Of a stretch of DNA of 64,000 nucleotides, positions 1 through 64,000 are shown piece after piece. The notes under the pieces were generated by a model. That model saw only the letters and a program-made list of their open reading frames with translations, ran no database searches and was not told the DNA's origin. The translations under genes were made by a program, and so were the position numbers. The stretch spans positions 5,146,001 through 5,210,000 of the forward strand of contig NC_013947.1 of NCBI RefSeq assembly GCF_000024545.1, given 5' to 3'. Source of the stretch: Stackebrandtia nassauensis DSM 44728 (GTDB lineage Bacteria > Actinomycetota > Actinomycetes > Mycobacteriales > Micromonosporaceae). Each line of letters opens with the position of its first letter. The first letter of the stretch is position 1.

Positions 1-261
1 CTGGCCTTCCTGGATCTTCTTGATGTGCGCGGCCAGGTAGTTCGCCCCACCGACGGTGAGTTTCTCACCGTTCGGGCCGGGCAGCTCGGCGTCGGCGCCC
101 GTGGGAGGCGCGAACTGCCGGTGGAAATCGGTGATCGACAACAGCTGTACGTTCACGGGATCGGCGTCGGCGTACGCCTGACCGTAGATCCCGAGGGCGG
201 CCAGCGCCGCCAAACAGGTGCCGCCCGCGAGCACGCGGCGGCGTGTTAGCTTGATTTTCAA
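1..261 (-). CDS. Secreted 5'-nucleotidase/metallophosphoesterase, N-terminus only
   Basis: The first 87 residues of a secreted calcineurin-like phosphoesterase are visible; the gene runs off the left edge. It starts with TTG at 261, preceded by GGAAGG six bases upstream. A signal peptide with a run of arginines (RRRVLAGG), a hydrophobic core and a probable AYA cleavage site is followed directly by LLSITDFH, the first metal-binding (D and H) motif of the bifunctional UshA/5'-nucleotidase family. The RR motif could indicate Tat export. By family it would hydrolyse nucleotides or related phosphoesters outside the cell. The remaining metal ligands and the C-terminal nucleotidase domain are outside the window, so substrate is unknown. 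Confidence 0.8.
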   Translation of the reverse strand, partial: MKIKLTRRRVLAGGTCLAALAALGIYGQAYADADPVNVQLLSITDFHRQFAPPTGADAELPGPNGEKLTVGGANYLAAHIKKIQEGQ

Positions 262-367
262 CGTTTACCTTCCAAAAGGGTCAATGCTGGGAGCATGCGT
301 CGACCGCGCCACAATACCCGGTAGCGGTGAACAAAACCGCCCGATGACCTGTCGCGTTGGGTCAACT

Positions 368-907
368 TCAGGCGCGTTCGCCGATGACCCGGGCGGGGAC
401 GCCCGCGGCGATGGCGTTGGGTGGGATGTCCCTGGTGACGACGGACCCGGCGCCGATGACGGCGCCGTCGCCGATGCGCACGCCCCGGGTGACGGTGACC
501 TTGGTGCCGAGCCAGCAGCCGGAGCCGACGCGGACGGCGGACTTGACGATGCCCTGGTCCATGATCGGGGTCGTGGTGTCGGCGAAGCGGTGGTCGAAGT
601 CGATGATGTAGACGTCGTCGGCGATGAGGGTTTCGGGGCCGATGTGGATGTCGAGGTAGGAGTTGACGGTGACGCGGGCGCCGAATACGCAGCGGTCGCC
701 GATGTGGACGGTGCCCTCGTGGGCGCGGATGGCGCAGTCGGCGCCGAGACGGACGTCGCGGCCCAGGATGAGACGGCCGTAGGTGCGGCGGGCCGTGAGG
801 GTGACGCGGCGGCCGAGGTAGACCATGCCCCGACAGCGGATCCAGGGGCGGCGAAGCCGCAGCCAGGCGAACCGCAGGTAATCGGGTGTGAATCTCAGCC
901 GCCACAC
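368..907 (-). CDS. Hexapeptide-repeat O-acetyltransferase
   Basis: A 179-residue acyltransferase of the left-handed beta-helix (hexapeptide) superfamily. Isoleucine/valine-led hexapeptides run through most of the protein, and the C-terminus has the usual GAGSVVTRDIPPNAIAAGVP ending. DFDHRFAD in the middle carries the histidine expected at the active site of Maa/WbbJ-type enzymes. The likely start is GTG at 907, six bases after the stop of the upstream methyltransferase, with CGGAG ahead of it; a start further in would remove the first coil. It is the last gene of an enoyl-CoA hydratase, methyltransferase, acetyltransferase cluster, so it may acetylate a sugar or lipid-linked product. Substrate unknown. 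Confidence 0.85.
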   Translation of the reverse strand: MWRLRFTPDYLRFAWLRLRRPWIRCRGMVYLGRRVTLTARRTYGRLILGRDVRLGADCAIRAHEGTVHIGDRCVFGARVTVNSYLDIHIGPETLIADDVYIIDFDHRFADTTTPIMDQGIVKSAVRVGSGCWLGTKVTVTRGVRIGDGAVIGAGSVVTRDIPPNAIAAGVPARVIGERA

Positions 908-912
908 GCAGT

Positions 913-1845
913 TCAGAGACTCCGTCGTCCTGTCACGAGGACATTGTAGAAGAGGTCCTTGGGGAGGACCTGCGACAATCCTGAGTCGACCTTGGACAGT
1001 GTCTTCCAGGCGCCCGCGGCGAAGTTGGCCCAGCCGAAGCCGAGTTTGCCGGGTGGCACGGCGGCTTCGAAGGTGCGCACCGGCCAGCCGAGGAAGGCGG
1101 CGGTGAGTTCCTCGGTGCTGGTCTCGACCTCGACGGCTCCGGCGGACTCGGCCAGGTCGGCCAGTTCGCCGGGGACGAAGGTGTGCAGGTCGACGACGGC
1201 CTCCAAGGCCGCCGCGGCGGAGGACTCGTCGAGTTCCTCCTGGGGGCGGCGCCAGTCGGACAGGAACGGGAGCCTGGTGACCGTGGTGGTGGCCCACCAG
1301 GTGAGGCGGCCCAGGTGGCGGGCGTAGAAGTCGCCGATACGGGAGGGTTCGCCCGCGAACACGAACCGGCCGCCGGGTTTGAGGACCCGCAGGACCTCGC
1401 GCATGGCCTGTTCGACGTCGGGGATGTGGTGCAGGACGGCGTGGCCGACGACCAGGTCGACGCTGGCGTCCTCGCACGGGATGGTCTCGGCGTCGGCGAC
1501 CCGGCCGGTCACGTCGAGGCCGAGGTTGTCGGCGTTGCGGCAGGCCACCTCGACCATCTTGGATGAGATGTCGGTGACGACGCCCTGTTTGGCCACGCCC
1601 GCCTGCATCAGGTTCAGCAGGAAGAAACCGGTGCCGCTGCCCAGCTCGAGCGCGGTGCCGTAGGGCCAGGCGGTGTCGTCCTCGCCGGTGGCCAGGGTGA
1701 ACCGGTCCCGGGCGTAGTCGACGCAGCGCTGGTCATAGGAGATGGACCACTTGTCGTCGTAGGTCTCGGCTTCCCAGTCGTGGTACAGGATGTTGGCACG
1801 CTTGGGGTCGGATCGCGCGGCCTCGACCTCGTCGAAACCGGTCAT
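913..1845 (-). CDS. Class I SAM-dependent methyltransferase
   Basis: A 310-residue methyltransferase with the Rossmann SAM-binding glycine motif LELGSGTGFF at about residues 66-75, an acidic residue after strand 2 (VVTDIS), GHAVLHHIPD and the post-motif LRVLKPGGRFVF. These fit the Methyltransf_11 group. The C-terminal third is longer than in minimal members and has no recognisable domain. ATG at 1845 overlaps the TGA of the upstream enoyl-CoA hydratase by four bases (ATGA), so the two are probably translationally coupled, and the acetyltransferase follows six bases after the stop. Small-molecule methylation is the inference; the acceptor cannot be told from sequence. Confidence 0.88.
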   Translation of the reverse strand: MTGFDEVEAARSDPKRANILYHDWEAETYDDKWSISYDQRCVDYARDRFTLATGEDDTAWPYGTALELGSGTGFFLLNLMQAGVAKQGVVTDISSKMVEVACRNADNLGLDVTGRVADAETIPCEDASVDLVVGHAVLHHIPDVEQAMREVLRVLKPGGRFVFAGEPSRIGDFYARHLGRLTWWATTTVTRLPFLSDWRRPQEELDESSAAAALEAVVDLHTFVPGELADLAESAGAVEVETSTEELTAAFLGWPVRTFEAAVPPGKLGFGWANFAAGAWKTLSKVDSGLSQVLPKDLFYNVLVTGRRSL

Positions 1846-2615
1846 GAGCCGCTGAAGCCGGGTTTGCGCTTCTCGGAGAAGGCGGTCATGCCCTCGTGGG
1901 CGTCGCCGGTGGCGAACAGTCCGGCGAACAGCTGCGACTCCCAGGCCAGGCCGGTGTTCAGGTCCACGCCCAGTCCCGAGTCGACGGCCTGTTTGGCGGC
2001 GCGCAGGGCCCTAGACGGGCCCGATACAAAAACCTCCGCGAACTTCCTGGCCGCGTCGAACACCTCACCGGCCGGAACGACCTCGTCGACGAGACCTATG
2101 CGCTGTGCCTCGGCCGCGTCCACCATGCGGCCGGTGAAGATGAGTTCCTTGGCCTTGGCGGGGCCGATGAGGCGCGGCAGCCGCTGGGTGCCGCCGGCGC
2201 CGGGGATGATGCCCAGTTTGATCTCGGGCTGGCCCAGTTTGGCGTCCTCGGCGCACAGCCGGATGTCACAGGCCAGGGCCAGTTCGCAGCCGCCGCCCAG
2301 CGCGAAGCCGGTGATGGCGGCGATGACGGGTTTGCCGATCTTGGCCACCGCGTCGAAGGCGGAGGACAGTTCGGGGGCTCGCGAGGACATGGCCGCGTAG
2401 TCCATGTCGGCCATCTCCTTGATGTCCGCCCCCGCCGCGAACACCTTCTCCCCGCCGTAGACGATGACGGCGTGGATGTCGTCGTTGGCGTCGGCCTCGA
2501 TGGCGGCGGCGCGCAGTTCCTCTTGAACCTGCTTGTTCAACGCGTTCATCGGCGGACGCGACAGACGGATCACACCGATGCCGTCCGATACCTCAAGGTT
2601 TACGAAATCTGCCAC
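1842..2615 (-). CDS. Enoyl-CoA hydratase/isomerase (crotonase family)
   Basis: A 257-residue crotonase-fold protein, the normal length. Family landmarks are the oxyanion-hole segment AAGADIKEM, GGGCELALACDIRL with the first catalytic glutamate, and QPEIKLGIIPGAGGTQRL with the second, so it should hydrate trans-2-enoyl-CoA in fatty-acid beta-oxidation. GTG at 2615 is chosen because it begins the conserved core and lies seven bases after a TAGCCT -10 hexamer, implying a leaderless transcript; no Shine-Dalgarno is seen. Its stop overlaps the methyltransferase start. Upstream in-frame codons (to about 2700) would add a proline/serine-rich stretch overlapping the SGNH gene and are unlikely to be coding. 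Confidence 0.92.
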   Translation of the reverse strand: MADFVNLEVSDGIGVIRLSRPPMNALNKQVQEELRAAAIEADANDDIHAVIVYGGEKVFAAGADIKEMADMDYAAMSSRAPELSSAFDAVAKIGKPVIAAITGFALGGGCELALACDIRLCAEDAKLGQPEIKLGIIPGAGGTQRLPRLIGPAKAKELIFTGRMVDAAEAQRIGLVDEVVPAGEVFDAARKFAEVFVSGPSRALRAAKQAVDSGLGVDLNTGLAWESQLFAGLFATGDAHEGMTAFSEKRKPGFSGS

Positions 2616-2622
2616 ACCCGGC

Positions 2623-2628
2623 AGGCTA
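2623..2628 (-). promoter_or_regulatory. -10 hexamer, leaderless promoter of the enoyl-CoA hydratase
   Basis: TAGCCT (minus strand) ends seven bases before the GTG at 2615. With a usual start site about seven bases past the -10, the mRNA would begin at or next to the start codon. No clear -35 was identified. Confidence 0.5.
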
Positions 2629-2667
2629 CACGGACTTCGCACACCGGCCCAGGGCCACACGAGGACG

Positions 2668-3429
2668 CTATCGGTCCCCGACGACCTCATCAATGGCCTC
2701 AAACCATTTGTCGGCCATTTTCCGGCCGCCGGAGTCGTCGGGGTGCAGACCGTCGTAGGTGTCGTCGCCGGGATCGAATCCGTCGTGCTGGTCGACGACG
2801 GTTATCGGCGAACTCTTGCGGTCCATGTCCTTGGCCCAGCCGGGTATCGCCTCGTTCAATTCCTCGACCTTGCCGGGGCATTGCGGACAGTCCTTGTCCA
2901 TGGGTGAGGTCGTTATCGGAATCAATTGCGCGACAAGGATGACGATGTCCGGGTTGGCTTGCCGCAGCAGTCCCGCGATGGTGGTGTATCCGTCGAGGAT
3001 CTCCTCGATCGACTTGTCGTCGCGAATATCGTTCGAACCGAGGTGCATCAACGCTATTCGGGCCGATTTCCCAGTGGTGCGCAAGGTCTTCAGGAATGTG
3101 GAATCCGGTTTCATGTCGACGACCCGGGTGCCGCTGTAGGCGACCGCGTCGTCGTCGAATATGGAGTCGCATTCCGGACCGATTCCGTTGCCGGTGAAAT
3201 CGACGTTCTTGTGGCCGGTGCCGCGCAGTTTCGCCCACAGCAGCGCCCGCCAGCAGCCGGTGGATCCGGTGATGGAATCACCCATCGGCATGACCGTGAT
3301 GGACCGATCGGAGGCCGGATTCATGCGTTCGGCGTCGTTGCTCACGTCCCGCCCGACCGTGGCCAGACTCACGGCGGCGACCAGTACCAGGGCCAGCAGC
3401 GGGACGACGGCACGTGCCCATCGCCTCAT
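2668..3429 (-). CDS. Secreted SGNH/GDSL hydrolase
   Basis: A 253-residue exported lipase/esterase-like hydrolase. An N-terminal hydrophobic signal or anchor (about residues 5-26) precedes block I MGDSIT with the nucleophile Ser (about residue 52), block III GSND, and block V with the Asp and His in YDGLHPDDSG, so the catalytic set is complete. ATG at 3429 is preferred to the ATG at 3435 because GAGGG sits six bases before it. The alpha/beta-hydrolase gene ends 18 bases upstream, suggesting a two-gene unit of secreted hydrolases. Esterase or carbohydrate deacetylase activity on an extracellular substrate is likely; the substrate is unknown. Confidence 0.87.
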   Translation of the reverse strand: MRRWARAVVPLLALVLVAAVSLATVGRDVSNDAERMNPASDRSITVMPMGDSITGSTGCWRALLWAKLRGTGHKNVDFTGNGIGPECDSIFDDDAVAYSGTRVVDMKPDSTFLKTLRTTGKSARIALMHLGSNDIRDDKSIEEILDGYTTIAGLLRQANPDIVILVAQLIPITTSPMDKDCPQCPGKVEELNEAIPGWAKDMDRKSSPITVVDQHDGFDPGDDTYDGLHPDDSGGRKMADKWFEAIDEVVGDR

Positions 3430-3447
3430 CGTCATCCCTCGTTCCGC

Positions 3448-4869
3448 TCAGCACTGGCTGTCGCGCGGCGGCTGCGTGGCGGCCGGGCGCGGGTCGACCA
3501 TGCTAAACACGGCCAGCATGTTTCGCCAAGCCCCCGAATCGGGGATGAACACCTCACTGTGAGCGTGGATACCCGAGATCCGTTTGCCGGTGATGCCCTG
3601 CGAACCGAGGGTGCGGCCGACGTCGTCGGGGGCTTGGGGGTCGTCGGGGAGGTACCCGGTTTCCAGGCGCACCACACCCGGCAGGTCGTGCACCCCGGCG
3701 CCGTGGCCCAGGCCGGTGGCGGCCGGGATGTCCTGGACGTAGCTGATCGGGTCGCCCGGCGCCATCATCGAGTAGCGCTCGCGGCAGCGCGGCTGGTAGT
3801 CGCCCGGCCCGGTGACGCCGTATCCGGCGCCCGCCGAGGCGACGTGCAAGACGCGGTCGGCGTCGAAGCCCTGGACCTCTGCCAGGCCCACGACGGCGCC
3901 GCCGTAGGAGTGCCCGGCCACGGTCACCGCCACGTCGCGGTCGTCGAGCTGCCGGTTCAGGTCGTCCATGAACTCGACCAGTCGCGGCGCCGCGTCCTGG
4001 GCCCAGGACGGGTCGGCCTCGTCGACCCAGCCGGACGGCGACGGCGGCTGGGCCCACACGATCACGGCCAGTTCGCCGTCGGCGGCCTCGACGAAACTGT
4101 CGGCGCGGGCCGAGTAGCGGCCGAAGTTGCCGCTGGCGGCGAAGCCGCCGGGTTCGCCGGTGGTGATGAACGCGCTGCCGCCGGGCACCAGGACGGCGAC
4201 GTAGTCGGCGGTGTCGAGTTCGCCGCGCACCTCGACCCACGAACCCATCCGCTGGTTGGCCGCCGGATCGAAGTAGATCAGCTGCCGTCCCGCGTCCAGC
4301 AGGTGCGAGTAGTCGCGGCGCGGCTCGCGGTCCGCCTCGGTCCAGGGCCGCGTGGGCGACGGCCAGGCCCGGGAACCGGCGACCACGGCCGCGGCCCGGA
4401 TCCGGTTGGCGGCGATGCGATCGGACAGTGCGGCGCCGTTGAGGTTGCCGATCACGCCGGGGAACACGGCGGCCAGCCACCGGGTGGCCTCGGCGGGCAA
4501 TTCGCGGTAGGCGCGGGCGACGTCGCGGACTCCGCCACCAGTGTCGAGTATGGACTTGAACTTGGCCAGCCCGGCCTCCAGCGGGTCGGCGGCGTCGGCG
4601 GCGGGGACGGCCTCGGCGCGCTCGCTGGCCAGCCGCGGGTCCTTCGCGATGGCGGCGGCGGCCTCGGCGGGGCCCAGGCGGGTGTACTCGGACGGCAGGT
4701 GGTCCTCGGCCAGCGAGGCGGAGCGGCCCTGCGCCATGGCGTCGGCGATGAGACCGACGTCGGCGTGGGCGGGCGTGGTGGTGCTGACCGAGCCGGTCAC
4801 CAGCGCGGCCGTGACCGTGACGGCCACCCCGCAGGCGGCAACGCCACGCCAGGACCGTTCCCACGCCAT
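3448..4869 (-). CDS. Secreted alpha/beta hydrolase (DUF1023-like)
   Basis: A 473-residue exported protein. A long signal sequence ends near AHAD. The body is an alpha/beta hydrolase of the actinobacterial DUF1023 type, with nucleophile elbow GHSYGG at about residues 317-322 and a downstream HAHSEVF stretch that could carry the catalytic histidine. ATG at 4869 follows a TAGGCT -10 hexamer by six bases and there is no Shine-Dalgarno, so the message is probably leaderless. The SGNH hydrolase follows 18 bases after the stop. Members are usually annotated only as hydrolases; no substrate can be given. Confidence 0.85.
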   Translation of the reverse strand: MAWERSWRGVAACGVAVTVTAALVTGSVSTTTPAHADVGLIADAMAQGRSASLAEDHLPSEYTRLGPAEAAAAIAKDPRLASERAEAVPAADAADPLEAGLAKFKSILDTGGGVRDVARAYRELPAEATRWLAAVFPGVIGNLNGAALSDRIAANRIRAAAVVAGSRAWPSPTRPWTEADREPRRDYSHLLDAGRQLIYFDPAANQRMGSWVEVRGELDTADYVAVLVPGGSAFITTGEPGGFAASGNFGRYSARADSFVEAADGELAVIVWAQPPSPSGWVDEADPSWAQDAAPRLVEFMDDLNRQLDDRDVAVTVAGHSYGGAVVGLAEVQGFDADRVLHVASAGAGYGVTGPGDYQPRCRERYSMMAPGDPISYVQDIPAATGLGHGAGVHDLPGVVRLETGYLPDDPQAPDDVGRTLGSQGITGKRISGIHAHSEVFIPDSGAWRNMLAVFSMVDPRPAATQPPRDSQC

Positions 4870-4875
4870 TCATCG

Positions 4876-4881
4876 AGCCTA
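4876..4881 (-). promoter_or_regulatory. -10 hexamer, leaderless promoter of the alpha/beta hydrolase
   Basis: TAGGCT on the minus strand, six bases before the ATG at 4869. Same arrangement as lipA and lipB in this window. Confidence 0.5.
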
Positions 4882-4909
4882 AACGCTGCGCGGCGCGGGA
4901 CGGAAGATT

Positions 4910-5704
4910 TCAGGCGGCTCGGGCGGTGAATCGGCCGCCGTCGCGTTCCAGGCGCAGCGGCAGGCCGAAGGTCTTCGACAGGTTCTGGGCGGTCAGGACG
5001 TCGTCCAGCAGCCCCGAGGCCACGACCGCGCCCTCGGTCAGCAGCAGCGCGTGGGTGAAGCCGGGCGGGATCTCCTCGACGTGGTGGGTCACCAGGACCA
5101 GGGCCGGGGCGTCGGGGTCCATGGCCAGCTCGCCCAGCCGTCCCACCAGCGCCTCGCGGGCGCCCAGGTCGAGGCCGGCGGCCGGTTCGTCGAGCAGCAG
5201 CAGCTCCGGGTCGGTCATGAGCGCCCGCGCGATCTGGACCCGCTTGCGTTCGCCCTCGGACAGGGTCGCGTAGCGGCGGTCGGCGAGGGTGTCGATGCCG
5301 AACTGCTCCAGCAGGCCCCGGGCGCGGATCTCGTCCATGGCCTCATAGGACTCACGTCCCCGGCCCAGCACCGCCCACGCCGCCGTCACCACCGCGTCGG
5401 CGACCGGCTCGTCACCCGGGATCGTCTCGGCCAGCGCCGCCGACGCCAGCCCGATCCGGGGCCGCAGCTCGAAGACGTCCACTTTGCCCATTTGCTCGTC
5501 GAGGACCCGCACCGTCCCCTTGGTGGGGTGCGACCGCCCCGACACCAGGTTCAGCAGGGTGGTCTTGCCGGCCCCGTTGGGGCCGAGGATCACCCAGCGT
5601 TCATCCAGCTCGACCTGCCAGTCCACATGGTCCAGCAGTACCGAGGCGCCGCGGCGCACCACGACGTCACTGACGTCGATGACGAGATCCGAAGTCGAAG
5701 ACAC
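4910..5704 (-). CDS. ABC transporter ATP-binding protein
   Basis: A 264-residue ATPase with Walker A GPNGAGKT, a signature LSEGERKRVQIARAL and Walker B LLLLDEPAAGLD, then the H-loop VLVTHH. It is a single-cassette cytoplasmic subunit. GTG at 5704 begins the conserved part; a longer N-terminus (to 5770) is open but unlike the family. No permease or binding-protein gene is adjacent, so the partner must be elsewhere, or it may act in another ATP-dependent process as orphan cassettes of this kind often do. The GT2 gene lies 72 bases upstream on the same strand. Transported substrate unknown. Confidence 0.88.
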   Translation of the reverse strand: MSSTSDLVIDVSDVVVRRGASVLLDHVDWQVELDERWVILGPNGAGKTTLLNLVSGRSHPTKGTVRVLDEQMGKVDVFELRPRIGLASAALAETIPGDEPVADAVVTAAWAVLGRGRESYEAMDEIRARGLLEQFGIDTLADRRYATLSEGERKRVQIARALMTDPELLLLDEPAAGLDLGAREALVGRLGELAMDPDAPALVLVTHHVEEIPPGFTHALLLTEGAVVASGLLDDVLTAQNLSKTFGLPLRLERDGGRFTARAA

Positions 5705-5776
5705 GCATTGAATACTGTCACGATCGCACGGAAGTTTCAGTAAAGGCCCCGTGGTCGTCACGGCGGTCACGTCGGG

Positions 5777-6460
5777 TCAGCGACGGACTTTCTCACGCCC
5801 CAGTATCCACAGTGCTTCGACGCCGTCCTTCCAGGTGATCTTCTTGCCCTCGTGACGGGTGCGGGCGCTGTAGGAGATCGGCACCTCGTAGGGCCGGATA
5901 CCGCGCCGCAGCAGCTTCGCGGTCACCTCGGCCTCCATGCCGAAACCGCGGGAGCGCACCTTCAGCGAGCGGTACAGCGACACCGGCATCAGCTTGAAGC
6001 AGGTCTCCAGGTCGCCGATGTACGAGTTGTACAGGACGTTGGCCGCCAGCGTGATGCCCTTGTTGCCCACCACGTACCAGAACGAGAACGAGCTGTGGCT
6101 GCCGAAGGTGCGGTTGCCGTACACGACCTCGGCCCGGCCGTCCAGCACCGGCGCCAGCAGTTGCGGGATGTCCTCGGCGTCGTATTCGAGATCGGCGTCG
6201 AAGATGATCATGTAGTCGCCTTCGGCGGCCCGCGCGCCGGTCTTTATGGCCGAGCCCTTGCCGCGATTGCGGGTGTGGTGAAGCACCCGCACCCGTTCGT
6301 CGTCCACGTGGTCGAGGATCGCCGCGGTGCGGTCGCGGCTGCCGTCATTGACGACCACGACTTCCACGGGGCACGGGTATTCGACGGCGAGGACGAGTTT
6401 GAGTGCCTCGGCGACCCGTTCTTCCTCGTTGTAGACAGGCATGAGGATGGAGAGCTTCAC
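5777..6460 (-). CDS. Family 2 glycosyltransferase (polyprenyl-phosphate type)
   Basis: A 227-residue GT-A fold transferase. SILMPVYNEEE opens the nucleotide-binding domain and IIFDADLEYD contains the DxD metal-binding motif; RFGSHSSFSF-like and RTRHEGKKITW segments are typical of dolichol-phosphate mannosyltransferase-like enzymes. No membrane segment is present, so it is a soluble or peripheral enzyme. GTG at 6460 is supported by AGAGGA six bases upstream. It is divergent from the GT39-like membrane protein at 6570, and the two could form a lipid-linked sugar pathway: this enzyme would make the polyprenyl-phosphate sugar and the membrane protein would use it. That pairing is inference. Confidence 0.88.
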   Translation of the reverse strand: MKLSILMPVYNEEERVAEALKLVLAVEYPCPVEVVVVNDGSRDRTAAILDHVDDERVRVLHHTRNRGKGSAIKTGARAAEGDYMIIFDADLEYDAEDIPQLLAPVLDGRAEVVYGNRTFGSHSSFSFWYVVGNKGITLAANVLYNSYIGDLETCFKLMPVSLYRSLKVRSRGFGMEAEVTAKLLRRGIRPYEVPISYSARTRHEGKKITWKDGVEALWILGREKVRR

Positions 6461-6557
6461 GGTTTCCTCTTGGCAGGAGGGAATGTTCGCCAAAGCGTAA
6501 CCTGTCCGAGGTAGTAATGGCGACACACCTACTGCGACACAGTGTTCAACGGTCGGG

Positions 6558-6563
6558 TTTAAT
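6558..6563 (+). promoter_or_regulatory. -10 hexamer, leaderless promoter of the GT39-like gene
   Basis: TTTAAT, five of six matches to TATAAT, ends six bases before the ATG at 6570, and no ribosome binding site precedes that ATG. Confidence 0.4.
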
Positions 6564-6569
6564 TCGTCA

Positions 6570-8546
6570 ATGCTCGTAATCGTCGCGGCGGCCTTGACGG
6601 TGACGTTGATAGCTTACGCTTGGCGACCCGCCTATGGACCGGGGCGATTGCGTCTCGCGGTCGTGCGTGCCTGTGTACTCACCGGTGCTGGTGCTGTCGC
6701 GGGAATCGAGCTGTTGTCGTGGTGCGGCTGGTTCGACGTTGTCGGGATAGCGGTCGTGTGGGCCGTGATGCTGGTGTTGGCGGCGATACCGGCCGTGATC
6801 CGGTTTCGCCGCGACGGCGGGTTCACCGGCTTTCGTTACCCACCAACGCGGGCGCTCGGTTTCTGGCGGGCCTGCGGTCGCTGGGAGAAGACCGGACTGG
6901 CGGTACTGGCGGCGTACGTGCTGGTCGAGTTGGTCTTCGCCGTGGTCGCCGCGCCGAACAACTACGACTCCCAGACCTACCATCTGCCCAAAATAGAGCA
7001 TTGGGTGCAGCAGGGTTCGGTGGAGTTCTACGCCACCCGGATCCACCGGCAGGTCACCTTGGCGCCCGGCGCGGAGTTCCTGCTCACCCACCTGCGGTTG
7101 GCTTCCGGCGGCGACGACTACTACAACCTTCTACAGTGGTGCGCCGCTTTGGGCTGCCTGCTGGTGGCCAGCCGGATCTGCGCGCAGCTGGGCGGCGGAC
7201 GCCGGGCGCAGCTGTTGACCGTGCTGCTGTTGGGCATGACGCCGCTGGTGATGCTGGAGGCGTCCAGTACCCAGACCGACCTGGTGGTGGCCGCCTGGAC
7301 CGGCTGCGTGGCGACGATGGCGCTGGACGGGCTGCGGCGCCGGGCCGGGCTCGGCGAGGTGCTGCTGTTGGGGCTGGGCACCGGACTGGTCGCGGTGACC
7401 AAGACCAACGGGCTGCTGGGCGTCGGGCCGGTGCTGGTGCTGTGGGGGGTGGCGCAGCTGTGGCTGGCCTGGCGCGGTGCCCGCCGGGCCGCGCACGTGA
7501 CCCGCACCGTGGTGGCCTCGATCGTGATCGTGGTGCTGGGCTTCGCCTTGGTGGGGCCGTTTCTGGGCCGCGTCGTGGCCGAGTTCGGCCACCCGCTGGG
7601 ACCCGAGCGGGTGCGCGACTCGATCCCGATGCAGCGCCACGATCCCGCGTCGGTGTTCGTCAACGCGCTGCGCATCGGCCAGACCGCGCTGGACGTACCG
7701 GGGTTCACCCAGCCGGTCGGCGACGTCGTCATCGCGATCTCCGAGGCGCTGGGCGTCGATCCCGAGGACCCCGACATCACGTTCCAGGGCCGGGACTACC
7801 CGGAGCGGGCCTGGCATCCCAACGAGGACAAGGTGTCCTTCCCGATCACCGGGGTGTTGGCGCTCATCGGTTTCGCGGCCGCGCTGGTCGCGGCCCGTCG
7901 GGTCTCGCCCACCCGGGCCGGACCGCTGCGCGGCTACGCGGTGGCCGTCGGGGTGACGGTGGTGCTGTACGTGGCCACCGTCAAGTGGCAGCCGTGGGGC
8001 AACCGGCTGCTGCTGTACGCGTTGGTGTTGGCGGTGCCGCTGGCGGGACTGTGGCTGGATTCGGTGTTGCGGCACCGGTTTCGACGCGAATGGCGCCGCA
8101 TCGTGTCCATTGTAGTTGTCATCGGGATGTTCGCGGGGCTCGCGCTGACCGGCGTGCTGTCGCTGGGCTACGGCATGCCCCGGCGCCTGGTGGGCGAGGG
8201 GGCGACGCTGACGGCCTCCGAGATGGAGACCCGCTTCAACTGGCACCGGTCCTGGCAGGCCGACTACGTGTGGGCGGCGGAGAAAGTGGACGCATCCGGG
8301 GCCGATCGGGTGGGCATGGTGCAGTCCCGCGACAGCTGGGAGTATCCATGGTGGATACTGCTGCCGGGTCGCGAGCTGGTCTCACTGACGTCGGTGATCC
8401 CCAAGCACCCGGCCGCCGACCCCGACGACGTGGACGCGATCCTGTGCTCCTCGCTGAGCCGCAAGCTGTGCCGGAAGTACGTCCCCGAGGACTGGGACCT
8501 TCACTTCCGCGACCACGCGGGTTACGCGCTGCCACCGAAGGACTGA
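6570..8546 (+). CDS. Multi-pass membrane protein, GT39/GT-C glycosyltransferase-like
   Basis: A 658-residue integral membrane protein with roughly eleven or more hydrophobic helices. The loop after the third or fourth helix reads NNYDSQTYHLPKIEHW, close to the acidic first extracytoplasmic loop of GT-C (ArnT/PMT-like) transferases, which use polyprenyl-phosphate sugars. The C-terminal ~120 residues are mostly soluble and cysteine-containing. ATG at 6570 lacks a Shine-Dalgarno and follows a TTTAAT hexamer by six bases. It is divergent from the GT2 enzyme that could supply its donor. Acceptor (protein, lipid or polysaccharide) cannot be told. Confidence 0.72.
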   Translation: MLVIVAAALTVTLIAYAWRPAYGPGRLRLAVVRACVLTGAGAVAGIELLSWCGWFDVVGIAVVWAVMLVLAAIPAVIRFRRDGGFTGFRYPPTRALGFWRACGRWEKTGLAVLAAYVLVELVFAVVAAPNNYDSQTYHLPKIEHWVQQGSVEFYATRIHRQVTLAPGAEFLLTHLRLASGGDDYYNLLQWCAALGCLLVASRICAQLGGGRRAQLLTVLLLGMTPLVMLEASSTQTDLVVAAWTGCVATMALDGLRRRAGLGEVLLLGLGTGLVAVTKTNGLLGVGPVLVLWGVAQLWLAWRGARRAAHVTRTVVASIVIVVLGFALVGPFLGRVVAEFGHPLGPERVRDSIPMQRHDPASVFVNALRIGQTALDVPGFTQPVGDVVIAISEALGVDPEDPDITFQGRDYPERAWHPNEDKVSFPITGVLALIGFAAALVAARRVSPTRAGPLRGYAVAVGVTVVLYVATVKWQPWGNRLLLYALVLAVPLAGLWLDSVLRHRFRREWRRIVSIVVVIGMFAGLALTGVLSLGYGMPRRLVGEGATLTASEMETRFNWHRSWQADYVWAAEKVDASGADRVGMVQSRDSWEYPWWILLPGRELVSLTSVIPKHPAADPDDVDAILCSSLSRKLCRKYVPEDWDLHFRDHAGYALPPKD

Positions 8547-8553
8547 GGACGGC

Positions 8554-10563
8554 TCAGGACTGGCCGCGCCGACGGGCCCGGGCCCGTCGGGTGGCGCCCA
8601 GCCGCCCGGGAGCGGGCTTGGGCGGCGGTTTGGGACGGTTGGCCAGACCCTGACGGCCCATGGGTTCCACGACCAGGCACCGGAACTCGTCGAGCGCGCG
8701 ACGGTCGGGGTGGCCCGAGGACATGACCCGGTCCAGGACGGCGCGCGCGTCGATGCCCGGCAGCTCCCCCAGGCCCTTGATGATGGCCTCGGGTCCGTCC
8801 ATCTCCATCAGCCGCAGCGAGGACTCGGCGGTCAGCAGCTGCCGTTCCGGTTCGGTCAAGTCCATCATGTCCAGTACCCCGGTCTCCACGAGACACACCA
8901 GGGCGGCCGGACCGATACCGGGGTCGGAACGCATGCGGCGCAACAGTTTCGGCGCACCGGAGTCCACGTCGTACAGCAGTTGCAGTATCGCCGCGGCCCG
9001 GGAGCGCAGCGGCGTGGCGCGAGCGACGTCCACAAGGGTCTCGATACTGGACTCGTTGGACTTCAGCCAGCCCGAGACCTCCACGACCCGGGTCTCCAGC
9101 GGGTAGTGCTGGGTGACGACGCCGAGCATCTCGGCCGCGTCGCAGTCCGCCAGTTCCCCGACGAGTCCGGCCTCGCGGCCCTCGGCCAGCATCCGGTCGC
9201 GCAGCGCCCAGGTGCCCAGGTCGGTCAGCTCCGCCAACTCGCCCGGAATGACCAGGTCCTCGGCGAGCCGGACGGTGGTCTCGGGATCGAAGGGGCTCAA
9301 CGGTTCCCCGGTCTCGGGGTCGAACTCGGTGAGGTCCTCGCGGAACATGGCGTCGGCGACACCGTGGGAGCGGTAGGCGGCGCCCAGCTCCTCCAGCACC
9401 TGCCACAGCCGTTCCAGGTCGTTGTTGACCAGGCCGCGCTCGACGGCGGCGTGCTGCGCCGAGATCGAGTCCAGGTCGAAGAAGACGCCGCAGCTGTACT
9501 GCCACACCGTCTCGCCCAGCCGCAGCAGCGGCATCGGTTCGGGCAGGCTGTACAGCGAGTTGAGGACGTCGGGCAGCACGTCGGCGTAGGTGAACTCCAG
9601 CATCGAGCCGTCCTCGCCGGGCACCGAGCGGAACACCTCGGGCCCGATCTGCCCCAGGGTGTCGAAGGCGCGGCGCCACAGCGTCAGCGGGTCGTCGAGC
9701 AGGCTCGCGGACTTGGCGACCGGCACCAGCTTGCCCCGGTACTGCCGGGCCAGCCGGGTCCGCTTGGACCAGGCGACGTACAGCGGCACGTCGGCCAGCT
9801 CGATGTCCAGCCGCTGCGCGAGTTTGCGGGCGTCGGGACGCCGCAGCGCGCCGGTACCGGTCACGGGCCGGCCCTCGCTGCCCAGCCACTCGACCAGACC
9901 CCGCAGCCGGATCACGACCGGGCTGGCGTCGGCGGCCTCGCCCAGCTCCAGCGTCGAGGGCAGCTTCACCGGCAGTTGCGCCAGCGCCCGCCCCTCCCCC
10001 AGCGGCTGCCGGGCCGAGGAGTCGGCCAGCAGCCGGGTCAGCAGTTCCTCGTCGACCTCGACCTCACCGGCGCGCACCTGTTCCTGGAACCGTGACACGG
10101 CCCCGGGATCGGCGACGTCGACGCCGTGGGTGCGGGCGACCCGGGTCCAGAACTTGCTGACGCCGAAGCGTGCGGTGTCGTCGACGGCCTCGGCGAAGCT
10201 GGGCGCGGTGGCGTCGATGGCCTTCTCGTTGTCCTGCGGCGCGGCGCCACGGGGGTCGCGCAGCCCGTAGTCGGTGATGAAGCGCAGCATGGTGCGCAGC
10301 ACCTCGGGGGCGCGGTCGAGTTCCCCGGATTCGGCGTCCATGTAGCGCGGAATCCACTCCAGCAGGAAGTAGCGGACGTGCCAGGGGGTCCAGTAGGTGA
10401 GCCGTCCGTCGGGGCCGTAGTGCCTGGAGTCCAAAGCGGACATGACGATGGTGTCGTCGCTGGGCCGGTCGTGTTCGGCCGCCCATTCGCGGCAGCGTCG
10501 GATCAGCAGGTCCCGGGCAGCGTGATACTCCTCATGTTCGGCTATGTCAAAACACGTACGCAA
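8554..10563 (-). CDS. Large protein of unknown function
   Basis: I do not recognise this 669-residue protein. It is soluble, acidic in places, helical in appearance, has no signal peptide or membrane helix, and ends in a short basic tail rich in Pro, Lys and Arg (about the last 30 residues). The N-terminus has many Trp, Tyr and His residues and a negatively charged middle. No nucleotide-binding or catalytic motif stands out. The suggested start is TTG at 10563, with GGAGGG about 12 bases upstream; the frame remains open to 10704 but that would overlap the divergent M3 peptidase. Codon use is typical of the window. The start is uncertain. Confidence 0.7.
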   Translation of the reverse strand: MRTCFDIAEHEEYHAARDLLIRRCREWAAEHDRPSDDTIVMSALDSRHYGPDGRLTYWTPWHVRYFLLEWIPRYMDAESGELDRAPEVLRTMLRFITDYGLRDPRGAAPQDNEKAIDATAPSFAEAVDDTARFGVSKFWTRVARTHGVDVADPGAVSRFQEQVRAGEVEVDEELLTRLLADSSARQPLGEGRALAQLPVKLPSTLELGEAADASPVVIRLRGLVEWLGSEGRPVTGTGALRRPDARKLAQRLDIELADVPLYVAWSKRTRLARQYRGKLVPVAKSASLLDDPLTLWRRAFDTLGQIGPEVFRSVPGEDGSMLEFTYADVLPDVLNSLYSLPEPMPLLRLGETVWQYSCGVFFDLDSISAQHAAVERGLVNNDLERLWQVLEELGAAYRSHGVADAMFREDLTEFDPETGEPLSPFDPETTVRLAEDLVIPGELAELTDLGTWALRDRMLAEGREAGLVGELADCDAAEMLGVVTQHYPLETRVVEVSGWLKSNESSIETLVDVARATPLRSRAAAILQLLYDVDSGAPKLLRRMRSDPGIGPAALVCLVETGVLDMMDLTEPERQLLTAESSLRLMEMDGPEAIIKGLGELPGIDARAVLDRVMSSGHPDRRALDEFRCLVVEPMGRQGLANRPKPPPKPAPGRLGATRRARARRRGQS

Positions 10564-10620
10564 GCCGCGAACCGCCCTCCGGTGAGCTGATACCGCCCAT
10601 CGTAGGTCCGCGACCGTGGG

Positions 10621-10626
10621 TACCCT
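10621..10626 (+). promoter_or_regulatory. -10 hexamer, leaderless promoter of the M3 peptidase
   Basis: TACCCT ends seven bases before the GTG at 10634; no Shine-Dalgarno is present. Confidence 0.45.
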
Positions 10627-10633
10627 GACCTGG

Positions 10634-12691
10634 GTGACCGACGAGAACCCCTTCACAGCGCCCAGCACACTGCCGTACCAGCTGCCACCGCTGGCCGACA
10701 TCACCGACGCCGATTACCTGCCCGGCTTCGAGATCGGCATGGCCGAGCAGCGCACCGAGGTCGAGGCGATCGCGGCCGCCACCGAGCCGCCGACCTTCGA
10801 CAACACGGTCGTGGCGCTGGAACGCACGGGCGGCACCCTGAGGCGGGTGGCCAAGGTGTTCTTCAACAAGGCCGCGGCCGACACCAACGAGCGGGTCCGC
10901 GAGGTCCAGAGCCGGGTGGCACCGCTGCTGTCGGCGCACCGCGACGCGATCACTTTGGACGAACGACTCTTCGCCCGGGTCGCCGCCGTGTACGACGCCC
11001 TGGACGACTCCGATCTCGACGACGAGTCCCGCTGGCTGACCCGCCGCTACCACCTGGACTTCGTGCGCGCCGGAGCGAAACTGTCGGCCACCGACAAGGA
11101 ACGACTGCGCGCCCTCAACGAGGAACTGTCCAGTCTGGAGACGTTGTTCGCGCAGAACCAGCTGGCCGCCACCAACGCGGCCGCGGTCATTGTCGACGAC
11201 GCCGAGCGCCTGGACGGACTCTCCCAGGGCTCCATCGAGACGGCGGCCTCGGCCGCCGCCGACCGGGGCCTTTCCGGGAAATACCTGTTGACGCTCAACA
11301 ACCACACGGTGCCCAGCCAACTGGAATCCCTCACCGACGCCGAGCTGCGCCGCGAGCTGTACCAAGCCTCGATCGCCCGCGGCAACGACGGCGCCGCCCA
11401 CGACAACTCCGCCACCCTGCTGCGCATCGTCCGCCTGCGCGCCGAACGCGCCCGCCTGCTGGGCTACGACAACCACGCGGCGTACATCATCGAAGACCAA
11501 ACCGCCGACTCGGCGACCGTCGTCGCCGAACGTCTGGCCAAACTGGCCGCCGCCGCGGTGGCCAACGTCCGCGTCGAAGCCGCCGAACGCGCCGAGGTCC
11601 TGGGCCAGGACTCCCTCGAACCCCAGGACTGGGCCCTGGCCACCGAACAGCTGCGCGCCAAGCACTACGACCTCGACGGCGAGGCGATGCGCCCCTACCT
11701 CGAACTCGACAGCGTCCTCACCAACGGCGTCTTCCACGCCGCCAACCAGCTGTACGGCATCACCTTCACCGAACGGTTCGACCTCCCGGTCTACCACCCC
11801 GACGTCCGCGTCTTCGAGGTCTTCGACGCCGACTCCACCCCCCTCGGCCTCTTCTTGGCCGACTTCTACTCCCGCGACTCCAAGAACGGCGGCGCGTGGA
11901 TGAACTGCCTGGTCGACCAGTCCCGCCTGTTCGACCAGCGCCCCGTCGTCGTCAACAACCTCAACATCCCCAAACCCCCACCGGGCACCAAAACGCTGCT
12001 GACCTTCACCGAGGTCACCACGATGTTCCACGAGTTCGGCCACGCCCTGCACGGCCTGTTCTCCGACGTCCACTACCCCCGCTTCACGGGCACCACGGTG
12101 CCGCGCGACTTCGTCGAGTACCCCTCACAGGTCAACGAGATGTGGAGCCTGTGGCCCCGAGTACTGGCCAACTACGCCCGCCACCACGAGACCGGCGAGG
12201 TCATGCCGGACAAGCTTCGCGAGAAACTGGTGGCCTCGCAAGGCTTCAACGAGGGCTTCAAGACCACCGAATACCTGGCCGCGGCCCTGCTCGACCAGGC
12301 CTGGCACCGCCTCAGCCTGGACGAGGTCCCCGACGACGCCGACCCCCGGGCCACAGTAGAACGCTTCGAGGCCGAAGCCCTGGCGGCAGCCGGAATCAAC
12401 GTCCCCGAAGTCCGCCCCCGCTACCGCAGCACCTACTTCGGACACATCTTCGCGGGCGGCTACTCGGCCGGGTACTACTCCTACATCTGGAGCGAGATCC
12501 TCGACGCCGACACGGTGGAGTGGTTCAAGGACAACGGCGGCCTCGAACGCGACAACGGCGACCGCTTCCGCCAGCGCCTGCTGGCCAAGGGCGGCAGCGT
12601 CGACCCGATGGCCGCCTTCCGCGACTTCGCCGGCCGCGACCCCCGCATCGAACCCCTGCTGACCCGCCGCGGCCTCGACGCCGCGAACTGA
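10634..12691 (+). CDS. M3 family metallopeptidase (peptidyl-dipeptidase Dcp-like)
   Basis: A 685-residue cytoplasmic zinc peptidase, full length for the thimet oligopeptidase/Dcp family. The zinc motif is FHEFGHALHG at about residues 464-473 with the third ligand expected in the following helix (EYPSQVNEMW region). SAGYYSYIWSEILD near the C-terminus is the conserved substrate-binding stretch. It would cleave dipeptides from the C-terminus of short peptides. GTG at 10634 is preferred over an upstream GTG at 10616 because it opens the family N-terminus (NPFTAPSTLPYQLP) and sits seven bases after a TACCCT hexamer. The tyrosine phosphatase starts 31 bases downstream with its own -10. Confidence 0.95.
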   Translation: MTDENPFTAPSTLPYQLPPLADITDADYLPGFEIGMAEQRTEVEAIAAATEPPTFDNTVVALERTGGTLRRVAKVFFNKAAADTNERVREVQSRVAPLLSAHRDAITLDERLFARVAAVYDALDDSDLDDESRWLTRRYHLDFVRAGAKLSATDKERLRALNEELSSLETLFAQNQLAATNAAAVIVDDAERLDGLSQGSIETAASAAADRGLSGKYLLTLNNHTVPSQLESLTDAELRRELYQASIARGNDGAAHDNSATLLRIVRLRAERARLLGYDNHAAYIIEDQTADSATVVAERLAKLAAAAVANVRVEAAERAEVLGQDSLEPQDWALATEQLRAKHYDLDGEAMRPYLELDSVLTNGVFHAANQLYGITFTERFDLPVYHPDVRVFEVFDADSTPLGLFLADFYSRDSKNGGAWMNCLVDQSRLFDQRPVVVNNLNIPKPPPGTKTLLTFTEVTTMFHEFGHALHGLFSDVHYPRFTGTTVPRDFVEYPSQVNEMWSLWPRVLANYARHHETGEVMPDKLREKLVASQGFNEGFKTTEYLAAALLDQAWHRLSLDEVPDDADPRATVERFEAEALAAAGINVPEVRPRYRSTYFGHIFAGGYSAGYYSYIWSEILDADTVEWFKDNGGLERDNGDRFRQRLLAKGGSVDPMAAFRDFAGRDPRIEPLLTRRGLDAAN

Positions 12692-12710
12692 CGGGGCGGG
12701 GAAGCCGGGA

Positions 12711-12716
12711 TAGGCT
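12711..12716 (+). promoter_or_regulatory. -10 hexamer, leaderless promoter of the phosphatase
   Basis: TAGGCT ends six bases before the GTG at 12723; no Shine-Dalgarno is present. Confidence 0.5.
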
Positions 12717-12722
12717 GCGGTC

Positions 12723-13523
12723 GTGTCCGACACCACGGAGCCGAAGCTGTCCGGTTCACCCAACCTGCGCGATCTCGGCGGGTACCGCACCGGTGATGGT
12801 CGGCGTACCCGGCATGGGTTGTTGTACCGGTCGGGGTCGCTGGCCACGTTGTCCGACGCGGACGTGGAGACCTTGGCGGGTATGGGTTTGCGGGCGGTGG
12901 TGGATTTCCGGTTGCCCGGTGAGGTGAGTTTCGGGGGTGCCGATCGGCTGCCCGAGGGTTTGACGCCGGTGTCGTTGCCCGTGGGCGGTGGCAGTTTGGA
13001 CGGGTTCTACTCGTTGGCCAAGTCGGGTGACTGGGAGTTGATCAACCGGGCGCTGGGGGATGGCAAGGCCCATCGGTCCATGATCGACGTCTATCGGGGT
13101 TTCGTGTCCAAGGACGACGATCGGGCCGGGTTCGCCGCCGCTCTGCGGCGGATCACCGAGGGTGACGCGTTGCCGTTGTTGTTCCACTGCACCGCCGGGA
13201 AGGACCGGACCGGGTGGTTGGCCGCGATCGTGTTGAAGCTCGTCGGGGTGACCCGGGTGGAGATCTTCGATGACTTTCTGTTGTCCGACTTGTATTTCCT
13301 GCCCTCGGCCATCGCTCTGATGGAGGGTTTGGGGGTGTCGCGGGTGGAGGCCCAAGTGTTCCGGCCGTTGTTGTCGCAGGATCCGAAGTACCTGGAGGCC
13401 GCCTTCGCTGAGGCGGAGGGGCGGTACGGGTCGTTCGAGGGTTTTGTCCACAAGGGTTTGGGTGTTGGGCCGGAAGCCGTGGAGCGGTTGCGTTCTCGGT
13501 TGCTGGAGCCGGATTCGGCGTAA
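12723..13523 (+). CDS. Tyrosine/serine protein phosphatase (PTP-like)
   Basis: A 266-residue phosphatase. NLRDLGGY near the N-terminus is the family opening, and FHCTAGKDRTG at about residues 153-163 is the CX5R(T/S) loop with nucleophile Cys and phosphate-binding Arg; the Lys-Asp inside the loop is typical of PtpB/MptpB-like dual-specificity and phosphoinositide phosphatases. A histidine precedes the Cys as expected. It probably acts in the cytoplasm on phosphoproteins or phosphoinositides. GTG at 12723. Its TAA is part of the -10 hexamer of the downstream mgtC-like gene, only ten bases away, so the second gene can be transcribed separately. Confidence 0.92.
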   Translation: MSDTTEPKLSGSPNLRDLGGYRTGDGRRTRHGLLYRSGSLATLSDADVETLAGMGLRAVVDFRLPGEVSFGGADRLPEGLTPVSLPVGGGSLDGFYSLAKSGDWELINRALGDGKAHRSMIDVYRGFVSKDDDRAGFAAALRRITEGDALPLLFHCTAGKDRTGWLAAIVLKLVGVTRVEIFDDFLLSDLYFLPSAIALMEGLGVSRVEAQVFRPLLSQDPKYLEAAFAEAEGRYGSFEGFVHKGLGVGPEAVERLRSRLLEPDSA

Positions 13524-13526
13524 AGT
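13521..13526 (+). promoter_or_regulatory. -10 hexamer, leaderless promoter of the MgtC-like gene
   Basis: TAAAGT begins with the phosphatase stop codon and ends seven bases before the GTG at 13534; no Shine-Dalgarno is present. Confidence 0.4.
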
Positions 13527-13533
13527 CGTAGGC

Positions 13534-14190
13534 GTGTTCTGGACGCAACTCGGCCTGCTGGCTCTCGCCGTCCTGCTCGGCACGTTGATCGGCGCCGAGC
13601 GCGAGTTCGAGGGCAAACCCGCCGGGATGCGCACCCACGCCATCATCGCCGTCGGCGCGGCGTTGTTCACCCTGGCCAGTAAGTACGGTTTTCCGGGGGC
13701 CGACGGGGAGGTCACCGACACCTCGCGGATCGCGGCGCAGATCGTGTCGGGTATCGGGTTCTTGGGCGCCGGGGTGATCTTCTTCCATCGCAACCTGGTG
13801 TTCGGTATGACCACGGCGGCGTCGATCTGGTCGACCACGGCTATCGCCATGGTGTGTACGGCGGGGATGCCGTTGATCGCCGTGGGGGCCACCGTGGTGC
13901 ACCTGGGGATCGTGTCGGGGTTGCAGCCGTTGGAGCGGTTCATCGGGCGCTACGCGAAGCATTCGGGGCGGTTGCGGTTGACGTACACGACGGGGAAGGC
14001 GCTGGAGGATGCCCTGAAGTTGTGTACCAGTCGGGGGTTCACCGTCACCGAGGTGAGCACCGAGCGCACTGGTGAGGACGACGTCCGCAAGACCACGCTG
14101 ACGGTGCGGGGGCGCGGGAACATCGGCAAGCTGACCTCGGCGCTCAGCGATGCCGAGCATGTGCGCGGTGTGTCGCTGCACGAGGACTGA
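13534..14190 (+). CDS. MgtC/SapB family membrane protein
   Basis: A 218-residue MgtC-family protein. The N-terminal half holds about four membrane helices with the family motifs GTLIGAERE and GIGFLGAGVI, and the C-terminal ~80 residues form a soluble ACT-like domain (TLTVRGRGNIGKLTSALSDA). Proteins of this family act in low-Mg2+ survival or in inhibition of the ATP synthase, but the function of environmental homologues is not settled. GTG at 13534 starts the first helix; the frame is open further upstream inside the phosphatase gene but that part would not be membrane-like. Confidence 0.9.
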   Translation: MFWTQLGLLALAVLLGTLIGAEREFEGKPAGMRTHAIIAVGAALFTLASKYGFPGADGEVTDTSRIAAQIVSGIGFLGAGVIFFHRNLVFGMTTAASIWSTTAIAMVCTAGMPLIAVGATVVHLGIVSGLQPLERFIGRYAKHSGRLRLTYTTGKALEDALKLCTSRGFTVTEVSTERTGEDDVRKTTLTVRGRGNIGKLTSALSDAEHVRGVSLHED

Positions 14191-14231
14191 GGCACTGGGA
14201 TCGACGACGGTCTGGCAATCTCCGCCAAGAA

Positions 14232-14272
14232 CGGATACTATCGCTATCGATAATAGATAGCTTCGTTATCCG
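14232..14272. promoter_or_regulatory. Nested inverted repeats, candidate operator
   Basis: Between mgtC and the ABA4-like gene lies an AT-rich island with concentric symmetry: outer arms CGGATA (14232-14237) and TATCCG (14267-14272), inner arms CTATC (14238-14242) and GATAG (14256-14260), and a palindrome TATCGATA (14245-14252). It lies 17 bases before the ABA4-like start. TATCGATA-type cores are common among PadR/TetR operators, but no regulator gene is adjacent and the binding protein is unknown. Confidence 0.45.
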
Positions 14273-14288
14273 CATTGAGGAGCCCCCC

Positions 14289-14741
14289 GTGTATCAGGCC
14301 ATGTTCAACCTCGTCTTCTACCTCGCCGCCCCGTTCTGGCTGCTCATGATCGTCGCGCCCACCTGGGGGTGGACGCGGCGGATCGTGGGGTCGCCGTTGA
14401 TCGCGCTCCCGGCCGCCGCGATCTACGTGATCCTGGCCGTGCCGCTGTTGGGCGAACTGCTGCCCGCCGTGGCCAACCCGACCCCCGACGGGGTGGCCGA
14501 GCTGTTGAGCACCGATGTCGGGGGCGCGCTGGGCTGGGCCCACTTCATCGCCTTCGACCTGTTCGTCGGTCGCTGGGAGTACCTGGACGCGCGGGAGCGC
14601 GGCGTGCACCCGCTGGTCATGGCCCCGGTGCTGGTCCTGACCATCCTGTTGGGGCCGTTGGGTTTCGTCGTCTACCTCGGCGTGCGGGCGCTGCCGCTGT
14701 GGCGTAAACCAGACGACGCGAGTCCCACCCCCGTGGCATGA
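14289..14741 (+). CDS. ABA4-like (DUF4281) membrane protein
   Basis: A 150-residue protein with four hydrophobic helices. WAHFIAFDLFVGRWEYLDA in the middle and the LLGPLGFVVYLGVR ending match the ABA4-like/DUF4281 family, named from a plant chloroplast protein needed for neoxanthin formation; bacterial members have no established function. GTG at 14289 is preceded by GAGGAG. It follows the nested inverted repeats at 14232-14272, which suggests regulated expression, and is followed after 33 bases by the Nudix gene with its own ribosome binding site. Confidence 0.85.
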   Translation: MYQAMFNLVFYLAAPFWLLMIVAPTWGWTRRIVGSPLIALPAAAIYVILAVPLLGELLPAVANPTPDGVAELLSTDVGGALGWAHFIAFDLFVGRWEYLDARERGVHPLVMAPVLVLTILLGPLGFVVYLGVRALPLWRKPDDASPTPVA

Positions 14742-15266
<525 letters not shown>

Positions 15267-15274
15267 GACAGTCG

Positions 15275-16465
15275 CTAGCCCCGGGCCAGCCGCCGCACCG
15301 CCAGCTCGGCCAGCAGCGCGGCGCCGTCGGCGACCACCGAGTCGTCGAAGGCCGCCCGGGGCGAGTGGTTGGTGGGAGCCTTGGCCGGGTCCTCGTCGCA
15401 GCAGGCGCCCAGGAACACGTAGGCGCCGGGCACCGCGGCCAGTACCCGCGAGAAGTCCTCCGAACCCATGAGCGGGTTGGGAAGCGTGGCGTAGCGGTCC
15501 TCGCCGAACACCTCGCGCACGGTCGCGGCGGCGAAGTCGGTCTCGGCCGCGTCGTTGACGGTGGCCGGGTACTCGCGGTCGTAGCGGACTTCGGCGCGCA
15601 TCCCGTGGGCGGCGGCGATGTCCTGGCAGGTCTTGACCGCGTACTCGGCGATCTGGTCGCCGATCTCGGACGAGAAGGTTCGCACCGTGGCCTCGAAGCT
15701 GGCCTCGTCCGGGATGATGTTGCGCCGAGTGCCCGCGTTGAAGACGCCCACGGTCAGCACCACCGGTTCGAAGGCGTCGAAGCGGCGGGTGACCATCGTC
15801 TGCAGGGCCGTGACCATCTCGCAGGCCACCGGGATCGGGTCGAGGGCGTCGTGCGGGCGCGAACCGTGGCCGCCCGAGCCGGTCACCGTGACGAACAGGC
15901 CGTCGGACGCCGCCATCAACGGTCCCGGCCGGGACGCGAACACTCCCTTGGGGAGCATCGACGAGAACACGTGGATGCCGTAGGCCGCGTCGACCGGGCC
16001 ACCGGCCGCCGCCAGCACCCCCTCGGCGATCATGTGCGCGGCACCGTCGTGGCCCTCCTCGCCGGGCTGGAACATGAACACCACGTTCCCGGCCAGCTCG
16101 TCCTGGTGTGCCGACAGCAGCCGGGCGGCACCGATGAGGCCCGCGGTGTGCAGGTCGTGCCCGCACGCGTGCATGCTGCCGTCGTGCTCGGAGCGCCATG
16201 GCTGGGTCGACTCCTCGGCGACGGGAAGCGCGTCCATGTCACCGCGCAGCAGCACCGTCGGACCCGGCCTGCCGCCGCGCAGCACTGCCGTCACCGAGGA
16301 CAGCACCTCCCCGGTGGACACCTCCAGCGGGAGCCCCGACAGCGCCTCCAGCACGACCGCCTGCGTCTTGGGCAGATCGAGACCGAGTTCGGGGATGCGG
16401 TGCAGCCGGCGTCGCAGCGCCACCAGGTCGGCGGCGATGGCGGCCGACTCCTCGCGCAGGTTCAT
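15275..16465 (-). CDS. M20 family amidohydrolase
   Basis: A 396-residue binuclear metal hydrolase of the M20D type. LLRGDMDALP, the cysteine/histidine segment MHACGHDLHTAG, FMFQPGEEGHDGA and MGSEDFS carry the conserved metal ligands and catalytic Glu of amidohydrolases such as N-acyl-amino-acid deacylases. ATG at 16465 has GGAAG eight bases ahead; the open frame upstream (to 16552) is not family-like. It converges with the Nudix gene, the stops being eight bases apart. The specific acyl-amino-acid substrate is not evident. Confidence 0.93.
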   Translation of the reverse strand: MNLREESAAIAADLVALRRRLHRIPELGLDLPKTQAVVLEALSGLPLEVSTGEVLSSVTAVLRGGRPGPTVLLRGDMDALPVAEESTQPWRSEHDGSMHACGHDLHTAGLIGAARLLSAHQDELAGNVVFMFQPGEEGHDGAAHMIAEGVLAAAGGPVDAAYGIHVFSSMLPKGVFASRPGPLMAASDGLFVTVTGSGGHGSRPHDALDPIPVACEMVTALQTMVTRRFDAFEPVVLTVGVFNAGTRRNIIPDEASFEATVRTFSSEIGDQIAEYAVKTCQDIAAAHGMRAEVRYDREYPATVNDAAETDFAAATVREVFGEDRYATLPNPLMGSEDFSRVLAAVPGAYVFLGACCDEDPAKAPTNHSPRAAFDDSVVADGAALLAELAVRRLARG

Positions 16466-16537
16466 GGGATCACTTCCGTTCCATAGGGGCTGTCCGCATC
16501 CTAAGGCCGGGCGGTCCGCGCCGGGTGACATGTCCGT

Positions 16538-16569
16538 GCCGCCACCGGTCACTGTGTCCCGGTGGCGGC
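16538..16569 (-). terminator. Hairpin terminator downstream of the 16580 gene
   Basis: GCCGCCACCGG (16538-16548) pairs perfectly with CCGGTGGCGGC (16559-16569) over a ten-base loop, ten bases after the stop of the gene at 16580-17005. No T-tract follows, as usual in actinobacteria. Confidence 0.6.
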
Positions 16570-16579
16570 GACGGCGGTT

Positions 16580-17005
16580 TCACTTGAGTCGGCGGATGCC
16601 GACGTACTGGAGCTCGGCGAACGCGGCCACCACGACCGCCATGACGATGATGAAGCCGGTGCCCATCGCGGTCAGCTCCCAGAACCCGGCCACCAGGGTG
16701 GCCACCGAGTCGATGACCCACAGGGTGTTGAGGCCGACGACGGTCCAGGCCGCGGCCCGGTTGATGACGGGCCGAAACGACAGCACCCCGACGGCGAGGG
16801 CGTACACGACGAGGAAGGCGCCGATGCCGTGGGCGGCACCGGCGGGGATGCCGGTGGGTTCGGCCAGCAGGCCGCCTCCGGCGGCCATGAGCGCTCCGGA
16901 GCCGAGGGTCGCCACCGCGTCGAGGCGCAGGACCAGCCGCAGGAACCTGTCGCTCTTGACGGAGACGGCGGAGTCGGCGGGACGGGCGATGTTAACGGTG
17001 TTCAC
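16580..17005 (-). CDS. Small four-helix membrane protein of unknown function
   Basis: A 141-residue integral membrane protein with four hydrophobic helices and short loops. The first 20 residues are polar, the C-terminus is basic (RRLK). GTG at 17005 is preceded by AAAGG eight bases upstream. No motif identifies it; it resembles small membrane proteins annotated only as integral membrane or SPW/DUF-type. A terminator hairpin follows, so it is probably monocistronic. The divergent spacing to the next gene contains a repeated TTGGCAG but no clear promoter pair. Confidence 0.75.
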   Translation of the reverse strand: MNTVNIARPADSAVSVKSDRFLRLVLRLDAVATLGSGALMAAGGGLLAEPTGIPAGAAHGIGAFLVVYALAVGVLSFRPVINRAAAWTVVGLNTLWVIDSVATLVAGFWELTAMGTGFIIVMAVVVAAFAELQYVGIRRLK

Positions 17006-17129
17006 GGTTTTGCCTTTCGGTGTCGAGTCGTTGAGCGGGATGACATCGACACTGGTCAGGCTTTACTGCCACGTACACACCCGGCACTGCCAAGCGCTGC
17101 CAACCGGGGCGAATCGGCGGCGACGTCGG

Positions 17130-18416
17130 TCACATGTCGCGCAGGGTGTCGGCGATGAGGCGGGCGGCGGCGTTCTGCCAGTTGTGCAGCGACCGTTGCG
17201 GAACGGCGGTGCGGAACCACTGGAGCACCTTCTTGTCGAGGCTGGACAGGCCGTCGTGGCGGGCGCGTTGGCTGTAGGGGCGCAGGCCGACGACGTAGAC
17301 GTAGTGCAGCGCGTTGTAGTGGCGCCACTCGTCGGACAGCCCGAAGTCGCCGGACGGTTTGAGGCGCTCGATGCCTTCGCGCAGCACGGCCTTCAGCTCG
17401 GCGGCCCGCTCCAGCGGCACGTCGGAGGCACCCCGGGCGGCCAACCGGGCGTCGATGACGGGCAGCGCGGTCAGCGGGCTGGACACGAGGCGGCCCAGAT
17501 CGCCGTAGTGGCTCAGCGCCCGGCGGGTGAGCCTGGCGAACTCCTCGGCGTCCACATCGTCCAGTGGCCCCCGCCGGGGCAGGGCGTCGATGGCGTCGCG
17601 CAGTTCGGCGCGCTCGGCGGTGACGGCCTTGCCGAGCATCAGCCGATCGAGGGCGCGATGGACGGGGGCGGCCAGCACCTGGACGACGATGGCGGCGCCG
17701 ACGCAGCCGTACAGCAGCCGGGTCAGCCCGGGCGTGGGTCCGGGGCCGAGCGCCATGGCCAGCCACACCTGGGCGGCGAACAGGAGGGCGACCAGCGCGG
17801 CCAGGACGGCGGAGCGCAGCAGGTCGGCGCGCAGCCGCTGGCCCTCGTCGAGGGCGTCGACGTAGGCGACCAGGATGCCCAGCACGACGAGGTCGGCCCC
17901 AATCCCGGCCAGCACGACGGCGGACGGCAACAGGTCGAGGCCCAGCAACAGTCCGGCGATACCGAGTCCGAACAGGACGGTGACCAGCAGGAGCAGCCCG
18001 AGCAGCCCCGACCCAGCAGCCCGACCCACGTGGCGGCGCAGCGTTACCGCGAACGCTGCCACCAGCCCGGCTGCGAGCAGCGCGAACACGATCGCCAGGC
18101 CCGTCCGCGAGCCAGACAGTGCGGCCGCGAGCACCGCGAGGGCCGCCACCGGCGCGTAGCCCCAGCGCCACCACGGGTCCAAACGCGACACCTCGCGGTC
18201 GGCGGGCAGCCGCAGCAGCACCCCCGTCCAGGCGATCGCGGGTACGCCGAGCAGGGCGACGTCCGCGACCGGGACACCGGCGAGGCCGATCGCGGCGGCG
18301 TAGCCGAGCAGGCCCACCGCCATGCGCCGCAGCAGCGGCTTGGCGGGATCGCGGGCCAACAGGTAACAGCCGAGCCAGCACGAGACGGCGAAAACGGGAA
18401 GCGACAGGGCAAGCAT
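17130..18416 (-). CDS. Membrane protein of unknown function
   Basis: A 428-residue protein: ten or so hydrophobic segments in the N-terminal ~260 residues and a soluble, helical, arginine-rich C-terminal ~170 residues. I do not recognise a family. ATG at 18416 opens the first membrane helix; the frame is open for 16 further codons to 18464 but these encode a basic, proline-containing stretch. The order membrane half then soluble half suggests a sensor or regulatory membrane protein, but no kinase or cyclase signature is seen. Confidence 0.75.
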   Translation of the reverse strand: MLALSLPVFAVSCWLGCYLLARDPAKPLLRRMAVGLLGYAAAIGLAGVPVADVALLGVPAIAWTGVLLRLPADREVSRLDPWWRWGYAPVAALAVLAAALSGSRTGLAIVFALLAAGLVAAFAVTLRRHVGRAAGSGLLGLLLLVTVLFGLGIAGLLLGLDLLPSAVVLAGIGADLVVLGILVAYVDALDEGQRLRADLLRSAVLAALVALLFAAQVWLAMALGPGPTPGLTRLLYGCVGAAIVVQVLAAPVHRALDRLMLGKAVTAERAELRDAIDALPRRGPLDDVDAEEFARLTRRALSHYGDLGRLVSSPLTALPVIDARLAARGASDVPLERAAELKAVLREGIERLKPSGDFGLSDEWRHYNALHYVYVVGLRPYSQRARHDGLSSLDKKVLQWFRTAVPQRSLHNWQNAAARLIADTLRDM

Positions 18417-18549
18417 GACGGCACCGAGACTACGCGGGCGCCGAGCCGCCCAGCCGCCCCGCACGAAAGGCTGACCTGCGATGTCGGTGGTCGAAGCGGT
18501 GAGTTAGCGTCGGTGTTTTGGCGCGCGTTTCGATAATGGAGGGCTTCAC

Positions 18550-19788
18550 GTGGTGTACAGCGAGACAGTCGAGATCCGGGGACACATTCTCGACTCCGGC
18601 ACCTTCGCGCGGGTGCTCGACGACGTACTCGAATACTCCGGCGACTACCGGATCGAGAAGCTCGACGTCGGCCGCACCCACACCGACGAGTCCTATGTGA
18701 AGCTCACCGTCCTCAATGATGACCACGAGCAGCTGGACCGCATCGTGATGCGGCTACAGACCCACGGCGCCAACAAGATCGACCCCGGCACCGCGCTGCT
18801 GCGCCCCGCTCCGCACGACGGGGTGTTCCCCGACGACTTCTACTCCACCACCAACCTCGACACCAAGGTGCGCGTCGAGGGCACCTGGATCAAGGTCGTC
18901 AACCCCGAGATGGACTGCGGCATCGTCATCGACGGCGAGATCGCCCGCACCATCCCGGTCTCGGACGTGCGCGCCGGTGAGCAGATCGTGTGCGGCATCA
19001 ACGGCGTCAAGGTCACCCCGCTGCCCGAGCCCGAGCGCGGCGACCCGTCCGAGTCGTCCTTCGAGTTCATGACCTCCGAGGTCTCCAGCGAGAAGCCGCA
19101 GGCGCTGCTGGTGCGGCAGGTCGCCGAGAAGATGCGCGACGTCAAGGCGCGCGGCGAGAAGATCCTGTGGGTCGGCGGCCCCGCGATCGTCCACACCGGA
19201 GCAGCGCCCGCGCTGGTGGCGCTCATCGAGGAGGGCTACGTCGACGTCCTGTTCGCGGGCAACGCGCTGGCCACCCACGACATCGAGTCGGCCCTGTACG
19301 GGACCTCGCTGGGCGTCGACCTCGACAAGGGACACGGCGTCCCGCACGGTCACGAGCACCACATCCGGGCCATCAACCGGATCCGGGCAGCGGGTTCCAT
19401 CGCCGACGCGGTGTCCGAGGGCGTGCTGCGCTCGGGTGTCATGCACGCGATGGTCAACAAGGGCAAGCAGTTCGTGCTGGTGGGTTCGGTGCGCGACGAC
19501 GGCCCACTGCCCGATGTGTACACCGACGTCATCGACGGTCAGCGGGCGATGCGCCGGGCCCTGGACGGGGTCGGCTTCGCGATCATGGTCGCCACGATGC
19601 TGCACTCGATCGCGACCGGCAACATGCTGCCCGCCACCGTCCCACTGGTGAGTGTGGACATCAACCCGGCGACGGTGACGAAGCTGGCCGACCGGGGTTC
19701 GGCCCAGGCGACCGGCGTCATCACCGACATCGGGTTGTTCTGCGAGCAGCTGGCCTCCGAGCTGGTGGTCGGCTACAAGCGCGACTGA
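18550..19788 (+). CDS. LOR/SDH-family (TIGR00300) protein, ornithine cyclodeaminase-like
   Basis: A 412-residue protein of the TIGR00300 family, related to the linker and C-terminal part of plant LKR/SDH and to cyanobacterial AgrE/ArgZ. The N-terminus (about 1-105) is the ferredoxin-fold LOR/SDH conserved region, with HTDESYVKL and FPDDFYSTTN as recognisable stretches; the C-terminus has a Rossmann-like region with ILWVGGPAIVHTGAAPAL and a metal/NAD-binding HGVPHGHEHHI. Archaeal and cyanobacterial relatives have ornithine cyclodeaminase activity giving proline and ammonia; AgrE/ArgZ also has an arginine dihydrolase domain, which is absent here. GTG at 18550 is preceded by GGAGGG. A strong hairpin follows at once. 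Confidence 0.88.
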   Translation: MVYSETVEIRGHILDSGTFARVLDDVLEYSGDYRIEKLDVGRTHTDESYVKLTVLNDDHEQLDRIVMRLQTHGANKIDPGTALLRPAPHDGVFPDDFYSTTNLDTKVRVEGTWIKVVNPEMDCGIVIDGEIARTIPVSDVRAGEQIVCGINGVKVTPLPEPERGDPSESSFEFMTSEVSSEKPQALLVRQVAEKMRDVKARGEKILWVGGPAIVHTGAAPALVALIEEGYVDVLFAGNALATHDIESALYGTSLGVDLDKGHGVPHGHEHHIRAINRIRAAGSIADAVSEGVLRSGVMHAMVNKGKQFVLVGSVRDDGPLPDVYTDVIDGQRAMRRALDGVGFAIMVATMLHSIATGNMLPATVPLVSVDINPATVTKLADRGSAQATGVITDIGLFCEQLASELVVGYKRD

Positions 19789-19812
19789 GCCGCGCGGGCG
19801 AACCCGCGCGGC
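19789..19812. terminator. Hairpin terminator between convergent genes
   Basis: GCCGCGCGGG and CCCGCGCGGC pair perfectly around a CGAA tetraloop immediately after the stop of the 18550 gene and ten bases from the stop of the convergent 19823 gene. It can serve both directions. Confidence 0.65.
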
Positions 19813-19822
19813 GGCTGCGGTC

Positions 19823-20713
19823 TCAGTTGAGGCCGGAGTAGATCACGTCGGTGAGGACGTTGGTCAGCATCTGCTGGTCCGGTTCCTTAAAGTGGGTGCT
19901 GAAGTTGACGCTGATTCTCGCCAGTCCGGTGACGTTGCCGACGCGGTAGGCGATGGCGACATCCCTGACGTTGTTGTCGAGTTTGGTCCGGACCTCGGCC
20001 TCCTCGCCGATGTCGAGCTTCTTGCCGTCGCCGTATCCGGTGGCGATGTCCCAGATCTTGGCGTACTCCTCACCGGCCTCGGTGGCGTCCTTGGCGGCGT
20101 CGAAGTCCACATAGAAGGTTCCGGTGGGGTGGTATCCGGCGTCGTTGGTCTCACCGACCATCGTCGCCTCGCAGACCATCCTGCCGGTGTTCTCGCCGTC
20201 GGGCGTGGTCGTGCCCTCCGGGTTGCCCTCGAACGGAATCACCTTCTCCACACCGGTCAGGTTGAGGTCGACGCACTTGTCGTAGGACTCGGGCTTGCTC
20301 ATCGCCCAGGTCTCGCCGTCCGGGGGCGGCGCCTCGGTGGACGTGTAGCTGTCGGGGAAGGGATTCTGTTTGCCGTCCGCGGAGTCGGCACCGCCCGGGC
20401 CACCACCCCCGGGACCGCCGAGCAGGAAGAACCACACCGCGGCTCCACCCAGGAGCATCAGGACGATGACGCCGACCCCCAGGCCGACGATCAATCCGGT
20501 GCTGGACTTCTTCGGTGGCGGCGACGGCGGCATCGCCCCGGGAGGCGGCGGGCCGTAGCCGGGCTGCTGCGGCGGTGTGCCCATCACCTGCATCGAGGAG
20601 GTGGGGTCGTAGCCGGGCTGCGGCTCCAGGTCGTAGCTGGCCGTGGGCACCGGTTCCTGGTCGGGCTGCGACCCGTAGCCGGGGCCGTCGGGGTAGGGAT
20701 ACTGCTGGTTCAC
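19823..20713 (-). CDS. Single-pass membrane protein with proline-rich N-terminus
   Basis: A 296-residue type II membrane protein: a cytoplasmic N-terminal ~80 residues rich in Pro, Gly, Gln and Tyr, one hydrophobic helix (about residues 85-107) flanked by KKSS, and an extracytoplasmic C-terminal domain of about 180 residues with two cysteines at each end of its first half. GTG at 20713 is supported by GGAGA four bases upstream. Such proteins are common in actinobacteria (DUF3558-like or sensor-like exported domains), but I cannot assign a family with confidence. Confidence 0.8.
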   Translation of the reverse strand: MNQQYPYPDGPGYGSQPDQEPVPTASYDLEPQPGYDPTSSMQVMGTPPQQPGYGPPPPGAMPPSPPPKKSSTGLIVGLGVGVIVLMLLGGAAVWFFLLGGPGGGGPGGADSADGKQNPFPDSYTSTEAPPPDGETWAMSKPESYDKCVDLNLTGVEKVIPFEGNPEGTTTPDGENTGRMVCEATMVGETNDAGYHPTGTFYVDFDAAKDATEAGEEYAKIWDIATGYGDGKKLDIGEEAEVRTKLDNNVRDVAIAYRVGNVTGLARISVNFSTHFKEPDQQMLTNVLTDVIYSGLN

Positions 20714-20828
20714 GGTTCTCCGTTGCGCTGGTAGGCGGTTCGAGCGCAACAGAGGCTAAGCGGGTCGTTCCCGATTCCGGCACGAGTCGACGGCCGAAAC
20801 TCATGCGAGTGACGGAAGACAGCCGCGG

Positions 20829-21770
20829 TTAGCGGCGCGCCAGGTCGGCGGCGCCGATGATCCCCGCCTCGGGGCCCATCTCGGCCGCGGTGATCCGGCC
20901 GACCGGCAGCTGACCCCGGGCGTGCAGCACCGCCTCGAAGCGGTCGCGGGCCGGTTTCAGCAGCAGCTCACCGGCTTTGATGACGCCGCCGCCGATGATG
21001 GCCACGTCCGGGTCGAACAGCTGGATCATGTCGGCCAGCGCCTCGCCCAGGTAGCCGCCGATCTCGTCGAACGCGGCGATGGCGACCGGGTCGCCGTCGC
21101 GGGCGGCCTGGGTGACCATCGGTCCGGTGATGGCGGCCGGGTTGGCGTCGGCGGCCTCCAGCAGCTTGCGGGCCTTGCCGGGGGCGTCGAGCGCCGCGCG
21201 GCGCGCCACCCGCACCAGGGCACTGCCGCTGGCGTACTGCTCCAGGCAGCCGGAACGGCCGCAGCCGCAGGTGATGCCGCCGGGGACGGCGAGGGTGTGG
21301 CCGAACTCGGCCGCGATGCCGTGGGCGCCGCGCACCAGGTTGCCCTCCAGCACGATGCCGCCGCCGATGCCGGTGCCGACGGTGAACAGCACCGCGCTGT
21401 TGGCCTTGCGTCCGGCGCCGAACCGGAACTCGGCCCAGGTGGCGACGTTGGCGTCGTTCTCCACCACCACCGGTATGTCGATATTGGACATGAGTCCGTC
21501 GCGCAGCGGTTCGTTGCGCCACGCCAGGTTCGGGGCGAACAGGACCGTCGAGCGCTTCTCGTCGATCCAGCCCGCGGCGCCGACACCGATGGCCGAGACC
21601 TCGTGGTCGCGCCGCAGGTCCTCGATGATCTCGGTGACCACCTCGCGGATCTTCACCGGTTCCTGTGCCGGGCTTGGCCGCAGCGTCGAGGCCAGTACCT
21701 TCCCCTCGGGGTCGACGACACCGCCGAGCACCTTGGTTCCGCCGATGTCAATGCCGATCGCGAGGGTCAT
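20829..21770 (-). CDS. glkA: ROK family glucokinase
   Basis: A 313-residue sugar kinase. IGIDIGGTK is the N-terminal phosphate-binding motif, VVENDANVATWAE contains the catalytic Asp, GTGIGGGIV is the second phosphate loop, and CGCGRSGCLEQYASG is the zinc-binding CxCGxxGCxE of ROK proteins. Length and motifs fit actinobacterial glucokinase (GlkA), which phosphorylates glucose in the cytoplasm and takes part in glucose repression in Streptomyces. Its ATG overlaps the TGA of the START-like gene by four bases, so it is the third gene of an overlapping operon. Confidence 0.93.
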   Translation of the reverse strand: MTLAIGIDIGGTKVLGGVVDPEGKVLASTLRPSPAQEPVKIREVVTEIIEDLRRDHEVSAIGVGAAGWIDEKRSTVLFAPNLAWRNEPLRDGLMSNIDIPVVVENDANVATWAEFRFGAGRKANSAVLFTVGTGIGGGIVLEGNLVRGAHGIAAEFGHTLAVPGGITCGCGRSGCLEQYASGSALVRVARRAALDAPGKARKLLEAADANPAAITGPMVTQAARDGDPVAIAAFDEIGGYLGEALADMIQLFDPDVAIIGGGVIKAGELLLKPARDRFEAVLHARGQLPVGRITAAEMGPEAGIIGAADLARR

Positions 21771-22225
21771 TCCGCGGCCTCCACCCGTTTCTTCAGTTCC
21801 TTCAAAGCCGAATCCATAATCATCTTCTCGGCTTTGCGTTTGAACATACCCAGCATCGGGATACTCAAATCGACCGCGAGGGTATATGTCACCACGGTGG
21901 TGCCGTCGTCGTGTTCGCTCAGGTCGTATGAACCGACTTGCGCCTTTTGCACCGAGGATGGCTGGTCGAGGGTCCAGCTGATCCGGGTCAGGTCGTCGGA
22001 GTACTCGTAGCGCAGTTCGTAGACGTCCTTGAAGACCCCGGCGTCCAGGTGGAACCGCACCAGGTGGCCGTAGCCGTCGTCGAACTCCTCCAGCACCTCG
22101 GTGGACTTCATGCCGCTGATCCACTCAGGATAATGCTGGAAGTCGGCGATCACCTCGGCGATGACCGCGGCGGGCGCGGCGATCGAGATGGACTGGGTTG
22201 ACGAGTCGACCATGCTTGCAGACAT
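21767..22225 (-). CDS. SRPBCC (START-like) protein
   Basis: A 152-residue protein of the polyketide cyclase/dehydrase-like SRPBCC superfamily: VIADFQHYPEWISGMKS is the characteristic early motif, and alternating strands then a C-terminal helix (AEKMIMDSALKELKKR) complete the fold. It would bind a hydrophobic ligand. ATG at 22225 overlaps the TAA of the upstream gene by one base, and its stop overlaps the glucokinase start by four, so the three genes are coupled. Ligand unknown; the linkage to glucokinase and an acyl-CoA ligase is widespread in actinobacteria as I recall. Confidence 0.88.
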   Translation of the reverse strand: MSASMVDSSTQSISIAAPAAVIAEVIADFQHYPEWISGMKSTEVLEEFDDGYGHLVRFHLDAGVFKDVYELRYEYSDDLTRISWTLDQPSSVQKAQVGSYDLSEHDDGTTVVTYTLAVDLSIPMLGMFKRKAEKMIMDSALKELKKRVEAAE

Positions 22226-22590
22226 TACCCGCCCGAGTGTGCGACGCGACCTTCGACATCGTCCTTGAACCGCCACAGTGTCTTGACCATCCGGTCACGC
22301 ACCCGCCGTCGTCGCCAGGCCGATACCGAGCCGCCACGGCGATCGACCCTCACGAATGTGTGCAGTACACAGGCATCGGACGCCACCGCTTCGACCCACA
22401 CCTCCGTCGAGCCCGAGTACCGGGCGTCGTCCAGCAGCCACCGCACCCCCAACGGTCCGCGATCCTCCGACACCACTACACTCCACAATGGCCACAATTC
22501 CCGGGCGAATCCGGGTTCACTCACCGCGCCGGCCACCGATTCCGAGGTAGCGTGCACGTATGTTTCAAGAATGAGATCGAGTTGTGTCAT
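22225..22590 (-). CDS. Small SRPBCC-like protein of unknown function
   Basis: A 121-residue protein whose order of strands (DLILETYVHATSESVAGAVSEPGFARELWP, then several hydrophobic strands) is like a short START/SRPBCC domain, with a highly basic WRRRRVRDRM stretch near the end. It is the first gene of the three-gene overlapping unit with the larger SRPBCC protein and glucokinase. ATG at 22590 is followed by a good Asp/Glu-rich N-terminus; the frame stays open upstream to 22671. Function unknown; the fold assignment is moderate. Confidence 0.72.
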   Translation of the reverse strand: MTQLDLILETYVHATSESVAGAVSEPGFARELWPLWSVVVSEDRGPLGVRWLLDDARYSGSTEVWVEAVASDACVLHTFVRVDRRGGSVSAWRRRRVRDRMVKTLWRFKDDVEGRVAHSGG

Positions 22591-22612
22591 CGCCGTATCC
22601 TGCCCTGCTCTG

Positions 22613-22618
22613 TACAAT
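22613..22618 (+). promoter_or_regulatory. -10 hexamer TACAAT upstream of the acyl-CoA ligase
   Basis: TACAAT, five of six matches to TATAAT, lies about 100 bases before the ligase start, within the 131-base divergent gap. No good -35 was seen at 16-18 bases. Confidence 0.35.
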
Positions 22619-22721
22619 CCCGCATACCCAGCGGTAGCGTGCTGCATATCATGTTTCGTTCCGAGCACCACGGAATTTCGCGTCGATTAATTCGCCGTGA
22701 TCGCATTAACTGGAGTCCACC

Positions 22722-24524
22722 GTGCGCGAATTCTCTGTCCCACCGGTCTTCGACAACGCCGACGACCACACCACCACCACTGATCTGTGGGCTCACGCCG
22801 ACAACTATCCCGACCACCCGCTGTTCGCCGTACCCGAGGGCGGCGGCTGGCGCGACGTCACCGTCGCCGAGTTCCACGCCCAGGTCGCGACCGTGGCCCG
22901 CGGCCTGGCCGAGGCCGGGGTCGGCCCCGGCGACCGGGTCGGACTGCTGTCGAAGACCCGCTACGAGTGGACTCTGTGCGACTACGCGATCTGGGCGGCC
23001 GGGGCGGTCACCGTCCCCATCTACGACAGCTCCAGCGCCGAGCAGGTCAAATGGGTGCTGTCGGACTCCGGCGCGGTCGCGTGCATCGCCGAGACGACCG
23101 AGCACGCCGCCACCGTCGCCTCGGTGCGCGACGACATCCCGGCGCTGGCCAACGTGTGGACCATCGACGAGGGCGGACTGGACACGCTCACCGAGTCCGG
23201 CAAGGGCTCCGAGATCGACATCGACGCCCGTCGCAGCGCCGTCAAGGCCGACGACCTGGCGACCATCGTCTACACCTCCGGCACCACCGGACGTCCCAAG
23301 GGCTGCGTGCTGACCCACCGCAACCTGGTCTCCGACATCTGCAACATCCTGCCCGAGCTGCAGTCGATGTTCAGCCACGACTCCACGACCCTGATGTTCC
23401 TGCCGCTGGCGCACGTCCTGGCCCGGATCATCCAGATCGGCTGCGTGCAGTCGCGGGTCAAGGTCGGCCACATCTCCGACTACAAGGTGCTGGTCGAGAA
23501 CCTGGCCACCTACCGCCCCACCTTCCTGGTCGCGGTGCCCCGCGTGTTCGAGAAGGTCTACAACGGCGCCGAGCAGAAGGCCACCGACGGCGGCAAGGAC
23601 AAGATCTTCCACGCCGCCGAGCGCACCGCCATCGAGTACAGCAAGGCGCTGGACACCGGCGGCCCCGGCCTGGGCCTGCGCATCAAGCACGCGATCTTCG
23701 ACAAGCTCGTGTACAGCAAGCTGCGCACGGTCGTCGGCGGCAAGTGCGACCGCGCCATCTCCGGCGGCGCCCCGCTGGGTGAGCGGCTGGCGCACTTCTT
23801 CCGCGGCGTCGGCATCACCATCTACGAGGGCTACGGACTGACCGAGACCTCGCCGGTCGTGTCGCTGAACATCGACAAGGCCCACCGCATCGGCAGCGTC
23901 GGCAAGCCCATCCCGAGCACCTCGATCAAGATCGCCGACGACAAGGAACTGCTCGTCAAGGGCCCGCAGGTGTTCGGCGGCTACTGGAACAACGACACCG
24001 CCACGGCCGAGAGCTTCGTCGACGGCTGGTACAAGACCGGCGACCAGGCCGAGATCGACGAGGACGGCTACCTGAAGATCACCGGTCGCAGCAAGGAGAT
24101 CATCGTGACCGCGGCGGGCAAGAACGTCGCGCCCGCGCCGCTGGAGGACGTCATCCGCGCCCACCCGCTGGTGGGTCAGTGCCTGGTCCTGGGCGACGGC
24201 AAGCCGTTCGTCTCGGCGCTGGTCGCGCTGGACCCCGAGGCGCTGCCCGGCTGGCTGGAACGCGCCGGGAAACCCGCCGACACGACCTTCGAGCAACTGG
24301 TCGACGACCCCGACGCCATCGCCGCCGTCCAGGAGGCCGTCGACTCGGCGAACCAGACCGTCTCCAAGGCCGAGTCGATCAAGACCTTCACGTTGCTGCC
24401 CGCGCCACTGTCCGAGGAGAGTGGTGAAGTCACTCCCAAGCAGAGTGTCAAACGCAACGTAGTCTTGGAAAAGTACGCCGAGGCTTATGAGGCGATGTAC
24501 ACGCGTCAAAAAACTCGGAAATAA
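22722..24524 (+). CDS. Long-chain fatty acid-CoA ligase (FadD15-like)
   Basis: A 600-residue adenylate-forming enzyme. The P-loop IVYTSGTTGRPKG (around residues 184-196), YGLTETSP, the GWYKTGDQ hinge region and KEIIVTAAGKNVAP with the adenylation lysine region follow in the correct order. Length and motifs fit the FadD15/AcsL group that activates long-chain fatty acids to acyl-CoA. GTG at 22722 has GGAG six bases before it. It is divergent from the SRPBCC-glucokinase unit. Confidence 0.93.
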   Translation: MREFSVPPVFDNADDHTTTTDLWAHADNYPDHPLFAVPEGGGWRDVTVAEFHAQVATVARGLAEAGVGPGDRVGLLSKTRYEWTLCDYAIWAAGAVTVPIYDSSSAEQVKWVLSDSGAVACIAETTEHAATVASVRDDIPALANVWTIDEGGLDTLTESGKGSEIDIDARRSAVKADDLATIVYTSGTTGRPKGCVLTHRNLVSDICNILPELQSMFSHDSTTLMFLPLAHVLARIIQIGCVQSRVKVGHISDYKVLVENLATYRPTFLVAVPRVFEKVYNGAEQKATDGGKDKIFHAAERTAIEYSKALDTGGPGLGLRIKHAIFDKLVYSKLRTVVGGKCDRAISGGAPLGERLAHFFRGVGITIYEGYGLTETSPVVSLNIDKAHRIGSVGKPIPSTSIKIADDKELLVKGPQVFGGYWNNDTATAESFVDGWYKTGDQAEIDEDGYLKITGRSKEIIVTAAGKNVAPAPLEDVIRAHPLVGQCLVLGDGKPFVSALVALDPEALPGWLERAGKPADTTFEQLVDDPDAIAAVQEAVDSANQTVSKAESIKTFTLLPAPLSEESGEVTPKQSVKRNVVLEKYAEAYEAMYTRQKTRK

Positions 24525-24584
24525 GGGCCGTTCCCCGTCGAGGGAGCCCTGGACACCGGCACCTCTTGAGACGGAAAAGGGTCT

Positions 24585-26285
24585 ATGAAGGACAGGTTGT
24601 GGCGCAACCGGCACTGGCTGCTGCCCTCCATGTGCATGCGTGCGGCACTGTTCCTCATCATCCTGATCAGCGGGCTGCTGACCGTGCCCGTCGGGCGGGC
24701 GCTGCTGTGGTGCCTGGTCCTGGCCGTGGTCTCGCTGCCGGGCACCTTCGCCCCGGCCCACCCCGTCTTCGGGCGGCTGGGCCGCCTCGCCGAGATCGCC
24801 GTCGTCGTCGCGCAGGTGATGGGCCCCGACGGCGGTGACAACTGGATGCTGCCGTTCCTGCTGGCCCCGCTGGGCGGCGCGGCCATGTTCGGCGGACTGC
24901 GCGACGAGACCGCGCCGGTGCGCCAGCCCCGTTCGGTGCTGTCGCGCTACCCGGGCCTGACCGAGGCGGGTCTGCTGGCGATCGGGTGCGTCGCGGCGTT
25001 GAGCGTCACCTCCTGGATCTCGCCGTTCGTCAACGGCGCCGGGTACGCCCGCGCGGTCATCTCCGCCATCGGACTGGGCCTGATCGCGGCGGCCGTCGGC
25101 CACTGGCTGCGGCAACTGCTGCACGCCGAGATGCCGCCCGGCGCCCGGCCCTACGCCGAGGCGACCGCGCTGTTGACCCAGCTGCGGGCCGTGGCCCGGC
25201 AGCTGCCCGGCGGCACCCTCGACCCCGGCGGCATCTCCGCCGACCTGCTGGAACGGCTGCGACAGGCCGCACCCGCCGACCGGGCCGCGGTCATGGTCGC
25301 CCACGGCGGCGGCAACCGGCTGGTCGTGCTGGCCCAGACCGGCGAGGGCGAACGCGTCGACTGGGAGACCTCGCTGCCCGCCAACACGCTGCTGGCCGAC
25401 ACCTGGGCCGGACAGCAGGCCCACACCGGCACCTCCTCGCTGGCCCGAAGCGGCACCGGCCAGGTCTCGTCGCTGGTGGTCCCGCTGGTGGCCGACCGGC
25501 GCACCGTCGGCCTGGTGCTGCTGGAGTCCGACCTGCCCGACGCCTACCCGTCCGACGTCGTCGACGCCGCGGTGGAGTCAACGACCGGGGCGGCGCTGCG
25601 GCTGGAGACGGCGCTGCTGTTCGAAGAGGTCCAGTCACTGGCCACGATGGAGGAACGGCAGCGGCTGGCCCGCGAGATCCACGACGGCATCGCGCAGGAG
25701 CTGGCAATGCTGGGATACGGCATCGACCACGCGCTGGCGCAGCTGCCCGCCGACGCCACCGACTCGGCCGAACAGTTGCAGGAGTTGCGCGACGAGGTCA
25801 CCCGGCTCATCACCGAGCTGCGACTGTCGCTTTTCGAGCTGCGCAGCGAGGTCGACCGCCACGGTGGACTCACCACCGCCATCGCCGACTACGCGCGCAC
25901 CGTGGGCTCCTCGGCGGGACTGCGAGTCCACTTGTCACTCGACGAGGGCGGGGCCCGGCTTCCGGCCGCCACCGAGGCCGAACTGCTGCGCATCGCGCAG
26001 GAGGCCATCACCAACGCCCGCAAACACGCCCGTGCCGAGAACCTGTGGGTCACCTGCGAAGTCGATCCGCCCTACGCACGCATCGAGGTCGCCGACGACG
26101 GGACCGGGGTATCCGGTGAAGGCGCCGACGGCCGCTACGGTTTGACCATTATGTCCGAACGCGCGGAGCGTATCCGCGGCTCATTGGAGATCCGACCCCG
26201 CGATCCACACGGTACAACGGTCGCGGTGCTGCTCGCGCCGTCCGATCGGCCGGGTACCGTGTCGTCCGAAGCAGTAAGGGAGTAG
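24585..26285 (+). CDS. Membrane sensor histidine kinase, NarL/DesK type with GAF domain
   Basis: A 566-residue kinase. Five or six membrane helices occupy about residues 12-175, a GAF domain follows (about 195-345), then a HisKA_3 dimerisation helix with EERQRLAREIHDGIAQEL (the phospho-acceptor His in REIHDG, about residue 365) and a HATPase_c domain with EAITNARKHA (N box) and DDGTGV (G1). The G2 box is short. ATG at 24585 follows AAAAGGG. The response regulator starts six bases after its stop, so they form a cognate pair. The signal sensed is unknown. Confidence 0.93.
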   Translation: MKDRLWRNRHWLLPSMCMRAALFLIILISGLLTVPVGRALLWCLVLAVVSLPGTFAPAHPVFGRLGRLAEIAVVVAQVMGPDGGDNWMLPFLLAPLGGAAMFGGLRDETAPVRQPRSVLSRYPGLTEAGLLAIGCVAALSVTSWISPFVNGAGYARAVISAIGLGLIAAAVGHWLRQLLHAEMPPGARPYAEATALLTQLRAVARQLPGGTLDPGGISADLLERLRQAAPADRAAVMVAHGGGNRLVVLAQTGEGERVDWETSLPANTLLADTWAGQQAHTGTSSLARSGTGQVSSLVVPLVADRRTVGLVLLESDLPDAYPSDVVDAAVESTTGAALRLETALLFEEVQSLATMEERQRLAREIHDGIAQELAMLGYGIDHALAQLPADATDSAEQLQELRDEVTRLITELRLSLFELRSEVDRHGGLTTAIADYARTVGSSAGLRVHLSLDEGGARLPAATEAELLRIAQEAITNARKHARAENLWVTCEVDPPYARIEVADDGTGVSGEGADGRYGLTIMSERAERIRGSLEIRPRDPHGTTVAVLLAPSDRPGTVSSEAVRE

Positions 26286-26291
26286 CACATC

Positions 26292-26960
26292 ATGAATAGC
26301 CCCAATACCAACGAAGACGTCACGACCGTCCTGATCGTCGACGACCACGATTTGATCCGCAAAGGACTGCGCCACGCGTTCAGTCGGGATCCGCAGTTCG
26401 AGGTCGTCGCCGAGGCGGGATCAGCGGGGGACGGACTCCGCAAGGCGGCCGCGTTGCAGCCGAACGTCGTGATCATGGATCTACGACTGCCGGACGGTTC
26501 GGGTCTGGAGGCGACCCGCAAACTGCGCAAGGCCCACCCGAGCATGGGGATCGTCGTGTTGACCATGTACGCCGGGGATGACCAGCTGTTCGGCGCCCTG
26601 GAAGCGGGGGCCAGCGCGTTCGTGCCCAAGAGCGCGCCGTCCGACGACGTGGTCTCGGCGGCCCGGCACGCGGCGACCACGCCCAACGCGTTCACCGCCG
26701 CCGACCTGGCCGAGGCGATGAAGCGCCGCCTGACGCCCAGCGGTCCACAGTTGTCACCGCGCGAGTCGCAGGTGCTGAAACTGCTGGCGGACGGCATGAG
26801 TGTCGCGGGCATCGCCAAGCAGCTGTACGTATCGGAATCCACGGCCAAGACGCACATCTCGAAGCTGTACGAGAAACTGGGGGCGGGCAACCGGGCGCAG
26901 GCGCTGATGACGGCGCTGAAGCTCGGGCTGCTGGAGGCACCGGACTCGCCGAAGTTCTAA
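26292..26960 (+). CDS. NarL/LuxR-family response regulator
   Basis: A 222-residue regulator: receiver domain with acidic pocket (VDDHD), phospho-acceptor in IMDLRLPDG and conserved Lys in VPKSAP, then a LuxR-type helix-turn-helix (LSPRESQVLKLLADGMSVAGIA to STAKTHISKLYEKL). ATG at 26292 is preceded by GGGAG. Partner of the kinase immediately upstream. Target genes are not apparent nearby; the next gene on this strand belongs to another system. Confidence 0.94.
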   Translation: MNSPNTNEDVTTVLIVDDHDLIRKGLRHAFSRDPQFEVVAEAGSAGDGLRKAAALQPNVVIMDLRLPDGSGLEATRKLRKAHPSMGIVVLTMYAGDDQLFGALEAGASAFVPKSAPSDDVVSAARHAATTPNAFTAADLAEAMKRRLTPSGPQLSPRESQVLKLLADGMSVAGIAKQLYVSESTAKTHISKLYEKLGAGNRAQALMTALKLGLLEAPDSPKF

Positions 26961-26964
26961 CGCC

Positions 26965-27423
26965 TCACTCGAATCGGGAATCCCACGCGACCTCCCCGGA
27001 CCGGCACGTGTACGCCACGACCAGCGTGTCGCCACCGTCCTGGGAGGCTTCGTGTGCGGTGGGCTGGTCGGTGGTGAAGGTGACCTCGCGCTTGACGTCG
27101 TTACCGGCCGGGTCGTCGGCGTCCCAGTCCGCCGCCGGGGTGACGGTGTCGCTGGCGATCGCGTCGCCGCGGCAGGTGACCGTGACGGTTCCGGCCGCGG
27201 TGGTCTTGGTCTGCGGCTCGGACTCGCCGCTGGGCTCGGGTTCCTCGGGCTCGCCGCTGGTGGTCGTGTCGGCGTCCTCGAGGGCGTCGCGAACCTGCGC
27301 GGGACTGAGGATCTGCGTCGAGGTCGTGCCCGCGCCGGTGAACAGGATCGCGGCCACGCCACCGGCGATGGCCGCGACCGCCACCACCATCCACAGTGCC
27401 ATGCCTGCCGCGGCCCGTCTCAT
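26965..27423 (-). CDS. Secreted or membrane-anchored protein of unknown function
   Basis: A 152-residue protein with an N-terminal membrane helix (about residues 5-30), an acidic Glu/Ser/Pro linker (about 48-70), and an extracytoplasmic domain of about 80 residues with two cysteines (TVTCRG and AYTCRSG) that could pair. No family recognised. ATG at 27423 lies six bases after a GATAAT hexamer and lacks a Shine-Dalgarno. It converges with the LuxR-type regulator (stops four bases apart) and is divergent from the OmpR-type system. Confidence 0.75.
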   Translation of the reverse strand: MRRAAAGMALWMVVAVAAIAGGVAAILFTGAGTTSTQILSPAQVRDALEDADTTTSGEPEEPEPSGESEPQTKTTAAGTVTVTCRGDAIASDTVTPAADWDADDPAGNDVKREVTFTTDQPTAHEASQDGGDTLVVAYTCRSGEVAWDSRFE

Positions 27424-27429
27424 CCGGCC

Positions 27430-27435
27430 ATTATC
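27430..27435 (-). promoter_or_regulatory. -10 hexamer, leaderless promoter of the 26965 gene
   Basis: GATAAT on the minus strand ends six bases before the ATG at 27423. Confidence 0.4.
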
Positions 27436-27445
27436 GCCCCGCTTC

Positions 27446-27455
27446 GGTTAAGAGC
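27446..27455 (+). promoter_or_regulatory. Candidate response-regulator box, copy 1
   Basis: GGTTAAGAGC, followed by a second imperfect half (GCTAAG), lies in the gap before the OmpR-type response regulator. The same ten bases occur inverted at 29480-29489, before the secreted protein at 29537. OmpR-type regulators bind such direct repeats. Confidence 0.45.
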
Positions 27456-27511
27456 ACGCTAAGACCCTGACAAGCCGGGGTTTCGACGGCGCGATCCCGC
27501 GGCTGACCGCA

Positions 27512-27517
27512 TACGCT
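27512..27517 (+). promoter_or_regulatory. -10 hexamer, leaderless promoter of the response regulator
   Basis: TACGCT ends seven bases before the GTG at 27525. Confidence 0.45.
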
Positions 27518-27524
27518 GGCCGAC

Positions 27525-28211
27525 GTGCCCCACATTCTCGTCATCGAGGACGACGCCGAGGTCCGCTCCGCGCTCATGCGCGGGCTGGGCGATCGCGGCC
27601 ACGCCGCACGCTGCGCCGCCACCGGCGCGGCCGGGCTGACCGAGGCACAGCGGCACGAGCCCGACCTCGTCGTGCTCGACCTGGGCCTGCCCGACGTCGA
27701 CGGCGTCAGCGTGCTGCGGATGCTGCGCGCCGTCAGCCGGGTGCCGATCCTGGTGCTGACGGCCCGCGACGAGGAACCGCAGATCGTGGCGGCGCTGAAC
27801 CACGGCGCCGACGACTACGTCGTCAAGCCCTGCGGCATCGCCCAGCTGGACGCGCGGATCCGCGCGGTGCTGCGCCGCACCGGCGGCGAGGGCCAGCCCG
27901 CGCTGCTGACCGTCGGCGGCCTGGAAATCGACCCCGCCGCCCGCACCGCGAACCTGGACGGCGCCGCCCTGGACCTGGCCGCCCGCGAGTTCGACCTGCT
28001 GCGGTACCTGGCCGAACGCGCCGGGCAGGTGGTCAGCAAACGCGAACTGCTCGCCGAGGTGTGGCACTACGGCTATCGCGGCGCCGACAAGACCGTCGAC
28101 GTCCACGTGTCCTGGCTGCGCCGCAAGCTCGGCGAGTCCGCCCAGGCACCCCGCTACCTGCACACCGTTCGCCGCGTCGGCGTCAAACTGACCGCGCCCC
28201 AGGGTTCCTGA
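27525..28211 (+). CDS. OmpR/PhoB-family response regulator
   Basis: A 228-residue regulator: receiver domain with IEDDAEV acidic pocket, phospho-acceptor in VVLDLGLPD, conserved Lys in VVKPCG, and a winged-helix DNA-binding domain (LAAREFDLLRYLAERAGQVV to VDVHVSWLRRKLGE). The residue after KP is Cys rather than the usual Phe. GTG at 27525 has no Shine-Dalgarno but is seven bases from a -10, suggesting a leaderless message. The kinase starts one base after the stop. Confidence 0.94.
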   Translation: MPHILVIEDDAEVRSALMRGLGDRGHAARCAATGAAGLTEAQRHEPDLVVLDLGLPDVDGVSVLRMLRAVSRVPILVLTARDEEPQIVAALNHGADDYVVKPCGIAQLDARIRAVLRRTGGEGQPALLTVGGLEIDPAARTANLDGAALDLAAREFDLLRYLAERAGQVVSKRELLAEVWHYGYRGADKTVDVHVSWLRRKLGESAQAPRYLHTVRRVGVKLTAPQGS

Positions 28212-28212
28212 C

Positions 28213-29451
28213 GTGCGCCGCCAACTGGCCGGACTGGTCGCCGCGACCACGTCGCTGGTGCTGGTGGCGTTGCTGATCCCCGTCGGCCTGCTGCTGCGCT
28301 CGCAGGCCGAGCAACGCGCGATCGCCGAGGCCACACTGCGAGCCCAGTCGGTGGCGCAACTGGTGCCGCAGTTGAGTTCCGACTCCGAGGCCCTCGGCGA
28401 GGGCGTGACGGTGTTCCTGCCCGACGGCACCGAGCTCGGCGACCCCGCGCCCCGCGGCGACTCGGTGAAACTCGCCCAGACCGGCCGCGCCTTCACCGCC
28501 TCCACACCCGACGGTGTGGAGGTGCTGGTACCCACCAGATCCAGCGACAGCGGCACCGCCGTGGTGCGGGTCTTCGTCGGCCAGGACCGGCTGCACCAGG
28601 GCGTGACACAGTCGATCGCTGTGCTGTCCGCCATCGTGCTGGTCCTGTTGGGACTCGGCATCCTGCTGGCCAACCGGCTCGCCCGCCGCATGGTCTCCTC
28701 GGTCGACGAACTCGCGGGCACCGCCGACCGGCTCGCCACCGGCGACCTGACCGCCCGCGCCGCGTTGGACGGCCCACCGGAACTGCGCCGCGTCGCCGAG
28801 GAACTCAACCGCCTCGCGGCCCGCATCGGGGAACTGCTGACCTCCGAACGCGAAGAGGTCGCCGACCTGGCCCACCGCCTGCGCACCCCGTTGACCGCGT
28901 TGCGGATGAACATCGACAACCTCGGCGACACCGCATCCGCCGCACCGCTGCGGTCCTCGGTGGACACCCTCGCCGGACACGTCGACGAACTGATCCGCAC
29001 CGCCCGCCGACCGGTCCGCGAGGGCGCCGCCCCGGTCGCCGACCTGGCCGCGGTGGCGGCCGACCGGCTCCGCTTCTGGGGCGCCCTGGCCGAGGACGAC
29101 GACCGCGAACTCTCCGGTGACATCCCCGCCTTCCCCGTCACGGTTCGCACCAACACCGACGACCTCACCGCGGCCCTGGACGCCTTGCTGGACAACGCGT
29201 TCCGCCACACCCCCGCCGGTTCGGCACTGCGGATCGCGGTCTCCCCGTCGGGCACGGTCACGATCGACGACGCCGGTCCCGGCTTCCGCAACCGCGCACT
29301 GGCCAACCGAGGCCACTCCGGCGCCGGTTCGACCGGCCTGGGGCTCGACATAGCCCGCCGCACCGCCGCCGCCTCCGGCGGCGACCTCCACATCGGAACA
29401 TCCCCGTGGGGCGGTGCCCGCGTCGAACTGCGCTTCGGGCCGTCACGGTGA
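28213..29451 (+). CDS. OmpR-system sensor histidine kinase
   Basis: A 412-residue kinase partner of the preceding regulator. Two membrane helices (about residues 8-30 and 136-160) flank a ~100-residue extracytoplasmic sensor; a HAMP segment follows, then HisKA with DLAHRLRTPLTALR (phospho-His), and HATPase_c with DALLDNAFRHTPAG (N box), DDAGPGF (G1) and TGLGLDIARR (G2). GTG at 28213. Architecture is complete. The signal is unknown, but the secreted protein encoded 85 bases downstream is a likely target. Confidence 0.93.
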   Translation: MRRQLAGLVAATTSLVLVALLIPVGLLLRSQAEQRAIAEATLRAQSVAQLVPQLSSDSEALGEGVTVFLPDGTELGDPAPRGDSVKLAQTGRAFTASTPDGVEVLVPTRSSDSGTAVVRVFVGQDRLHQGVTQSIAVLSAIVLVLLGLGILLANRLARRMVSSVDELAGTADRLATGDLTARAALDGPPELRRVAEELNRLAARIGELLTSEREEVADLAHRLRTPLTALRMNIDNLGDTASAAPLRSSVDTLAGHVDELIRTARRPVREGAAPVADLAAVAADRLRFWGALAEDDDRELSGDIPAFPVTVRTNTDDLTAALDALLDNAFRHTPAGSALRIAVSPSGTVTIDDAGPGFRNRALANRGHSGAGSTGLGLDIARRTAAASGGDLHIGTSPWGGARVELRFGPSR

Positions 29452-29479
29452 CGGCGTCAGCTTGAGGCTCACATAACCC

Positions 29480-29489
29480 GCTCTTAACC
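29480..29489 (-). promoter_or_regulatory. Candidate response-regulator box, copy 2
   Basis: Inverted copy of GGTTAAGAGC, followed on that strand by GGGTTATG, giving a repeated GGTTA at 11-base spacing. It lies 48 bases before the secreted protein gene at 29537. Confidence 0.45.
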
Positions 29490-29536
29490 GTCGCCGCTCG
29501 ACAATCGTTGCCTCACCCCGATCTGGAGGTACGCAC

Positions 29537-31453
29537 GTGAGAAAACGCTACGTCGCGGCGGCGCTGGCAGTGGCCAGCCTGACGGTCGCCGGCGGTCTGG
29601 CGGTCGCCGAATCGGCCACCGACACGCCACCGTCCGATGGCGGCGGGACCCCACCCACCACCGTCACGCTCCCCACCGGCGACACGGTCGAGATCATCGG
29701 CGACGCCCTGGTCCCGAAACCGGCCGCCGGTCGCGCCGACATCGGCTTCCGCTCGACCCGACTGCCCGGCCACGACCGGGTGATCATGCCCCTGGACCAG
29801 CTGGGCAAGTCGCGAACCGACGAACGGCTGTACAACGTGGACGCGCTGCTGCGCAACGGCTACAGCGACGCCCGCGACGTGAAGTCCCCCGACAAACTGG
29901 GCGAGGACTCGACATCGTCCAAAGCCGACGCTGACGCCACCAAAGTCACCGTCGAGTACTCCTGGCTCGACGGTTCCGACCCCGAACAGGGCGGCGCGTT
30001 CTGGGTCAACCTGGACACCAACGAAACCGGCAGCGCCGACGTCAGCAAGGGCAAAGCCGAACTCGACCTCAAACCGGGCAAGTACAGCCTCATCGCCGAC
30101 ATGCTCCGCAGGGGCACCGGCGACGAACCCTGGGAGGCCGTCGGCACGATCATGGACGTCACGGTCACCGACGAAGCCCAGACGATCACGGTCGACGGCG
30201 GCAAAGCCAAACCGGTCGAGGCCACCCTCGACAACGACGCCAAACCGCGGAAGAAGCTGATGGAACTGTTCACCGGTGTCTCCACCGGCAAAGAGCAGCA
30301 GATCGCCCACACCATCAACTTCTCCGGCGAGGACAAGCTCTACGCCATCCCCAACGACGAAACCGGCGACCACCCCGCCGGGTTCACCCTGCAATCCCAG
30401 CTGACGCGCGCAAAGGACACCTACAGCCTGTTCAACATCGCCGAGCACGGCATCCCCGCCGACCCGTCCTTCGCCGTCCGGGCCAAGGATCTGGCCGCCC
30501 GCGAAGCCAGCTACCCCAGCCTCGGCGGCGACGCCCACGAGCTGGGACGCAGCGACTGGGGCTACCACAAGTCGCACGCCCCGTACATGTACCCGTTGAG
30601 CGCCAACGCCAAGCTGGGCTCGTCCCGCACCGAGCACTACACGGCCGGCCCCGACGTGGGCTGGACCCACTTCGGCATGCTCGAAGGCAAGGACGCGGAA
30701 TCCCCGTACGACACCGTCATCGTCGACAGTGGGCAGATGAAACCCGGAACCGAGGACATGCCGTGGCTGTCGGCTCCACTGTCGGTACGGGTCCCCGGCT
30801 CCCACTCCCCGTACTTCAACACCGGCCTGGAACGGTGGCCCAGCGGCGGCAAAGCCGGACTCCTAGCGCGAGTCCCGATGTTCACCAGCGGGTCGGGCGC
30901 CTCGACGACGTTCTCGCGGAACCTGTCGGGTAAGGCCGTCATCAGCAAGGACGGGAAGGTGCTCGCGGAGGAGACCAACGGCTCGGAGGTCTACGCCGAC
31001 CTGGCTGAGGGCGACGAGGGCCGGTACACCGTCGCGGTGGAGGCGAAGCGCGAGGTCGCCTGGACGCCGCTGGGCACCCGGTCCACGGCGACGTGGGAGT
31101 TCGACTCCAAGCCGGTCGAGGAGAACACGGTTCTGGACGTCTCGGCGGTGCGCTTCGGGGCGTCGGGTATCAGTGGCGGGTATGCCAAGGCCGCCAAGCC
31201 GCAGAAGGTGACGCTGGACTTCGAGACGCAGCCGGGCGCTGAGGATCGCAGCTGCGAGAAGCTCGGGTTTGAAGTTTCGTATGACGATGGGAAGACGTGG
31301 AAGAAGGTCAAGGTCGATCGGGACGGTGACCATGCTGAGGCGAAGTTGAAGCATCCGTCGGGTGCGAAGTTCGTGTCGGTCAGGTTCAGTGCGACCGACG
31401 ACAAGGGGCAGACGGTCAAGACGTCGACCATTCGCTCGTACGGTCTGAAGTAG
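29537..31453 (+). CDS. Secreted protein with S8-protease flanking domains but no protease domain
   Basis: A 638-residue exported protein. A signal peptide (residues 1-25) is followed by TVTLPTGDTVEI and GYSDARDV, closely like the prosegment (VTLxTGDxV) of large actinobacterial S8 peptidases. The C-terminal ~100 residues (LDVSAVRFGASG, GFEVSYDDGKTWKK, FVSVRFSATDDKGQTV) resemble the last beta-rich domain of the same proteins. The catalytic Asp, His and GTSMAxP serine motifs of the subtilase domain are absent. GTG at 29537 has GGAGG eight bases ahead. A truncated paralogue starts at 62833. It may be a scaffold, inhibitor or adhesin; function is inferred only. Confidence 0.82.
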   Translation: MRKRYVAAALAVASLTVAGGLAVAESATDTPPSDGGGTPPTTVTLPTGDTVEIIGDALVPKPAAGRADIGFRSTRLPGHDRVIMPLDQLGKSRTDERLYNVDALLRNGYSDARDVKSPDKLGEDSTSSKADADATKVTVEYSWLDGSDPEQGGAFWVNLDTNETGSADVSKGKAELDLKPGKYSLIADMLRRGTGDEPWEAVGTIMDVTVTDEAQTITVDGGKAKPVEATLDNDAKPRKKLMELFTGVSTGKEQQIAHTINFSGEDKLYAIPNDETGDHPAGFTLQSQLTRAKDTYSLFNIAEHGIPADPSFAVRAKDLAAREASYPSLGGDAHELGRSDWGYHKSHAPYMYPLSANAKLGSSRTEHYTAGPDVGWTHFGMLEGKDAESPYDTVIVDSGQMKPGTEDMPWLSAPLSVRVPGSHSPYFNTGLERWPSGGKAGLLARVPMFTSGSGASTTFSRNLSGKAVISKDGKVLAEETNGSEVYADLAEGDEGRYTVAVEAKREVAWTPLGTRSTATWEFDSKPVEENTVLDVSAVRFGASGISGGYAKAAKPQKVTLDFETQPGAEDRSCEKLGFEVSYDDGKTWKKVKVDRDGDHAEAKLKHPSGAKFVSVRFSATDDKGQTVKTSTIRSYGLK

Positions 31454-31459
31454 AGCGTT

Positions 31460-31487
31460 GGGGCGCGTGCCGGTGGGTGCGCGCCCC
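31460..31487. terminator. Hairpin terminator between convergent genes
   Basis: GGGGCGCG (31460-31467) pairs with CGCGCCCC (31480-31487), seven bases after the 29537 gene stop; the convergent GT4 gene stops at 31570. Confidence 0.5.
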
Positions 31488-31569
31488 GTCGGGCTGCCGA
31501 GCCCAAGCGCTCACGGGCTGCCCGAACCTCACCAACCCACGAGCCACCCGAGCTCAACCCCTCACCAGC

Positions 31570-33255
31570 TCACGGGCTCAACAGCTTCGCCAAGCGCTCC
31601 GCGACGGTCGGCCAAGTCCAGGCTCGGCACATCCAGTCCCGTCCAGCCGCCCCCATCCGGGCCGCCAGCTCGCGATCGCCAAGCACAGTAGACAGCCGGT
31701 CGGCCAACGCGGGGATGTCGCGTCCGTCGACGACGAACCCAGTCTCACCGTGCCGCACCGTATCGGGCGCCCCGCCGGAATCCCCCGCGATCACCGGCAA
31801 CCCGGTGGCCGCAGCCTCCAGATAGACCACGCCCAACCCCTCAACGTCGAGGCCACGACGACGAGTGCGGCACGGCATCGCGAACACGTCCATCGCCGCG
31901 TAACAAGCGGGCAGTTCACTCCCCGGTACCGGCCCGGTGAGCACCACGTGGTCGCCCATCCCGGCCGCCGCGATCCGCCGCCGCAGCGCCTTCTCGTACG
32001 GCCCCCCGCCCACCAACAACAACGCCGCATCCGGCACCCGCTCGCGAACCAGCGGCAACGCCTCAACAAGGCTGTCCTGCCCCTTGCGGGGAACCAGCCG
32101 CGACACGCACCCGATCACCGGACGGTCGCCAAGGCCGAACCGACGCCGGATCGCCGCGCGGTCCACCGTCGGCGAGAACTCCCCTGTGTCCACCCCGAAA
32201 GTCAACTGTTCCAACGAGGTCAACGCATCGATGGCCGGAGCCAACCGAGCCCGGCTGTACTCGGCCAGGTAAGTCACCACGTCGCAGCCGCGCGCGATGC
32301 GCCGCAACGCGGTGCGAGCCACCGGCAGCTTCGCCCAGCCCACCTCGTGTCCGTGGGTCAACGCCACGGCCCGCCGGATCGCCGTGCGCCGCTTCAGCCC
32401 GGCGGCCAGCAGCCCCAACGGCGCGGCGGCCCCGAACCACACCGCGTCGCAGTCGTGCTCAACAGCGACCCGAGCCGCCGCGCGAGCCGCACCCGGCGTG
32501 GGCAACAGCATCGACGTGCGCGCCCGCACCACCGGAAACGGCTGCTCGGCATCGAACGCCGCCGCTCCCGGCGACGTGGAGCAGTACACAACGAGATGCT
32601 CGACCGGCAACCGCGTCGCCATGCCGTGCACAAACGACTGGATGCCACCCTGCCGAGGCGGAAAGTCGTTGGTAACCAACAAAACCCGCCCCGCCCGCCC
32701 GCTTGGGCCTGCTCCGGCCCGTCGCGTGTCGGCCGGGCCAGGCCCGACAAGCCCAGCCCCGTCCGGCTGCTCGGGCTCGGGCGGCTGGCCGCCTGCCCCC
32801 GGCTCACCGAGCCGCTGCGGCTCCCCAGCTGGCCCGGCCCCGCTCGGCCGTGCATCGTCGCTCGCCCGCGCGGGCTCGGGCGGCTGGCCGCCAGACCCCG
32901 GCTCACCGAGCCGCCGCAGCTCCCCAGCTCGCAACTCGCCAACCGGCCCAGCCCCACGCTGCCGCGCGGCGTCAGCCCGGCCTAGCTCGACAAGCCCAGC
33001 CCCGTCCGGTTGCGCGGGCTCGGGCGGCTGGCCACCAAGCCCAGGCTCACCGAGCCGCCGCAGCTCCCCAGCTCGCAGCTCGCCACCCGGCCCAGCCCCA
33101 CGCTGCCGCGCAGCGTCAGCCCGGCCTAGCCCGACAAGCCCAGCCCCGTCCGGCCGAGCGGGCTCTAGCGGCTGGCCGCCAAGCCCCGGCTCGCCGAGCT
33201 GCTGCGGCTCCCCAACCGGCTGCCTCTCATTGGCCGGGCCGGGCTCAGTCGCCAT
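31570..33255 (-). CDS. GT4 glycosyltransferase with repetitive N-terminal extension
   Basis: The C-terminal ~370 residues are a GT-B fold family 4 transferase, most like actinobacterial PimB/PimC-type mannosyltransferases: LLVTNDFPPRQGGIQSF, IGCVSRLVPRKGQD, the EX7E region around DVEGLGVVYLEAAATG. It should use GDP- or UDP-sugar in lipoglycan or polysaccharide synthesis. From ATG 33255 the frame adds ~190 residues dominated by 48-residue tandem repeats (LGEPGxGGQPPEPxQPDGAG). That ATG overlaps the end of the M48 gene by 11 bases. A start just before the catalytic domain (TTG near 32682) is the alternative, in which case the repeat would be untranslated. Confidence 0.75.
   Translation of the reverse strand: MATEPGPANERQPVGEPQQLGEPGLGGQPLEPARPDGAGLVGLGRADAARQRGAGPGGELRAGELRRLGEPGLGGQPPEPAQPDGAGLVELGRADAARQRGAGPVGELRAGELRRLGEPGSGGQPPEPARASDDARPSGAGPAGEPQRLGEPGAGGQPPEPEQPDGAGLVGPGPADTRRAGAGPSGRAGRVLLVTNDFPPRQGGIQSFVHGMATRLPVEHLVVYCSTSPGAAAFDAEQPFPVVRARTSMLLPTPGAARAAARVAVEHDCDAVWFGAAAPLGLLAAGLKRRTAIRRAVALTHGHEVGWAKLPVARTALRRIARGCDVVTYLAEYSRARLAPAIDALTSLEQLTFGVDTGEFSPTVDRAAIRRRFGLGDRPVIGCVSRLVPRKGQDSLVEALPLVRERVPDAALLLVGGGPYEKALRRRIAAAGMGDHVVLTGPVPGSELPACYAAMDVFAMPCRTRRRGLDVEGLGVVYLEAAATGLPVIAGDSGGAPDTVRHGETGFVVDGRDIPALADRLSTVLGDRELAARMGAAGRDWMCRAWTWPTVAERLAKLLSP
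32686..33198 (-). repeat. 144-bp in-frame tandem repeat, about 3.5 copies
   Basis: Four units, read on the minus strand: 33198-33055 and 33054-32911 are full 144-bp copies; 32910-32812 and 32811-32686 are shortened and diverged. Each encodes about 48 Gly/Pro/Arg/Ala-rich residues beginning LGEPG and containing GGQPxEP and PDGAGLV. Copy length divisible by three keeps the frame open into the GT4 domain. The opposite strand is also open through the repeat, as expected for such GC content. Confidence 0.85.
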
Positions 33256-34498
33256 ACGCCTTGGCCATGGCGATGCGTTGCGCCGTGGTCGGATGCGAGC
33301 CGAACAGCCAGTGGATGATCCCCGGCGGGTCGACATCGGACTTGTTGGACGCCGCGAGGTTGGCCTGCATCTCCGCGAACGTTGCCGGGTCCTTGGTCAG
33401 CTCCAGCGCGTGCGCGTCGGCTCGCATCTCCATGCGCCGCGACACCGCGCTCTGCAACGGCGTCGTCAGCAGGCCCACCACCGCCACGAACGCCAGGATC
33501 AGCGCCAGTGCCCGTGGTGACGTGATCGTGTCGGCCCCCGCGCGGCGCAGCAGGCCGGTGGCGTTGGCCAGCAGCGCTATCGCGCACACCGCCGCCGCCG
33601 TGCCCAGCGCCGCCAGCGCGGTGCCGATCCACACATCGTTGGCCTTGGCGTGCCCCAGCTCGTGGGCCACCACGGAGGCGACCTCCTTGTCGGGCGCCTT
33701 GAGCAGGTTGTCGTACACCACGATGCGGCGGGTTGGACCGAGTCCAGACACGTAGGCGTTGACCGCGTTGGTGCGGATCGAGGCGTCGGAGACCAGCACG
33801 TCCTTGACCGGCACCCCGTCCGCTTCGGCCATGTCCATCAGTTCGGTGCGCAGCGCGCTGTCGCCCATCGGTTTGAAGGAGTTGAACACCGGCTCGATCA
33901 CCAGCGGGTACAGCGCCGACATGACGACGACCAGCAGCCCCGCGCCCACCGCCGTCCACGCCCACCACCATTTCGGGGCGAAGCGGATGACGGTGTAGAA
34001 CGCCGCCAGCGCCAGCGCGGACAGCACAATGGTCACCAGGTAGGACTTGCCGACGTCCATCGCCCACTGCCCCCAGCTTTGGGTGGACATGCCGAACCGG
34101 ACCCGGATCGAGTGCGACCACGCCGACAGCGGCAGCGTGACGACCTGCGACACCAGCACGACCAGCAGCCCGCCCAGCACCGCCTCGGCCAGCCAGTGCC
34201 CGCCGAACGGCCGCCCGCCCAGCGCGACGAGTTTGGCGCCCAGCGTGGTCAGGCCCAGCAGCAGCGCCACCGCCAGGCTCAGCCCCAGCGCGATGTAGGA
34301 GCCAGGTCGCAGTGCGGCGGCGAACTCCTTGCCGGTGGCCACGACCCCGGCGGGCAGCGAGTCGACCGCCTTGGCCTGGGCGGCGGCCGAGGGCACCGGT
34401 GGGTCGCCCCACGGCACCAGCAGGGCTCCGGCGATGAGTAGGGCACCGAGCAGCACCAGCAGCGCGATCGCGGCGGGCTGACGAAGGAAAGCGACCAT
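33245..34498 (-). CDS. M48 family (Ste24-like CAAX protease) metallopeptidase
   Basis: A 417-residue membrane zinc peptidase with about seven helices. The zinc motif is VVAHELGHAKAND with the third ligand in the downstream EMRADAHALEL helix, and SRRMEMRADAHAL plus FGSHPTTAQRIAMA are the expected C-terminal motifs. Bacterial Ste24 homologues degrade or process membrane proteins; farnesylated substrates are not expected in bacteria. ATG at 34498 opens the first helix. The GT4 gene overlaps its 3' end by 11 bases if the long GT4 start is right. Confidence 0.92.
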   Translation of the reverse strand: MVAFLRQPAAIALLVLLGALLIAGALLVPWGDPPVPSAAAQAKAVDSLPAGVVATGKEFAAALRPGSYIALGLSLAVALLLGLTTLGAKLVALGGRPFGGHWLAEAVLGGLLVVLVSQVVTLPLSAWSHSIRVRFGMSTQSWGQWAMDVGKSYLVTIVLSALALAAFYTVIRFAPKWWWAWTAVGAGLLVVVMSALYPLVIEPVFNSFKPMGDSALRTELMDMAEADGVPVKDVLVSDASIRTNAVNAYVSGLGPTRRIVVYDNLLKAPDKEVASVVAHELGHAKANDVWIGTALAALGTAAAVCAIALLANATGLLRRAGADTITSPRALALILAFVAVVGLLTTPLQSAVSRRMEMRADAHALELTKDPATFAEMQANLAASNKSDVDPPGIIHWLFGSHPTTAQRIAMAKAYGD

Positions 34499-34657
34499 CG
34501 CTGTATTTTCCGTCCTCGACCTGCGGTGACTCGGCTGGGGCGCGCGGAAGACGAAACGGTGGCAGACTTGGGGTATGTCGGTATGGGCAAAAGCTTGGGC
34601 CGGGAGCCGCGCTAAGGCGTGCTCCCGCGCTTCGTCGTCCCCCGTACCGGCAGCGTC

Positions 34658-36142
34658 ATGAACGCCCCGGCGGGTGGCCGCCGAGACACCGGCGACTTCC
34701 GCGAGCCGCAGCCGCCACCGCCGCCCGGTCCCCCGGTGCCGCCGGACCCGCCCGGTCCCCCCGAACCACCACCTGGCCCGCTGCCGCCTCCGCCACCACC
34801 CGGACCTCCCGAGCCGACCGACCCGCCGTCCGTCGACGACGAACCGGAGCTGCCCGAGGCGGTGTGGCAGAAGCTGCTGCCGCTGGCCTCCACGGCGCTG
34901 GGTTCGATCCGTCCCGACGAACTGCCCGGGCCGCTGCGCCGGTTCGCGCGTTTCGCTCCCGCCCGGCGCGCCAAGCTCGCCGAGCCCGGGTTGCGTTCGG
35001 CGCTGCGCACCGACGCGTCGTTTCGGCAGCAGGTCGCCGAGGTGGCCCGCAAGACCCAGTCGTCCCTGATGGACTTGATCGACGCCGGTGAGGTCCCCGA
35101 GGGTGCCGACACCCTGGACGTGGCCGCGCTGGCCTACGTGTCGCGCGGCACCAACTGGCGCGACCTGCTGGGTTCGGCGTCCCGCCGGGTCGCCGAGCGG
35201 CTGGAGGCCGAACGCATCAGCGCCCGCATCGCCGAGGCCGAACAGGCCGCCGCCAGCGCCGCCCACGACAAGGCGATCGCCGAACGCGAGGCCGAGAAGC
35301 TGCGGGTCGAACTGGTCGAGGCCCGCGCCGAGGCCGAGGAGCTGCGCCGTCGCCACCACGGGCTGACCAAGGAGCTGCGCGAGATCAAACGCCGCGAGCG
35401 CAAGGTCACCGACGCGTTGTCCTCCGAGAAGGGCCGCCTGAAGCAGGCCGAGACCGAGCACGCCGCCGAACTGCGACGGCTGAAGTCGCAATTGGACGAG
35501 TCGATGCGGGCCCTGGAGCGGGCCCGGCAGGGCGCCCGCGACACCAGGGCGCTCAACGACGCCCGGGTGTGGCAGCTGCTGGAGACCATCGGCGGGGCCG
35601 CCGCCGGGCTGCGCCGGGAGCTGGCGCTGGAACCGGCCGAGCACACCCCGGGCGACTTCGTGGCCGACACCGAGGCGGTGCGCCCCGGATCCGCCGAGCC
35701 CACCGAGCGTCCCCGGGGCCTGGACTCCGACGACCCGGCCCGCCTGGACACCCTGCTGGGCATGCCGCAGAGCCATCTCATCGTGGACGGCTACAACGTC
35801 ACCCTCGGTGGCTACGGCGACATTCCGCTTGAGCAGCAACGCATCCGGCTGGTGCGCGGCCTGTCGGGGATCGCCGCCCAGACCGGCGCGGAGGTCACGG
35901 TCGTCTTCGACGGCAGTCACCACATGGTGGGGCTGCCGACACCACCGCGCGGCGTGCGGGTTCTGTTCAGCCGCAAAGGACAGACCGCTGACGAGGTGAT
36001 CAGGGCGTTGACCCGCGCTGAACCCAATGGCCGCCCGGTCATCGTGATATCGTCCGACCGCGAGGTCGCCGACGGGGTTCGCAGACATGGTGCCTATCCA
36101 CTGTCGGCGAAGACCTTGCTGCGACGACTCAACCGGGCCTGA
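34658..36142 (+). CDS. NYN-domain (YacP-like) RNA-nuclease-related protein
   Basis: A 494-residue protein. The first ~60 residues are almost pure proline-rich linker, a predicted coiled coil with Glu/Arg-rich heptads covers about residues 175-290, and the C-terminal ~150 residues are a NYN/YacP-type PIN-fold domain with acidic residues in IVDGYNVTLGGYGD and VVFDGSHH, and VIVISSDREVADGV near the end. YacP-type (Rae1) proteins are ribosome-associated endoribonucleases in Bacillus. ATG at 34658 is taken, but GTG at 34619 is possible. The proline tract and coiled coil are not part of Rae1 and suggest an actinobacterial scaffold. Confidence 0.82.
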   Translation: MNAPAGGRRDTGDFREPQPPPPPGPPVPPDPPGPPEPPPGPLPPPPPPGPPEPTDPPSVDDEPELPEAVWQKLLPLASTALGSIRPDELPGPLRRFARFAPARRAKLAEPGLRSALRTDASFRQQVAEVARKTQSSLMDLIDAGEVPEGADTLDVAALAYVSRGTNWRDLLGSASRRVAERLEAERISARIAEAEQAAASAAHDKAIAEREAEKLRVELVEARAEAEELRRRHHGLTKELREIKRRERKVTDALSSEKGRLKQAETEHAAELRRLKSQLDESMRALERARQGARDTRALNDARVWQLLETIGGAAAGLRRELALEPAEHTPGDFVADTEAVRPGSAEPTERPRGLDSDDPARLDTLLGMPQSHLIVDGYNVTLGGYGDIPLEQQRIRLVRGLSGIAAQTGAEVTVVFDGSHHMVGLPTPPRGVRVLFSRKGQTADEVIRALTRAEPNGRPVIVISSDREVADGVRRHGAYPLSAKTLLRRLNRA

Positions 36143-36187
36143 TGCCACTCGCCTGACTTCGAGTGACGCACAACAGAAGGACCTCGA

Positions 36188-36880
36188 ATGCCGGAACCGG
36201 ACAGAGATAGGATTCTGTCTGCCCTCTCCGGTTCTAACACGGCCGCGGAGCGGTTGAGCGAAGTATGCCTGGAACTGCTCCCGGGACTGGACGGCGCCAG
36301 CATCACGGTCATCGGCAATCCGGCGGCCCACGCTACGGTCTCGACGGCGGGTGATGACGTCGGCATGACCGACCTGCAGTTCACCCTCGGCGAGGGGCCG
36401 TATGTCGACGCCCACAACGATCGCCGCCCCGTACTGGCCTCCGACCTGTCCGAGCCCGGGTACCGGGTGCGCTGGCCCGCCTTCACCCCGGCCAGTCTGG
36501 CGGCAGGGGTCCACGCCGTGTTCGCGCTGCCGCTGCGCATCGGCGCCATCCACGTCGGCGTGCTGAACCTGCACCGCCGGGAGCCGGGCGAGCTGGGCGT
36601 CATCGAACTGTCCGACGCGTTCGCCTTCGCCGAGGCGGTCACGTTGCTGGTCCTGGGACACAGCGCCTCCGGCGAGGACCAGGCGCCGCAGTTGCGGGTC
36701 CAGCACCGCGTCGCGCTGCATCAGGCGACCGGGATCATCATGGCGCAGTTGGGAGTGAGTGTCGAGGAGGCATTCGTCCGGCTGCGCGCATACACCTATG
36801 TAGATGGACGTACGCTTGACGAGGTGGCCGTTGACGTCGTCGCCCGGCGGATACGTTTCGACGTGGAGGAACAGACATGA
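36188..36880 (+). CDS. GAF-ANTAR regulatory protein 1
   Basis: A 230-residue protein with a GAF sensor domain (about residues 15-155) and a C-terminal ANTAR RNA-binding helix bundle (about 170-225; HQATGIIMAQLGVSVEEAFVRLRAYTY). ANTAR proteins bind paired hairpins and prevent transcription termination. ATG at 36188 follows AAGGA. Its last codons overlap the second GAF-ANTAR gene by four bases (ATGA), so they are translationally coupled and may form a heterodimer. Confidence 0.9.
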   Translation: MPEPDRDRILSALSGSNTAAERLSEVCLELLPGLDGASITVIGNPAAHATVSTAGDDVGMTDLQFTLGEGPYVDAHNDRRPVLASDLSEPGYRVRWPAFTPASLAAGVHAVFALPLRIGAIHVGVLNLHRREPGELGVIELSDAFAFAEAVTLLVLGHSASGEDQAPQLRVQHRVALHQATGIIMAQLGVSVEEAFVRLRAYTYVDGRTLDEVAVDVVARRIRFDVEEQT

Positions 36881-37635
36881 ACGCGATCCGTGAACACCGG
36901 CTGGCGGAGACTTTCGTCGAACTGGCCGACACTCTCGTCGCGAATTTCGACGTCGTGGACTTCACCCACGTGCTGGCGAATCGCTGCGTCGAGCTGCTCG
37001 ACGCCGCCGCCGTCGGGCTGATGCTCATCGATCAGCATTCGCAGCTGCGGGTCATCGCCTCCTCCGACGAACAGTCCCGGGTCCTGGAGTTGTTCGAGCT
37101 GGAGGCCGACCACGGGCCGTGCTTGGAGTGCTTCCGCACCGGTCACCAGGTCGCCGATCCGGATCTGCGGGACGCCGACACCCGATGGCCGCGATTCGCC
37201 GCCAAGGCCGTGGAAGCCGGATACCTCGCGGTGCAGGCGATCCCGATGCGACTGCGGGGCGAGACCATCGGGGTGCTCAATCTGTTCCGGCAACAACCGG
37301 GCGCATTGGACGAGACGCTGCTGCGCACCGGGCAGGCGCTGGCCGACGTCGCCACCATCGGCCTGCTGCACGAGCGGGCGGTTCGCCACCACCAGATCCT
37401 CGCCGAGCAGTTGCAGGGCGCGCTCAACAGCCGGGTGGTCATCGAGCAGGCGAAGGGTCTGCTGTCCGAGCGCTTCAATGTGGATATGCCCACGGCGTTC
37501 GTCGTCATGCGCAAGTTCGCGCGCCGGACCAACCGCAAACTCAGCGACGTGGCCCAGGACGTCGTCTCCGGACGGCTCGAGACCCGCGAGCTGGTGGTGC
37601 CGATGGACAAGGCCACCGAACCCGAGCCGACGTGA
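36877..37635 (+). CDS. GAF-ANTAR regulatory protein 2
   Basis: A 252-residue protein with a GAF domain (about 20-165; cysteines at HGPCLEC could bind a ligand or metal) and an ANTAR domain (about 175-230; RVVIEQAKGLLSERFNVDMPTAF). Overlaps the first GAF-ANTAR gene by four bases. Only the second has the Cys pair in its GAF domain. Targets in such systems usually carry twin hairpins in their leaders; I did not find an obvious pair within this window. Confidence 0.9.
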   Translation: MNAIREHRLAETFVELADTLVANFDVVDFTHVLANRCVELLDAAAVGLMLIDQHSQLRVIASSDEQSRVLELFELEADHGPCLECFRTGHQVADPDLRDADTRWPRFAAKAVEAGYLAVQAIPMRLRGETIGVLNLFRQQPGALDETLLRTGQALADVATIGLLHERAVRHHQILAEQLQGALNSRVVIEQAKGLLSERFNVDMPTAFVVMRKFARRTNRKLSDVAQDVVSGRLETRELVVPMDKATEPEPT

Positions 37636-37652
37636 CGGGGCCGAATCGCAGG

Positions 37653-37658
37653 TAGAAT
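37653..37658 (+). promoter_or_regulatory. -10 hexamer TAGAAT upstream of the desaturase
   Basis: TAGAAT, a strong -10 match, lies about 100 bases before the desaturase start and 18 bases after the previous stop. No convincing -35. Confidence 0.4.
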
Positions 37659-37760
37659 GGGAAGTACGGCCCGCGACCACCTTCGCGACCATCGAGCTGC
37701 TGCTCCCGACCTCGGCATCTCACTCCATGCACCCAACCAAAAGTGAGGAGCCGGATCCTC

Positions 37761-38801
37761 TTGAGCGCGAACGCTCTTTCGCCCGTCGGTGAGAAGACCA
37801 GCCGCTACCCCCAACTCGCCAAACAGATTCGCGACGCCGGTCTGCTGCGGCGCCGCCCCTGGTACTACGCCTGGCGCATCAGCGCGACCGTCGCCGCCTA
37901 CGCCGCCGCCTGGGCGGTCTTCGTCCTGGTCGGCGACTCGTGGTGGCAGCTGTTCACCGCCGCGGCGATGGCCGTGACGTTCATGCAGTTCGGGTTCCTG
38001 GGCCACGACGCCGGTCACCAGCAGATCTTCGGCAGCCGACGCGGCAACTCGATCGTCGGCTACCTGCTGGGCAACCTCGGGCTGGGCCTGAGTTTCGGCT
38101 GGTGGAGCGACAAGCACACCCGCCACCACGCCAACCCCAACGTCGAGGGCCGCGACCCGGACCTCAACGTCGACCCGGTGGCGTTCACCGACGCCCAGGC
38201 GGCGCGCAGCCGCGGCATCGGCAAGCAGATAGTCCGGTTCCAGGCGGCGCTGTTCATCCCGCTGCTGTTCCTGGAGGCGTTCCACATGCACTTCAACAGC
38301 CTGCGCCGCATCGTCAACCGAAACCGGCCGATCCGGGCGCGCGGTCTGGAGGCGGTGCTGTTCACCGTCCACGTCGTGGCGTATCTGGGGATCGTCTTCA
38401 CCGTGCTGTCGCCGGGGACGGCCGTCGTGTTCATCTTCGTCCATCAGGGACTGCTCGGGGTGTACATGGGCGCGTCCTTCGCGCCCAACCACAAGGGCAT
38501 GCCGGTCCTCACCGACGGCGAGCAGGCCGATTTCCTGCTGCGGCAGGTGCTCACGGCCCGCAACATCGACGGCGGACGCTTCGTCGACGCCGCGCTGGGC
38601 GGCCTGAACTACCAGATCGAGCACCACCTGTTCCCGCACATGCCGCGCCCGAACCTGCGCCAGGCGCAACCGGTGGTGCGGCAGTTCTGCGCCGAGCACG
38701 ACATCGCCTACTGCCAGACCTCGATGTTCGGCTCCTGGGGCCGGGTCCTGGGCCACCTGCACGACATGGGCCGCGACATCCGCAACCCAGGCTCCCCCTG
38801 A
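37761..38801 (+). CDS. Membrane fatty acid desaturase
   Basis: A 346-residue di-iron desaturase. Histidine boxes HDAGH (about residue 83), HTRHH (about 120) and QIEHHLFP (about 290) are all present; a Gln in place of the first His in the third box (QIEHH) is the mark of front-end (delta5/delta6-like) and sphingolipid desaturases, though no cytochrome b5 domain is fused. Four or more membrane helices. TTG at 37761, with GAGGAG ten bases before, is preferred; GTG at 37743 is possible but sits inside that GAGGAG. It acts on membrane or acyl lipids. Confidence 0.9.
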   Translation: MSANALSPVGEKTSRYPQLAKQIRDAGLLRRRPWYYAWRISATVAAYAAAWAVFVLVGDSWWQLFTAAAMAVTFMQFGFLGHDAGHQQIFGSRRGNSIVGYLLGNLGLGLSFGWWSDKHTRHHANPNVEGRDPDLNVDPVAFTDAQAARSRGIGKQIVRFQAALFIPLLFLEAFHMHFNSLRRIVNRNRPIRARGLEAVLFTVHVVAYLGIVFTVLSPGTAVVFIFVHQGLLGVYMGASFAPNHKGMPVLTDGEQADFLLRQVLTARNIDGGRFVDAALGGLNYQIEHHLFPHMPRPNLRQAQPVVRQFCAEHDIAYCQTSMFGSWGRVLGHLHDMGRDIRNPGSP

Positions 38802-38924
38802 CGAAAGTCATCGCACCGCCCCCTCCAAAGGCAGTGCGACCGGCTTCCCACGGGCAGATGTGACGGCCGCCGCCAACCACCAGGCTTGACGGCGACCCCC
38901 ATCCGTCCGTTCAGGAGTGAAGCC

Positions 38925-40406
38925 ATGAGACGTCGTTGGTACCCCGCGATGGCGGCGGTCGCCGTTGTCGCGGCCGGTCTGACGTGGACCGGTCTGCCGT
39001 CCGCGCAGGCACAGTCGTCCGACCTCGACTGGAGCGACTGCGGCGGCCGCGCCCAGTGCGCGACGCTGACCGTGCCCGTCGACTGGAACGACCCCGACGG
39101 CCCCACCACCCGCGTCAACCTCGCCAAACTGCCCGCCCGCGATCCCGGCGCCGCCGACAGACCGCTGCTGGTCAACCTCGGCGCCGGAAACACCACCGCC
39201 GCGCTGGAGGCGGACCAGGTGCCGCCGGGCGTGGCGGCGCTCAACGAGCGCTTCGACGTGATCGGCTTCGATCCGCGCGGACTCGGCAAGGACGCCAACG
39301 ACACCCTGATCCACTGTGCCGAGTCCCAGGCTCCGTATCCGGGCCTGGTGCTCGCCGAGGACGCGAAGGACTGGCGCGCGCACGCGAAACGCAACGCGAA
39401 GTACGAGCGAAGCTGCCGTGAGGCCGCCGGAGCCGAGTACGCGGGCCTGACCTCAACGCAGATCGCCCACGACATGGACGCCCTGCGCACGGCGCTCGAC
39501 CAACCGAAGCTGAAGTACTTCGGCAACTCCTACGGCACGTCCTACGGCCAGGCGTACGCCGAACTGTTCGGCGACAAGGTGGAGCGCATGTACCTGGACG
39601 GCGTCGCCGACCACACGCAGCCGAAACTGTCGGACTGGCTCACCAACTACGCGCGCACCACCGAACAGCAGCTCACCGAGTTCGCCGACTGGTGCTCCAC
39701 ACGCGACGGTTGCGCCCTCAACGACGAAGACGCCGCGAAGGTCTGGGACGACCTGGTCAAGCGCGCCGAAACCGAACCGATCCCCGCCCCCGGCGCGGGC
39801 GACGGCGAGACGGTCAACGTCCGGGAACTGCTGGCCGGAGGCCACTTCGGACTGACGCCGACCAGTTGGCCCCGGCTCGCGGTCGCGATGGACTCCGCCC
39901 GCGACGGCGACGCCTCCGATTTCCTCACCGAACTCGTCTGGCCTCCCGACACCGGCAAGGGCGGCCACGTCCAGGGAGCGTTGCTGTGCAACGACTTCAT
40001 GCCCGAGCAGCTGAGCTACCGGCAGACGCTGAAGCTGGAGAAACGCCTGCGCGACATCGCGCCCCGGATCGGCTGGGTCACGGCCCGCGCCGAGTTGAGC
40101 CGCTGCGTCGGCATGGACGCGAAACCGGCCAACCCGCCGCACCGCCTCGACGTCGACGACCTGCCGCCGGTCCTGGTCGGTATCGGCGACCTGGACGCCA
40201 ACACCCCGCACCACGGCGCCGAGAACGTGGCCAGCCAGCTGCCGGACGCCTCGGTTCTGCGACACGGCGACGGCCACGCCGCGTTCGTCCTGGGCAACAA
40301 GTGCCTGGCCAACCACGTCACCGCCTACTTCGCCGACGGCACACTCCCCGACGAGGGCACCCGCTGCCCCGGTGAACTGGTAGACCAGATCCCCGACAAG
40401 CCATAA
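38925..40406 (+). CDS. Secreted S33-family peptidase (tripeptidyl aminopeptidase-like)
   Basis: A 493-residue exported alpha/beta hydrolase. A signal peptide ends near AQAQ; GNSYGTSYG contains the nucleophile Ser (about residue 200), GDLDANTP is the acid and DGHAAF the histidine, and a TAP-like C-terminal domain with CLANHVTAYFADGTLP completes the Streptomyces tripeptidyl aminopeptidase/SlpD pattern. It removes N-terminal peptides outside the cell. ATG at 38925 is fixed by AGGAG seven bases upstream. A perfect hairpin follows two bases after the stop. Confidence 0.92.
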   Translation: MRRRWYPAMAAVAVVAAGLTWTGLPSAQAQSSDLDWSDCGGRAQCATLTVPVDWNDPDGPTTRVNLAKLPARDPGAADRPLLVNLGAGNTTAALEADQVPPGVAALNERFDVIGFDPRGLGKDANDTLIHCAESQAPYPGLVLAEDAKDWRAHAKRNAKYERSCREAAGAEYAGLTSTQIAHDMDALRTALDQPKLKYFGNSYGTSYGQAYAELFGDKVERMYLDGVADHTQPKLSDWLTNYARTTEQQLTEFADWCSTRDGCALNDEDAAKVWDDLVKRAETEPIPAPGAGDGETVNVRELLAGGHFGLTPTSWPRLAVAMDSARDGDASDFLTELVWPPDTGKGGHVQGALLCNDFMPEQLSYRQTLKLEKRLRDIAPRIGWVTARAELSRCVGMDAKPANPPHRLDVDDLPPVLVGIGDLDANTPHHGAENVASQLPDASVLRHGDGHAAFVLGNKCLANHVTAYFADGTLPDEGTRCPGELVDQIPDKP

Positions 40407-40408
40407 GC

Positions 40409-40440
40409 GACGGTGGTGCGCCCTCGGGCGCACCACCGTC
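40409..40440 (+). terminator. Strong hairpin terminator after the S33 peptidase
   Basis: GACGGTGGTGCGCCC (40409-40423) pairs perfectly with GGGCGCACCACCGTC (40426-40440), directly after the stop at 40406. It also sits after the convergent ABC-F gene (stop at 40492). Confidence 0.7.
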
Positions 40441-40491
40441 CACTCTCGTTGCCGGTTAGGCGTTCCGCCACGGCTGGTAGCCCGGATCCGG

Positions 40492-42132
40492 TCACATCGC
40501 CTCGACCAGCCGCCCGTCCCGCAGCTCGACCCGGTCGCCGTCGAAACCCTCGGCGAAGCTGCGATCATGCGACACGACCAACAACGAGCCCTTGAACTCG
40601 CGCAACGCCTCCTCCAGTTCGCCGACCAGGGCCAGCGACAGGTGGTTGCTGGGTTCGTCCAGGACCAGCAGATCCGCCGGACGGGTCACCAGCCGCGCCA
40701 GTTCGAGCCGCCGCCGCTGCCCGATCGACAGATCCGGCACCAGCTTGGTGAAATCGCTACGGCTCAACAGCCCCAACGACTCCAGCGTCTGAACATGCTC
40801 GTCCGGCTCGCCGGGCAGCCCCTCGGCGAACGCCGCCAGCACTGTGCGACGCGGCGGATTGTCCGCCAGTTCCTGCCGCAGATAGCCCAGACGCTTGGGT
40901 CTGCGAACAGTCCCGCTGTCCGGCTTCAGATCCCGCGCCAGCACCCGCAGCAGCGTCGTCTTCCCGGCCCCGTTCGGACCGGTCAACAACATCCGCTGTC
41001 CGGGCGCCAACCGGAACTTGTCGACGTGGAGCCGATCGCCGACCCGCACATCGATGAGCTCGGCGGCCAGGCCTTCGCCCTTCCCGCCGTCGAAGCGGGC
41101 GGCGAACCGCAGCGGCTTCGGCGGCTCCGGCACCGGGTTCTCCCGCAACCGTCGCAACCGCTCCCGCGATTCCCGGACCTTCGACGACAGGCCCGCCTCG
41201 TGCGAACGCCGGTGACTGGCGCTGCGATCGTGTTTGACGGACTTGATCTTGGCGGCGAACAGACTCGCGTTCGTCTGCGTCGCCTCGGTCAGCCGCTCGA
41301 TCTCGTCGCACCAGTCCTGATAGTCCTGTTCCCAGCGCCGTTTCGCGGCGGCCTTCGCCGTCAGGTACCCCTTCCAGCCGTCGCCGTACCGCGTCACGGA
41401 CCGCAGGTCCCGGTCCACCTCCAAGATGGTGGACGTGATCGCCGCCAGGAACGCCCGGTCGTGGGTCACCGCGACCACGGTCCCCCGGTGCTGCCGCAAC
41501 CGATCCTCCAACCACGACACGGCCTGCGTGTCGAGATGGTTGGTCGGCTCGTCCAGCAACAACAGTTCCGGATCGGCGGCCAGCACGCAGGCCAGCCCCA
41601 ACCGCGACTGCTCGCCCCCCGAAAGGGTGCCCAGCAACCGATCCCGGGTCAGGTGCGCCAACCCGAGACCGTGCATGGCGGCGTCGACCCGAGCGTCGGC
41701 CTCATAGCCGCCCCGGGCCTCATAGGCGCTCAACAGATCCCCGTAGGCGGCCAGCTCGGCCTCCCCGGCGGAGTCCAATGTCGCCTCGGCCTCCCGCATG
41801 AGCCGTTCCAGCTCCCGCAGATCGGCCAGCGCCGCGTCGATGGCGTCGGCGACGGTGTTGTCGCCGGGCAACTCCAGGGTCTGCCCCAGGTGCCCGATCC
41901 CACCGCCCGCAACAACGGTGACATCCCCGTTGTCGGGCGGCTCGACCCCGGCGATCAACCGCATCAGGGTCGACTTCCCGGAACCGTTCTCCCCGATGAC
42001 GCCGACCTTCTCCCCGGTCCTGACCGTGAACGAGATCTGGTCGAGCACGACGTGCTCGCCATAGCTCTTGGTCACCTCGGCGAAGGACAGCTGCGAGACG
42101 GTGGTGTTGGCGTGTGAATGTTCGCGAATCAA
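40492..42132 (-). CDS. ABC-F family ATPase (ribosome-protection type)
   Basis: A 546-residue tandem-cassette ATPase without membrane segments. Walker A motifs GENGSGKST and GPNGAGKTT, signature LSGGEQSRLGLA and LSIGQRRRLELARL, and Walker B LLLDEPTNHLD and LVLDEPSNHLS mark both cassettes; a linker of about 90 residues (the P-site tRNA interaction motif region, with KSVKHDRSASHRRSHEAGL) separates them. This is the ABC-F architecture whose antibiotic-resistance members displace drugs from the ribosome. TTG at 42132 is fixed by GGAGG eight bases before. A long structured leader precedes it. Confidence 0.9.
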   Translation of the reverse strand: MIREHSHANTTVSQLSFAEVTKSYGEHVVLDQISFTVRTGEKVGVIGENGSGKSTLMRLIAGVEPPDNGDVTVVAGGGIGHLGQTLELPGDNTVADAIDAALADLRELERLMREAEATLDSAGEAELAAYGDLLSAYEARGGYEADARVDAAMHGLGLAHLTRDRLLGTLSGGEQSRLGLACVLAADPELLLLDEPTNHLDTQAVSWLEDRLRQHRGTVVAVTHDRAFLAAITSTILEVDRDLRSVTRYGDGWKGYLTAKAAAKRRWEQDYQDWCDEIERLTEATQTNASLFAAKIKSVKHDRSASHRRSHEAGLSSKVRESRERLRRLRENPVPEPPKPLRFAARFDGGKGEGLAAELIDVRVGDRLHVDKFRLAPGQRMLLTGPNGAGKTTLLRVLARDLKPDSGTVRRPKRLGYLRQELADNPPRRTVLAAFAEGLPGEPDEHVQTLESLGLLSRSDFTKLVPDLSIGQRRRLELARLVTRPADLLVLDEPSNHLSLALVGELEEALREFKGSLLVVSHDRSFAEGFDGDRVELRDGRLVEAM

Positions 42133-42420
42133 GGTGTTGACCTCCAGGCTGTACGGACGCTCGGGCGTCCGGAAAATGAGCGGATGAGGCCGCCGCGCCA
42201 GGTGGAGACGTGATTCGCGTCCGGAACGAAGGTCCGGCGTCAAGAGAAAGAAAAAGGGAACGCGAACGCACACCCGGCCAGCGGGGTCGGCGCATTGGCG
42301 TCCGAAGGAGCGCGAAGATTTCGCGGCTCAGCGACGGACTACTACAGCCAAGGCCTTGCGATCGTGTCTATTGTTCCCACGTCAAGCACGATAACGGACA
42401 CCCCGCGACCCGGTCAACCG
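42133..42420 (-). promoter_or_regulatory. Structured leader of the ABC-F gene, candidate attenuator
   Basis: About 250 nt between a candidate promoter (TTGACC at 42412-42417, TATCGT at 42388-42393, 18-base spacing) and the start. Contents: a short frame MAVVVRR with TTG at 42351 and TGA at 42328-42330, hairpin CGCGAA/TTCGCG (42311-42325), a T-rich run near 42240-42256 after an imperfect stem, and CGGACGC three times (42298-42304, 42217-42223, 42165-42171), each able to pair with the single GCGTCCG at 42154-42160. The last copy makes a hairpin with a CCGA loop nine bases before the SD. Antibiotic ABC-F genes are often controlled by attenuation. Confidence 0.5.
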
Positions 42421-42466
42421 GATTTGGATCACAGGCTGTCGGCTCAGGCTCACCCGGGCACGGGAA

Positions 42467-42494
42467 GTCCCGGGCCGCCAGGGCGGTCCGGGAC
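42467..42494 (-). terminator. Hairpin terminator after the chitinase
   Basis: GTCCCGG and CCGGGAC with inner GCCGCC/GGCGGT pairing, 24 bases after the chitinase stop on the minus strand. Confidence 0.6.
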
Positions 42495-42517
42495 GGGGGC
42501 ATTCGTGGGCGGGTGGG

Positions 42518-43255
42518 TCAGCAGGTGAGGTTGCCGCCGGGGTCGACGCCGAGGATGGCGGTGAAGGCCTTGTACTTGTCGACGCGGCTTTGCACCTGGC
42601 CCGGGTTGCCACCGTTGCATTCGAGGCTGCCGTTGATGGCGCGGATGGTCTCGCCGAATCCGGCGCCGTTGACCATGGCATTGTGGGCGGTCATGCTGCC
42701 GGGTCCATTTTGGGTCATCCAGTACCACAGGCCGGTCTGCCAGGCGACGGCCGCGTTCTGCTCGACCTGCCACGGGTTGTTGAGCAGGTCGATGCCGAGG
42801 TTGTCACCGGCCGCCTTGTAGTTGAAGTTCCAGCTCAGTTGGATGGGGCCGCGGCCGTAGTAGGCGTCGTTCCCGGCCGGGCAGCCGTAGGGCTGGGTGG
42901 TGTCACAGTAATGTGGATAGTTGGACTGGTCCTGTTCGACGATGTGGACCAGGCCGCCGGTCTCGTGGGAGAAGTTGGCCAGGGCGGCGGCCGCCTCCTG
43001 TTTCATGACCGTGTCGCCCCCGGAGTTGGCGAACTCCGGGTAGGAGTTCATCGCCGTGGTGAGGCCCTCGTAGGTGTAGAACGGGTTCCGGTTGGGGAAC
43101 ATCTGGTTGAACTGGGCCTCGCTGACCACGAACGCCGCCTCGGTGTCGGGTGTGGAGTCGTCGTCGGCCTGCGCTGTCGCCGTGGGGAACACGAGGGCGA
43201 GTGCGCTGATGATGGCCGCCGCCGCGATCGTCAGAAGTGCCGGTCTGCGTCGCAT
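42518..43255 (-). CDS. GH19 chitinase
   Basis: A 245-residue secreted hydrolase. A signal peptide ends near AQADD. ANFSHETGGL carries the catalytic Glu of family 19, YYGRGPIQLSWNFNY is the family signature, and GFGETIRAINGSLECNGG with VDKYKAFTAILG form the C-terminus with a cysteine pair. A single catalytic domain, no chitin-binding module, as in Streptomyces ChiC-core. It cleaves chitin outside the cell. ATG at 43255 is preceded by GGAGG. A terminator follows at 42467. Confidence 0.93.
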   Translation of the reverse strand: MRRRPALLTIAAAAIISALALVFPTATAQADDDSTPDTEAAFVVSEAQFNQMFPNRNPFYTYEGLTTAMNSYPEFANSGGDTVMKQEAAAALANFSHETGGLVHIVEQDQSNYPHYCDTTQPYGCPAGNDAYYGRGPIQLSWNFNYKAAGDNLGIDLLNNPWQVEQNAAVAWQTGLWYWMTQNGPGSMTAHNAMVNGAGFGETIRAINGSLECNGGNPGQVQSRVDKYKAFTAILGVDPGGNLTC

Positions 43256-43389
43256 TGTTCTGCGCCTCCAGATATGGAAGGAATGTTTACCGAACCATAC
43301 TGAGACCCATCAGCGAAATCAACATATTCGAAAGTATCTTTGGAGTGGATTTTCAGGGCTCGCAAAGGGACGAACCCTCCAGACGATAA

Positions 43390-43417
43390 TTCCCGGACCC
43401 CACAGGGGGTCCGGGAA
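43390..43417 (-). terminator. Perfect hairpin terminator after the SCO5389-like gene
   Basis: TTCCCGGACCCC (43390-43401) pairs with GGGGTCCGGGAA (43406-43417) around ACAG, 22 bases after the stop of the 43440 gene. Confidence 0.7.
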
Positions 43418-43439
43418 CTGATCTCAAGGGACGAAAGCT

Positions 43440-43838
43440 CTAGCAGTCGCGTAGTTCCGGCGACTGGTTGCGCAGCTGGCCCACCGGGGAGATGAACTTG
43501 CGGTAGCGGTCGCCGTCGACGGAGTTGATGCGGAAGGCCGCGACCCGGTGGCAGTTCTGGAAGGCGAGTTTCACGCCGAAGTGCCGCTCCAGGCCGCCCC
43601 GGATGGCGTCGGAGGCGAGTGCCCGCAGCAGTTGGCCCCTGGCGGCCTCGTCCGGCGGCGGGGTCACGTTGTCGGCGAACTCGGCGGTCGGGTCCCCGTC
43701 GCGCAGGTCGCCGACGACACGGCTGATCATGGACCAGGCGAACGGCAACGAGGTCCGGACACAGTCGACGAATTCGGCGTCGGAGACCTCGCCGCGTTCG
43801 GCCTTGTCGAGCAGTTCGGCGGATACATCGAGAGACAT
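43440..43838 (-). CDS. SCO5389-family protein
   Basis: A 132-residue soluble protein matching the actinobacterial SCO5389 family as I recall it: MSLDVSAELLDKAERGEV, SLPFAWSMIS, ADNVTPPPDEAARGQLLRALASDAIRGGL and FQNCHRVAAF are the conserved stretches, with the C-terminal NQSPELRDC. No catalytic motif is recognised. ATG at 43838 is preceded by AAGGAG. It lies 65 bases after the ATPase gene, the same order as SCO5388-SCO5389 in Streptomyces, and is followed by a perfect hairpin. Function unknown. Confidence 0.88.
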   Translation of the reverse strand: MSLDVSAELLDKAERGEVSDAEFVDCVRTSLPFAWSMISRVVGDLRDGDPTAEFADNVTPPPDEAARGQLLRALASDAIRGGLERHFGVKLAFQNCHRVAAFRINSVDGDRYRKFISPVGQLRNQSPELRDC

Positions 43839-43903
43839 GGGTGTTCTCCTTTTCGTTGCGGGTAAGGATGATCGTGACGGTTACGCGACAGGCGTACTGT
43901 CGG

Positions 43904-44887
43904 CTAAGAGACTTTCGCCATCCCCCGGGTGTCGGTGGTGCTGTCGGGTCCCAGGACGAAGTCGGGGTCGATCTGCTCGCTCAGGTCGACGCCCATGCGG
44001 GAGTTGCCCCAGGCCTCGGCGTTGCGGCGGTGGAACAGCCGGGCCTGCTCGGAGAACCTGGCCCAGTCCTTGCCGCCCAGTTCGACGAGCTCGCGGGCCC
44101 GGTCCAGCAGCGCGAGGTTCTCGGGTTCCAGGTCGGCGATGGGACCGACGCTGCCGCGCTCGGCGGCCTTGACGAACTTGGACCGTCCACACCAGCCGAA
44201 CAGCGCGTCGCCGACGTGCTCGCGCAGGAAGTCGACGTCCTCGGGTTCGTCGATCTTGTTGCCGATGACGGAGATGGCCACGTCGTAGTCGGCGGCGTAT
44301 TCGGCGTACTGCTTGTAGACGCCGACGCTGCGCACCGTCGGCTCGCACACCAGGAAGGTGCGGTCGAAGCGGGTGAACAGACCGGAGGCGAAGGCCTCGG
44401 CACCGGCGACCATGTCGACGATGACGTACTCGCCGGGTCCGTCCACGAGATGGTTGAGCATCAGCTCGACCGCGCCCACTTTGGAGTGGTAGCAGGCCAC
44501 CCCCAGGTCGTCCTCGGCGAAACCGCCGGTGACGGCCAGCCGCAACCCGGCCAGGTTGCGCACGCACGCGTCGTAGACCGGGTTGTCCTCGCCGATGGTC
44601 AGCAGCCGGGAGCCCGAACCCGGCGGCGTGGTCTTGACCATCGCCTCGGCCGAGGCGATGCGCGGGTTGTCGCCGCGCAGGTACTCCTTGATCTCGGCCA
44701 GGTGGTCACCGAGTTTCGGCAGCTTCGCGGCGGTGTCCTCGTCCACTCCCAACGCGGCGGCCAGGTGCTGGTTGATGTCGGCGTCGATGGCGAAGACCGG
44801 GTGTCCCGCCGCGACCGCCCGGCGCGCGAACAGGGAGGCAAGAGTGGTCTTGCCGCTTCCCCCTTTGCCGACGAACGCGATTTTCAC
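43904..44887 (-). CDS. CooC/MinD-like ATPase (SCO5388 type)
   Basis: A 327-residue P-loop ATPase of the SIMIBI class: VGKGGSGKTTLASLF is the deviant Walker A with the signature lysine, AIDADINQHLAA the acidic switch, and VIVDMVAGAEAFASG the second switch. CooC-type ATPases insert nickel into metalloenzymes; whether this one does is unknown. GTG at 44887 follows AAGGAG by eight bases. It precedes the SCO5389-like gene, so the two probably act together. A palindrome sits just upstream of its SD. Confidence 0.88.
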   Translation of the reverse strand: MKIAFVGKGGSGKTTLASLFARRAVAAGHPVFAIDADINQHLAAALGVDEDTAAKLPKLGDHLAEIKEYLRGDNPRIASAEAMVKTTPPGSGSRLLTIGEDNPVYDACVRNLAGLRLAVTGGFAEDDLGVACYHSKVGAVELMLNHLVDGPGEYVIVDMVAGAEAFASGLFTRFDRTFLVCEPTVRSVGVYKQYAEYAADYDVAISVIGNKIDEPEDVDFLREHVGDALFGWCGRSKFVKAAERGSVGPIADLEPENLALLDRARELVELGGKDWARFSEQARLFHRRNAEAWGNSRMGVDLSEQIDPDFVLGPDSTTDTRGMAKVS

Positions 44888-44908
44888 GAGTGTGCTCCTT
44901 GTCGTCAT

Positions 44909-44929
44909 TGAAATTGGAAACCAATTTCA
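44909..44929. promoter_or_regulatory. Perfect palindrome, candidate operator of the ATPase gene
   Basis: TGAAATTGG (44909-44917) and CCAATTTCA (44921-44929) are perfect inverted arms around AAA, 22 bases before the GTG. Upstream on the minus strand is TTGACT followed after 15 bases by TAATGA, so the palindrome overlaps the -10/start region, where a repressor would act. Confidence 0.55.
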
Positions 44930-44979
44930 TTACGGGGAGCATAGTCAAGTCAAGCGACACGCCGGGGCGGGTCCGGTGA

Positions 44980-45876
44980 CTATTTCTCGGTGATGTTCGG
45001 CGGCGACTCGGGGTCCGGCACCTCGGCGACGGCCAGCGTGCTGTCGAAGGCGGTCTGCCAGTCGCCGTTGTCGAAGGCCAGCTCCAGGGTCTCGTTGATG
45101 AACTTCTGCAGCTCGGTCGAGCCCTTGGGCAACCCGATGCCGTAGGGCTCGGTGGTGAAAGTCTTCTTCGAGATCTCCAGTTTGGACGGATCCTCGCTGA
45201 GGAAGCCGTACAGGATCACGTCGTCGGTGGAGACCGCGTCGTACTCCTTCTCCAGCAGCGCCTGGCGGCAGCTGGACCAGTTGCGCATCGGCTTGGAGAC
45301 GTTGGCGCGCGGATTGTGCTTCTCGACGTTGTCCAGCGAGGTGGTCCCCTCCGCCGCGCACACCTTCTTCTTGGACAGGTCCTTGATGTCCTCGATGCCC
45401 TCGCCCTTGCGGGTCATGATGGCCTGCCCGGCCTCGTAGTAGGGACCGGCGAAGGTGACGGCCTTCTTGCGTTCCGGGGTGATGGTGTACGTCGCCAGCA
45501 CCAGGTCGACGGTGCCGTCCTCCAGGTACTTCTCCCGGTTGGCGGGGACGGTCTCGATGAAGTCGAGGTTCTCCCCCTCGGCGACCTTCCCGAAGATGCG
45601 CTGCGTGATGATGCGGCCGATCTCGGCGTCGAAACCCTCGATGCGTCCGGTGGCCTTGTCGCGCAGTCCGGTCAACGGCTGGTCGAACTTCGAACCGATG
45701 GTCAGGCGGCCGGAGTCCAGGATGTCCCGGACCTCCTTGGGCATCTCGGAGCGCTCGGCCTGGTCGATGTTGTAGAAGGGGGGCACCGTGTCGTCCACGG
45801 TGTCGGCCTGGCAGCCCGTGGCCACGGCGACGGACAGCACGGCGACCGCGAGTACGGCTCTACGCATGAGGCGCAC
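44980..45876 (-). CDS. Glutamate/amino-acid ABC substrate-binding lipoprotein
   Basis: A 298-residue lipoprotein. SVAVATGCQ is the lipobox with Cys 23 or so; the body is an SBP_bac_3 domain (DILDSGRLTIGSKFDQPLTG, GFDAEIGRII, VDLVLATYTITPERKK, AAEGTTS) close to GluB of corynebacteria and streptomycetes. It would bind glutamate or a related acid at the membrane surface. GTG at 45876 is followed by an Arg pair and precedes the hydrophobic h-region; AAAGGAA lies before it. No permease or ATPase gene is adjacent, so it is an orphan component here. Confidence 0.88.
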   Translation of the reverse strand: MRLMRRAVLAVAVLSVAVATGCQADTVDDTVPPFYNIDQAERSEMPKEVRDILDSGRLTIGSKFDQPLTGLRDKATGRIEGFDAEIGRIITQRIFGKVAEGENLDFIETVPANREKYLEDGTVDLVLATYTITPERKKAVTFAGPYYEAGQAIMTRKGEGIEDIKDLSKKKVCAAEGTTSLDNVEKHNPRANVSKPMRNWSSCRQALLEKEYDAVSTDDVILYGFLSEDPSKLEISKKTFTTEPYGIGLPKGSTELQKFINETLELAFDNGDWQTAFDSTLAVAEVPDPESPPNITEK

Positions 45877-45978
45877 GGGGGTTCCTTTCACGGCGCGGGG
45901 GTCGCGGACTTCGACAATACGCGTCACACGTGACCGGCTCCACCCTGCCAAGCCCCGCGGCGACCCCTCGGCCCGCAC

Positions 45979-45984
45979 TAGGCT
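45979..45984 (+). promoter_or_regulatory. -10 hexamer, leaderless promoter of lipB
   Basis: TAGGCT ends seven bases before the GTG at 45992; no Shine-Dalgarno. Confidence 0.55.
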
Positions 45985-45991
45985 TGGCGGC

Positions 45992-46633
45992 GTGAGTGAC
46001 ACGCGCGCCCGGACGCTCAAGATCGACAGACTCGGTACCGTCGACTATGCGCGGGCCTGGGATCTGCAGAAAGACCTCCAGGACAAGCGCATCAACGACG
46101 AGATCGACGACACGGTGCTGCTGTTGGAGCATCCCAGCGTCTACACCGCGGGCCGCCGCACCGAGAAGTGGACCTACCCCGACGACGGCACCCCGGTGGT
46201 CGAGGTGGACCGGGGCGGCCAGATCACCTGGCACGGTCCCGGCCAGCTGGTCGGCTACCCGATCGTCAAGCTCACCAAGCCCATCGACGTCGTCAAGTAC
46301 GTGCGCCGCGTCGAGGACATGCTGATGGCGGTGTGCGGCGAGTTCGGCGTCGCCACCACCCGGATCGACGACCGCACCGGAGTGTGGATCCCGGCCGACG
46401 ACCGCGGCCCGGAGCGCAAGATCGCCTCCATCGGTGTGCGGGTCCGCTGGGCGGTGACCCTGCACGGCTTCGCGCTCAACTGCGACAACGACATGTCCTT
46501 CTTCGACCACATCGTCCCGTGCGCGATCATGGACAAGGACATGACCTCGCTGAGCCGTGAGACCGGCCGCGACGTCACCGTCGACGAGGTCATCCCGGTG
46601 ACCGAGAAGCACATGCACCTGATCCTGGACTGA
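45992..46633 (+). CDS. lipB: Octanoyltransferase LipB
   Basis: A 213-residue octanoyl-ACP:protein transferase. RGGQITWHGPGQLVGYP contains the substrate histidine segment, KIASIGVRV the conserved lysine, and FALNCDNDMSFFDHIVPC the catalytic cysteine. It moves octanoate from ACP to the lipoyl domains of E2 subunits and GcvH, for LipA to complete. GTG at 45992 is set by the -10 seven bases upstream. lipA lies 6 kb downstream, separated by the aspS-to-tricorn block. Confidence 0.95.
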   Translation: MSDTRARTLKIDRLGTVDYARAWDLQKDLQDKRINDEIDDTVLLLEHPSVYTAGRRTEKWTYPDDGTPVVEVDRGGQITWHGPGQLVGYPIVKLTKPIDVVKYVRRVEDMLMAVCGEFGVATTRIDDRTGVWIPADDRGPERKIASIGVRVRWAVTLHGFALNCDNDMSFFDHIVPCAIMDKDMTSLSRETGRDVTVDEVIPVTEKHMHLILD

Positions 46634-46676
46634 CCGGACGGGCCCGGGGCAACCCGAACCCGCCCGCTCCTCCGAC

Positions 46677-48020
46677 TCAGGGCGCGATGCGATGCAGGTC
46701 GCGCGGGAACAGCGTGACCTCACGGATGTTGGCCACACCCGTCAGCTGCGCCACGAACCGCTCCAGCCCGATCGCGAAGCCACCGTGCGGCGGCATGCCG
46801 TGCTTGAACGCCTCCAGGTACCCGGCGTACGGCTCCGGCGACCCGCCCTGGGCCGCGATCGCCGCCAGGTAGTCGGCGTACCGGTGCAGCCGTCGCCCGC
46901 CGGTCACCATCTCGGTGCCCCGGAACAACAGGTCGAACGAGTCGCTGTACCCGGGCCGCCCCGGGTCCTCGGCGGTGTAGAACGGCCGCTTGCTCATCGG
47001 ATAACCGACCACGACCGCGAAGTCGCTGCCGTGCTCCCGCCGCGCCCACTCCCCGACCCAGCGCTCATGCGCGGGCGACAGGTCGTTGACACCCGACAGG
47101 TCCTCGCCGGTCTCCCGCGAGATCAGCTCCAGCGCCTCGGCGAAGTGCAGCTCCGGAAACCGCGACGGCACCTGGGGCACCACCGGCTCCAACAGCGCCA
47201 CCGCCGCCGCGGCACGCTCGGCGACAGCGGACACCATGCCCGCCACCACCTCCCGCAGCACCTCGGCGACGTCCCGGTAGCTCTCGATGAACCCGAACTC
47301 CACGTCCAGCGACGTGTACTCGGCCAGGTGCCGCACGGTGTCGTGCGGTTCGGCCCGGAACACCGGCCCGACCTCGAAGACCCGCTCGAAGACACCCACC
47401 ATCGTCTGCTTGTAGAACTGCGGACTCTGCGCGAGATAACCGGGTCGTCCGAAATAGTCGATCGCGAAGACGTTGGCCCCCGACTCGGTCGCCGAGGCCA
47501 CGATCTTCGGCGTGAAGATCTCGGTGAAGTCCATGGCGGCCACGGTTTCCCGGAACCCCATGGTCGCGGCCGAGGCCAGCTCGAACGCGGCCTTGCGCCG
47601 GGGATGCCGCAAACTCACCGGCGCCCGGTCCAACAGCGTCGGCAACGTGGCCCGCAGACTCGGCCGGTACAGGTCGAACGGCGGAGCCTCGGCTTCTCCC
47701 AACACCGTAATGACCGGCTCGACCAGCTCCACTCCACCGGGAGCGGCCGGGTTGGCGACCACCGTCCCGGTCACCTCCACGACGGTCTCCTCGTTGAGCT
47801 CCTCCAACCGCGCCCGCGCGACCTCCTCGCTGACGACCACCTGGGCCAGCCCCGAGCGGTCCCGCACGATCGCGAAGGCCACCGATTTGAGCAGCCGCCT
47901 GCGATGCAGCCACCCGGCTATCCGGATTCTCGCGCCGACGTGTTCACTCAGCGCGGCCGACAACACCCTTGGCGGGGTCGTGGGGGCCGCGGGGCTCGGC
48001 GCAGTCATTGACGTTGACAT
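46677..48020 (-). CDS. aspS: Archaeal-type (short) aspartate-tRNA(Asp/Asn) ligase
   Basis: A 447-residue class IIb synthetase. N-terminal anticodon-binding OB fold (ARIRIAGWLHRRR), motif 2 FRAEPHDTVRHLAEY and motif 3 GGFAIGLERF are all present. It lacks the bacterial GAD insertion, so it is the short archaeal-type AspRS; the FRAEPHDT motif separates it from AsnRS. Such enzymes are often annotated as non-discriminating Asp-tRNA(Asn) ligases. ATG at 48020 is set by GGAGGTGT 9-11 bases upstream, which is itself part of a T-box switch. It may be a second, inducible AspRS; the housekeeping copy would be elsewhere. Confidence 0.9.
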   Translation of the reverse strand: MSTSMTAPSPAAPTTPPRVLSAALSEHVGARIRIAGWLHRRRLLKSVAFAIVRDRSGLAQVVVSEEVARARLEELNEETVVEVTGTVVANPAAPGGVELVEPVITVLGEAEAPPFDLYRPSLRATLPTLLDRAPVSLRHPRRKAAFELASAATMGFRETVAAMDFTEIFTPKIVASATESGANVFAIDYFGRPGYLAQSPQFYKQTMVGVFERVFEVGPVFRAEPHDTVRHLAEYTSLDVEFGFIESYRDVAEVLREVVAGMVSAVAERAAAAVALLEPVVPQVPSRFPELHFAEALELISRETGEDLSGVNDLSPAHERWVGEWARREHGSDFAVVVGYPMSKRPFYTAEDPGRPGYSDSFDLLFRGTEMVTGGRRLHRYADYLAAIAAQGGSPEPYAGYLEAFKHGMPPHGGFAIGLERFVAQLTGVANIREVTLFPRDLHRIAP

Positions 48021-48292
48021 GTGGTTCAACACCTCCTTGGTTCTGATGGAAACCCCGGAGGTGTGGGCGATCGGGATATCGCGGTGCCACCACACCTTCA
48101 CCGTGAACTGGAAGTCCACGGCCTCGTTCGTCGCCCGTGTCGTGGGCCAGTCGGCGGGCTCTACTACGACCTGAACGGCCGGTTCCTCCCGCGGCTCCGG
48201 AGGGTCTTCACAACCTCGGCCGCAGACCGCCTTCCCAGCTACCGGCGGTTCTCTCCTACTGCGGTATCGAGGTGCTACTCGTCTCCTTCAAT
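48021..48292 (-). promoter_or_regulatory. T-box riboswitch, translational type, specifier GAC (Asp)
   Basis: On the minus strand: AGTA box (48276-48279); distal stem I CCGCAG/CTGCGG (48259-48264, 48220-48225) with the AGGAGAG and GCTGGGAAG landmarks between; specifier GAC at 48204-48206 after GTGAA; T-box core TGGCACCGCG at 48080-48089. The TGGC bulge complements GCCA, the 3' end of a tRNA with discriminator G, as tRNA-Asp has. The sequence GTGTGG before the T-box pairs with CCACAC (antisequestrator), and ACACCTCC (48057-48064) can instead pair with GGAGGTGT (48029-48036), the Shine-Dalgarno. Thus uncharged tRNA-Asp would free translation. Confidence 0.85.
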
Positions 48293-48304
48293 GCCGTGCC
48301 GACG

Positions 48305-48334
48305 ACTGTAGCCGACGCCCCCGGCCGCTGCCAG
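48305..48334 (-). promoter_or_regulatory. Promoter of the T-box transcript
   Basis: CTGGCA (48329-48334) and TACAGT (48305-48310) with 18-base spacing; predicted start near 48298, just before stem I. Confidence 0.45.
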
Positions 48335-48356
48335 CCGATATCGCGGGCACGCGAAA

Positions 48357-48384
48357 GGGGACAGGGCGCCCGCGCCCTGTCCCC
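48357..48384 (-). terminator. Perfect hairpin terminator after the 48402 gene
   Basis: GGGGACAGGGCG (48357-48368) pairs with CGCCCTGTCCCC (48373-48384), 18 bases after the acidic-protein stop and just before the T-box promoter. Confidence 0.7.
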
Positions 48385-48401
48385 TGTTGTACCGGGGTGG
48401 A

Positions 48402-48830
48402 TTAGAAGATGGAGTCCAGTCCGCCTTCGCCCTTGCCCTCGCTGTTGGAGCCGCCGGACTCGCCCTCACCGGACTTGTCGTCCTCGGTCTTCTCGCCACC
48501 GGACTCGCCCTCGCCCGACTTCTCGCCCTCACCGGACTTGTCGTCGCTGGACTCTTCGCCCTTGGTCTCTTCCTCACCAAGCGGGTCGCCCTCGAACGAA
48601 GCCTCGGTGTCCACGTAGCCGTCGCCGTCGAGGTCGGACATCTGGGTGTCGAGGTTGCCGTCGCCGTCCTCGTCGGTGTACAGCTCCTCGATGATGCCGT
48701 CGCCATTCTCGTCGACGGCGACCTCGCCGTCCTCACTGATGTAGGCCGTGGAACCGTCGTCGAGGGTTTCGGTTTCGTACTCGTCGCCCGCACCGTCGCC
48801 GTCGAAGTCGACAAAAACGTCGTCGCTCAT
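48402..48830 (-). CDS. Acidic DxDxDG-repeat protein 1
   Basis: A 142-residue, strongly acidic protein without signal peptide. The N-terminal half has several dockerin/EF-hand-loop-like DxDxDG motifs (DFDGDGAGDEY, DENGDGIIEE, DEDGDGNLDT, DLDGDGYVDT) suggesting Ca2+ binding; the C-terminal half is a Glu/Ser/Gly/Lys low-complexity tail (EGEKSGEGESGG). It pairs with a paralogue 200 bases upstream. Function unknown; intracellular calcium buffering or a structural role are possible, and export by a non-classical route cannot be excluded. ATG at 48830 preceded by AAGGGAAGG. Confidence 0.78.
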   Translation of the reverse strand: MSDDVFVDFDGDGAGDEYETETLDDGSTAYISEDGEVAVDENGDGIIEELYTDEDGDGNLDTQMSDLDGDGYVDTEASFEGDPLGEEETKGEESSDDKSGEGEKSGEGESGGEKTEDDKSGEGESGGSNSEGKGEGGLDSIF

Positions 48831-48965
48831 TGTGTTGCCTTCCCTTGTTTTGGTCTTTCGGTCTTTCGCCTGGTTGTGCCCACGTTAGGCGCTTGTTCCC
48901 GCCAGGAGAATCCCAAATGCGTGCCACTTCGCCCGCACCGGGGTCTCGAGGTTCGCGAGCATATT

Positions 48966-49001
48966 GGTGAGGGGCAGGAATTCACTTCCCTGCCCCTCAC
49001 C
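48966..49001 (-). terminator. Perfect hairpin terminator after the 49039 gene
   Basis: GGTGAGGGGCAGG (48966-48978) pairs with CCTGCCCCTCACC (48989-49001), 38 bases after the stop of the second acidic protein. Confidence 0.65.
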
Positions 49002-49038
49002 GCCCGTCGTCCCTCGATGACCGGCGTGCCACAGATCG

Positions 49039-49425
49039 CTAGCTACCCGCTGGCTTCTCGGTGGCGCCGGTCTCCTCTTCCGTACCCGAGGCGGTGCCCT
49101 CGCCGCCCAGGTAACCCAGCGGCATGCCGCTGGACGATCCTGCCGTGGTGTCGGCCGGTGGTTCCTCGGTGTCCGCTGGTTCCTCCTCCAGCGACTCCTC
49201 GGAGTCCATGTAGCCGTCACCGGTTTCATCAATGTGGACGGTGTCGAGGGATCCGTTGCCGTCCTCGTCGGTGTGCAGCTCGTCGATCAAGCCGTCACCG
49301 TCGTAGTCGTAGGCGACTTCGCCGTCCTCACTGGTGTGCGCGTAGCCACCGCCGTCGAGTTCCTCGGTGCTGTACTCGTCTTCGGAGCCATCGCCGTCGA
49401 AGTCGATGTACGGTTCGTCGGTCAT
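49039..49425 (-). CDS. Acidic DxDxDG-repeat protein 2
   Basis: A 128-residue paralogue of the preceding gene. The first ~80 residues align with it (DFDGDGSEDEY, DYDGDGLIDE, DEDGNGSLDT, DETGDGYMDS) and the C-terminal tail is a different Glu/Thr/Pro/Gly-rich stretch. No signal peptide. ATG at 49425. Each gene has its own terminator, so they may be expressed separately. Function unknown; see the first copy. Confidence 0.78.
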   Translation of the reverse strand: MTDEPYIDFDGDGSEDEYSTEELDGGGYAHTSEDGEVAYDYDGDGLIDELHTDEDGNGSLDTVHIDETGDGYMDSEESLEEEPADTEEPPADTTAGSSSGMPLGYLGGEGTASGTEEETGATEKPAGS

Positions 49426-49534
49426 CTCATCCCCTTGTCGAATCGGTGCCTACGCTGTTGAAGTCCACGATAGGGGTGGCACGGTTAAGGCAACTCCCGA
49501 AAACGTGCCACACCCCACCAGCCGAAAATCCCGG

Positions 49535-52500
49535 TTACGGACGGGGCGGCAACTTCGGGGCGGCGAGCTTGGGACGGTCCGCCGGATCGGGTCGGTGCGC
49601 GGGTTTCTTCTCCAGTTCCTTCAGGGCCGCGGCGATGCCCGCCTCCAGTTGGGGGTCGCGTCCGGCGGCGTAGTCCTGTGGCGCGTACTCGACCTCGATG
49701 TCGGGGGCGACGCCGTAGTTCTCGACGCCCCATTTGGCGTCGTCGAAGTGGAAGGCGATCTCGGGTTGGGACAGGAAGGTGTTGTCGGCCAGGTTGGGGC
49801 GCCACGGGAAGTAGCCCACGACTCCGCCCCAGGTGCGGGTGCCGACCAGCGGGCCGAGGTTGTAGGAGCGGAAGCCGTGGCTGAAGATGTCGCCGTCGGA
49901 TCCGGCGGATTCGTTGATGAGCGCGACCATCGCTCCGCACGGGCTTTCGCGGGGGTAGGGGGCGGGGCGGCTCCAGCGGGAGAAGTTGTAGCCGATGCGG
50001 CGGCGCGCGAGTTTTTCGAGCAGGAGTGGGGAGACGTGGCCGCCGCCGTTGAAGCGGACGTCGACGACGAGACCGTCGCGGTCGTACTCGTTGAGGAATC
50101 CTCTGTGGAATTCGGCGAAGCCCTCGGTCATCATGTCGGGGATGTGGATGTAGCCCAGTCGGCCGCCGCTGGCGTCGTAGACGGCGCGGCGGTTGGCTTC
50201 CACCCAGTCGCGGTAGCGCAGCGGTTGTTCGTTGGACAGGGCGCGGACGACGACCACGTGGGGGTCGGCTTCGCCACGGCGCAGCGAGAGGCGGACTTCC
50301 TGGTCGGCCTGGTTGACCAGGAGCTGGGCCACCGAGGTGGTGGGTCCGACGGGTTGGCCGTTGACGGCGACGACCGTGTCGCCGACGCGGGCGTCGACGC
50401 CGGGGCGCAGCAGGGAGGAGGTGGCGTCGGGTTTCCAGGGGTCGCCGGTGTAGATCTTGGCGATCGTGTGGGCGCCGTCGGTGTCTACTGTGAAGTCGGC
50501 GCCGAGGTAGCCCTGGCCGTAGTGGGGGCCGGGACGGTAGTCGCCGAGCGCTTCGTAGACGTGGGAGGTGCCCAGTTCGCCGTTCATCTCCCAGATCAGG
50601 TCGGACAGTTCGCCACGGGTGGAGAGCTGGGCGACCAGGGGGGCGTAGCGTTCGTAGATCGCGTTCCAGTCCACTCCGGACATGTCCTCGACCCAGAAGT
50701 TCTCGCTCAGCAGTCGCCAGGCCTCGCGGAACATCTGCGGCCATTCCAGTTCGGGGCGTACCGATACCTTGAGCCGGTCTAGGTCGATCCAGCCGGATTC
50801 GCGGTTGCGGTCGGCGCCGTCGGGGGCCTTCTCGGTGGCCTTGACGACGCGCATCTTGTCGCCCGACATGTACAGGACGGTCTTGCCGTCGGGGGTGCTC
50901 ATCACCCAGCTGACCGCGTCGGCGAAGCGCTCGACCTTGCCGGTCTCCAGGTCGACGGAGTCCAGGACGCCGTCGGGTTCGTCGTCCACCTGGTGTGGAC
51001 GGATGCGGCCCGCGACCGGGTGGGACAGGACCAGCACCTTGCCGCTGACGCCCAGGACCTGGGTGTACTTGGCGTCGGAGACCGGCAGCGGCACGATGCG
51101 GTTCTCGATGCCGTCCAGGTCGATGACGAGGCTCTCGTCGGTGGTGTCGTCGGAGTCGGTTTTGGACTCGTCGTCTCCGGAGTCCTTGGTGGACTCCTCG
51201 CCGGTGTCGTGCATCGGTTTGGGTTGCGGGACGAAGGGCGGGGAGACGTCGGCGCGCAGCGCGACCGCGTAGGGGCGCGAGCCCATCGGGAAGTTCAGGT
51301 CGAAGTGGAGCGAGTCGTAGACGGGGTTGAACTCGCGCTGTCCGACGAAGTACAGGTACTTGCCGTCCGGGTCGAAGGACGGGCCGAAGTCGTTGAGGAT
51401 TCGCTTGGCGGCCACGGCTTTGCGACCGGTGGACAGTTCGAGGAGCTTGATGGTCGAGCGGGCGACGTTCTCGTCCTCGTTGTCGGTGCCGGAGGACTCG
51501 GGGCAGGCGTAGGCCAGCCAGGTGCCATCGGCGGAGAACACCACGTCGGAGATCTCGCCGTGGCGGCTGGAGTCAATGACCGTGGCCGTGGCCTCCTCGC
51601 CGTCCACATCGACCAGTACCAGTTCGTTGCGGTGGTTGGCGATGACGACCTTGCCCTCGGTCGGGGAGGCCACCAGTTCCCCGGCCCGGCCGGTGTCGAG
51701 GTGGTCGAGGCGGCACGGCGGTTTGGAGGCGTCGGCGGTGATGCCGACGAGCACCTCGCGGGGGCCGTTGTCGGCGACCGCCGCGATCAGGCGTTCGCGG
51801 TCGTGCAGCCAGGTCAGCAGCCGGTACCGGACGCCGTCGACCTCGCCGTGCTGCGTGACCGGTCCCTCCCAGTCGGCGAAGGTGAACGCCTTGCCCCGGG
51901 TGGTGACGGCCAGGTGGGAGGCGTCGGCGGACAGGTCCACCGAGTCCAGGTACTCGGCGGCGTCGACGAAGCGGCGGGCGCGCTGGGTGCGGGTCACCGG
52001 GATGTGGACGTCGACGACGCTGGGGTGCTCCTCGGCCGGGTCGAGCAGGTAGAGCCTGCCGCCGCAGTGGTACACCAGCCTGGCGCCGTCACCGGACAGG
52101 CCGCGGGCGTAGAAGTCCTCGTGGTCGGTGTGGCGGCGCAGGTTCGCGCCGTCGAAGTCGGTGGAGTAGACGTTGCCGTGTCCTTCGTGGTCGGACAGGA
52201 AGTAGACGCGGTCGCCGATGATGTGCGGGCAGGACAGGTTGCCGTCCAAGGAGACCAGCTTGCGGAACTCGCCGTCACCGGACGCGTCGATCCACAGTTG
52301 ACCGGCGGTGCCGCCCCGGTAGCGCTTCCAGTGGGCGTGGTCCTTCCAGTACTCGCGGCCCAGCACCACGACGCCGTTCGACCCTTGGGCGATCGCGGTG
52401 GCGCGGCCCCAGGTCAGCTCGGCGGGCACGCCGCCGTCGGCGGACACCCGGCGCAGCCGGACGTCCAGCAGTTCCGGCGAGTGCGCGCTGGTGGCGTAGA

Positions 52501-52804
52501 TGACGAACTCGCCGGTGGGGTCCCAACCGGCGACCCGGCTGATCCGGCCGCCCTCGTAGGTCAGCCGCCGGGTCTCGCCGCCCTCGGTGGGCACCACGTG
52601 CACGTCCGGCGGACCCTCCTCGGCACCGGTGTAGGCGATGAGCGAACCGTCCGGCGAGATCCGCGGGAAGCTTGCCGCCGCGACCCCCGCGGTCAGGCGC
52701 CGGGCGGTGCCGCCGGCCGTCGTGACGCTCCACAGGTCGTCCTCGGCGACGAAGACGATGGTGTCGTTGTGAATGGCGGGAAAACGCGGGTAACCGGTGG
52801 TCAT
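49535..52804 (-). CDS. Tricorn protease homologue (S41 family)
   Basis: A 1089-residue peptidase: an N-terminal beta-propeller region with WD/YWTD-like blades (about 1-650), then a helical linker, a PDZ domain (about 755-850), and a C-terminal S41 catalytic core with NESAGSDGD (nucleophile Ser) and downstream WGGVVGYFPW. Tricorn is a large self-assembling peptidase that removes di- and tripeptides downstream of the proteasome. ATG at 52804 is preceded by GGAGG; TTG three bases before is possible. It lies between lipB and lipA, on the opposite strand. Confidence 0.93.
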   Translation of the reverse strand: MTTGYPRFPAIHNDTIVFVAEDDLWSVTTAGGTARRLTAGVAAASFPRISPDGSLIAYTGAEEGPPDVHVVPTEGGETRRLTYEGGRISRVAGWDPTGEFVIYATSAHSPELLDVRLRRVSADGGVPAELTWGRATAIAQGSNGVVVLGREYWKDHAHWKRYRGGTAGQLWIDASGDGEFRKLVSLDGNLSCPHIIGDRVYFLSDHEGHGNVYSTDFDGANLRRHTDHEDFYARGLSGDGARLVYHCGGRLYLLDPAEEHPSVVDVHIPVTRTQRARRFVDAAEYLDSVDLSADASHLAVTTRGKAFTFADWEGPVTQHGEVDGVRYRLLTWLHDRERLIAAVADNGPREVLVGITADASKPPCRLDHLDTGRAGELVASPTEGKVVIANHRNELVLVDVDGEEATATVIDSSRHGEISDVVFSADGTWLAYACPESSGTDNEDENVARSTIKLLELSTGRKAVAAKRILNDFGPSFDPDGKYLYFVGQREFNPVYDSLHFDLNFPMGSRPYAVALRADVSPPFVPQPKPMHDTGEESTKDSGDDESKTDSDDTTDESLVIDLDGIENRIVPLPVSDAKYTQVLGVSGKVLVLSHPVAGRIRPHQVDDEPDGVLDSVDLETGKVERFADAVSWVMSTPDGKTVLYMSGDKMRVVKATEKAPDGADRNRESGWIDLDRLKVSVRPELEWPQMFREAWRLLSENFWVEDMSGVDWNAIYERYAPLVAQLSTRGELSDLIWEMNGELGTSHVYEALGDYRPGPHYGQGYLGADFTVDTDGAHTIAKIYTGDPWKPDATSSLLRPGVDARVGDTVVAVNGQPVGPTTSVAQLLVNQADQEVRLSLRRGEADPHVVVVRALSNEQPLRYRDWVEANRRAVYDASGGRLGYIHIPDMMTEGFAEFHRGFLNEYDRDGLVVDVRFNGGGHVSPLLLEKLARRRIGYNFSRWSRPAPYPRESPCGAMVALINESAGSDGDIFSHGFRSYNLGPLVGTRTWGGVVGYFPWRPNLADNTFLSQPEIAFHFDDAKWGVENYGVAPDIEVEYAPQDYAAGRDPQLEAGIAAALKELEKKPAHRPDPADRPKLAAPKLPPRP

Positions 52805-52917
52805 CAATCCTCCGAACGAAAAGCGTGAATGACGTCACCTTAGCACCACAATGACCTCACAGATTCGGACGAGGTGATGACCCCCACCAGGTACAGCCGG
52901 GACCCGGTATCGGCGCG

Positions 52918-52923
52918 TAGGCT
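52918..52923 (+). promoter_or_regulatory. -10 hexamer, leaderless promoter of lipA
   Basis: TAGGCT ends seven bases before the GTG at 52931; identical to lipB. Confidence 0.55.
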
Positions 52924-52930
52924 CGCAATC

Positions 52931-53866
52931 GTGACTACCGTCCAGCCCGAGGGCCGCCGCATGCTGCGGATCGAGGCCCGCAACGCCCAGACCCCGATCG
53001 AGCGCAAACCCTCGTGGATCAAGGTGAAGGCCAAGATGGGGCCCGAGTACCGCGATCTGCGCGGGCTCGTCGACCGCGAGGGCCTGCACACCGTGTGCCA
53101 GGAAGCCGGGTGCCCCAACATCTACGAGTGTTGGGAGGACCGGGAGGCGACCTTCCTCATCGGCGGCGACCAGTGCACCCGCCGCTGCGACTTCTGCCAG
53201 ATCGACACCGGCAAGCCGCAGCCGCTGGACCGCGACGAACCCCGTCGGGTCGCCGATTCGGTGTCCACCATGGGACTGAAATACGCCACCATCACCGGCG
53301 TCGCCCGTGACGACCTCGACGACGGCGGTGCCTGGCTGTACGCCGAGACCGTCCGCCAGATCCACGCGGCCGTGCCCGGCTGCGGCGTCGAACTGCTCAT
53401 CCCCGACTTCAACGCCGAACCCGAGCAGCTGGCCGAGGTGTTCTCCGCGCGTCCGGAGGTGCTGGCGCACAACATCGAGACGGTGCCGCGCATCTTCAAA
53501 CGCATCCGGCCGGGCTTCCGCTACGAGCGGTCGCTGGAGGTCATCACCAAGGCCCGCGAGGACGGCCTGGTCACCAAATCCAACCTGATCCTCGGCATGG
53601 GCGAGACCCGCGAGGAGGTCTCGCAGGCACTGCGCGACCTGCACGAAGCGGGCTGCGAGCTGATCACCATCACCCAGTACCTGCGGCCCACCCCGCGCCA
53701 CCACCCGGTCGACCGCTGGGTCAAGCCGGAGGAGTTCGTGGAGCTGAGCGCCGAAGCCGAGGCCATGGGCTACGCCGGGGTCATGAGCGGCCCGCTGGTC
53801 CGCTCCTCCTACCGTGCCGGACGGCTGTACCGGCAGGCACTGGACGCCCGAACTCCGGTCGCGTGA
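52931..53866 (+). CDS. lipA: Lipoyl synthase LipA
   Basis: A 311-residue radical SAM enzyme. CX4CX5C ([12 protein letters not shown]) binds the auxiliary cluster that supplies sulfur, and CTRRCDFC is the radical SAM CX3CX2C. It inserts two sulfurs into octanoyl groups that LipB has attached. GTG at 52931 is set by the leaderless -10. It is followed, 25 bases on, by the DUF4191 gene with its own start region, in the order common in actinobacteria. Confidence 0.96.
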
Positions 53867-53891
53867 ACCGCGCCTATTAAGCTGTTCGATT

Positions 53892-54590
53892 ATGGCTAAG
53901 GAGCAGGAGAAAACCGGTTTCAAAGACCGGATGAAGCAAATCGGGATGGCGTTCTCGTTCACGACGAAACGGGACAAGGCATTCCTGCCACTCGCGATCG
54001 TGGCCGTCCTGATCCCGCTGGCCGCAGGCGCGGTGCTGGTGTTCGTCACCGAGACGCTGCCGTGGCCGTTCGCGATCGTCGCGGTCTTCGTGGCCCTCAT
54101 CTTCATGATGATCGTGCTGAACTGGCGGACCAGCAAGGCCGTGATGGGCCAGGCGGTCGGCCAGCAGGGCGCGGCGTACGCCATTGTGGACCAGATGCGC
54201 GGCTGGCACATCACCCCCGCGGTGGCGGTGTCCCCCAACCAGGACCTGGTGCACCGGGCGGTCAGCAAGTCCGGCATCGTGCTGCTCGCCGAAGGCGGCA
54301 GCGCCCGGATGAAGAGCCTCATCAACCAGGAGAAGAAGAAACTCAACCGGGTCGTGGGCACCACCCCGATCTACGACTTCGTGGTCGGCGAGGACGAGGA
54401 CCAACTGTCGGTGCGCAAACTGCGCAAGACGCTGATGAAGCTGCCCCGCAACATCACCGCCAAGCAGGCCAACGACCTCAATCGTCGGCTCAACGCCCTC
54501 AAGCAGTCCAAACCCCCGATGCCCAAGGGCCCGGTCCCGCAGAACATGAAGCCGCCGAAGGGCGCGCGTCGCGCGATGCGCGGCAAGTAA
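53892..54590 (+). CDS. DUF4191 membrane protein
   Basis: A 232-residue protein with two membrane helices (about residues 30-75) near the N-terminus and a basic, soluble C-terminal ~150 residues rich in Lys and Arg. It is the DUF4191 protein usually found between lipA and an RDD protein in actinobacteria; function unknown. ATG at 53892. The last ten codons (KGARRAMRGK) are duplicated 30 bases after the stop (repeat feature below). Confidence 0.85.
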   Translation: MAKEQEKTGFKDRMKQIGMAFSFTTKRDKAFLPLAIVAVLIPLAAGAVLVFVTETLPWPFAIVAVFVALIFMMIVLNWRTSKAVMGQAVGQQGAAYAIVDQMRGWHITPAVAVSPNQDLVHRAVSKSGIVLLAEGGSARMKSLINQEKKKLNRVVGTTPIYDFVVGEDEDQLSVRKLRKTLMKLPRNITAKQANDLNRRLNALKQSKPPMPKGPVPQNMKPPKGARRAMRGK

Positions 54591-54652
54591 CGGCCGTAAC
54601 GCATTCAGGCCGTACGCGTAAGGGCGCGCGTCGCGCGATGCGCGGAAAGTAG
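54558..54652 (+). repeat. 33-bp direct repeat duplicating the DUF4191 3' end
   Basis: 54558-54590 (last ten codons and stop of the DUF4191 gene) recurs at 54620-54652, 62 bases away, with two changed bases; both copies end in a stop codon (TAA, TAG) in phase. The second copy lies in the convergent gap before the RDD gene. Confidence 0.9.
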
Positions 54653-54672
54653 GCCGATTCCGGCCGGTGGCG

Positions 54673-55098
54673 TCAGGACGCCTTCGGCCGGATCACCGCC
54701 GACCCGGACAGCTTGTCGTGCAGGCCGCGCCGGTGCGGGTCGGAGAACGCGGTCAGGATCGGGATCACCAGCACCACCAGCACGCCGCGCAGCAGTGCGC
54801 GCGGCAGGCCCAGAGGTGTGCCCTCGGCGGCGTTGACGCAGTGGATCTTGGCCAGCCGCATCCCGACGGTCTGGGTGAAGAAGCCGACGAACACGGCGTA
54901 GTACAGCGCCATCAGCACGCTCGGCCACACCGGGTACTCCAGTTCCGGCAGCACGTTGACCGCGACCAGGCCGTTGCCGAGCAGGACGCACAGGATCCAG
55001 TCGACGATCAGCGCCGCGAACCGCTGTCCGAAGGTCGCCAGTTCGGGGACCTCGTCCTGCTGTGGCTCGGTCGGGGAAGTGGCCTTGGGGCGGGACAT
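54673..55098 (-). CDS. RDD family membrane protein
   Basis: A 141-residue protein with RDD-type helices (AALIVDWILCVLLGNG near the start of the domain, then FFTQTVGMRLAKI) and about three membrane segments. RDD proteins are often transporter-like or of unknown role; here it flanks glnA. ATG at 55098 lies six bases after a TATCCT hexamer and has no Shine-Dalgarno, so a leaderless mRNA is likely. The upstream open frame (to 55194) runs through the glnA regulatory region and is not coding. Confidence 0.85.
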   Translation of the reverse strand: MSRPKATSPTEPQQDEVPELATFGQRFAALIVDWILCVLLGNGLVAVNVLPELEYPVWPSVLMALYYAVFVGFFTQTVGMRLAKIHCVNAAEGTPLGLPRALLRGVLVVLVIPILTAFSDPHRRGLHDKLSGSAVIRPKAS

Positions 55099-55104
55099 GT
55101 CCGC

Positions 55105-55110
55105 AGGATA
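55105..55110 (-). promoter_or_regulatory. -10 hexamer, leaderless promoter of the RDD gene
   Basis: TATCCT on the minus strand ends six bases before the ATG at 55098. Confidence 0.5.
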
Positions 55111-55167
55111 GTCGCCGTGGCGCGGGCGCGGATCGTCCGGTGGCGGTGTGAGGTGGCCCATGATCGT

Positions 55168-55194
55168 GTAACACGCCCGAAACAGTGGAGACAC
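55168..55194 (+). promoter_or_regulatory. GlnR box upstream of glnA
   Basis: GTAAC (55168-55172), six bases, GAAAC (55179-55183), six bases, GACAC (55190-55194). This fits the actinobacterial GlnR consensus gTnAC-n6-GaAAC with a third half site at the same spacing, and lies about 80 bases before glnA. GlnR activates glnA under nitrogen limitation. Confidence 0.75.
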
Positions 55195-55215
55195 GGTAAG
55201 GCAATGGCTCGGCCA

Positions 55216-55221
55216 TAGTCT
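55216..55221 (+). promoter_or_regulatory. -10 hexamer of glnA
   Basis: TAGTCT lies 22 bases after the last GlnR half site and about 52 bases before the GTG at 55274, suitable for activation from the upstream box. Confidence 0.45.
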
Positions 55222-55273
55222 GCTTCACAGAAAGCTTCCACATGGATTCGTCTTGGAAATGAGGAACCCAGCA

Positions 55274-56698
55274 GTGTTCACCAGTCCCGATCAGCTTCTG
55301 GCCTACATCAAGGACAACAAGGTCAAGTTCATCGACGTCCGATTCTGTGACCTGCCGGGGGTGATGCAGCACTTCAACGTTCCCGCCGAATCCTTCACCG
55401 AGGAGACCTTCGCCGAGGGCCTGGCCTTCGACGGTTCCTCGATCCGCGGCTTCCAGGCGATCCACGAATCCGACATGCTGCTGCTGCCCGACGTCACCAC
55501 CGCCTTCCTGGACCCGTTCCGGGCCGAGAAGACCGTGGCGCTGAACTTCTTCATCCACGACCCGTTCACCCGCGAGGCCTACAGCCGCGACCCGCGCAAC
55601 ATCGCCAAGAAGGCCGAGCAGTACCTGGCCTCGTCGGGCATCGCCGACACCGCGTACTTCGGCGCCGAGGCGGAGTTCTACATCTTCGACGACGTGCGCT
55701 TCGACACCGCCCCACAACACGGTTTCTTCCACATCGACTCGGTCGAGGGCGCCTGGAACTCCGGGAAGGTGGAAGAGGGCGGCAACCGCGGCTACAAGCC
55801 CAAGCACAAGGGCGGCTACTTCCCGGTCCCGCCGGTCGACCACTTCGCCGACCTGCGCGACGGCATCGTACGAACCCTTGTGGACACCGGCATCGAGGTG
55901 GAACGGGCCCACCACGAGGTCGGCACCGCGGGCCAGACCGAGATCAACTACAAGTTCTCGACCCTGCTCAACGCGGGCGACCAGCTCCAGCTGTTCAAGT
56001 ACATCGTCAAGAACCAGGTGTGGGCCGCCGGTAAGACCGCGACCTTCATGCCCAAGCCCATGTACGGCGACAACGGTTCCGGCATGCACACCCACCAGAG
56101 CCTGTTCCGCGACGGCACTCCCCTGTTCTACGACGAGACCGGCTACGCGGGTCTGTCCGACACGGCCCGCTGGTACATCGGCGGCCTGCTCAAGCACGCC
56201 CCGTCGCTGCTGGCGTTCACCAACCCGACGGTCAACTCCTACCGCCGCCTGGTCCCGGGCTACGAGGCCCCGGTGAACCTGGTCTACTCGCAGCGCAACC
56301 GTTCCGCGTGCACCCGGATCCCGGTCACCGGCAACAACCCGAAGGCCAAGCGGGTCGAGTTCCGGGTCCCCGACCCGTCCTCCAACCCGTACCTCGCCTT
56401 CTCGTCGATGCTGATGGCGGGCCTGGACGGCATCAAGAACAAGATCGAGCCGCCGGACCCGGTCGACAAGGACCTGTACGAGCTGGCGCCCGAGGAGTTC
56501 GGTGACGTGGCCCAGGTCCCGGGTTCGCTGCCGGAGGTGCTCGACAAGCTGGAGTCCGACCACGGCTTCCTGCTGGAGGGCGGCGTGTTCACGCCGGACC
56601 TGATCGAGACCTGGATCGACTACAAGCGCACCGCCGAGGTCGACGAGATCCGGCTGCGGCCCACCCCGCAGGAGTTCCTGCTCTACTTCGACGTCTAA
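55274..56698 (+). CDS. glnA: Glutamine synthetase type I (GlnA)
   Basis: A 474-residue dodecameric-type glutamine synthetase. [27 protein letters not shown], the ATP-binding [16 protein letters not shown] and [10 protein letters not shown] are all present; DLYELAPEE contains the adenylylation Tyr of GSI-beta enzymes. It makes glutamine from glutamate and ammonia. GTG at 55274 is preceded by GAGGAAC seven bases ahead. Upstream GlnR box and a strong downstream bidirectional hairpin make it a single-gene unit. Confidence 0.96.
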
Positions 56699-56710
56699 GA
56701 GAGTCATGAC

Positions 56711-56745
56711 AACGGCCCCCGCACCGGTTGGTGCGGGGGCCGTTT
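56711..56745. terminator. Bidirectional hairpin terminator after glnA
   Basis: AACGGCCCCCGCACC (56711-56725) pairs perfectly with GGTGCGGGGGCCGTT (56730-56744) around GGTT, followed by T residues; it lies after glnA (stop 56698) and after the convergent VOC gene (stop 56748). Confidence 0.8.
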
Positions 56746-56747
56746 CG

Positions 56748-57140
56748 TCATGCGGGCCAGCCGCCGTAGGGGACGGTGATCAACTCCAGGTAGTGGCCGG
56801 ACGGGTCGAGGAAGTAGACGCCCCGGCCGCCGTCGTGGTGGTTGATCTCGCCCTCCAGGTGCTGGCGGGGGTCGGCCCAGAAGGTCAGGCGGTAACGCTT
56901 GATCTTGTCGAAGGCCGCGTCGAACTCCGCCTCGGAGACGAGGAACGCGTAGTGCTGCGGCGCGAACTCCTTGTCCGGGGGTTGCTGCGCGAAGTCCAGT
57001 GTGACTCCGTTGTGGAGCTGGACGGGGAGGAAGGGGCCCATGGGGGCGCCGACCTCCAGTCCCAGGATGTCGGCCAGGAACTCGGCGGACTCGCTTCGGT
57101 CCTTGGCCGCGACGATGGTGTGGTTGAGCTGAACTGACAA
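56748..57140 (-). CDS. VOC family (glyoxalase/dioxygenase-fold) protein
   Basis: A 130-residue vicinal-oxygen-chelate protein: H in LNHTIVAAKD, E or H ligands in QHYAFLVSEAE and the final DPSGHYLELI match the paired beta-alpha-beta-beta-beta repeats of the superfamily. Substrate unknown (dioxygenase, glyoxalase and antibiotic-resistance members exist). ATG at 57140 follows AGGAGAAG. Confidence 0.9.
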   Translation of the reverse strand: MSVQLNHTIVAAKDRSESAEFLADILGLEVGAPMGPFLPVQLHNGVTLDFAQQPPDKEFAPQHYAFLVSEAEFDAAFDKIKRYRLTFWADPRQHLEGEINHHDGGRGVYFLDPSGHYLELITVPYGGWPA

Positions 57141-57276
57141 GTGGTGCTTCTCCTGTTGGTCGCGACGGCCCCGACCCCGGGCCGGTGCGAGAAGGCCAAC
57201 GGGAGCACCGTCGCGGGCGATACGTTACCCGGTGAAATGGGGCGGCGGTACCGTGATTCGGCGCACCGACGGCGCT

Positions 57277-57294
57277 GATGAGAGAACTCTCATC
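57277..57294. promoter_or_regulatory. Inverted repeat, candidate response-regulator box
   Basis: GATGAGAG (57277-57284), AA, CTCTCATC (57287-57294) is a perfect dyad 45 bases before the 57339 gene. A related dyad lies at 60017-60032 before DUF4956. Confidence 0.5.
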
Positions 57295-57338
57295 GTGGGG
57301 GGCTTGGCTTCACGACGGTGGGACGCCACTCTTGAGGT

Positions 57339-57623
57339 ATGAGACGAGGCGCCGTGTATGTGCTGGTGACCGGGCTGGTCGCCGTGGCCGCCGGGGTGCT
57401 GGTGTTCATCACGGTCGCCTCGGCGTCGTCCCCTGAGGATCTGGGGCCGAAGGTGACGGTGCCGTCGGAGCCCACCGCCCCGGACGGGGGGTCGGGCAGT
57501 GATGACGGCGCGACCAAGGTGCCGGGGCCGAGTCCGTCCACCGCCGGTGGCGAGGAGGACGACGACAACGACGACGCCGGTGAGGACGGCTCGGACGACG
57601 CCGACGATGACGCGGATGACTGA
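57339..57623 (+). CDS. Small exported acidic protein of unknown function
   Basis: A 94-residue protein: a membrane helix at the N-terminus (about residues 6-28), then a Ser/Pro/Gly linker and a C-terminal run of Asp and Glu. It overlaps the downstream kinase gene by about 17 bases. Small acidic exported proteins upstream of sensor kinases are common in actinobacteria and may help sensing; no evidence here. Function unknown. Confidence 0.75.
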   Translation: MRRGAVYVLVTGLVAVAAGVLVFITVASASSPEDLGPKVTVPSEPTAPDGGSGSDDGATKVPGPSPSTAGGEEDDDNDDAGEDGSDDADDDADD

Positions 57624-59358
57624 TCGGGGCGGGGCGGGTTTCAGTGCCCGGGCCCGGATTCTGGCCTGGATGCTGTTGTTGGTCACCGGGGCGCTGTTCG
57701 TGTCGGTGTTCGCCACCTATGAGGTGTTGTTGAGTCGGCTGGACGTGCGGCTGGAGGACGAGCTGGGGCATGAGGTCGACAAGTTCCGGGGTTTCACGAA
57801 GGGCGGCTTGAACCCGGCGACCGGTGAGGCCTATACCGGGGTGGAGCAGGTGCTGGAGGTGTACCTGTACCGGAGTCTGCCGGAGGAGCACGAGACCTAT
57901 GTGGCGGTCGTGGACGGGGTTCCGTACAAGCGCAGTGCCAAGGAGCCGCCGGCGCGCATCGACCAGAATCGTGAGCTGATCAAGCGGATCACCGATGTGG
58001 ACGCTCCGGCGACGGGGTGGATCGAGACCTCGGCCGGGGAGGCGCGGTACGCGGCGATCCCGGTGACGGTGGACGGGCGCGACGAGGTGGGGCACCTGGT
58101 GGTGGCGGAGTTCCGGGACGTGGAGGCCGCCGACATCAACGAGGCGATGGTGGTGCTGATCCTGGTGGGGCTGGCGGCGATCGGGCTGGCCGGGATCGGG
58201 GGCTGGCTGGCGGCGGGGCGGATCCTGGCGCCGGTGCGGCTGGTGCGCAACACCGCCGAGCGGATCAGTGAGACCGATCTGTCCGAACGGATCCCGGTGC
58301 GGGGGCGCGATGACGTGGCGGCGTTGACGCAGACGTTCAACACGATGCTGGACCGGCTGGAGGAGTCGTTCGCGGCGCAGCGGGAGTTCGTGGACGACGC
58401 GGGACATGAGCTGCGCACCCCGATCACGGTGGTGCGCGGGCACCTGGAGCTGTTGGGGCAGGGCATCGACGACGCCGACGAGCGGGCCGAGACGCTGCGG
58501 CTGGTGATGGACGAACTGGACCGGATGCGGCGCATCGTCGACGATCTGCTGGTGCTGGCGAAGTCGGGCACCCCGGACTTCCTGCGTCCGGCCGATGTGG
58601 ACCTGGCGGAGCTGACGGTCGAGGTGGTGGCGAAGGTGCGCACGCTCGGCGATCGGCGGTTCGTCATCGACGAGATGGCCGAGACCGTGATCCGCTCCGA
58701 CGAGCAGCGGCTCACCCAGGCGCTGATGCAGCTGGTGGCCAACGCGGTCCGGCACACCGGGCCCGGCGACGAGATCGGCGTGGGTTCGTCGGTGACGGAG
58801 CAGCGGGTGCGGCTGTGGGTGCGCGACAGCGGGCCCGGGGTCGCGGCGGCCGACCGGGAGCGGATCTTCGAACGCTTCGTGACCGGCCCGGCCCGCGACC
58901 GGGAGGGCAACGGCAGCACCGGTTCCGGCGCCGGGCTGGGCCTGGCGATCGTGCGGGCCATCGCCGAGGCGCACGGCGGCCGGGTAACCGTGACCGACGC
59001 TGGAGACGGCGCGGCGTCCGACCGGCGGCGACTGGCCGAAGCGATGGCGAGCGCCGGAGGTGCCGGGGCAGCGAGGCTGTCGCGCGATGTCTCGGCTGGG
59101 GCCGGTGGCACGGCCAAGACGCCCGTGACGAGCGCCGGGCGCGGCACGGACGAGTTCGAGGACGCCGAGCCGGGGGGTGCCGCGGCGTCGGGCGAGCCGG
59201 CGACGGCCGCCGGAGGAGCCGAGGCGACCGGGCCGGGAATGGCCGGGTCCGGCGGGATCGCGGCCTCGGCCGCTCGCGTCGGCGGACGCGAACCGGCGGC
59301 CCGGGCCGCGAGCGTGGCGGGCGGCGCGGTGTTCACCATCGAGGTGCCGAGGCGATGA
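57607..59358 (+). CDS. Sensor histidine kinase with a large insertion in the ATPase domain
   Basis: A 583-residue kinase: two membrane helices (about residues 12-35 and 180-205) flank an extracytoplasmic sensor, then HAMP, HisKA with REFVDDAGHELRTPITVV (phospho-His), and HATPase_c with VANAVRHTGPG (N box), VRDSGPGVA (G1) and GSGAGLGLAIVRAI (G2). Between GGRVTVTDAGDG and the closing strand GGAVFTIEVP lie about 100 inserted residues rich in Ala, Gly, Ser and Glu; the ATPase core would otherwise end there. Start ATG 57607 (57616 also possible). Overlaps the regulator by four bases. Confidence 0.9.
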   Translation: MTRMTDRGGAGFSARARILAWMLLLVTGALFVSVFATYEVLLSRLDVRLEDELGHEVDKFRGFTKGGLNPATGEAYTGVEQVLEVYLYRSLPEEHETYVAVVDGVPYKRSAKEPPARIDQNRELIKRITDVDAPATGWIETSAGEARYAAIPVTVDGRDEVGHLVVAEFRDVEAADINEAMVVLILVGLAAIGLAGIGGWLAAGRILAPVRLVRNTAERISETDLSERIPVRGRDDVAALTQTFNTMLDRLEESFAAQREFVDDAGHELRTPITVVRGHLELLGQGIDDADERAETLRLVMDELDRMRRIVDDLLVLAKSGTPDFLRPADVDLAELTVEVVAKVRTLGDRRFVIDEMAETVIRSDEQRLTQALMQLVANAVRHTGPGDEIGVGSSVTEQRVRLWVRDSGPGVAAADRERIFERFVTGPARDREGNGSTGSGAGLGLAIVRAIAEAHGGRVTVTDAGDGAASDRRRLAEAMASAGGAGAARLSRDVSAGAGGTAKTPVTSAGRGTDEFEDAEPGGAAASGEPATAAGGAEATGPGMAGSGGIAASAARVGGREPAARAASVAGGAVFTIEVPRR

Positions 59359-60020
59359 GCCGCATTCTGATCATCGAGGACTCCGAGCGCATCACCGCGT
59401 TCCTGACCAAGGGGCTGGCGGCGGCGGGGTTCACGCCGAGCGTGGCCCACACCGGGGCCGAGGGGCTGGGGCGGGCGTTGACCGGCGAGGTGGACCTGAT
59501 CGTCCTGGACATCGGTCTGCCCGATATGGACGGTTTCGATCTGTTGCGAGCGTTGCGGGCCGCGGGCCGGGACACGCCGGTGATCATCCTGACGGCGCGC
59601 GACAGCGCCACCGACCGGGTGACGGGCCTGTCGGACGGGGCCGACGACTACATGCCCAAACCGTTCTCGGTGGACGAACTGCTGGCCCGGATCCGGTTGC
59701 GGCTGCGTCCGGTCTCGGGCGGCGGCAGCGACCAGGCGGTGCTGCGGGTCGGGGACCTGGAGCTGGACCTGCGCACCCGGGCGGTGCGGGCCGGTGGCCG
59801 TCAGGTGGAGCTGACCGCCCGGGAGCTGTCGCTTCTGGACACGTTGATGCGCAACGCCGGGCAGGTGCTGTCGCGCGAGCAGCTGCTGAGCCGGGTGTGG
59901 GGTTTCGACTTCGATCCCGGGTCCAATGTGGTGGACGTCTACGTGCGGTACCTGCGCCGCAAGATCGGCGCCGACCGTATCGAAACGGTGCGGGGCCTGG
60001 GGTACCGGCTCACCCAATGA
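59355..60020 (+). CDS. OmpR-family response regulator
   Basis: A 221-residue regulator: receiver domain with IEDSERI, phospho-acceptor in IVLDIGLPD, Lys in YMPKPFS, then a winged-helix domain (LTARELSLLDTLMRNAGQVL to VVDVYVRYLRRKIG). Cognate partner of the overlapping kinase (ATGA). Its own stop overlaps the dyad at 60017-60032, which precedes the DUF4956/VTC genes. Confidence 0.94.
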   Translation: MSRILIIEDSERITAFLTKGLAAAGFTPSVAHTGAEGLGRALTGEVDLIVLDIGLPDMDGFDLLRALRAAGRDTPVIILTARDSATDRVTGLSDGADDYMPKPFSVDELLARIRLRLRPVSGGGSDQAVLRVGDLELDLRTRAVRAGGRQVELTARELSLLDTLMRNAGQVLSREQLLSRVWGFDFDPGSNVVDVYVRYLRRKIGADRIETVRGLGYRLTQ

Positions 60021-60032
60021 GAGGCTTCTCAT
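60017..60032. promoter_or_regulatory. Inverted repeat before DUF4956, second dyad
   Basis: ATGAGA (60017-60022), GGCT, TCTCAT (60027-60032), overlapping the regulator stop. Same half-sites as the dyad at 57277-57294, with wider spacing. Confidence 0.45.
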
Positions 60033-60044
60033 CCCGGTCTCACG

Positions 60045-60641
60045 GTGGTCTCCTTTGTCGACGGCATCGTGAACACCATGACGCAGATACTGATCCATCT
60101 CGGACTCGACATCGTGGCGGCGGCCGCGCTGGCGATCACCTACGGGATACGGCATCACCGCCGCGACCTGGTCCTGGCCTACGCCGCGCTCAACATCGGC
60201 GTGTTCGCGGTCGTCACGCTGCTCAGTGACGCCGATTCGGCCGCGGCGCTTGGTTTCGGGCTGTTCGGGATCCTGTCGATCATCCGGCTGCGCTCGGACG
60301 CCATCACCCAGGAGGAGGTCGCCTACTACTTCGTGGCGCTGGCGCTGGGACTGGTCAACGGGCTGGCGATCCCCGACTTCCGGGTCACGTTGCTGCTCAA
60401 CGTGGTGCTGCTGGGTGTCATGTTCGTGGCCGACCATTCGCTGCTGCTGCGGCGTTCGCGGCGGCAGCAGGTCGTCCTCGACGTGCTCCACAGTGACCAG
60501 ACGGCGCTGGTGGCCGACCTGGAGCGGCGGCTGGGCGGGCGGGTGCTGCACCACATCGTCACCGATGTGGACTTCGTGCGGGAGACGACGACCGTCGACG
60601 TCCGGTTCCGCTTGGGCGCCCGGGATCGGGTGCGGGTATGA
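60045..60641 (+). CDS. DUF4956 membrane protein
   Basis: A 198-residue protein with four to five membrane helices in the first ~130 residues and a soluble C-terminal ~60 residues. DUF4956 proteins are commonly encoded next to VTC-domain proteins and probably form a membrane complex with them. The start is uncertain: GTG at 60045, GTG at 60069 or ATG at 60078. It overlaps the VTC gene by four bases (ATGA), arguing that they are made together. Confidence 0.85.
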   Translation: MVSFVDGIVNTMTQILIHLGLDIVAAAALAITYGIRHHRRDLVLAYAALNIGVFAVVTLLSDADSAAALGFGLFGILSIIRLRSDAITQEEVAYYFVALALGLVNGLAIPDFRVTLLLNVVLLGVMFVADHSLLLRRSRRQQVVLDVLHSDQTALVADLERRLGGRVLHHIVTDVDFVRETTTVDVRFRLGARDRVRV

Positions 60642-62872
60642 GAATATCGCGAGCCCAGGCGGCGATGCGCGGCGCGACGTCCGGCCTGCCGGGTGTGGGC
60701 CTCGACGAACTCAACGCCACCGCCGCCCTGACCAACCGTGTCGACGACAAGTTCCTGGTGCCGACCTCGGTGGCCGTGGACGCGCTGGCGCCGCTGGCCG
60801 GGCCCGGCACCCGGATCCTCCAGATCGACGGGCGGCGGGTGTTCGGCTACCGGTCGACGTACTTCGACACCCCGGACCTGTGGACCTTCCGCTCGCACCG
60901 GCAGCAGCGGCGGCAACGCGCCAAGATCCGCACCAGGAGCTATGTGGACAGCGGGCTGAGTTTCCTGGAGGTGAAGCTCAACGGGGCCCGCGACAACACC
61001 GACAAGCACCGCATCCCGCACCCCGAGGCGATGACGGCGGACGGGCGGGCCTTTGTGGACCGGGTGTTGACCTCGGCGCACGGCCGTGGTGCCCCGGCGC
61101 GGTTGGTGCCGGTCCTGTGTGTCACCTATTCGCGGCTGACGCTGCTGGTGGCCGACGGTTCGGCGCGGATCACCTGCGACGTCGACCTGGCGTGGCAACT
61201 GCCCGACGGCACCGGCTTCGCCGCCCGCGACGACCTGGTCCTCATCGAGGTCAAGTCGCCGCCCGGACGGCAGCTGCGGCTTCCCGAGCTGCCCCGGTCG
61301 CGGCAGGGGCTGTCGAAGTACTGCCTGGGCATCACGGCGCTGCACCCGGATCTGTCGGGCAACCCCTGGTACCGGACGGTGCGGCTGCTGAGCCGGGCCA
61401 CCGGCAGGGCGACGGTGCCCAGCGGGCTGGCCGAATTCCGGCGTCACCCTCGCGCGGCACCATCACGTCGCTTAACCGCCGGTCGGCTCCGGTGTCGGCT
61501 GCTGGACTGGGATTCCCCGAGCCGACAAGGACCGCCCATGACCGCCACCGCGACCACGACTCCCGGCATCACCACCGGCCCCGCACCGACGCGAGGCTGG
61601 TTCGCGGTGGTGTCGGTGATGACGGGCCTGTTCGCCATCGTCACCACCGAGATCCTCCCCATCGGACTGTTGGTGCCGATCCGGGACGGGTTCGGCGTCT
61701 CCGACGGGGTCGCGGGCCTGACGATGACGCTGCCGGGCCTGCTGGCCGCCGTCGCGGCGCCGCTGGTCACCGTCGCCACGGCGCGGCTGGACCGGCGGGT
61801 GATGTTGTGCGTCCTGATGGCCGTCTTGGCGGTGGCGAACCTGCTGGCGGCGTTGGCTCCGGCGTTTTGGGTGATGCTGGTGTCGCGGATCCTGGTGGGC
61901 GTCGTCATCGGCGGTTTCTGGTCGATCGGCGCGGGGCTGGCGCCGCGACTGGTGCGCGCCAAGGCGGTGTCGATGGCCACGGCGGTGGTCTTCGCGGCGG
62001 TGCCGCTGGGTTCGGTGCTGGGTGTTCCGGCCGGGACGTTCCTCGGATCGCTGGCGGGCTGGCGGGCGGCCTTCGCGGTCATGACGGCGGTGAGTGTCGC
62101 GGTGCTGGTCGCGTTGGCGCTGTCGCTGCCGGGGCTGCCGCCGCTGCGCGTCACGGGTGCGGCGGTGTTGCGGGAACTGTTGCGGCGCAAGGCGGTTCGG
62201 TATGGGCTGTTGGTCACGGCGGTCGTCGTGGTCGCGCATTTCGCCACCTACACGTATGTGACGCCGCTGTTGGTGGAGGTCAACGCGGTGGACGTGGGGC
62301 TGATCAGCACGCTGCTGCTGGTGTACGGCGTGGCCGGGGTGGCGGGCAACTTCGTGGCGGGCGCGGTGATGGCGCGCGGCCACCGGGCGGTGTTCGCCGT
62401 GGCAGCGCTGGTGCTGGCGGCGGCGACGTTGCTGCTGCCGTTGGCGGGCAACGGGATCGTGCCCGTTGCCGGGCTGCTGGTCCTGTGGGGGCTGGCTTAC
62501 GGCGCGGTTCCGGCGTGTTCGCAGACCTGGTTCGCGCGGGCCGCCCCGGACGCGCCCGAGGCGGCGACCGTCGTGTTCACCGCGTCGTTCCAGGCCGCGC
62601 TGTCGGCCGGGGCGCTGGTGGGCGGCGTGGTGGTGGACGCGACCTCGACGGTGACGGTGATGCTGGCCGGTTCCGGCCTCGCGGTCGTCGCGGCGGCGCT
62701 CATCGCCGCTACGAGAGGTTCGCGCCGGATTCGCGTGTTATGTCTGGTACGACAACCTTTCGACACCCGGCGGCGTCTTGGGGGTCGTGATGGACAGGCC
62801 GTCCATCAGCAGACGAACTCCAAGGAGCAAGCGTGCGAAAGCGCTATCTGGTCGCGGCGGCGACCGTGGTGA
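60638..62872 (+). CDS. VTC polyphosphate-polymerase domain read in frame with an MFS transporter
   Basis: A single open frame of 744 residues. Residues ~1-265 are a VTC-type triphosphate tunnel domain with basic strands (DKFLVP, STYFDTPDLWTFR, KIRTRSY, FLEVKLN) as in polyphosphate polymerases. Residues ~300-730 are a 12-helix MFS transporter of the DHA1 type. The joint (61440-61537) has poor third-base bias and a TTA codon, and MFS has its own SD AAGGA before ATG 61538. In the +1 frame a TAA at 61473-61475 would end the VTC protein normally. So it is either a real fusion, a lost stop, or a frameshift. The C-terminal ~45 residues also look non-coding and overlap the next gene. Confidence 0.6.
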   Translation: MRISRAQAAMRGATSGLPGVGLDELNATAALTNRVDDKFLVPTSVAVDALAPLAGPGTRILQIDGRRVFGYRSTYFDTPDLWTFRSHRQQRRQRAKIRTRSYVDSGLSFLEVKLNGARDNTDKHRIPHPEAMTADGRAFVDRVLTSAHGRGAPARLVPVLCVTYSRLTLLVADGSARITCDVDLAWQLPDGTGFAARDDLVLIEVKSPPGRQLRLPELPRSRQGLSKYCLGITALHPDLSGNPWYRTVRLLSRATGRATVPSGLAEFRRHPRAAPSRRLTAGRLRCRLLDWDSPSRQGPPMTATATTTPGITTGPAPTRGWFAVVSVMTGLFAIVTTEILPIGLLVPIRDGFGVSDGVAGLTMTLPGLLAAVAAPLVTVATARLDRRVMLCVLMAVLAVANLLAALAPAFWVMLVSRILVGVVIGGFWSIGAGLAPRLVRAKAVSMATAVVFAAVPLGSVLGVPAGTFLGSLAGWRAAFAVMTAVSVAVLVALALSLPGLPPLRVTGAAVLRELLRRKAVRYGLLVTAVVVVAHFATYTYVTPLLVEVNAVDVGLISTLLLVYGVAGVAGNFVAGAVMARGHRAVFAVAALVLAAATLLLPLAGNGIVPVAGLLVLWGLAYGAVPACSQTWFARAAPDAPEAATVVFTASFQAALSAGALVGGVVVDATSTVTVMLAGSGLAVVAAALIAATRGSRRIRVLCLVRQPFDTRRRLGGRDGQAVHQQTNSKEQACESAIWSRRRPW
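61538..62872 (+). other. Internal start: MFS transporter as a separate product
   Basis: ATG at 61538, with SD AAGGA at 61527-61531, would give a 444-residue MFS permease of the DHA1 (AraJ-like) type: GLFAIVTTEILPIGLLVPI opens helix 1, and RILVGVVIGGFWSIGAG is typical of the group. The frame runs through to 62872, overlapping the next gene start at 62833 by 40 bases; the last ~45 residues are basic, not membrane-like, and probably not part of the original gene. Drug or sugar efflux is the family guess. Confidence 0.65.
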
Positions 62873-64000
62873 TGCTGTCCGGCGTCACCGCGTGGGTCTA
62901 CGCCGATCCGGCCGCGCCGGACCCGAATCCGACCGCCGACGCTGGCGGCGATGCCACCGTCGTCCTGCCGACCGGCGACACGGTCACCCTGCTGCCCGGC
63001 GGCGGCGTCGCGGTACGTCCCGGTGACGGCCGGGCCGATGCTGGTTTCTTCCGCGCCGGGGGCACCACGGACTTCATCATGGTGCCGATGGACCAGGCCG
63101 CCGACATCGCGTCCGGCGAGCGGGATCCCCGGCGGTACAACGTCTCCGCGTTGCTGCGGGAGGGACAGCACGACGCCGCGAAGGCGCCGAAGTCGCGACT
63201 GGACGATCGCGAGTACGACGGTTACGCGCCCGCATCACCCGGCACGCGGGACTCGGCCGCGAACCAGAAGGTCACCATCACGCTCAAGGACCGCCACGGC
63301 AAGGCCCCCGAGTACACCGACGTGTTGTGGAGCGCCCTGGGCGGCGAAGCCTTCGAAAAGTTGACCTTCGACGAGAACGGCGTCAGTACCACCGAACTGC
63401 CCGCCGGAACCTACGATCTGCAACTCATCTTCGGTACGCAGTCCGACCAGAGCGGCGATGTCATCGAGGGGATCTCGACGTTCACCGTCGCCGACGAACC
63501 GGTGGACCTCACCATCGACGGCGCGAAGGCGCAGCCGGTGACCGCCGAGGTGGACGCGAAGGACGCCGAACCGCAGACACGCAAGGTCGACATGTACGCC
63601 AAGGGATCCAACGTCGGCGTCTACACCCTGACCGGCGGGAAGCACGACCACTATGTGCTGCCGACGAAGAGCGGCGCGTCCGAAGGCGTGAGCTTCAACT
63701 TCGGCACCAGTCTGACCAGCCCGAAGGGCGCGGACGAGCCCTACAGCTACCAGCTCGCGTTCCCCGGCGCCGACGGCGTGCCGGAGGATCTGTCCTTTGA
63801 GGTGCCCGACGAGCAGCTGGCGGAGGTCGCGACCGACTTCCAGTCGCTGGGCACCGAATCGGCGGCGGGGTACTGCTTCGCGGGTATTCCCCCGGACATC
63901 GGGATCGGCTTCCAGAACTGCATTGAGACCAGCTTTCCGGTACCGGGTGACCAGACCGTCCGCTACACCCCCGAGCCGGTGAAGTGGCACGGGTACACCA
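62833..64000 (+). CDS. Secreted protein, S8-prosegment-like, paralogue of the 29537 product (truncated)
   Basis: The first ~389 residues are visible; the gene continues past the right edge. It begins MRKRY like the 29537 product, has a signal peptide, then VVLPTGDTVTLLP and QHDAAKAPKS, again the prosegment of S8-type secreted peptidases, and goes straight into the same beta-rich region, with no Asp-catalytic motif where a subtilase domain would begin. Two cysteines occur near the end of the visible part. GTG at 62833 has AAGGAG six bases before. It follows the VTC-MFS frame and may be controlled with the neighbouring two-component system; no box was seen upstream. Confidence 0.8.
   Translation, partial: MRKRYLVAAATVVMLSGVTAWVYADPAAPDPNPTADAGGDATVVLPTGDTVTLLPGGGVAVRPGDGRADAGFFRAGGTTDFIMVPMDQAADIASGERDPRRYNVSALLREGQHDAAKAPKSRLDDREYDGYAPASPGTRDSAANQKVTITLKDRHGKAPEYTDVLWSALGGEAFEKLTFDENGVSTTELPAGTYDLQLIFGTQSDQSGDVIEGISTFTVADEPVDLTIDGAKAQPVTAEVDAKDAEPQTRKVDMYAKGSNVGVYTLTGGKHDHYVLPTKSGASEGVSFNFGTSLTSPKGADEPYSYQLAFPGADGVPEDLSFEVPDEQLAEVATDFQSLGTESAAGYCFAGIPPDIGIGFQNCIETSFPVPGDQTVRYTPEPVKWHGYT

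Follow-up and report, generated by a model that had tools for sequence, protein, structure and literature searches.

A translational T-box leader predicted to read tRNA-Asp upstream of a second, archaeal-type aspartyl-tRNA synthetase gene in Stackebrandtia nassauensis

The aspS2 locus and its leader

The DNA analyzed here (the window) is a 64,000-nt stretch of Stackebrandtia nassauensis DSM 44728, taken from the forward strand of NC_013947.1 (5,146,001–5,210,000); the host genome is a single contig of 6,841,557 bases. All positions given for this locus are those of the window, and the gene and its leader both lie on the minus strand. The gene, aspS2 (46677–48020, start codon ATG at 48020–48018), was assigned by NCBIfam model NF003483 and encodes a 447-residue archaeal-type, probably non-discriminating aspartyl-tRNA synthetase (AspRS2). 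Its T-box leader spans about 48298–48029. The initial annotation had placed a T-box at 48021–48334 without stating a strand; the element does lie within that range, but 48334–48299 is the promoter region and falls outside the element proper. There, just upstream of stem I, we read a −10-like hexamer, TACAGT (48305–48310, minus strand), and a similarly placed TA...T can be seen by eye, with no statistical test, in several relatives of the leader. A GC hairpin at 48351–48390, noted as an inverted repeat in the sequence and entered without a strand, is perhaps the end of an upstream gene on the same strand. Beyond it, on the minus strand, 48402–48830 and 49039–49425 encode neighboring acidic proteins with D-x-D-G-D repeats that look alike by eye, the former having no Pfam match.

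The Rfam search that the initial annotation had proposed as a check aligned the T-box model RF00230 to the leader end to end (model 1–219 of 219, including stem I, the discriminator and the UGGN bulge) with 67 bits and E values of 1.7e-14 in 471 bases and 6.0e-14 genome-wide, though this is below the gathering score of 93, and a default Rfam scan of the window was empty. The only other T-box match in the genome at E 1, the leader of its own ileS gene, reaches 50.1 bits and also falls below the gathering score, so this threshold is a poor test for T-boxes in this class; the aspS2 leader is counted as a T-box on other criteria. Each of the eight relatives with an Rfam match likewise scores below the cut-off, and five further T-box-bearing loci, all ultrashort, gave no match at E 0.01. 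Because all nine members with a match, the window leader included, lie under the cut-off, threshold-based annotation would miss members of this Asp T-box group.

The landmarks named initially (AGTA, the distal stem I motif, GAC and TGGC) are all present, every one on the minus strand. Stem I is of the long form (48193–48295), with a k-turn base, a specifier loop with AGUA (48279–48276) and a distal AGAGA (48254–48250)/apical elbow-binding motif, and is defined by the Rfam alignment, covariation helices 1–5 and an alignment of 24 sequences. The specifier codon GAC (Asp; 48204–48206) stands in the register GAA-GAC. Stem II (48154–48192), recognized from sequence and conserved columns, carries an S-turn-like AGGAAC/AGUAGAG, and its consensus predicts only three GGG:CCC pairs without a double change. 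Position and conserved columns place a probable, predicted stem IIA/B pseudoknot region at 48124–48153. Stem III (48101–48121) corresponds to helix 6, in which 94.7% of cells are paired and three pairs have changed on both sides. The antisequestrator (48060–48096; helices 7 and 8) consists of A1 (GGUGUGG/CCACACC), a UGGCACC bulge (48089–48083) and A2 (GCGAU/AUCGC). In the competing sequestrator (48029–48064), placed by folding energies, ACACCUCC (48064–48057) pairs with GGAGGUGU (48036–48029), covering the Shine-Dalgarno sequence (SD) AGGAGG (48032–48037), which lies 11 nt before the ATG.

Fold, proposed switch and predicted tRNA specificity

Covariance among homologous aspS leaders, another check proposed in the initial annotation, was assessed in an alignment of 15 long-stem actinobacterial leaders that includes the window leader. 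RNAalifold predicted 48 pairs, 28 of which keep pairing after changes on both sides. For the 41-pair structure defined on the window leader, 87% of cells are paired and 24 pairs have changed on both sides, compared with 8–14 such pairs in slid controls; none of 500 shuffles reached any of five measures. Pairing is complete or nearly so in the antisequestrator (99% of cells in A1, 100% in A2), where six pairs have changed on both sides; in the middle of stem I, helix 4 is poorly aligned (43% of cells paired). Since the single-sequence folding energy is weakly unusual (z −1.77) and thus weak evidence, the case for a T-box rests on homology and covariation.

The initial annotation had described two mutually exclusive helices that share a strand, one of them covering the SD, and this description holds. 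The sequestrator and A1 share 48064–48060, within the strand ACACCTCC (48064–48057), and cannot form together. For an 82-nt segment the sequestrator was calculated at −34.2 kcal/mol versus −28.2 kcal/mol with the antisequestrator forced; therefore, about 6 kcal/mol would have to come from bound uncharged tRNA. The predicted alternative helix thus both covers the SD and excludes the antisequestrator, the arrangement of a translational T-box. The predicted OFF form contains a further helix at the start codon, between ACCACAU (48019–48025, minus strand) and GUGUGGU from the 5' strand of A1 and the bulge (48089–48095, minus strand); a similar GUGUGG/CCACAC match is visible in leader L008, not in L007. 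Among 54 actinobacterial leaders surveyed, counting that of the window, a helix with six or more pairs lies at the SD in 49, and in 35 a helix of at least five pairs overlaps the A1 strand by at least two (no shuffle control). The SD finder used in this survey is crude and misplaces some sites; L092 was unscored, and no helix was found in L093. In five Streptosporangiaceae-type leaders (L009, L010, L011, L020 and L087) the best SD helix does not involve the A1 strand, with a CCCTG/CAGGG match between, and the layout of the switch may differ.

In the proposed mechanism, the specifier GAC would pair with the GUC anticodon of tRNA-Asp, and the tRNA would be gripped by the distal motif of stem I together with stem II. 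The GCCA end of uncharged tRNA-Asp would then pair with UGGC (48086–48089) and stabilize the antisequestrator, which would take ACACCUCC away from the SD and permit translation of aspS2. With charged tRNA-Asp, the more stable sequestrator would be expected to cover the SD. The analysis establishes the sequence, the fold, its conservation, the identity of the gene, the complementarity to the tRNA and the co-occurrence with a second AspRS; from these we infer tRNA binding, the switch itself and the physiological trigger, switching being read across from the T-box mechanism set out in the available text of PMC7583486. Overall, we regard the leader, with a probability of about 0.92, as a translational T-box riboswitch that responds to whether tRNA-Asp is charged and would add AspRS capacity when Asp-tRNA-Asp is short.

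Several observations bear on the amino acid that is read. The Asp specifier named in the initial annotation is borne out by the AspRS gene, by a tRNA-Asp with anticodon GUC in the same genome, and by conservation of GAC in relatives, which had been suggested as a further check: it is invariant in 24 of 24 aligned long stem I sequences and in all 38 long actinobacterial leaders scanned. The genome's tRNA-Asp and tRNA-Asn both carry G73, so that the C of UGGC pairs with the discriminator base of tRNA-Asp, in keeping with the proposed complementarity to its GCCA end. This bulge reads UGGC in 54 of 56 actinobacterial leaders and UGGU in the other two. Compared with ileS leaders, the specifier loop lacks one base (GAA-GAC), and the Asp register therefore rests on the arguments from gene, discriminator and sister leaders. 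The letter after GAC varies, being A or C in long leaders and A or G in short ones; in the window leader it is C (48203) instead of the usual purine. A purine at this place is conserved in the T-box structures discussed in the accessible part of PMC7583486; we treat it as a usual feature of T-boxes, not a strictly defining one.

Specifier and gene also agree elsewhere, with AUC before ileS in the window genome and UCC before serS in a sister leader. The latter (L136, 1303–1607, minus strand, genome G225) is a T-box with a UCC specifier and a UGGC bulge, followed by a full serS (362.6 bits, cut-off 301.65); judged from sequence, both specifier and gene appear to have changed inside one leader family. 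At another locus (L137, 1501–1604, genome G057) the same stem I with UCC is followed by a gene with a signal-peptide-like start and no synthetase. No T-box core was found in L137, which looks like a relic leader.

A specifier shifted by one base toward the 3' side, ACC (Thr), would follow from the ileS layout, given that the loop is GAAGACCC and that ileS-type leaders of the class read GAAG-AUC-A; moreover, ACN encodes Thr whatever its third base. This register fails because the three tRNA-Thr genes found (UGU, CGU and GGU) all have U73, a base unable to pair with C in UGGC, whereas tRNA-Asp has G73. It also leaves all three GAC letters invariant in long leaders next to a variable fourth, and the sister leader with UCC at that place precedes serS, making a Thr register scarcely credible. 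Sensing of both Asp and Asn by the leader is a very improbable reading, if a shade less so than the Thr register: the gene is annotated as aspartate--tRNA(Asn) ligase, the genome has GatB and no AsnRS over the cut-off, and tRNA-Asn shares G73, but none of the 24 aligned long leaders, that of the window among them, carries AAC or AAU on the 3' side of the loop, where the specifier lies.

The same low standing as the Thr register goes to a genuine switch whose output is transcription termination. Chloroflexota and other leaders of the same gene do carry a terminator-like U-run of five or more within 140 bases of the core (28 of 37 with a core). Such a run is absent from all 56 actinobacterial leaders, including that of the window, and the helix that competes with the antisequestrator contains the SD. 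Least probable of all is a decayed, non-functional leader, a reading that could appeal to the sub-threshold Rfam score and to the existence of a relic-like leader in the class (L137, with stem I); it was rejected, as the landmarks of the aspS2 leader are intact and its helices covary. We retain a translational T-box that reads tRNA-Asp as the preferred interpretation.

The second synthetase and its distribution in the class

The description of the gene product as an archaeal-type AspRS was upheld. AspRS2 scores 542.7 bits against NF003483 (cut-off 353), falls just below the cut-off of TIGR00458 (357.9 of 368.4), and contains, by Pfam, only the OB-fold and the class II core, with no bacterial insertion (GAD) domain. 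Its nearest solved relative is 1n9w, deposited as a non-discriminating archaeal-type AspRS2. In an alignment, AspRS2 has His where 3nel and 1b8a have Trp, as does 1n9w; we take this residue to mark relaxed specificity. The genome also encodes a bacterial-type AspRS, whose gene (L003) has no Rfam T-box match. Given that GatB is present, that no AsnRS scores over the cut-off in this genome and that tRNA-Asn has U1-A72, AspRS2 probably also charges tRNA-Asn for GatCAB and so would feed Asn synthesis, with tRNA-Asp as the signal read. The bacterial AspRS would be the housekeeping enzyme and the T-box-bearing aspS2 an inducible backup.

We surveyed 394 genomes of the window's class, 36 of which have an archaeal-type AspRS, none of these 36 with an AsnRS over the cut-off. 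A bacterial AspRS is also present in 22, and in all 22 a T-box precedes the second AspRS; the 14 genomes with the archaeal type alone have neither a T-box core nor an Rfam match. Twenty-one of the T-boxes were recognized by their core and one (G007, with a variant core) by the stem I model, R1, which is not expected to detect leaders of the ultrashort form. The 14 T-box-free genomes belong to a single bacterial family, and the co-occurrence thus represents few independent events, not 36. The statement in the initial annotation that an Asp-type leader before an archaeal-type AspRS is unusual does not hold within its group, as every one of the 22 genomes with two AspRS enzymes in this sample has the same kind of leader.

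Two cases connect the T-box to the second AspRS within or beside the T-box-free group. Genome G168, which shares its family and genus with six T-box-free genomes, has both AspRS enzymes and a T-box. In G182, the AspRS encoded behind the T-box (L105) shares 54% identity with the T-box-free type (L107) and 39% with the window protein. As a separate observation, the T-box-bearing aspS2 on contig 895 of G007 (L125 and L116) is interrupted after about 97 codons; its core reads TGGCACAGCG, and the remainder of the aspS2 match begins at 3699 of the contig, after an intervening stretch of about 3 kb that holds unrelated reading frames. An interrupted aspS2 fits a dispensable enzyme. In six sequences from T-box-free genomes (L159–L164, last 240 bases, minus strand), the GTG of aspS lies a few bases after a −10-like TAGACT, so these transcripts are perhaps leaderless, the opposite of a long T-box leader.

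What AspRS2 serves may also be framed differently. It might be mainly a resistance enzyme, insensitive to natural aspartyl-adenylate-like inhibitors and induced when the other AspRS is inhibited. The T-box does track the second AspRS (22/22 versus 0/14), even on the different AspRS lineage of L105, and an indolmycin-resistant auxiliary TrpRS1 is listed in the available part of PMC9437257. The table in that part lists no auxiliary function for AspRS, however, and Asn supply or Asp shortage explains the pattern equally well. We regard a resistance role as unlikely, though a good deal more plausible than the alternatives weighed above for the leader itself, and keep an inducible backup enzyme as our working view, whose benefit may lie in Asp shortage or in Asn supply.

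Leader architectures, relatives and possible origin

The aspS2 leader would work like a T-box, a known kind of system, and differs in detail from each described relative. With class I T-boxes (the B. subtilis tyrS type, RF00230) it shares a long stem I, the AGUA specifier loop, stem II and the UGGN bulge; it differs in being translational, in its shorter loop, in the C 3' of the specifier and in its score below the Rfam cut-off. A few translational T-boxes do have a long stem I, as noted in the excerpted text of PMC7583486. The actinobacterial translational ileS T-boxes (Nocardia farcinica, Actinomyces; classes III/IV in the available text of PMC10482949) have the same SD-hiding output, stem II with pseudoknot and discriminator core as the aspS2 leader, which instead has an Asp specifier, UGGC rather than UGGU, and a long stem I that carries the tRNA-elbow motif. 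In this last respect it also departs from the ileS T-box of its own genome. There, stem I is ultrashort and AUC sits in a loop of six bases; that T-box has UGGU and precedes an ileS whose N-terminal 486 residues score 543.8 bits against TIGR00392.

The tRNA-dependent Asn pathway of Clostridium acetobutylicum is reportedly, by the titles of Saad 2012 and 2013, under a T-box with two codons and two tRNAs. That system is also tied to an additional AspRS and to Asp/Asn metabolism; by title, it is set apart from the aspS2 leader, which has GAC only, serves one gene and is translational. One of three aspS genes of C. acetobutylicum has a T-box according to the accessible text of PMC2494555, which also describes T-boxes before the ileS gene of some actinobacteria. 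For its two Chloroflexi genomes, that text names ile and trp genes and no aspS. Thermus and Deinococcus likewise have a second, archaeal-type AspRS beside a bacterial one (PMC4206432, as far as its available text goes); in contrast, the window genome has no AsnRS over the cut-off, and its AspRS2 is predicted to be under a T-box. We found no description of an Asp-specific translational T-box group with a spare AspRS in the open literature searched; TBDB may already list the leader.

Manual sorting of the 56 actinobacterial leaders gave 38 with a long stem I and 18 ultrashort forms. Stem II is absent from 16 long leaders (13 from Kribbella, one record labelled Streptomyces and two Nocardioidaceae MAGs) and short in three. 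The class with a long stem I and no stem II is glycine-specific in the available text of PMC10482949; the stem-II-less leaders here would be Asp-specific. Where stem II is full, C follows GAC in 16 of 18 leaders, a count that excludes L091 (C, full stem II); where stem II is short or absent, all 19 leaders have A at this place. A link between the presence of stem II and C versus purine after GAC is a suggestion, as the tree offers only three independent pairs, about two of which agree and one of which shows no difference. Among the ultrashort leaders, 16 of 18 have UGAC plus a purine within 115 bases of the core, counting L034 and L047, in which the identity of the loop is uncertain; in L045 this motif lies further upstream. 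L093 (genome G068) has a stem I reduced to GGAG-CAGACA-CTCC with GAC in the CAGACA loop; its distal half seems to be absent, which would fit an origin of the ultrashort form from the long one. Stem I length changed at least four times on a quick tree with many weak branches, which leaves the number of losses uncertain.

Of 319 relatives, 80 were retained on scanning genome contigs: 35 from actinobacteria and 45 from elsewhere, chiefly Chloroflexota. Together with 20 leaders from the class sample and that of the window, the 35 make up the 56 actinobacterial leaders; L116, a partial gene in G007, stands outside the leader counts. A T-box core was found in 35 of 35 actinobacterial and 37 of 45 other relatives; among the eight without one, L037 and L075 have fewer than 200 bases upstream and L044 has a variant core by eye. 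A bacterial AspRS scores over the cut-off in the genomes of 40 of the 45 non-actinobacterial loci, one has a partial match below it and four have none. Three Chloroflexota loci (L058, L069 and L081) have two tandem T-box cores before aspS2.

In that quick tree, built from 109 proteins, the actinobacterial members with a T-box, L105 apart, form one clade (98, starred) of 54 T-box rows plus L116, which adjoins a Dormiibacterota and Chloroflexales-like sequences; L091 was omitted (frame problem), and L106, L108 and L116 are partial. Because of this placement and the difference in U-runs, the data are most simply read as passage of aspS2 with its T-box between phyla and a change of output, in a direction that is presumed. 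Combining these points, a wide Asp-specific translational T-box group might mark the conditional second AspRS of actinobacteria. It would derive from a Chloroflexota-like source with a terminator, have been rebuilt to cover the SD, and have been carried onto the L105 lineage and, via a change of GAC to UCC, onto serS (L136). Loss of stem II would go with a purine after the specifier, and loss of distal stem I would give an apical GAC loop, so that orthologous leaders would display ways of trading one part of the tRNA grip for another. We put this joint account forward tentatively, at somewhat less than even odds.

The leaders form a natural series of architectures before one gene family (long stem I with or without stem II, ultrashort stem I, U-run and SD outputs), which allows testing of which tRNA contacts replace each other. 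Actinobacterial T-boxes have been discussed for ileS in the literature as available to us; the Asp group adds a second amino acid and clearly ties a riboswitch to a spare synthetase.
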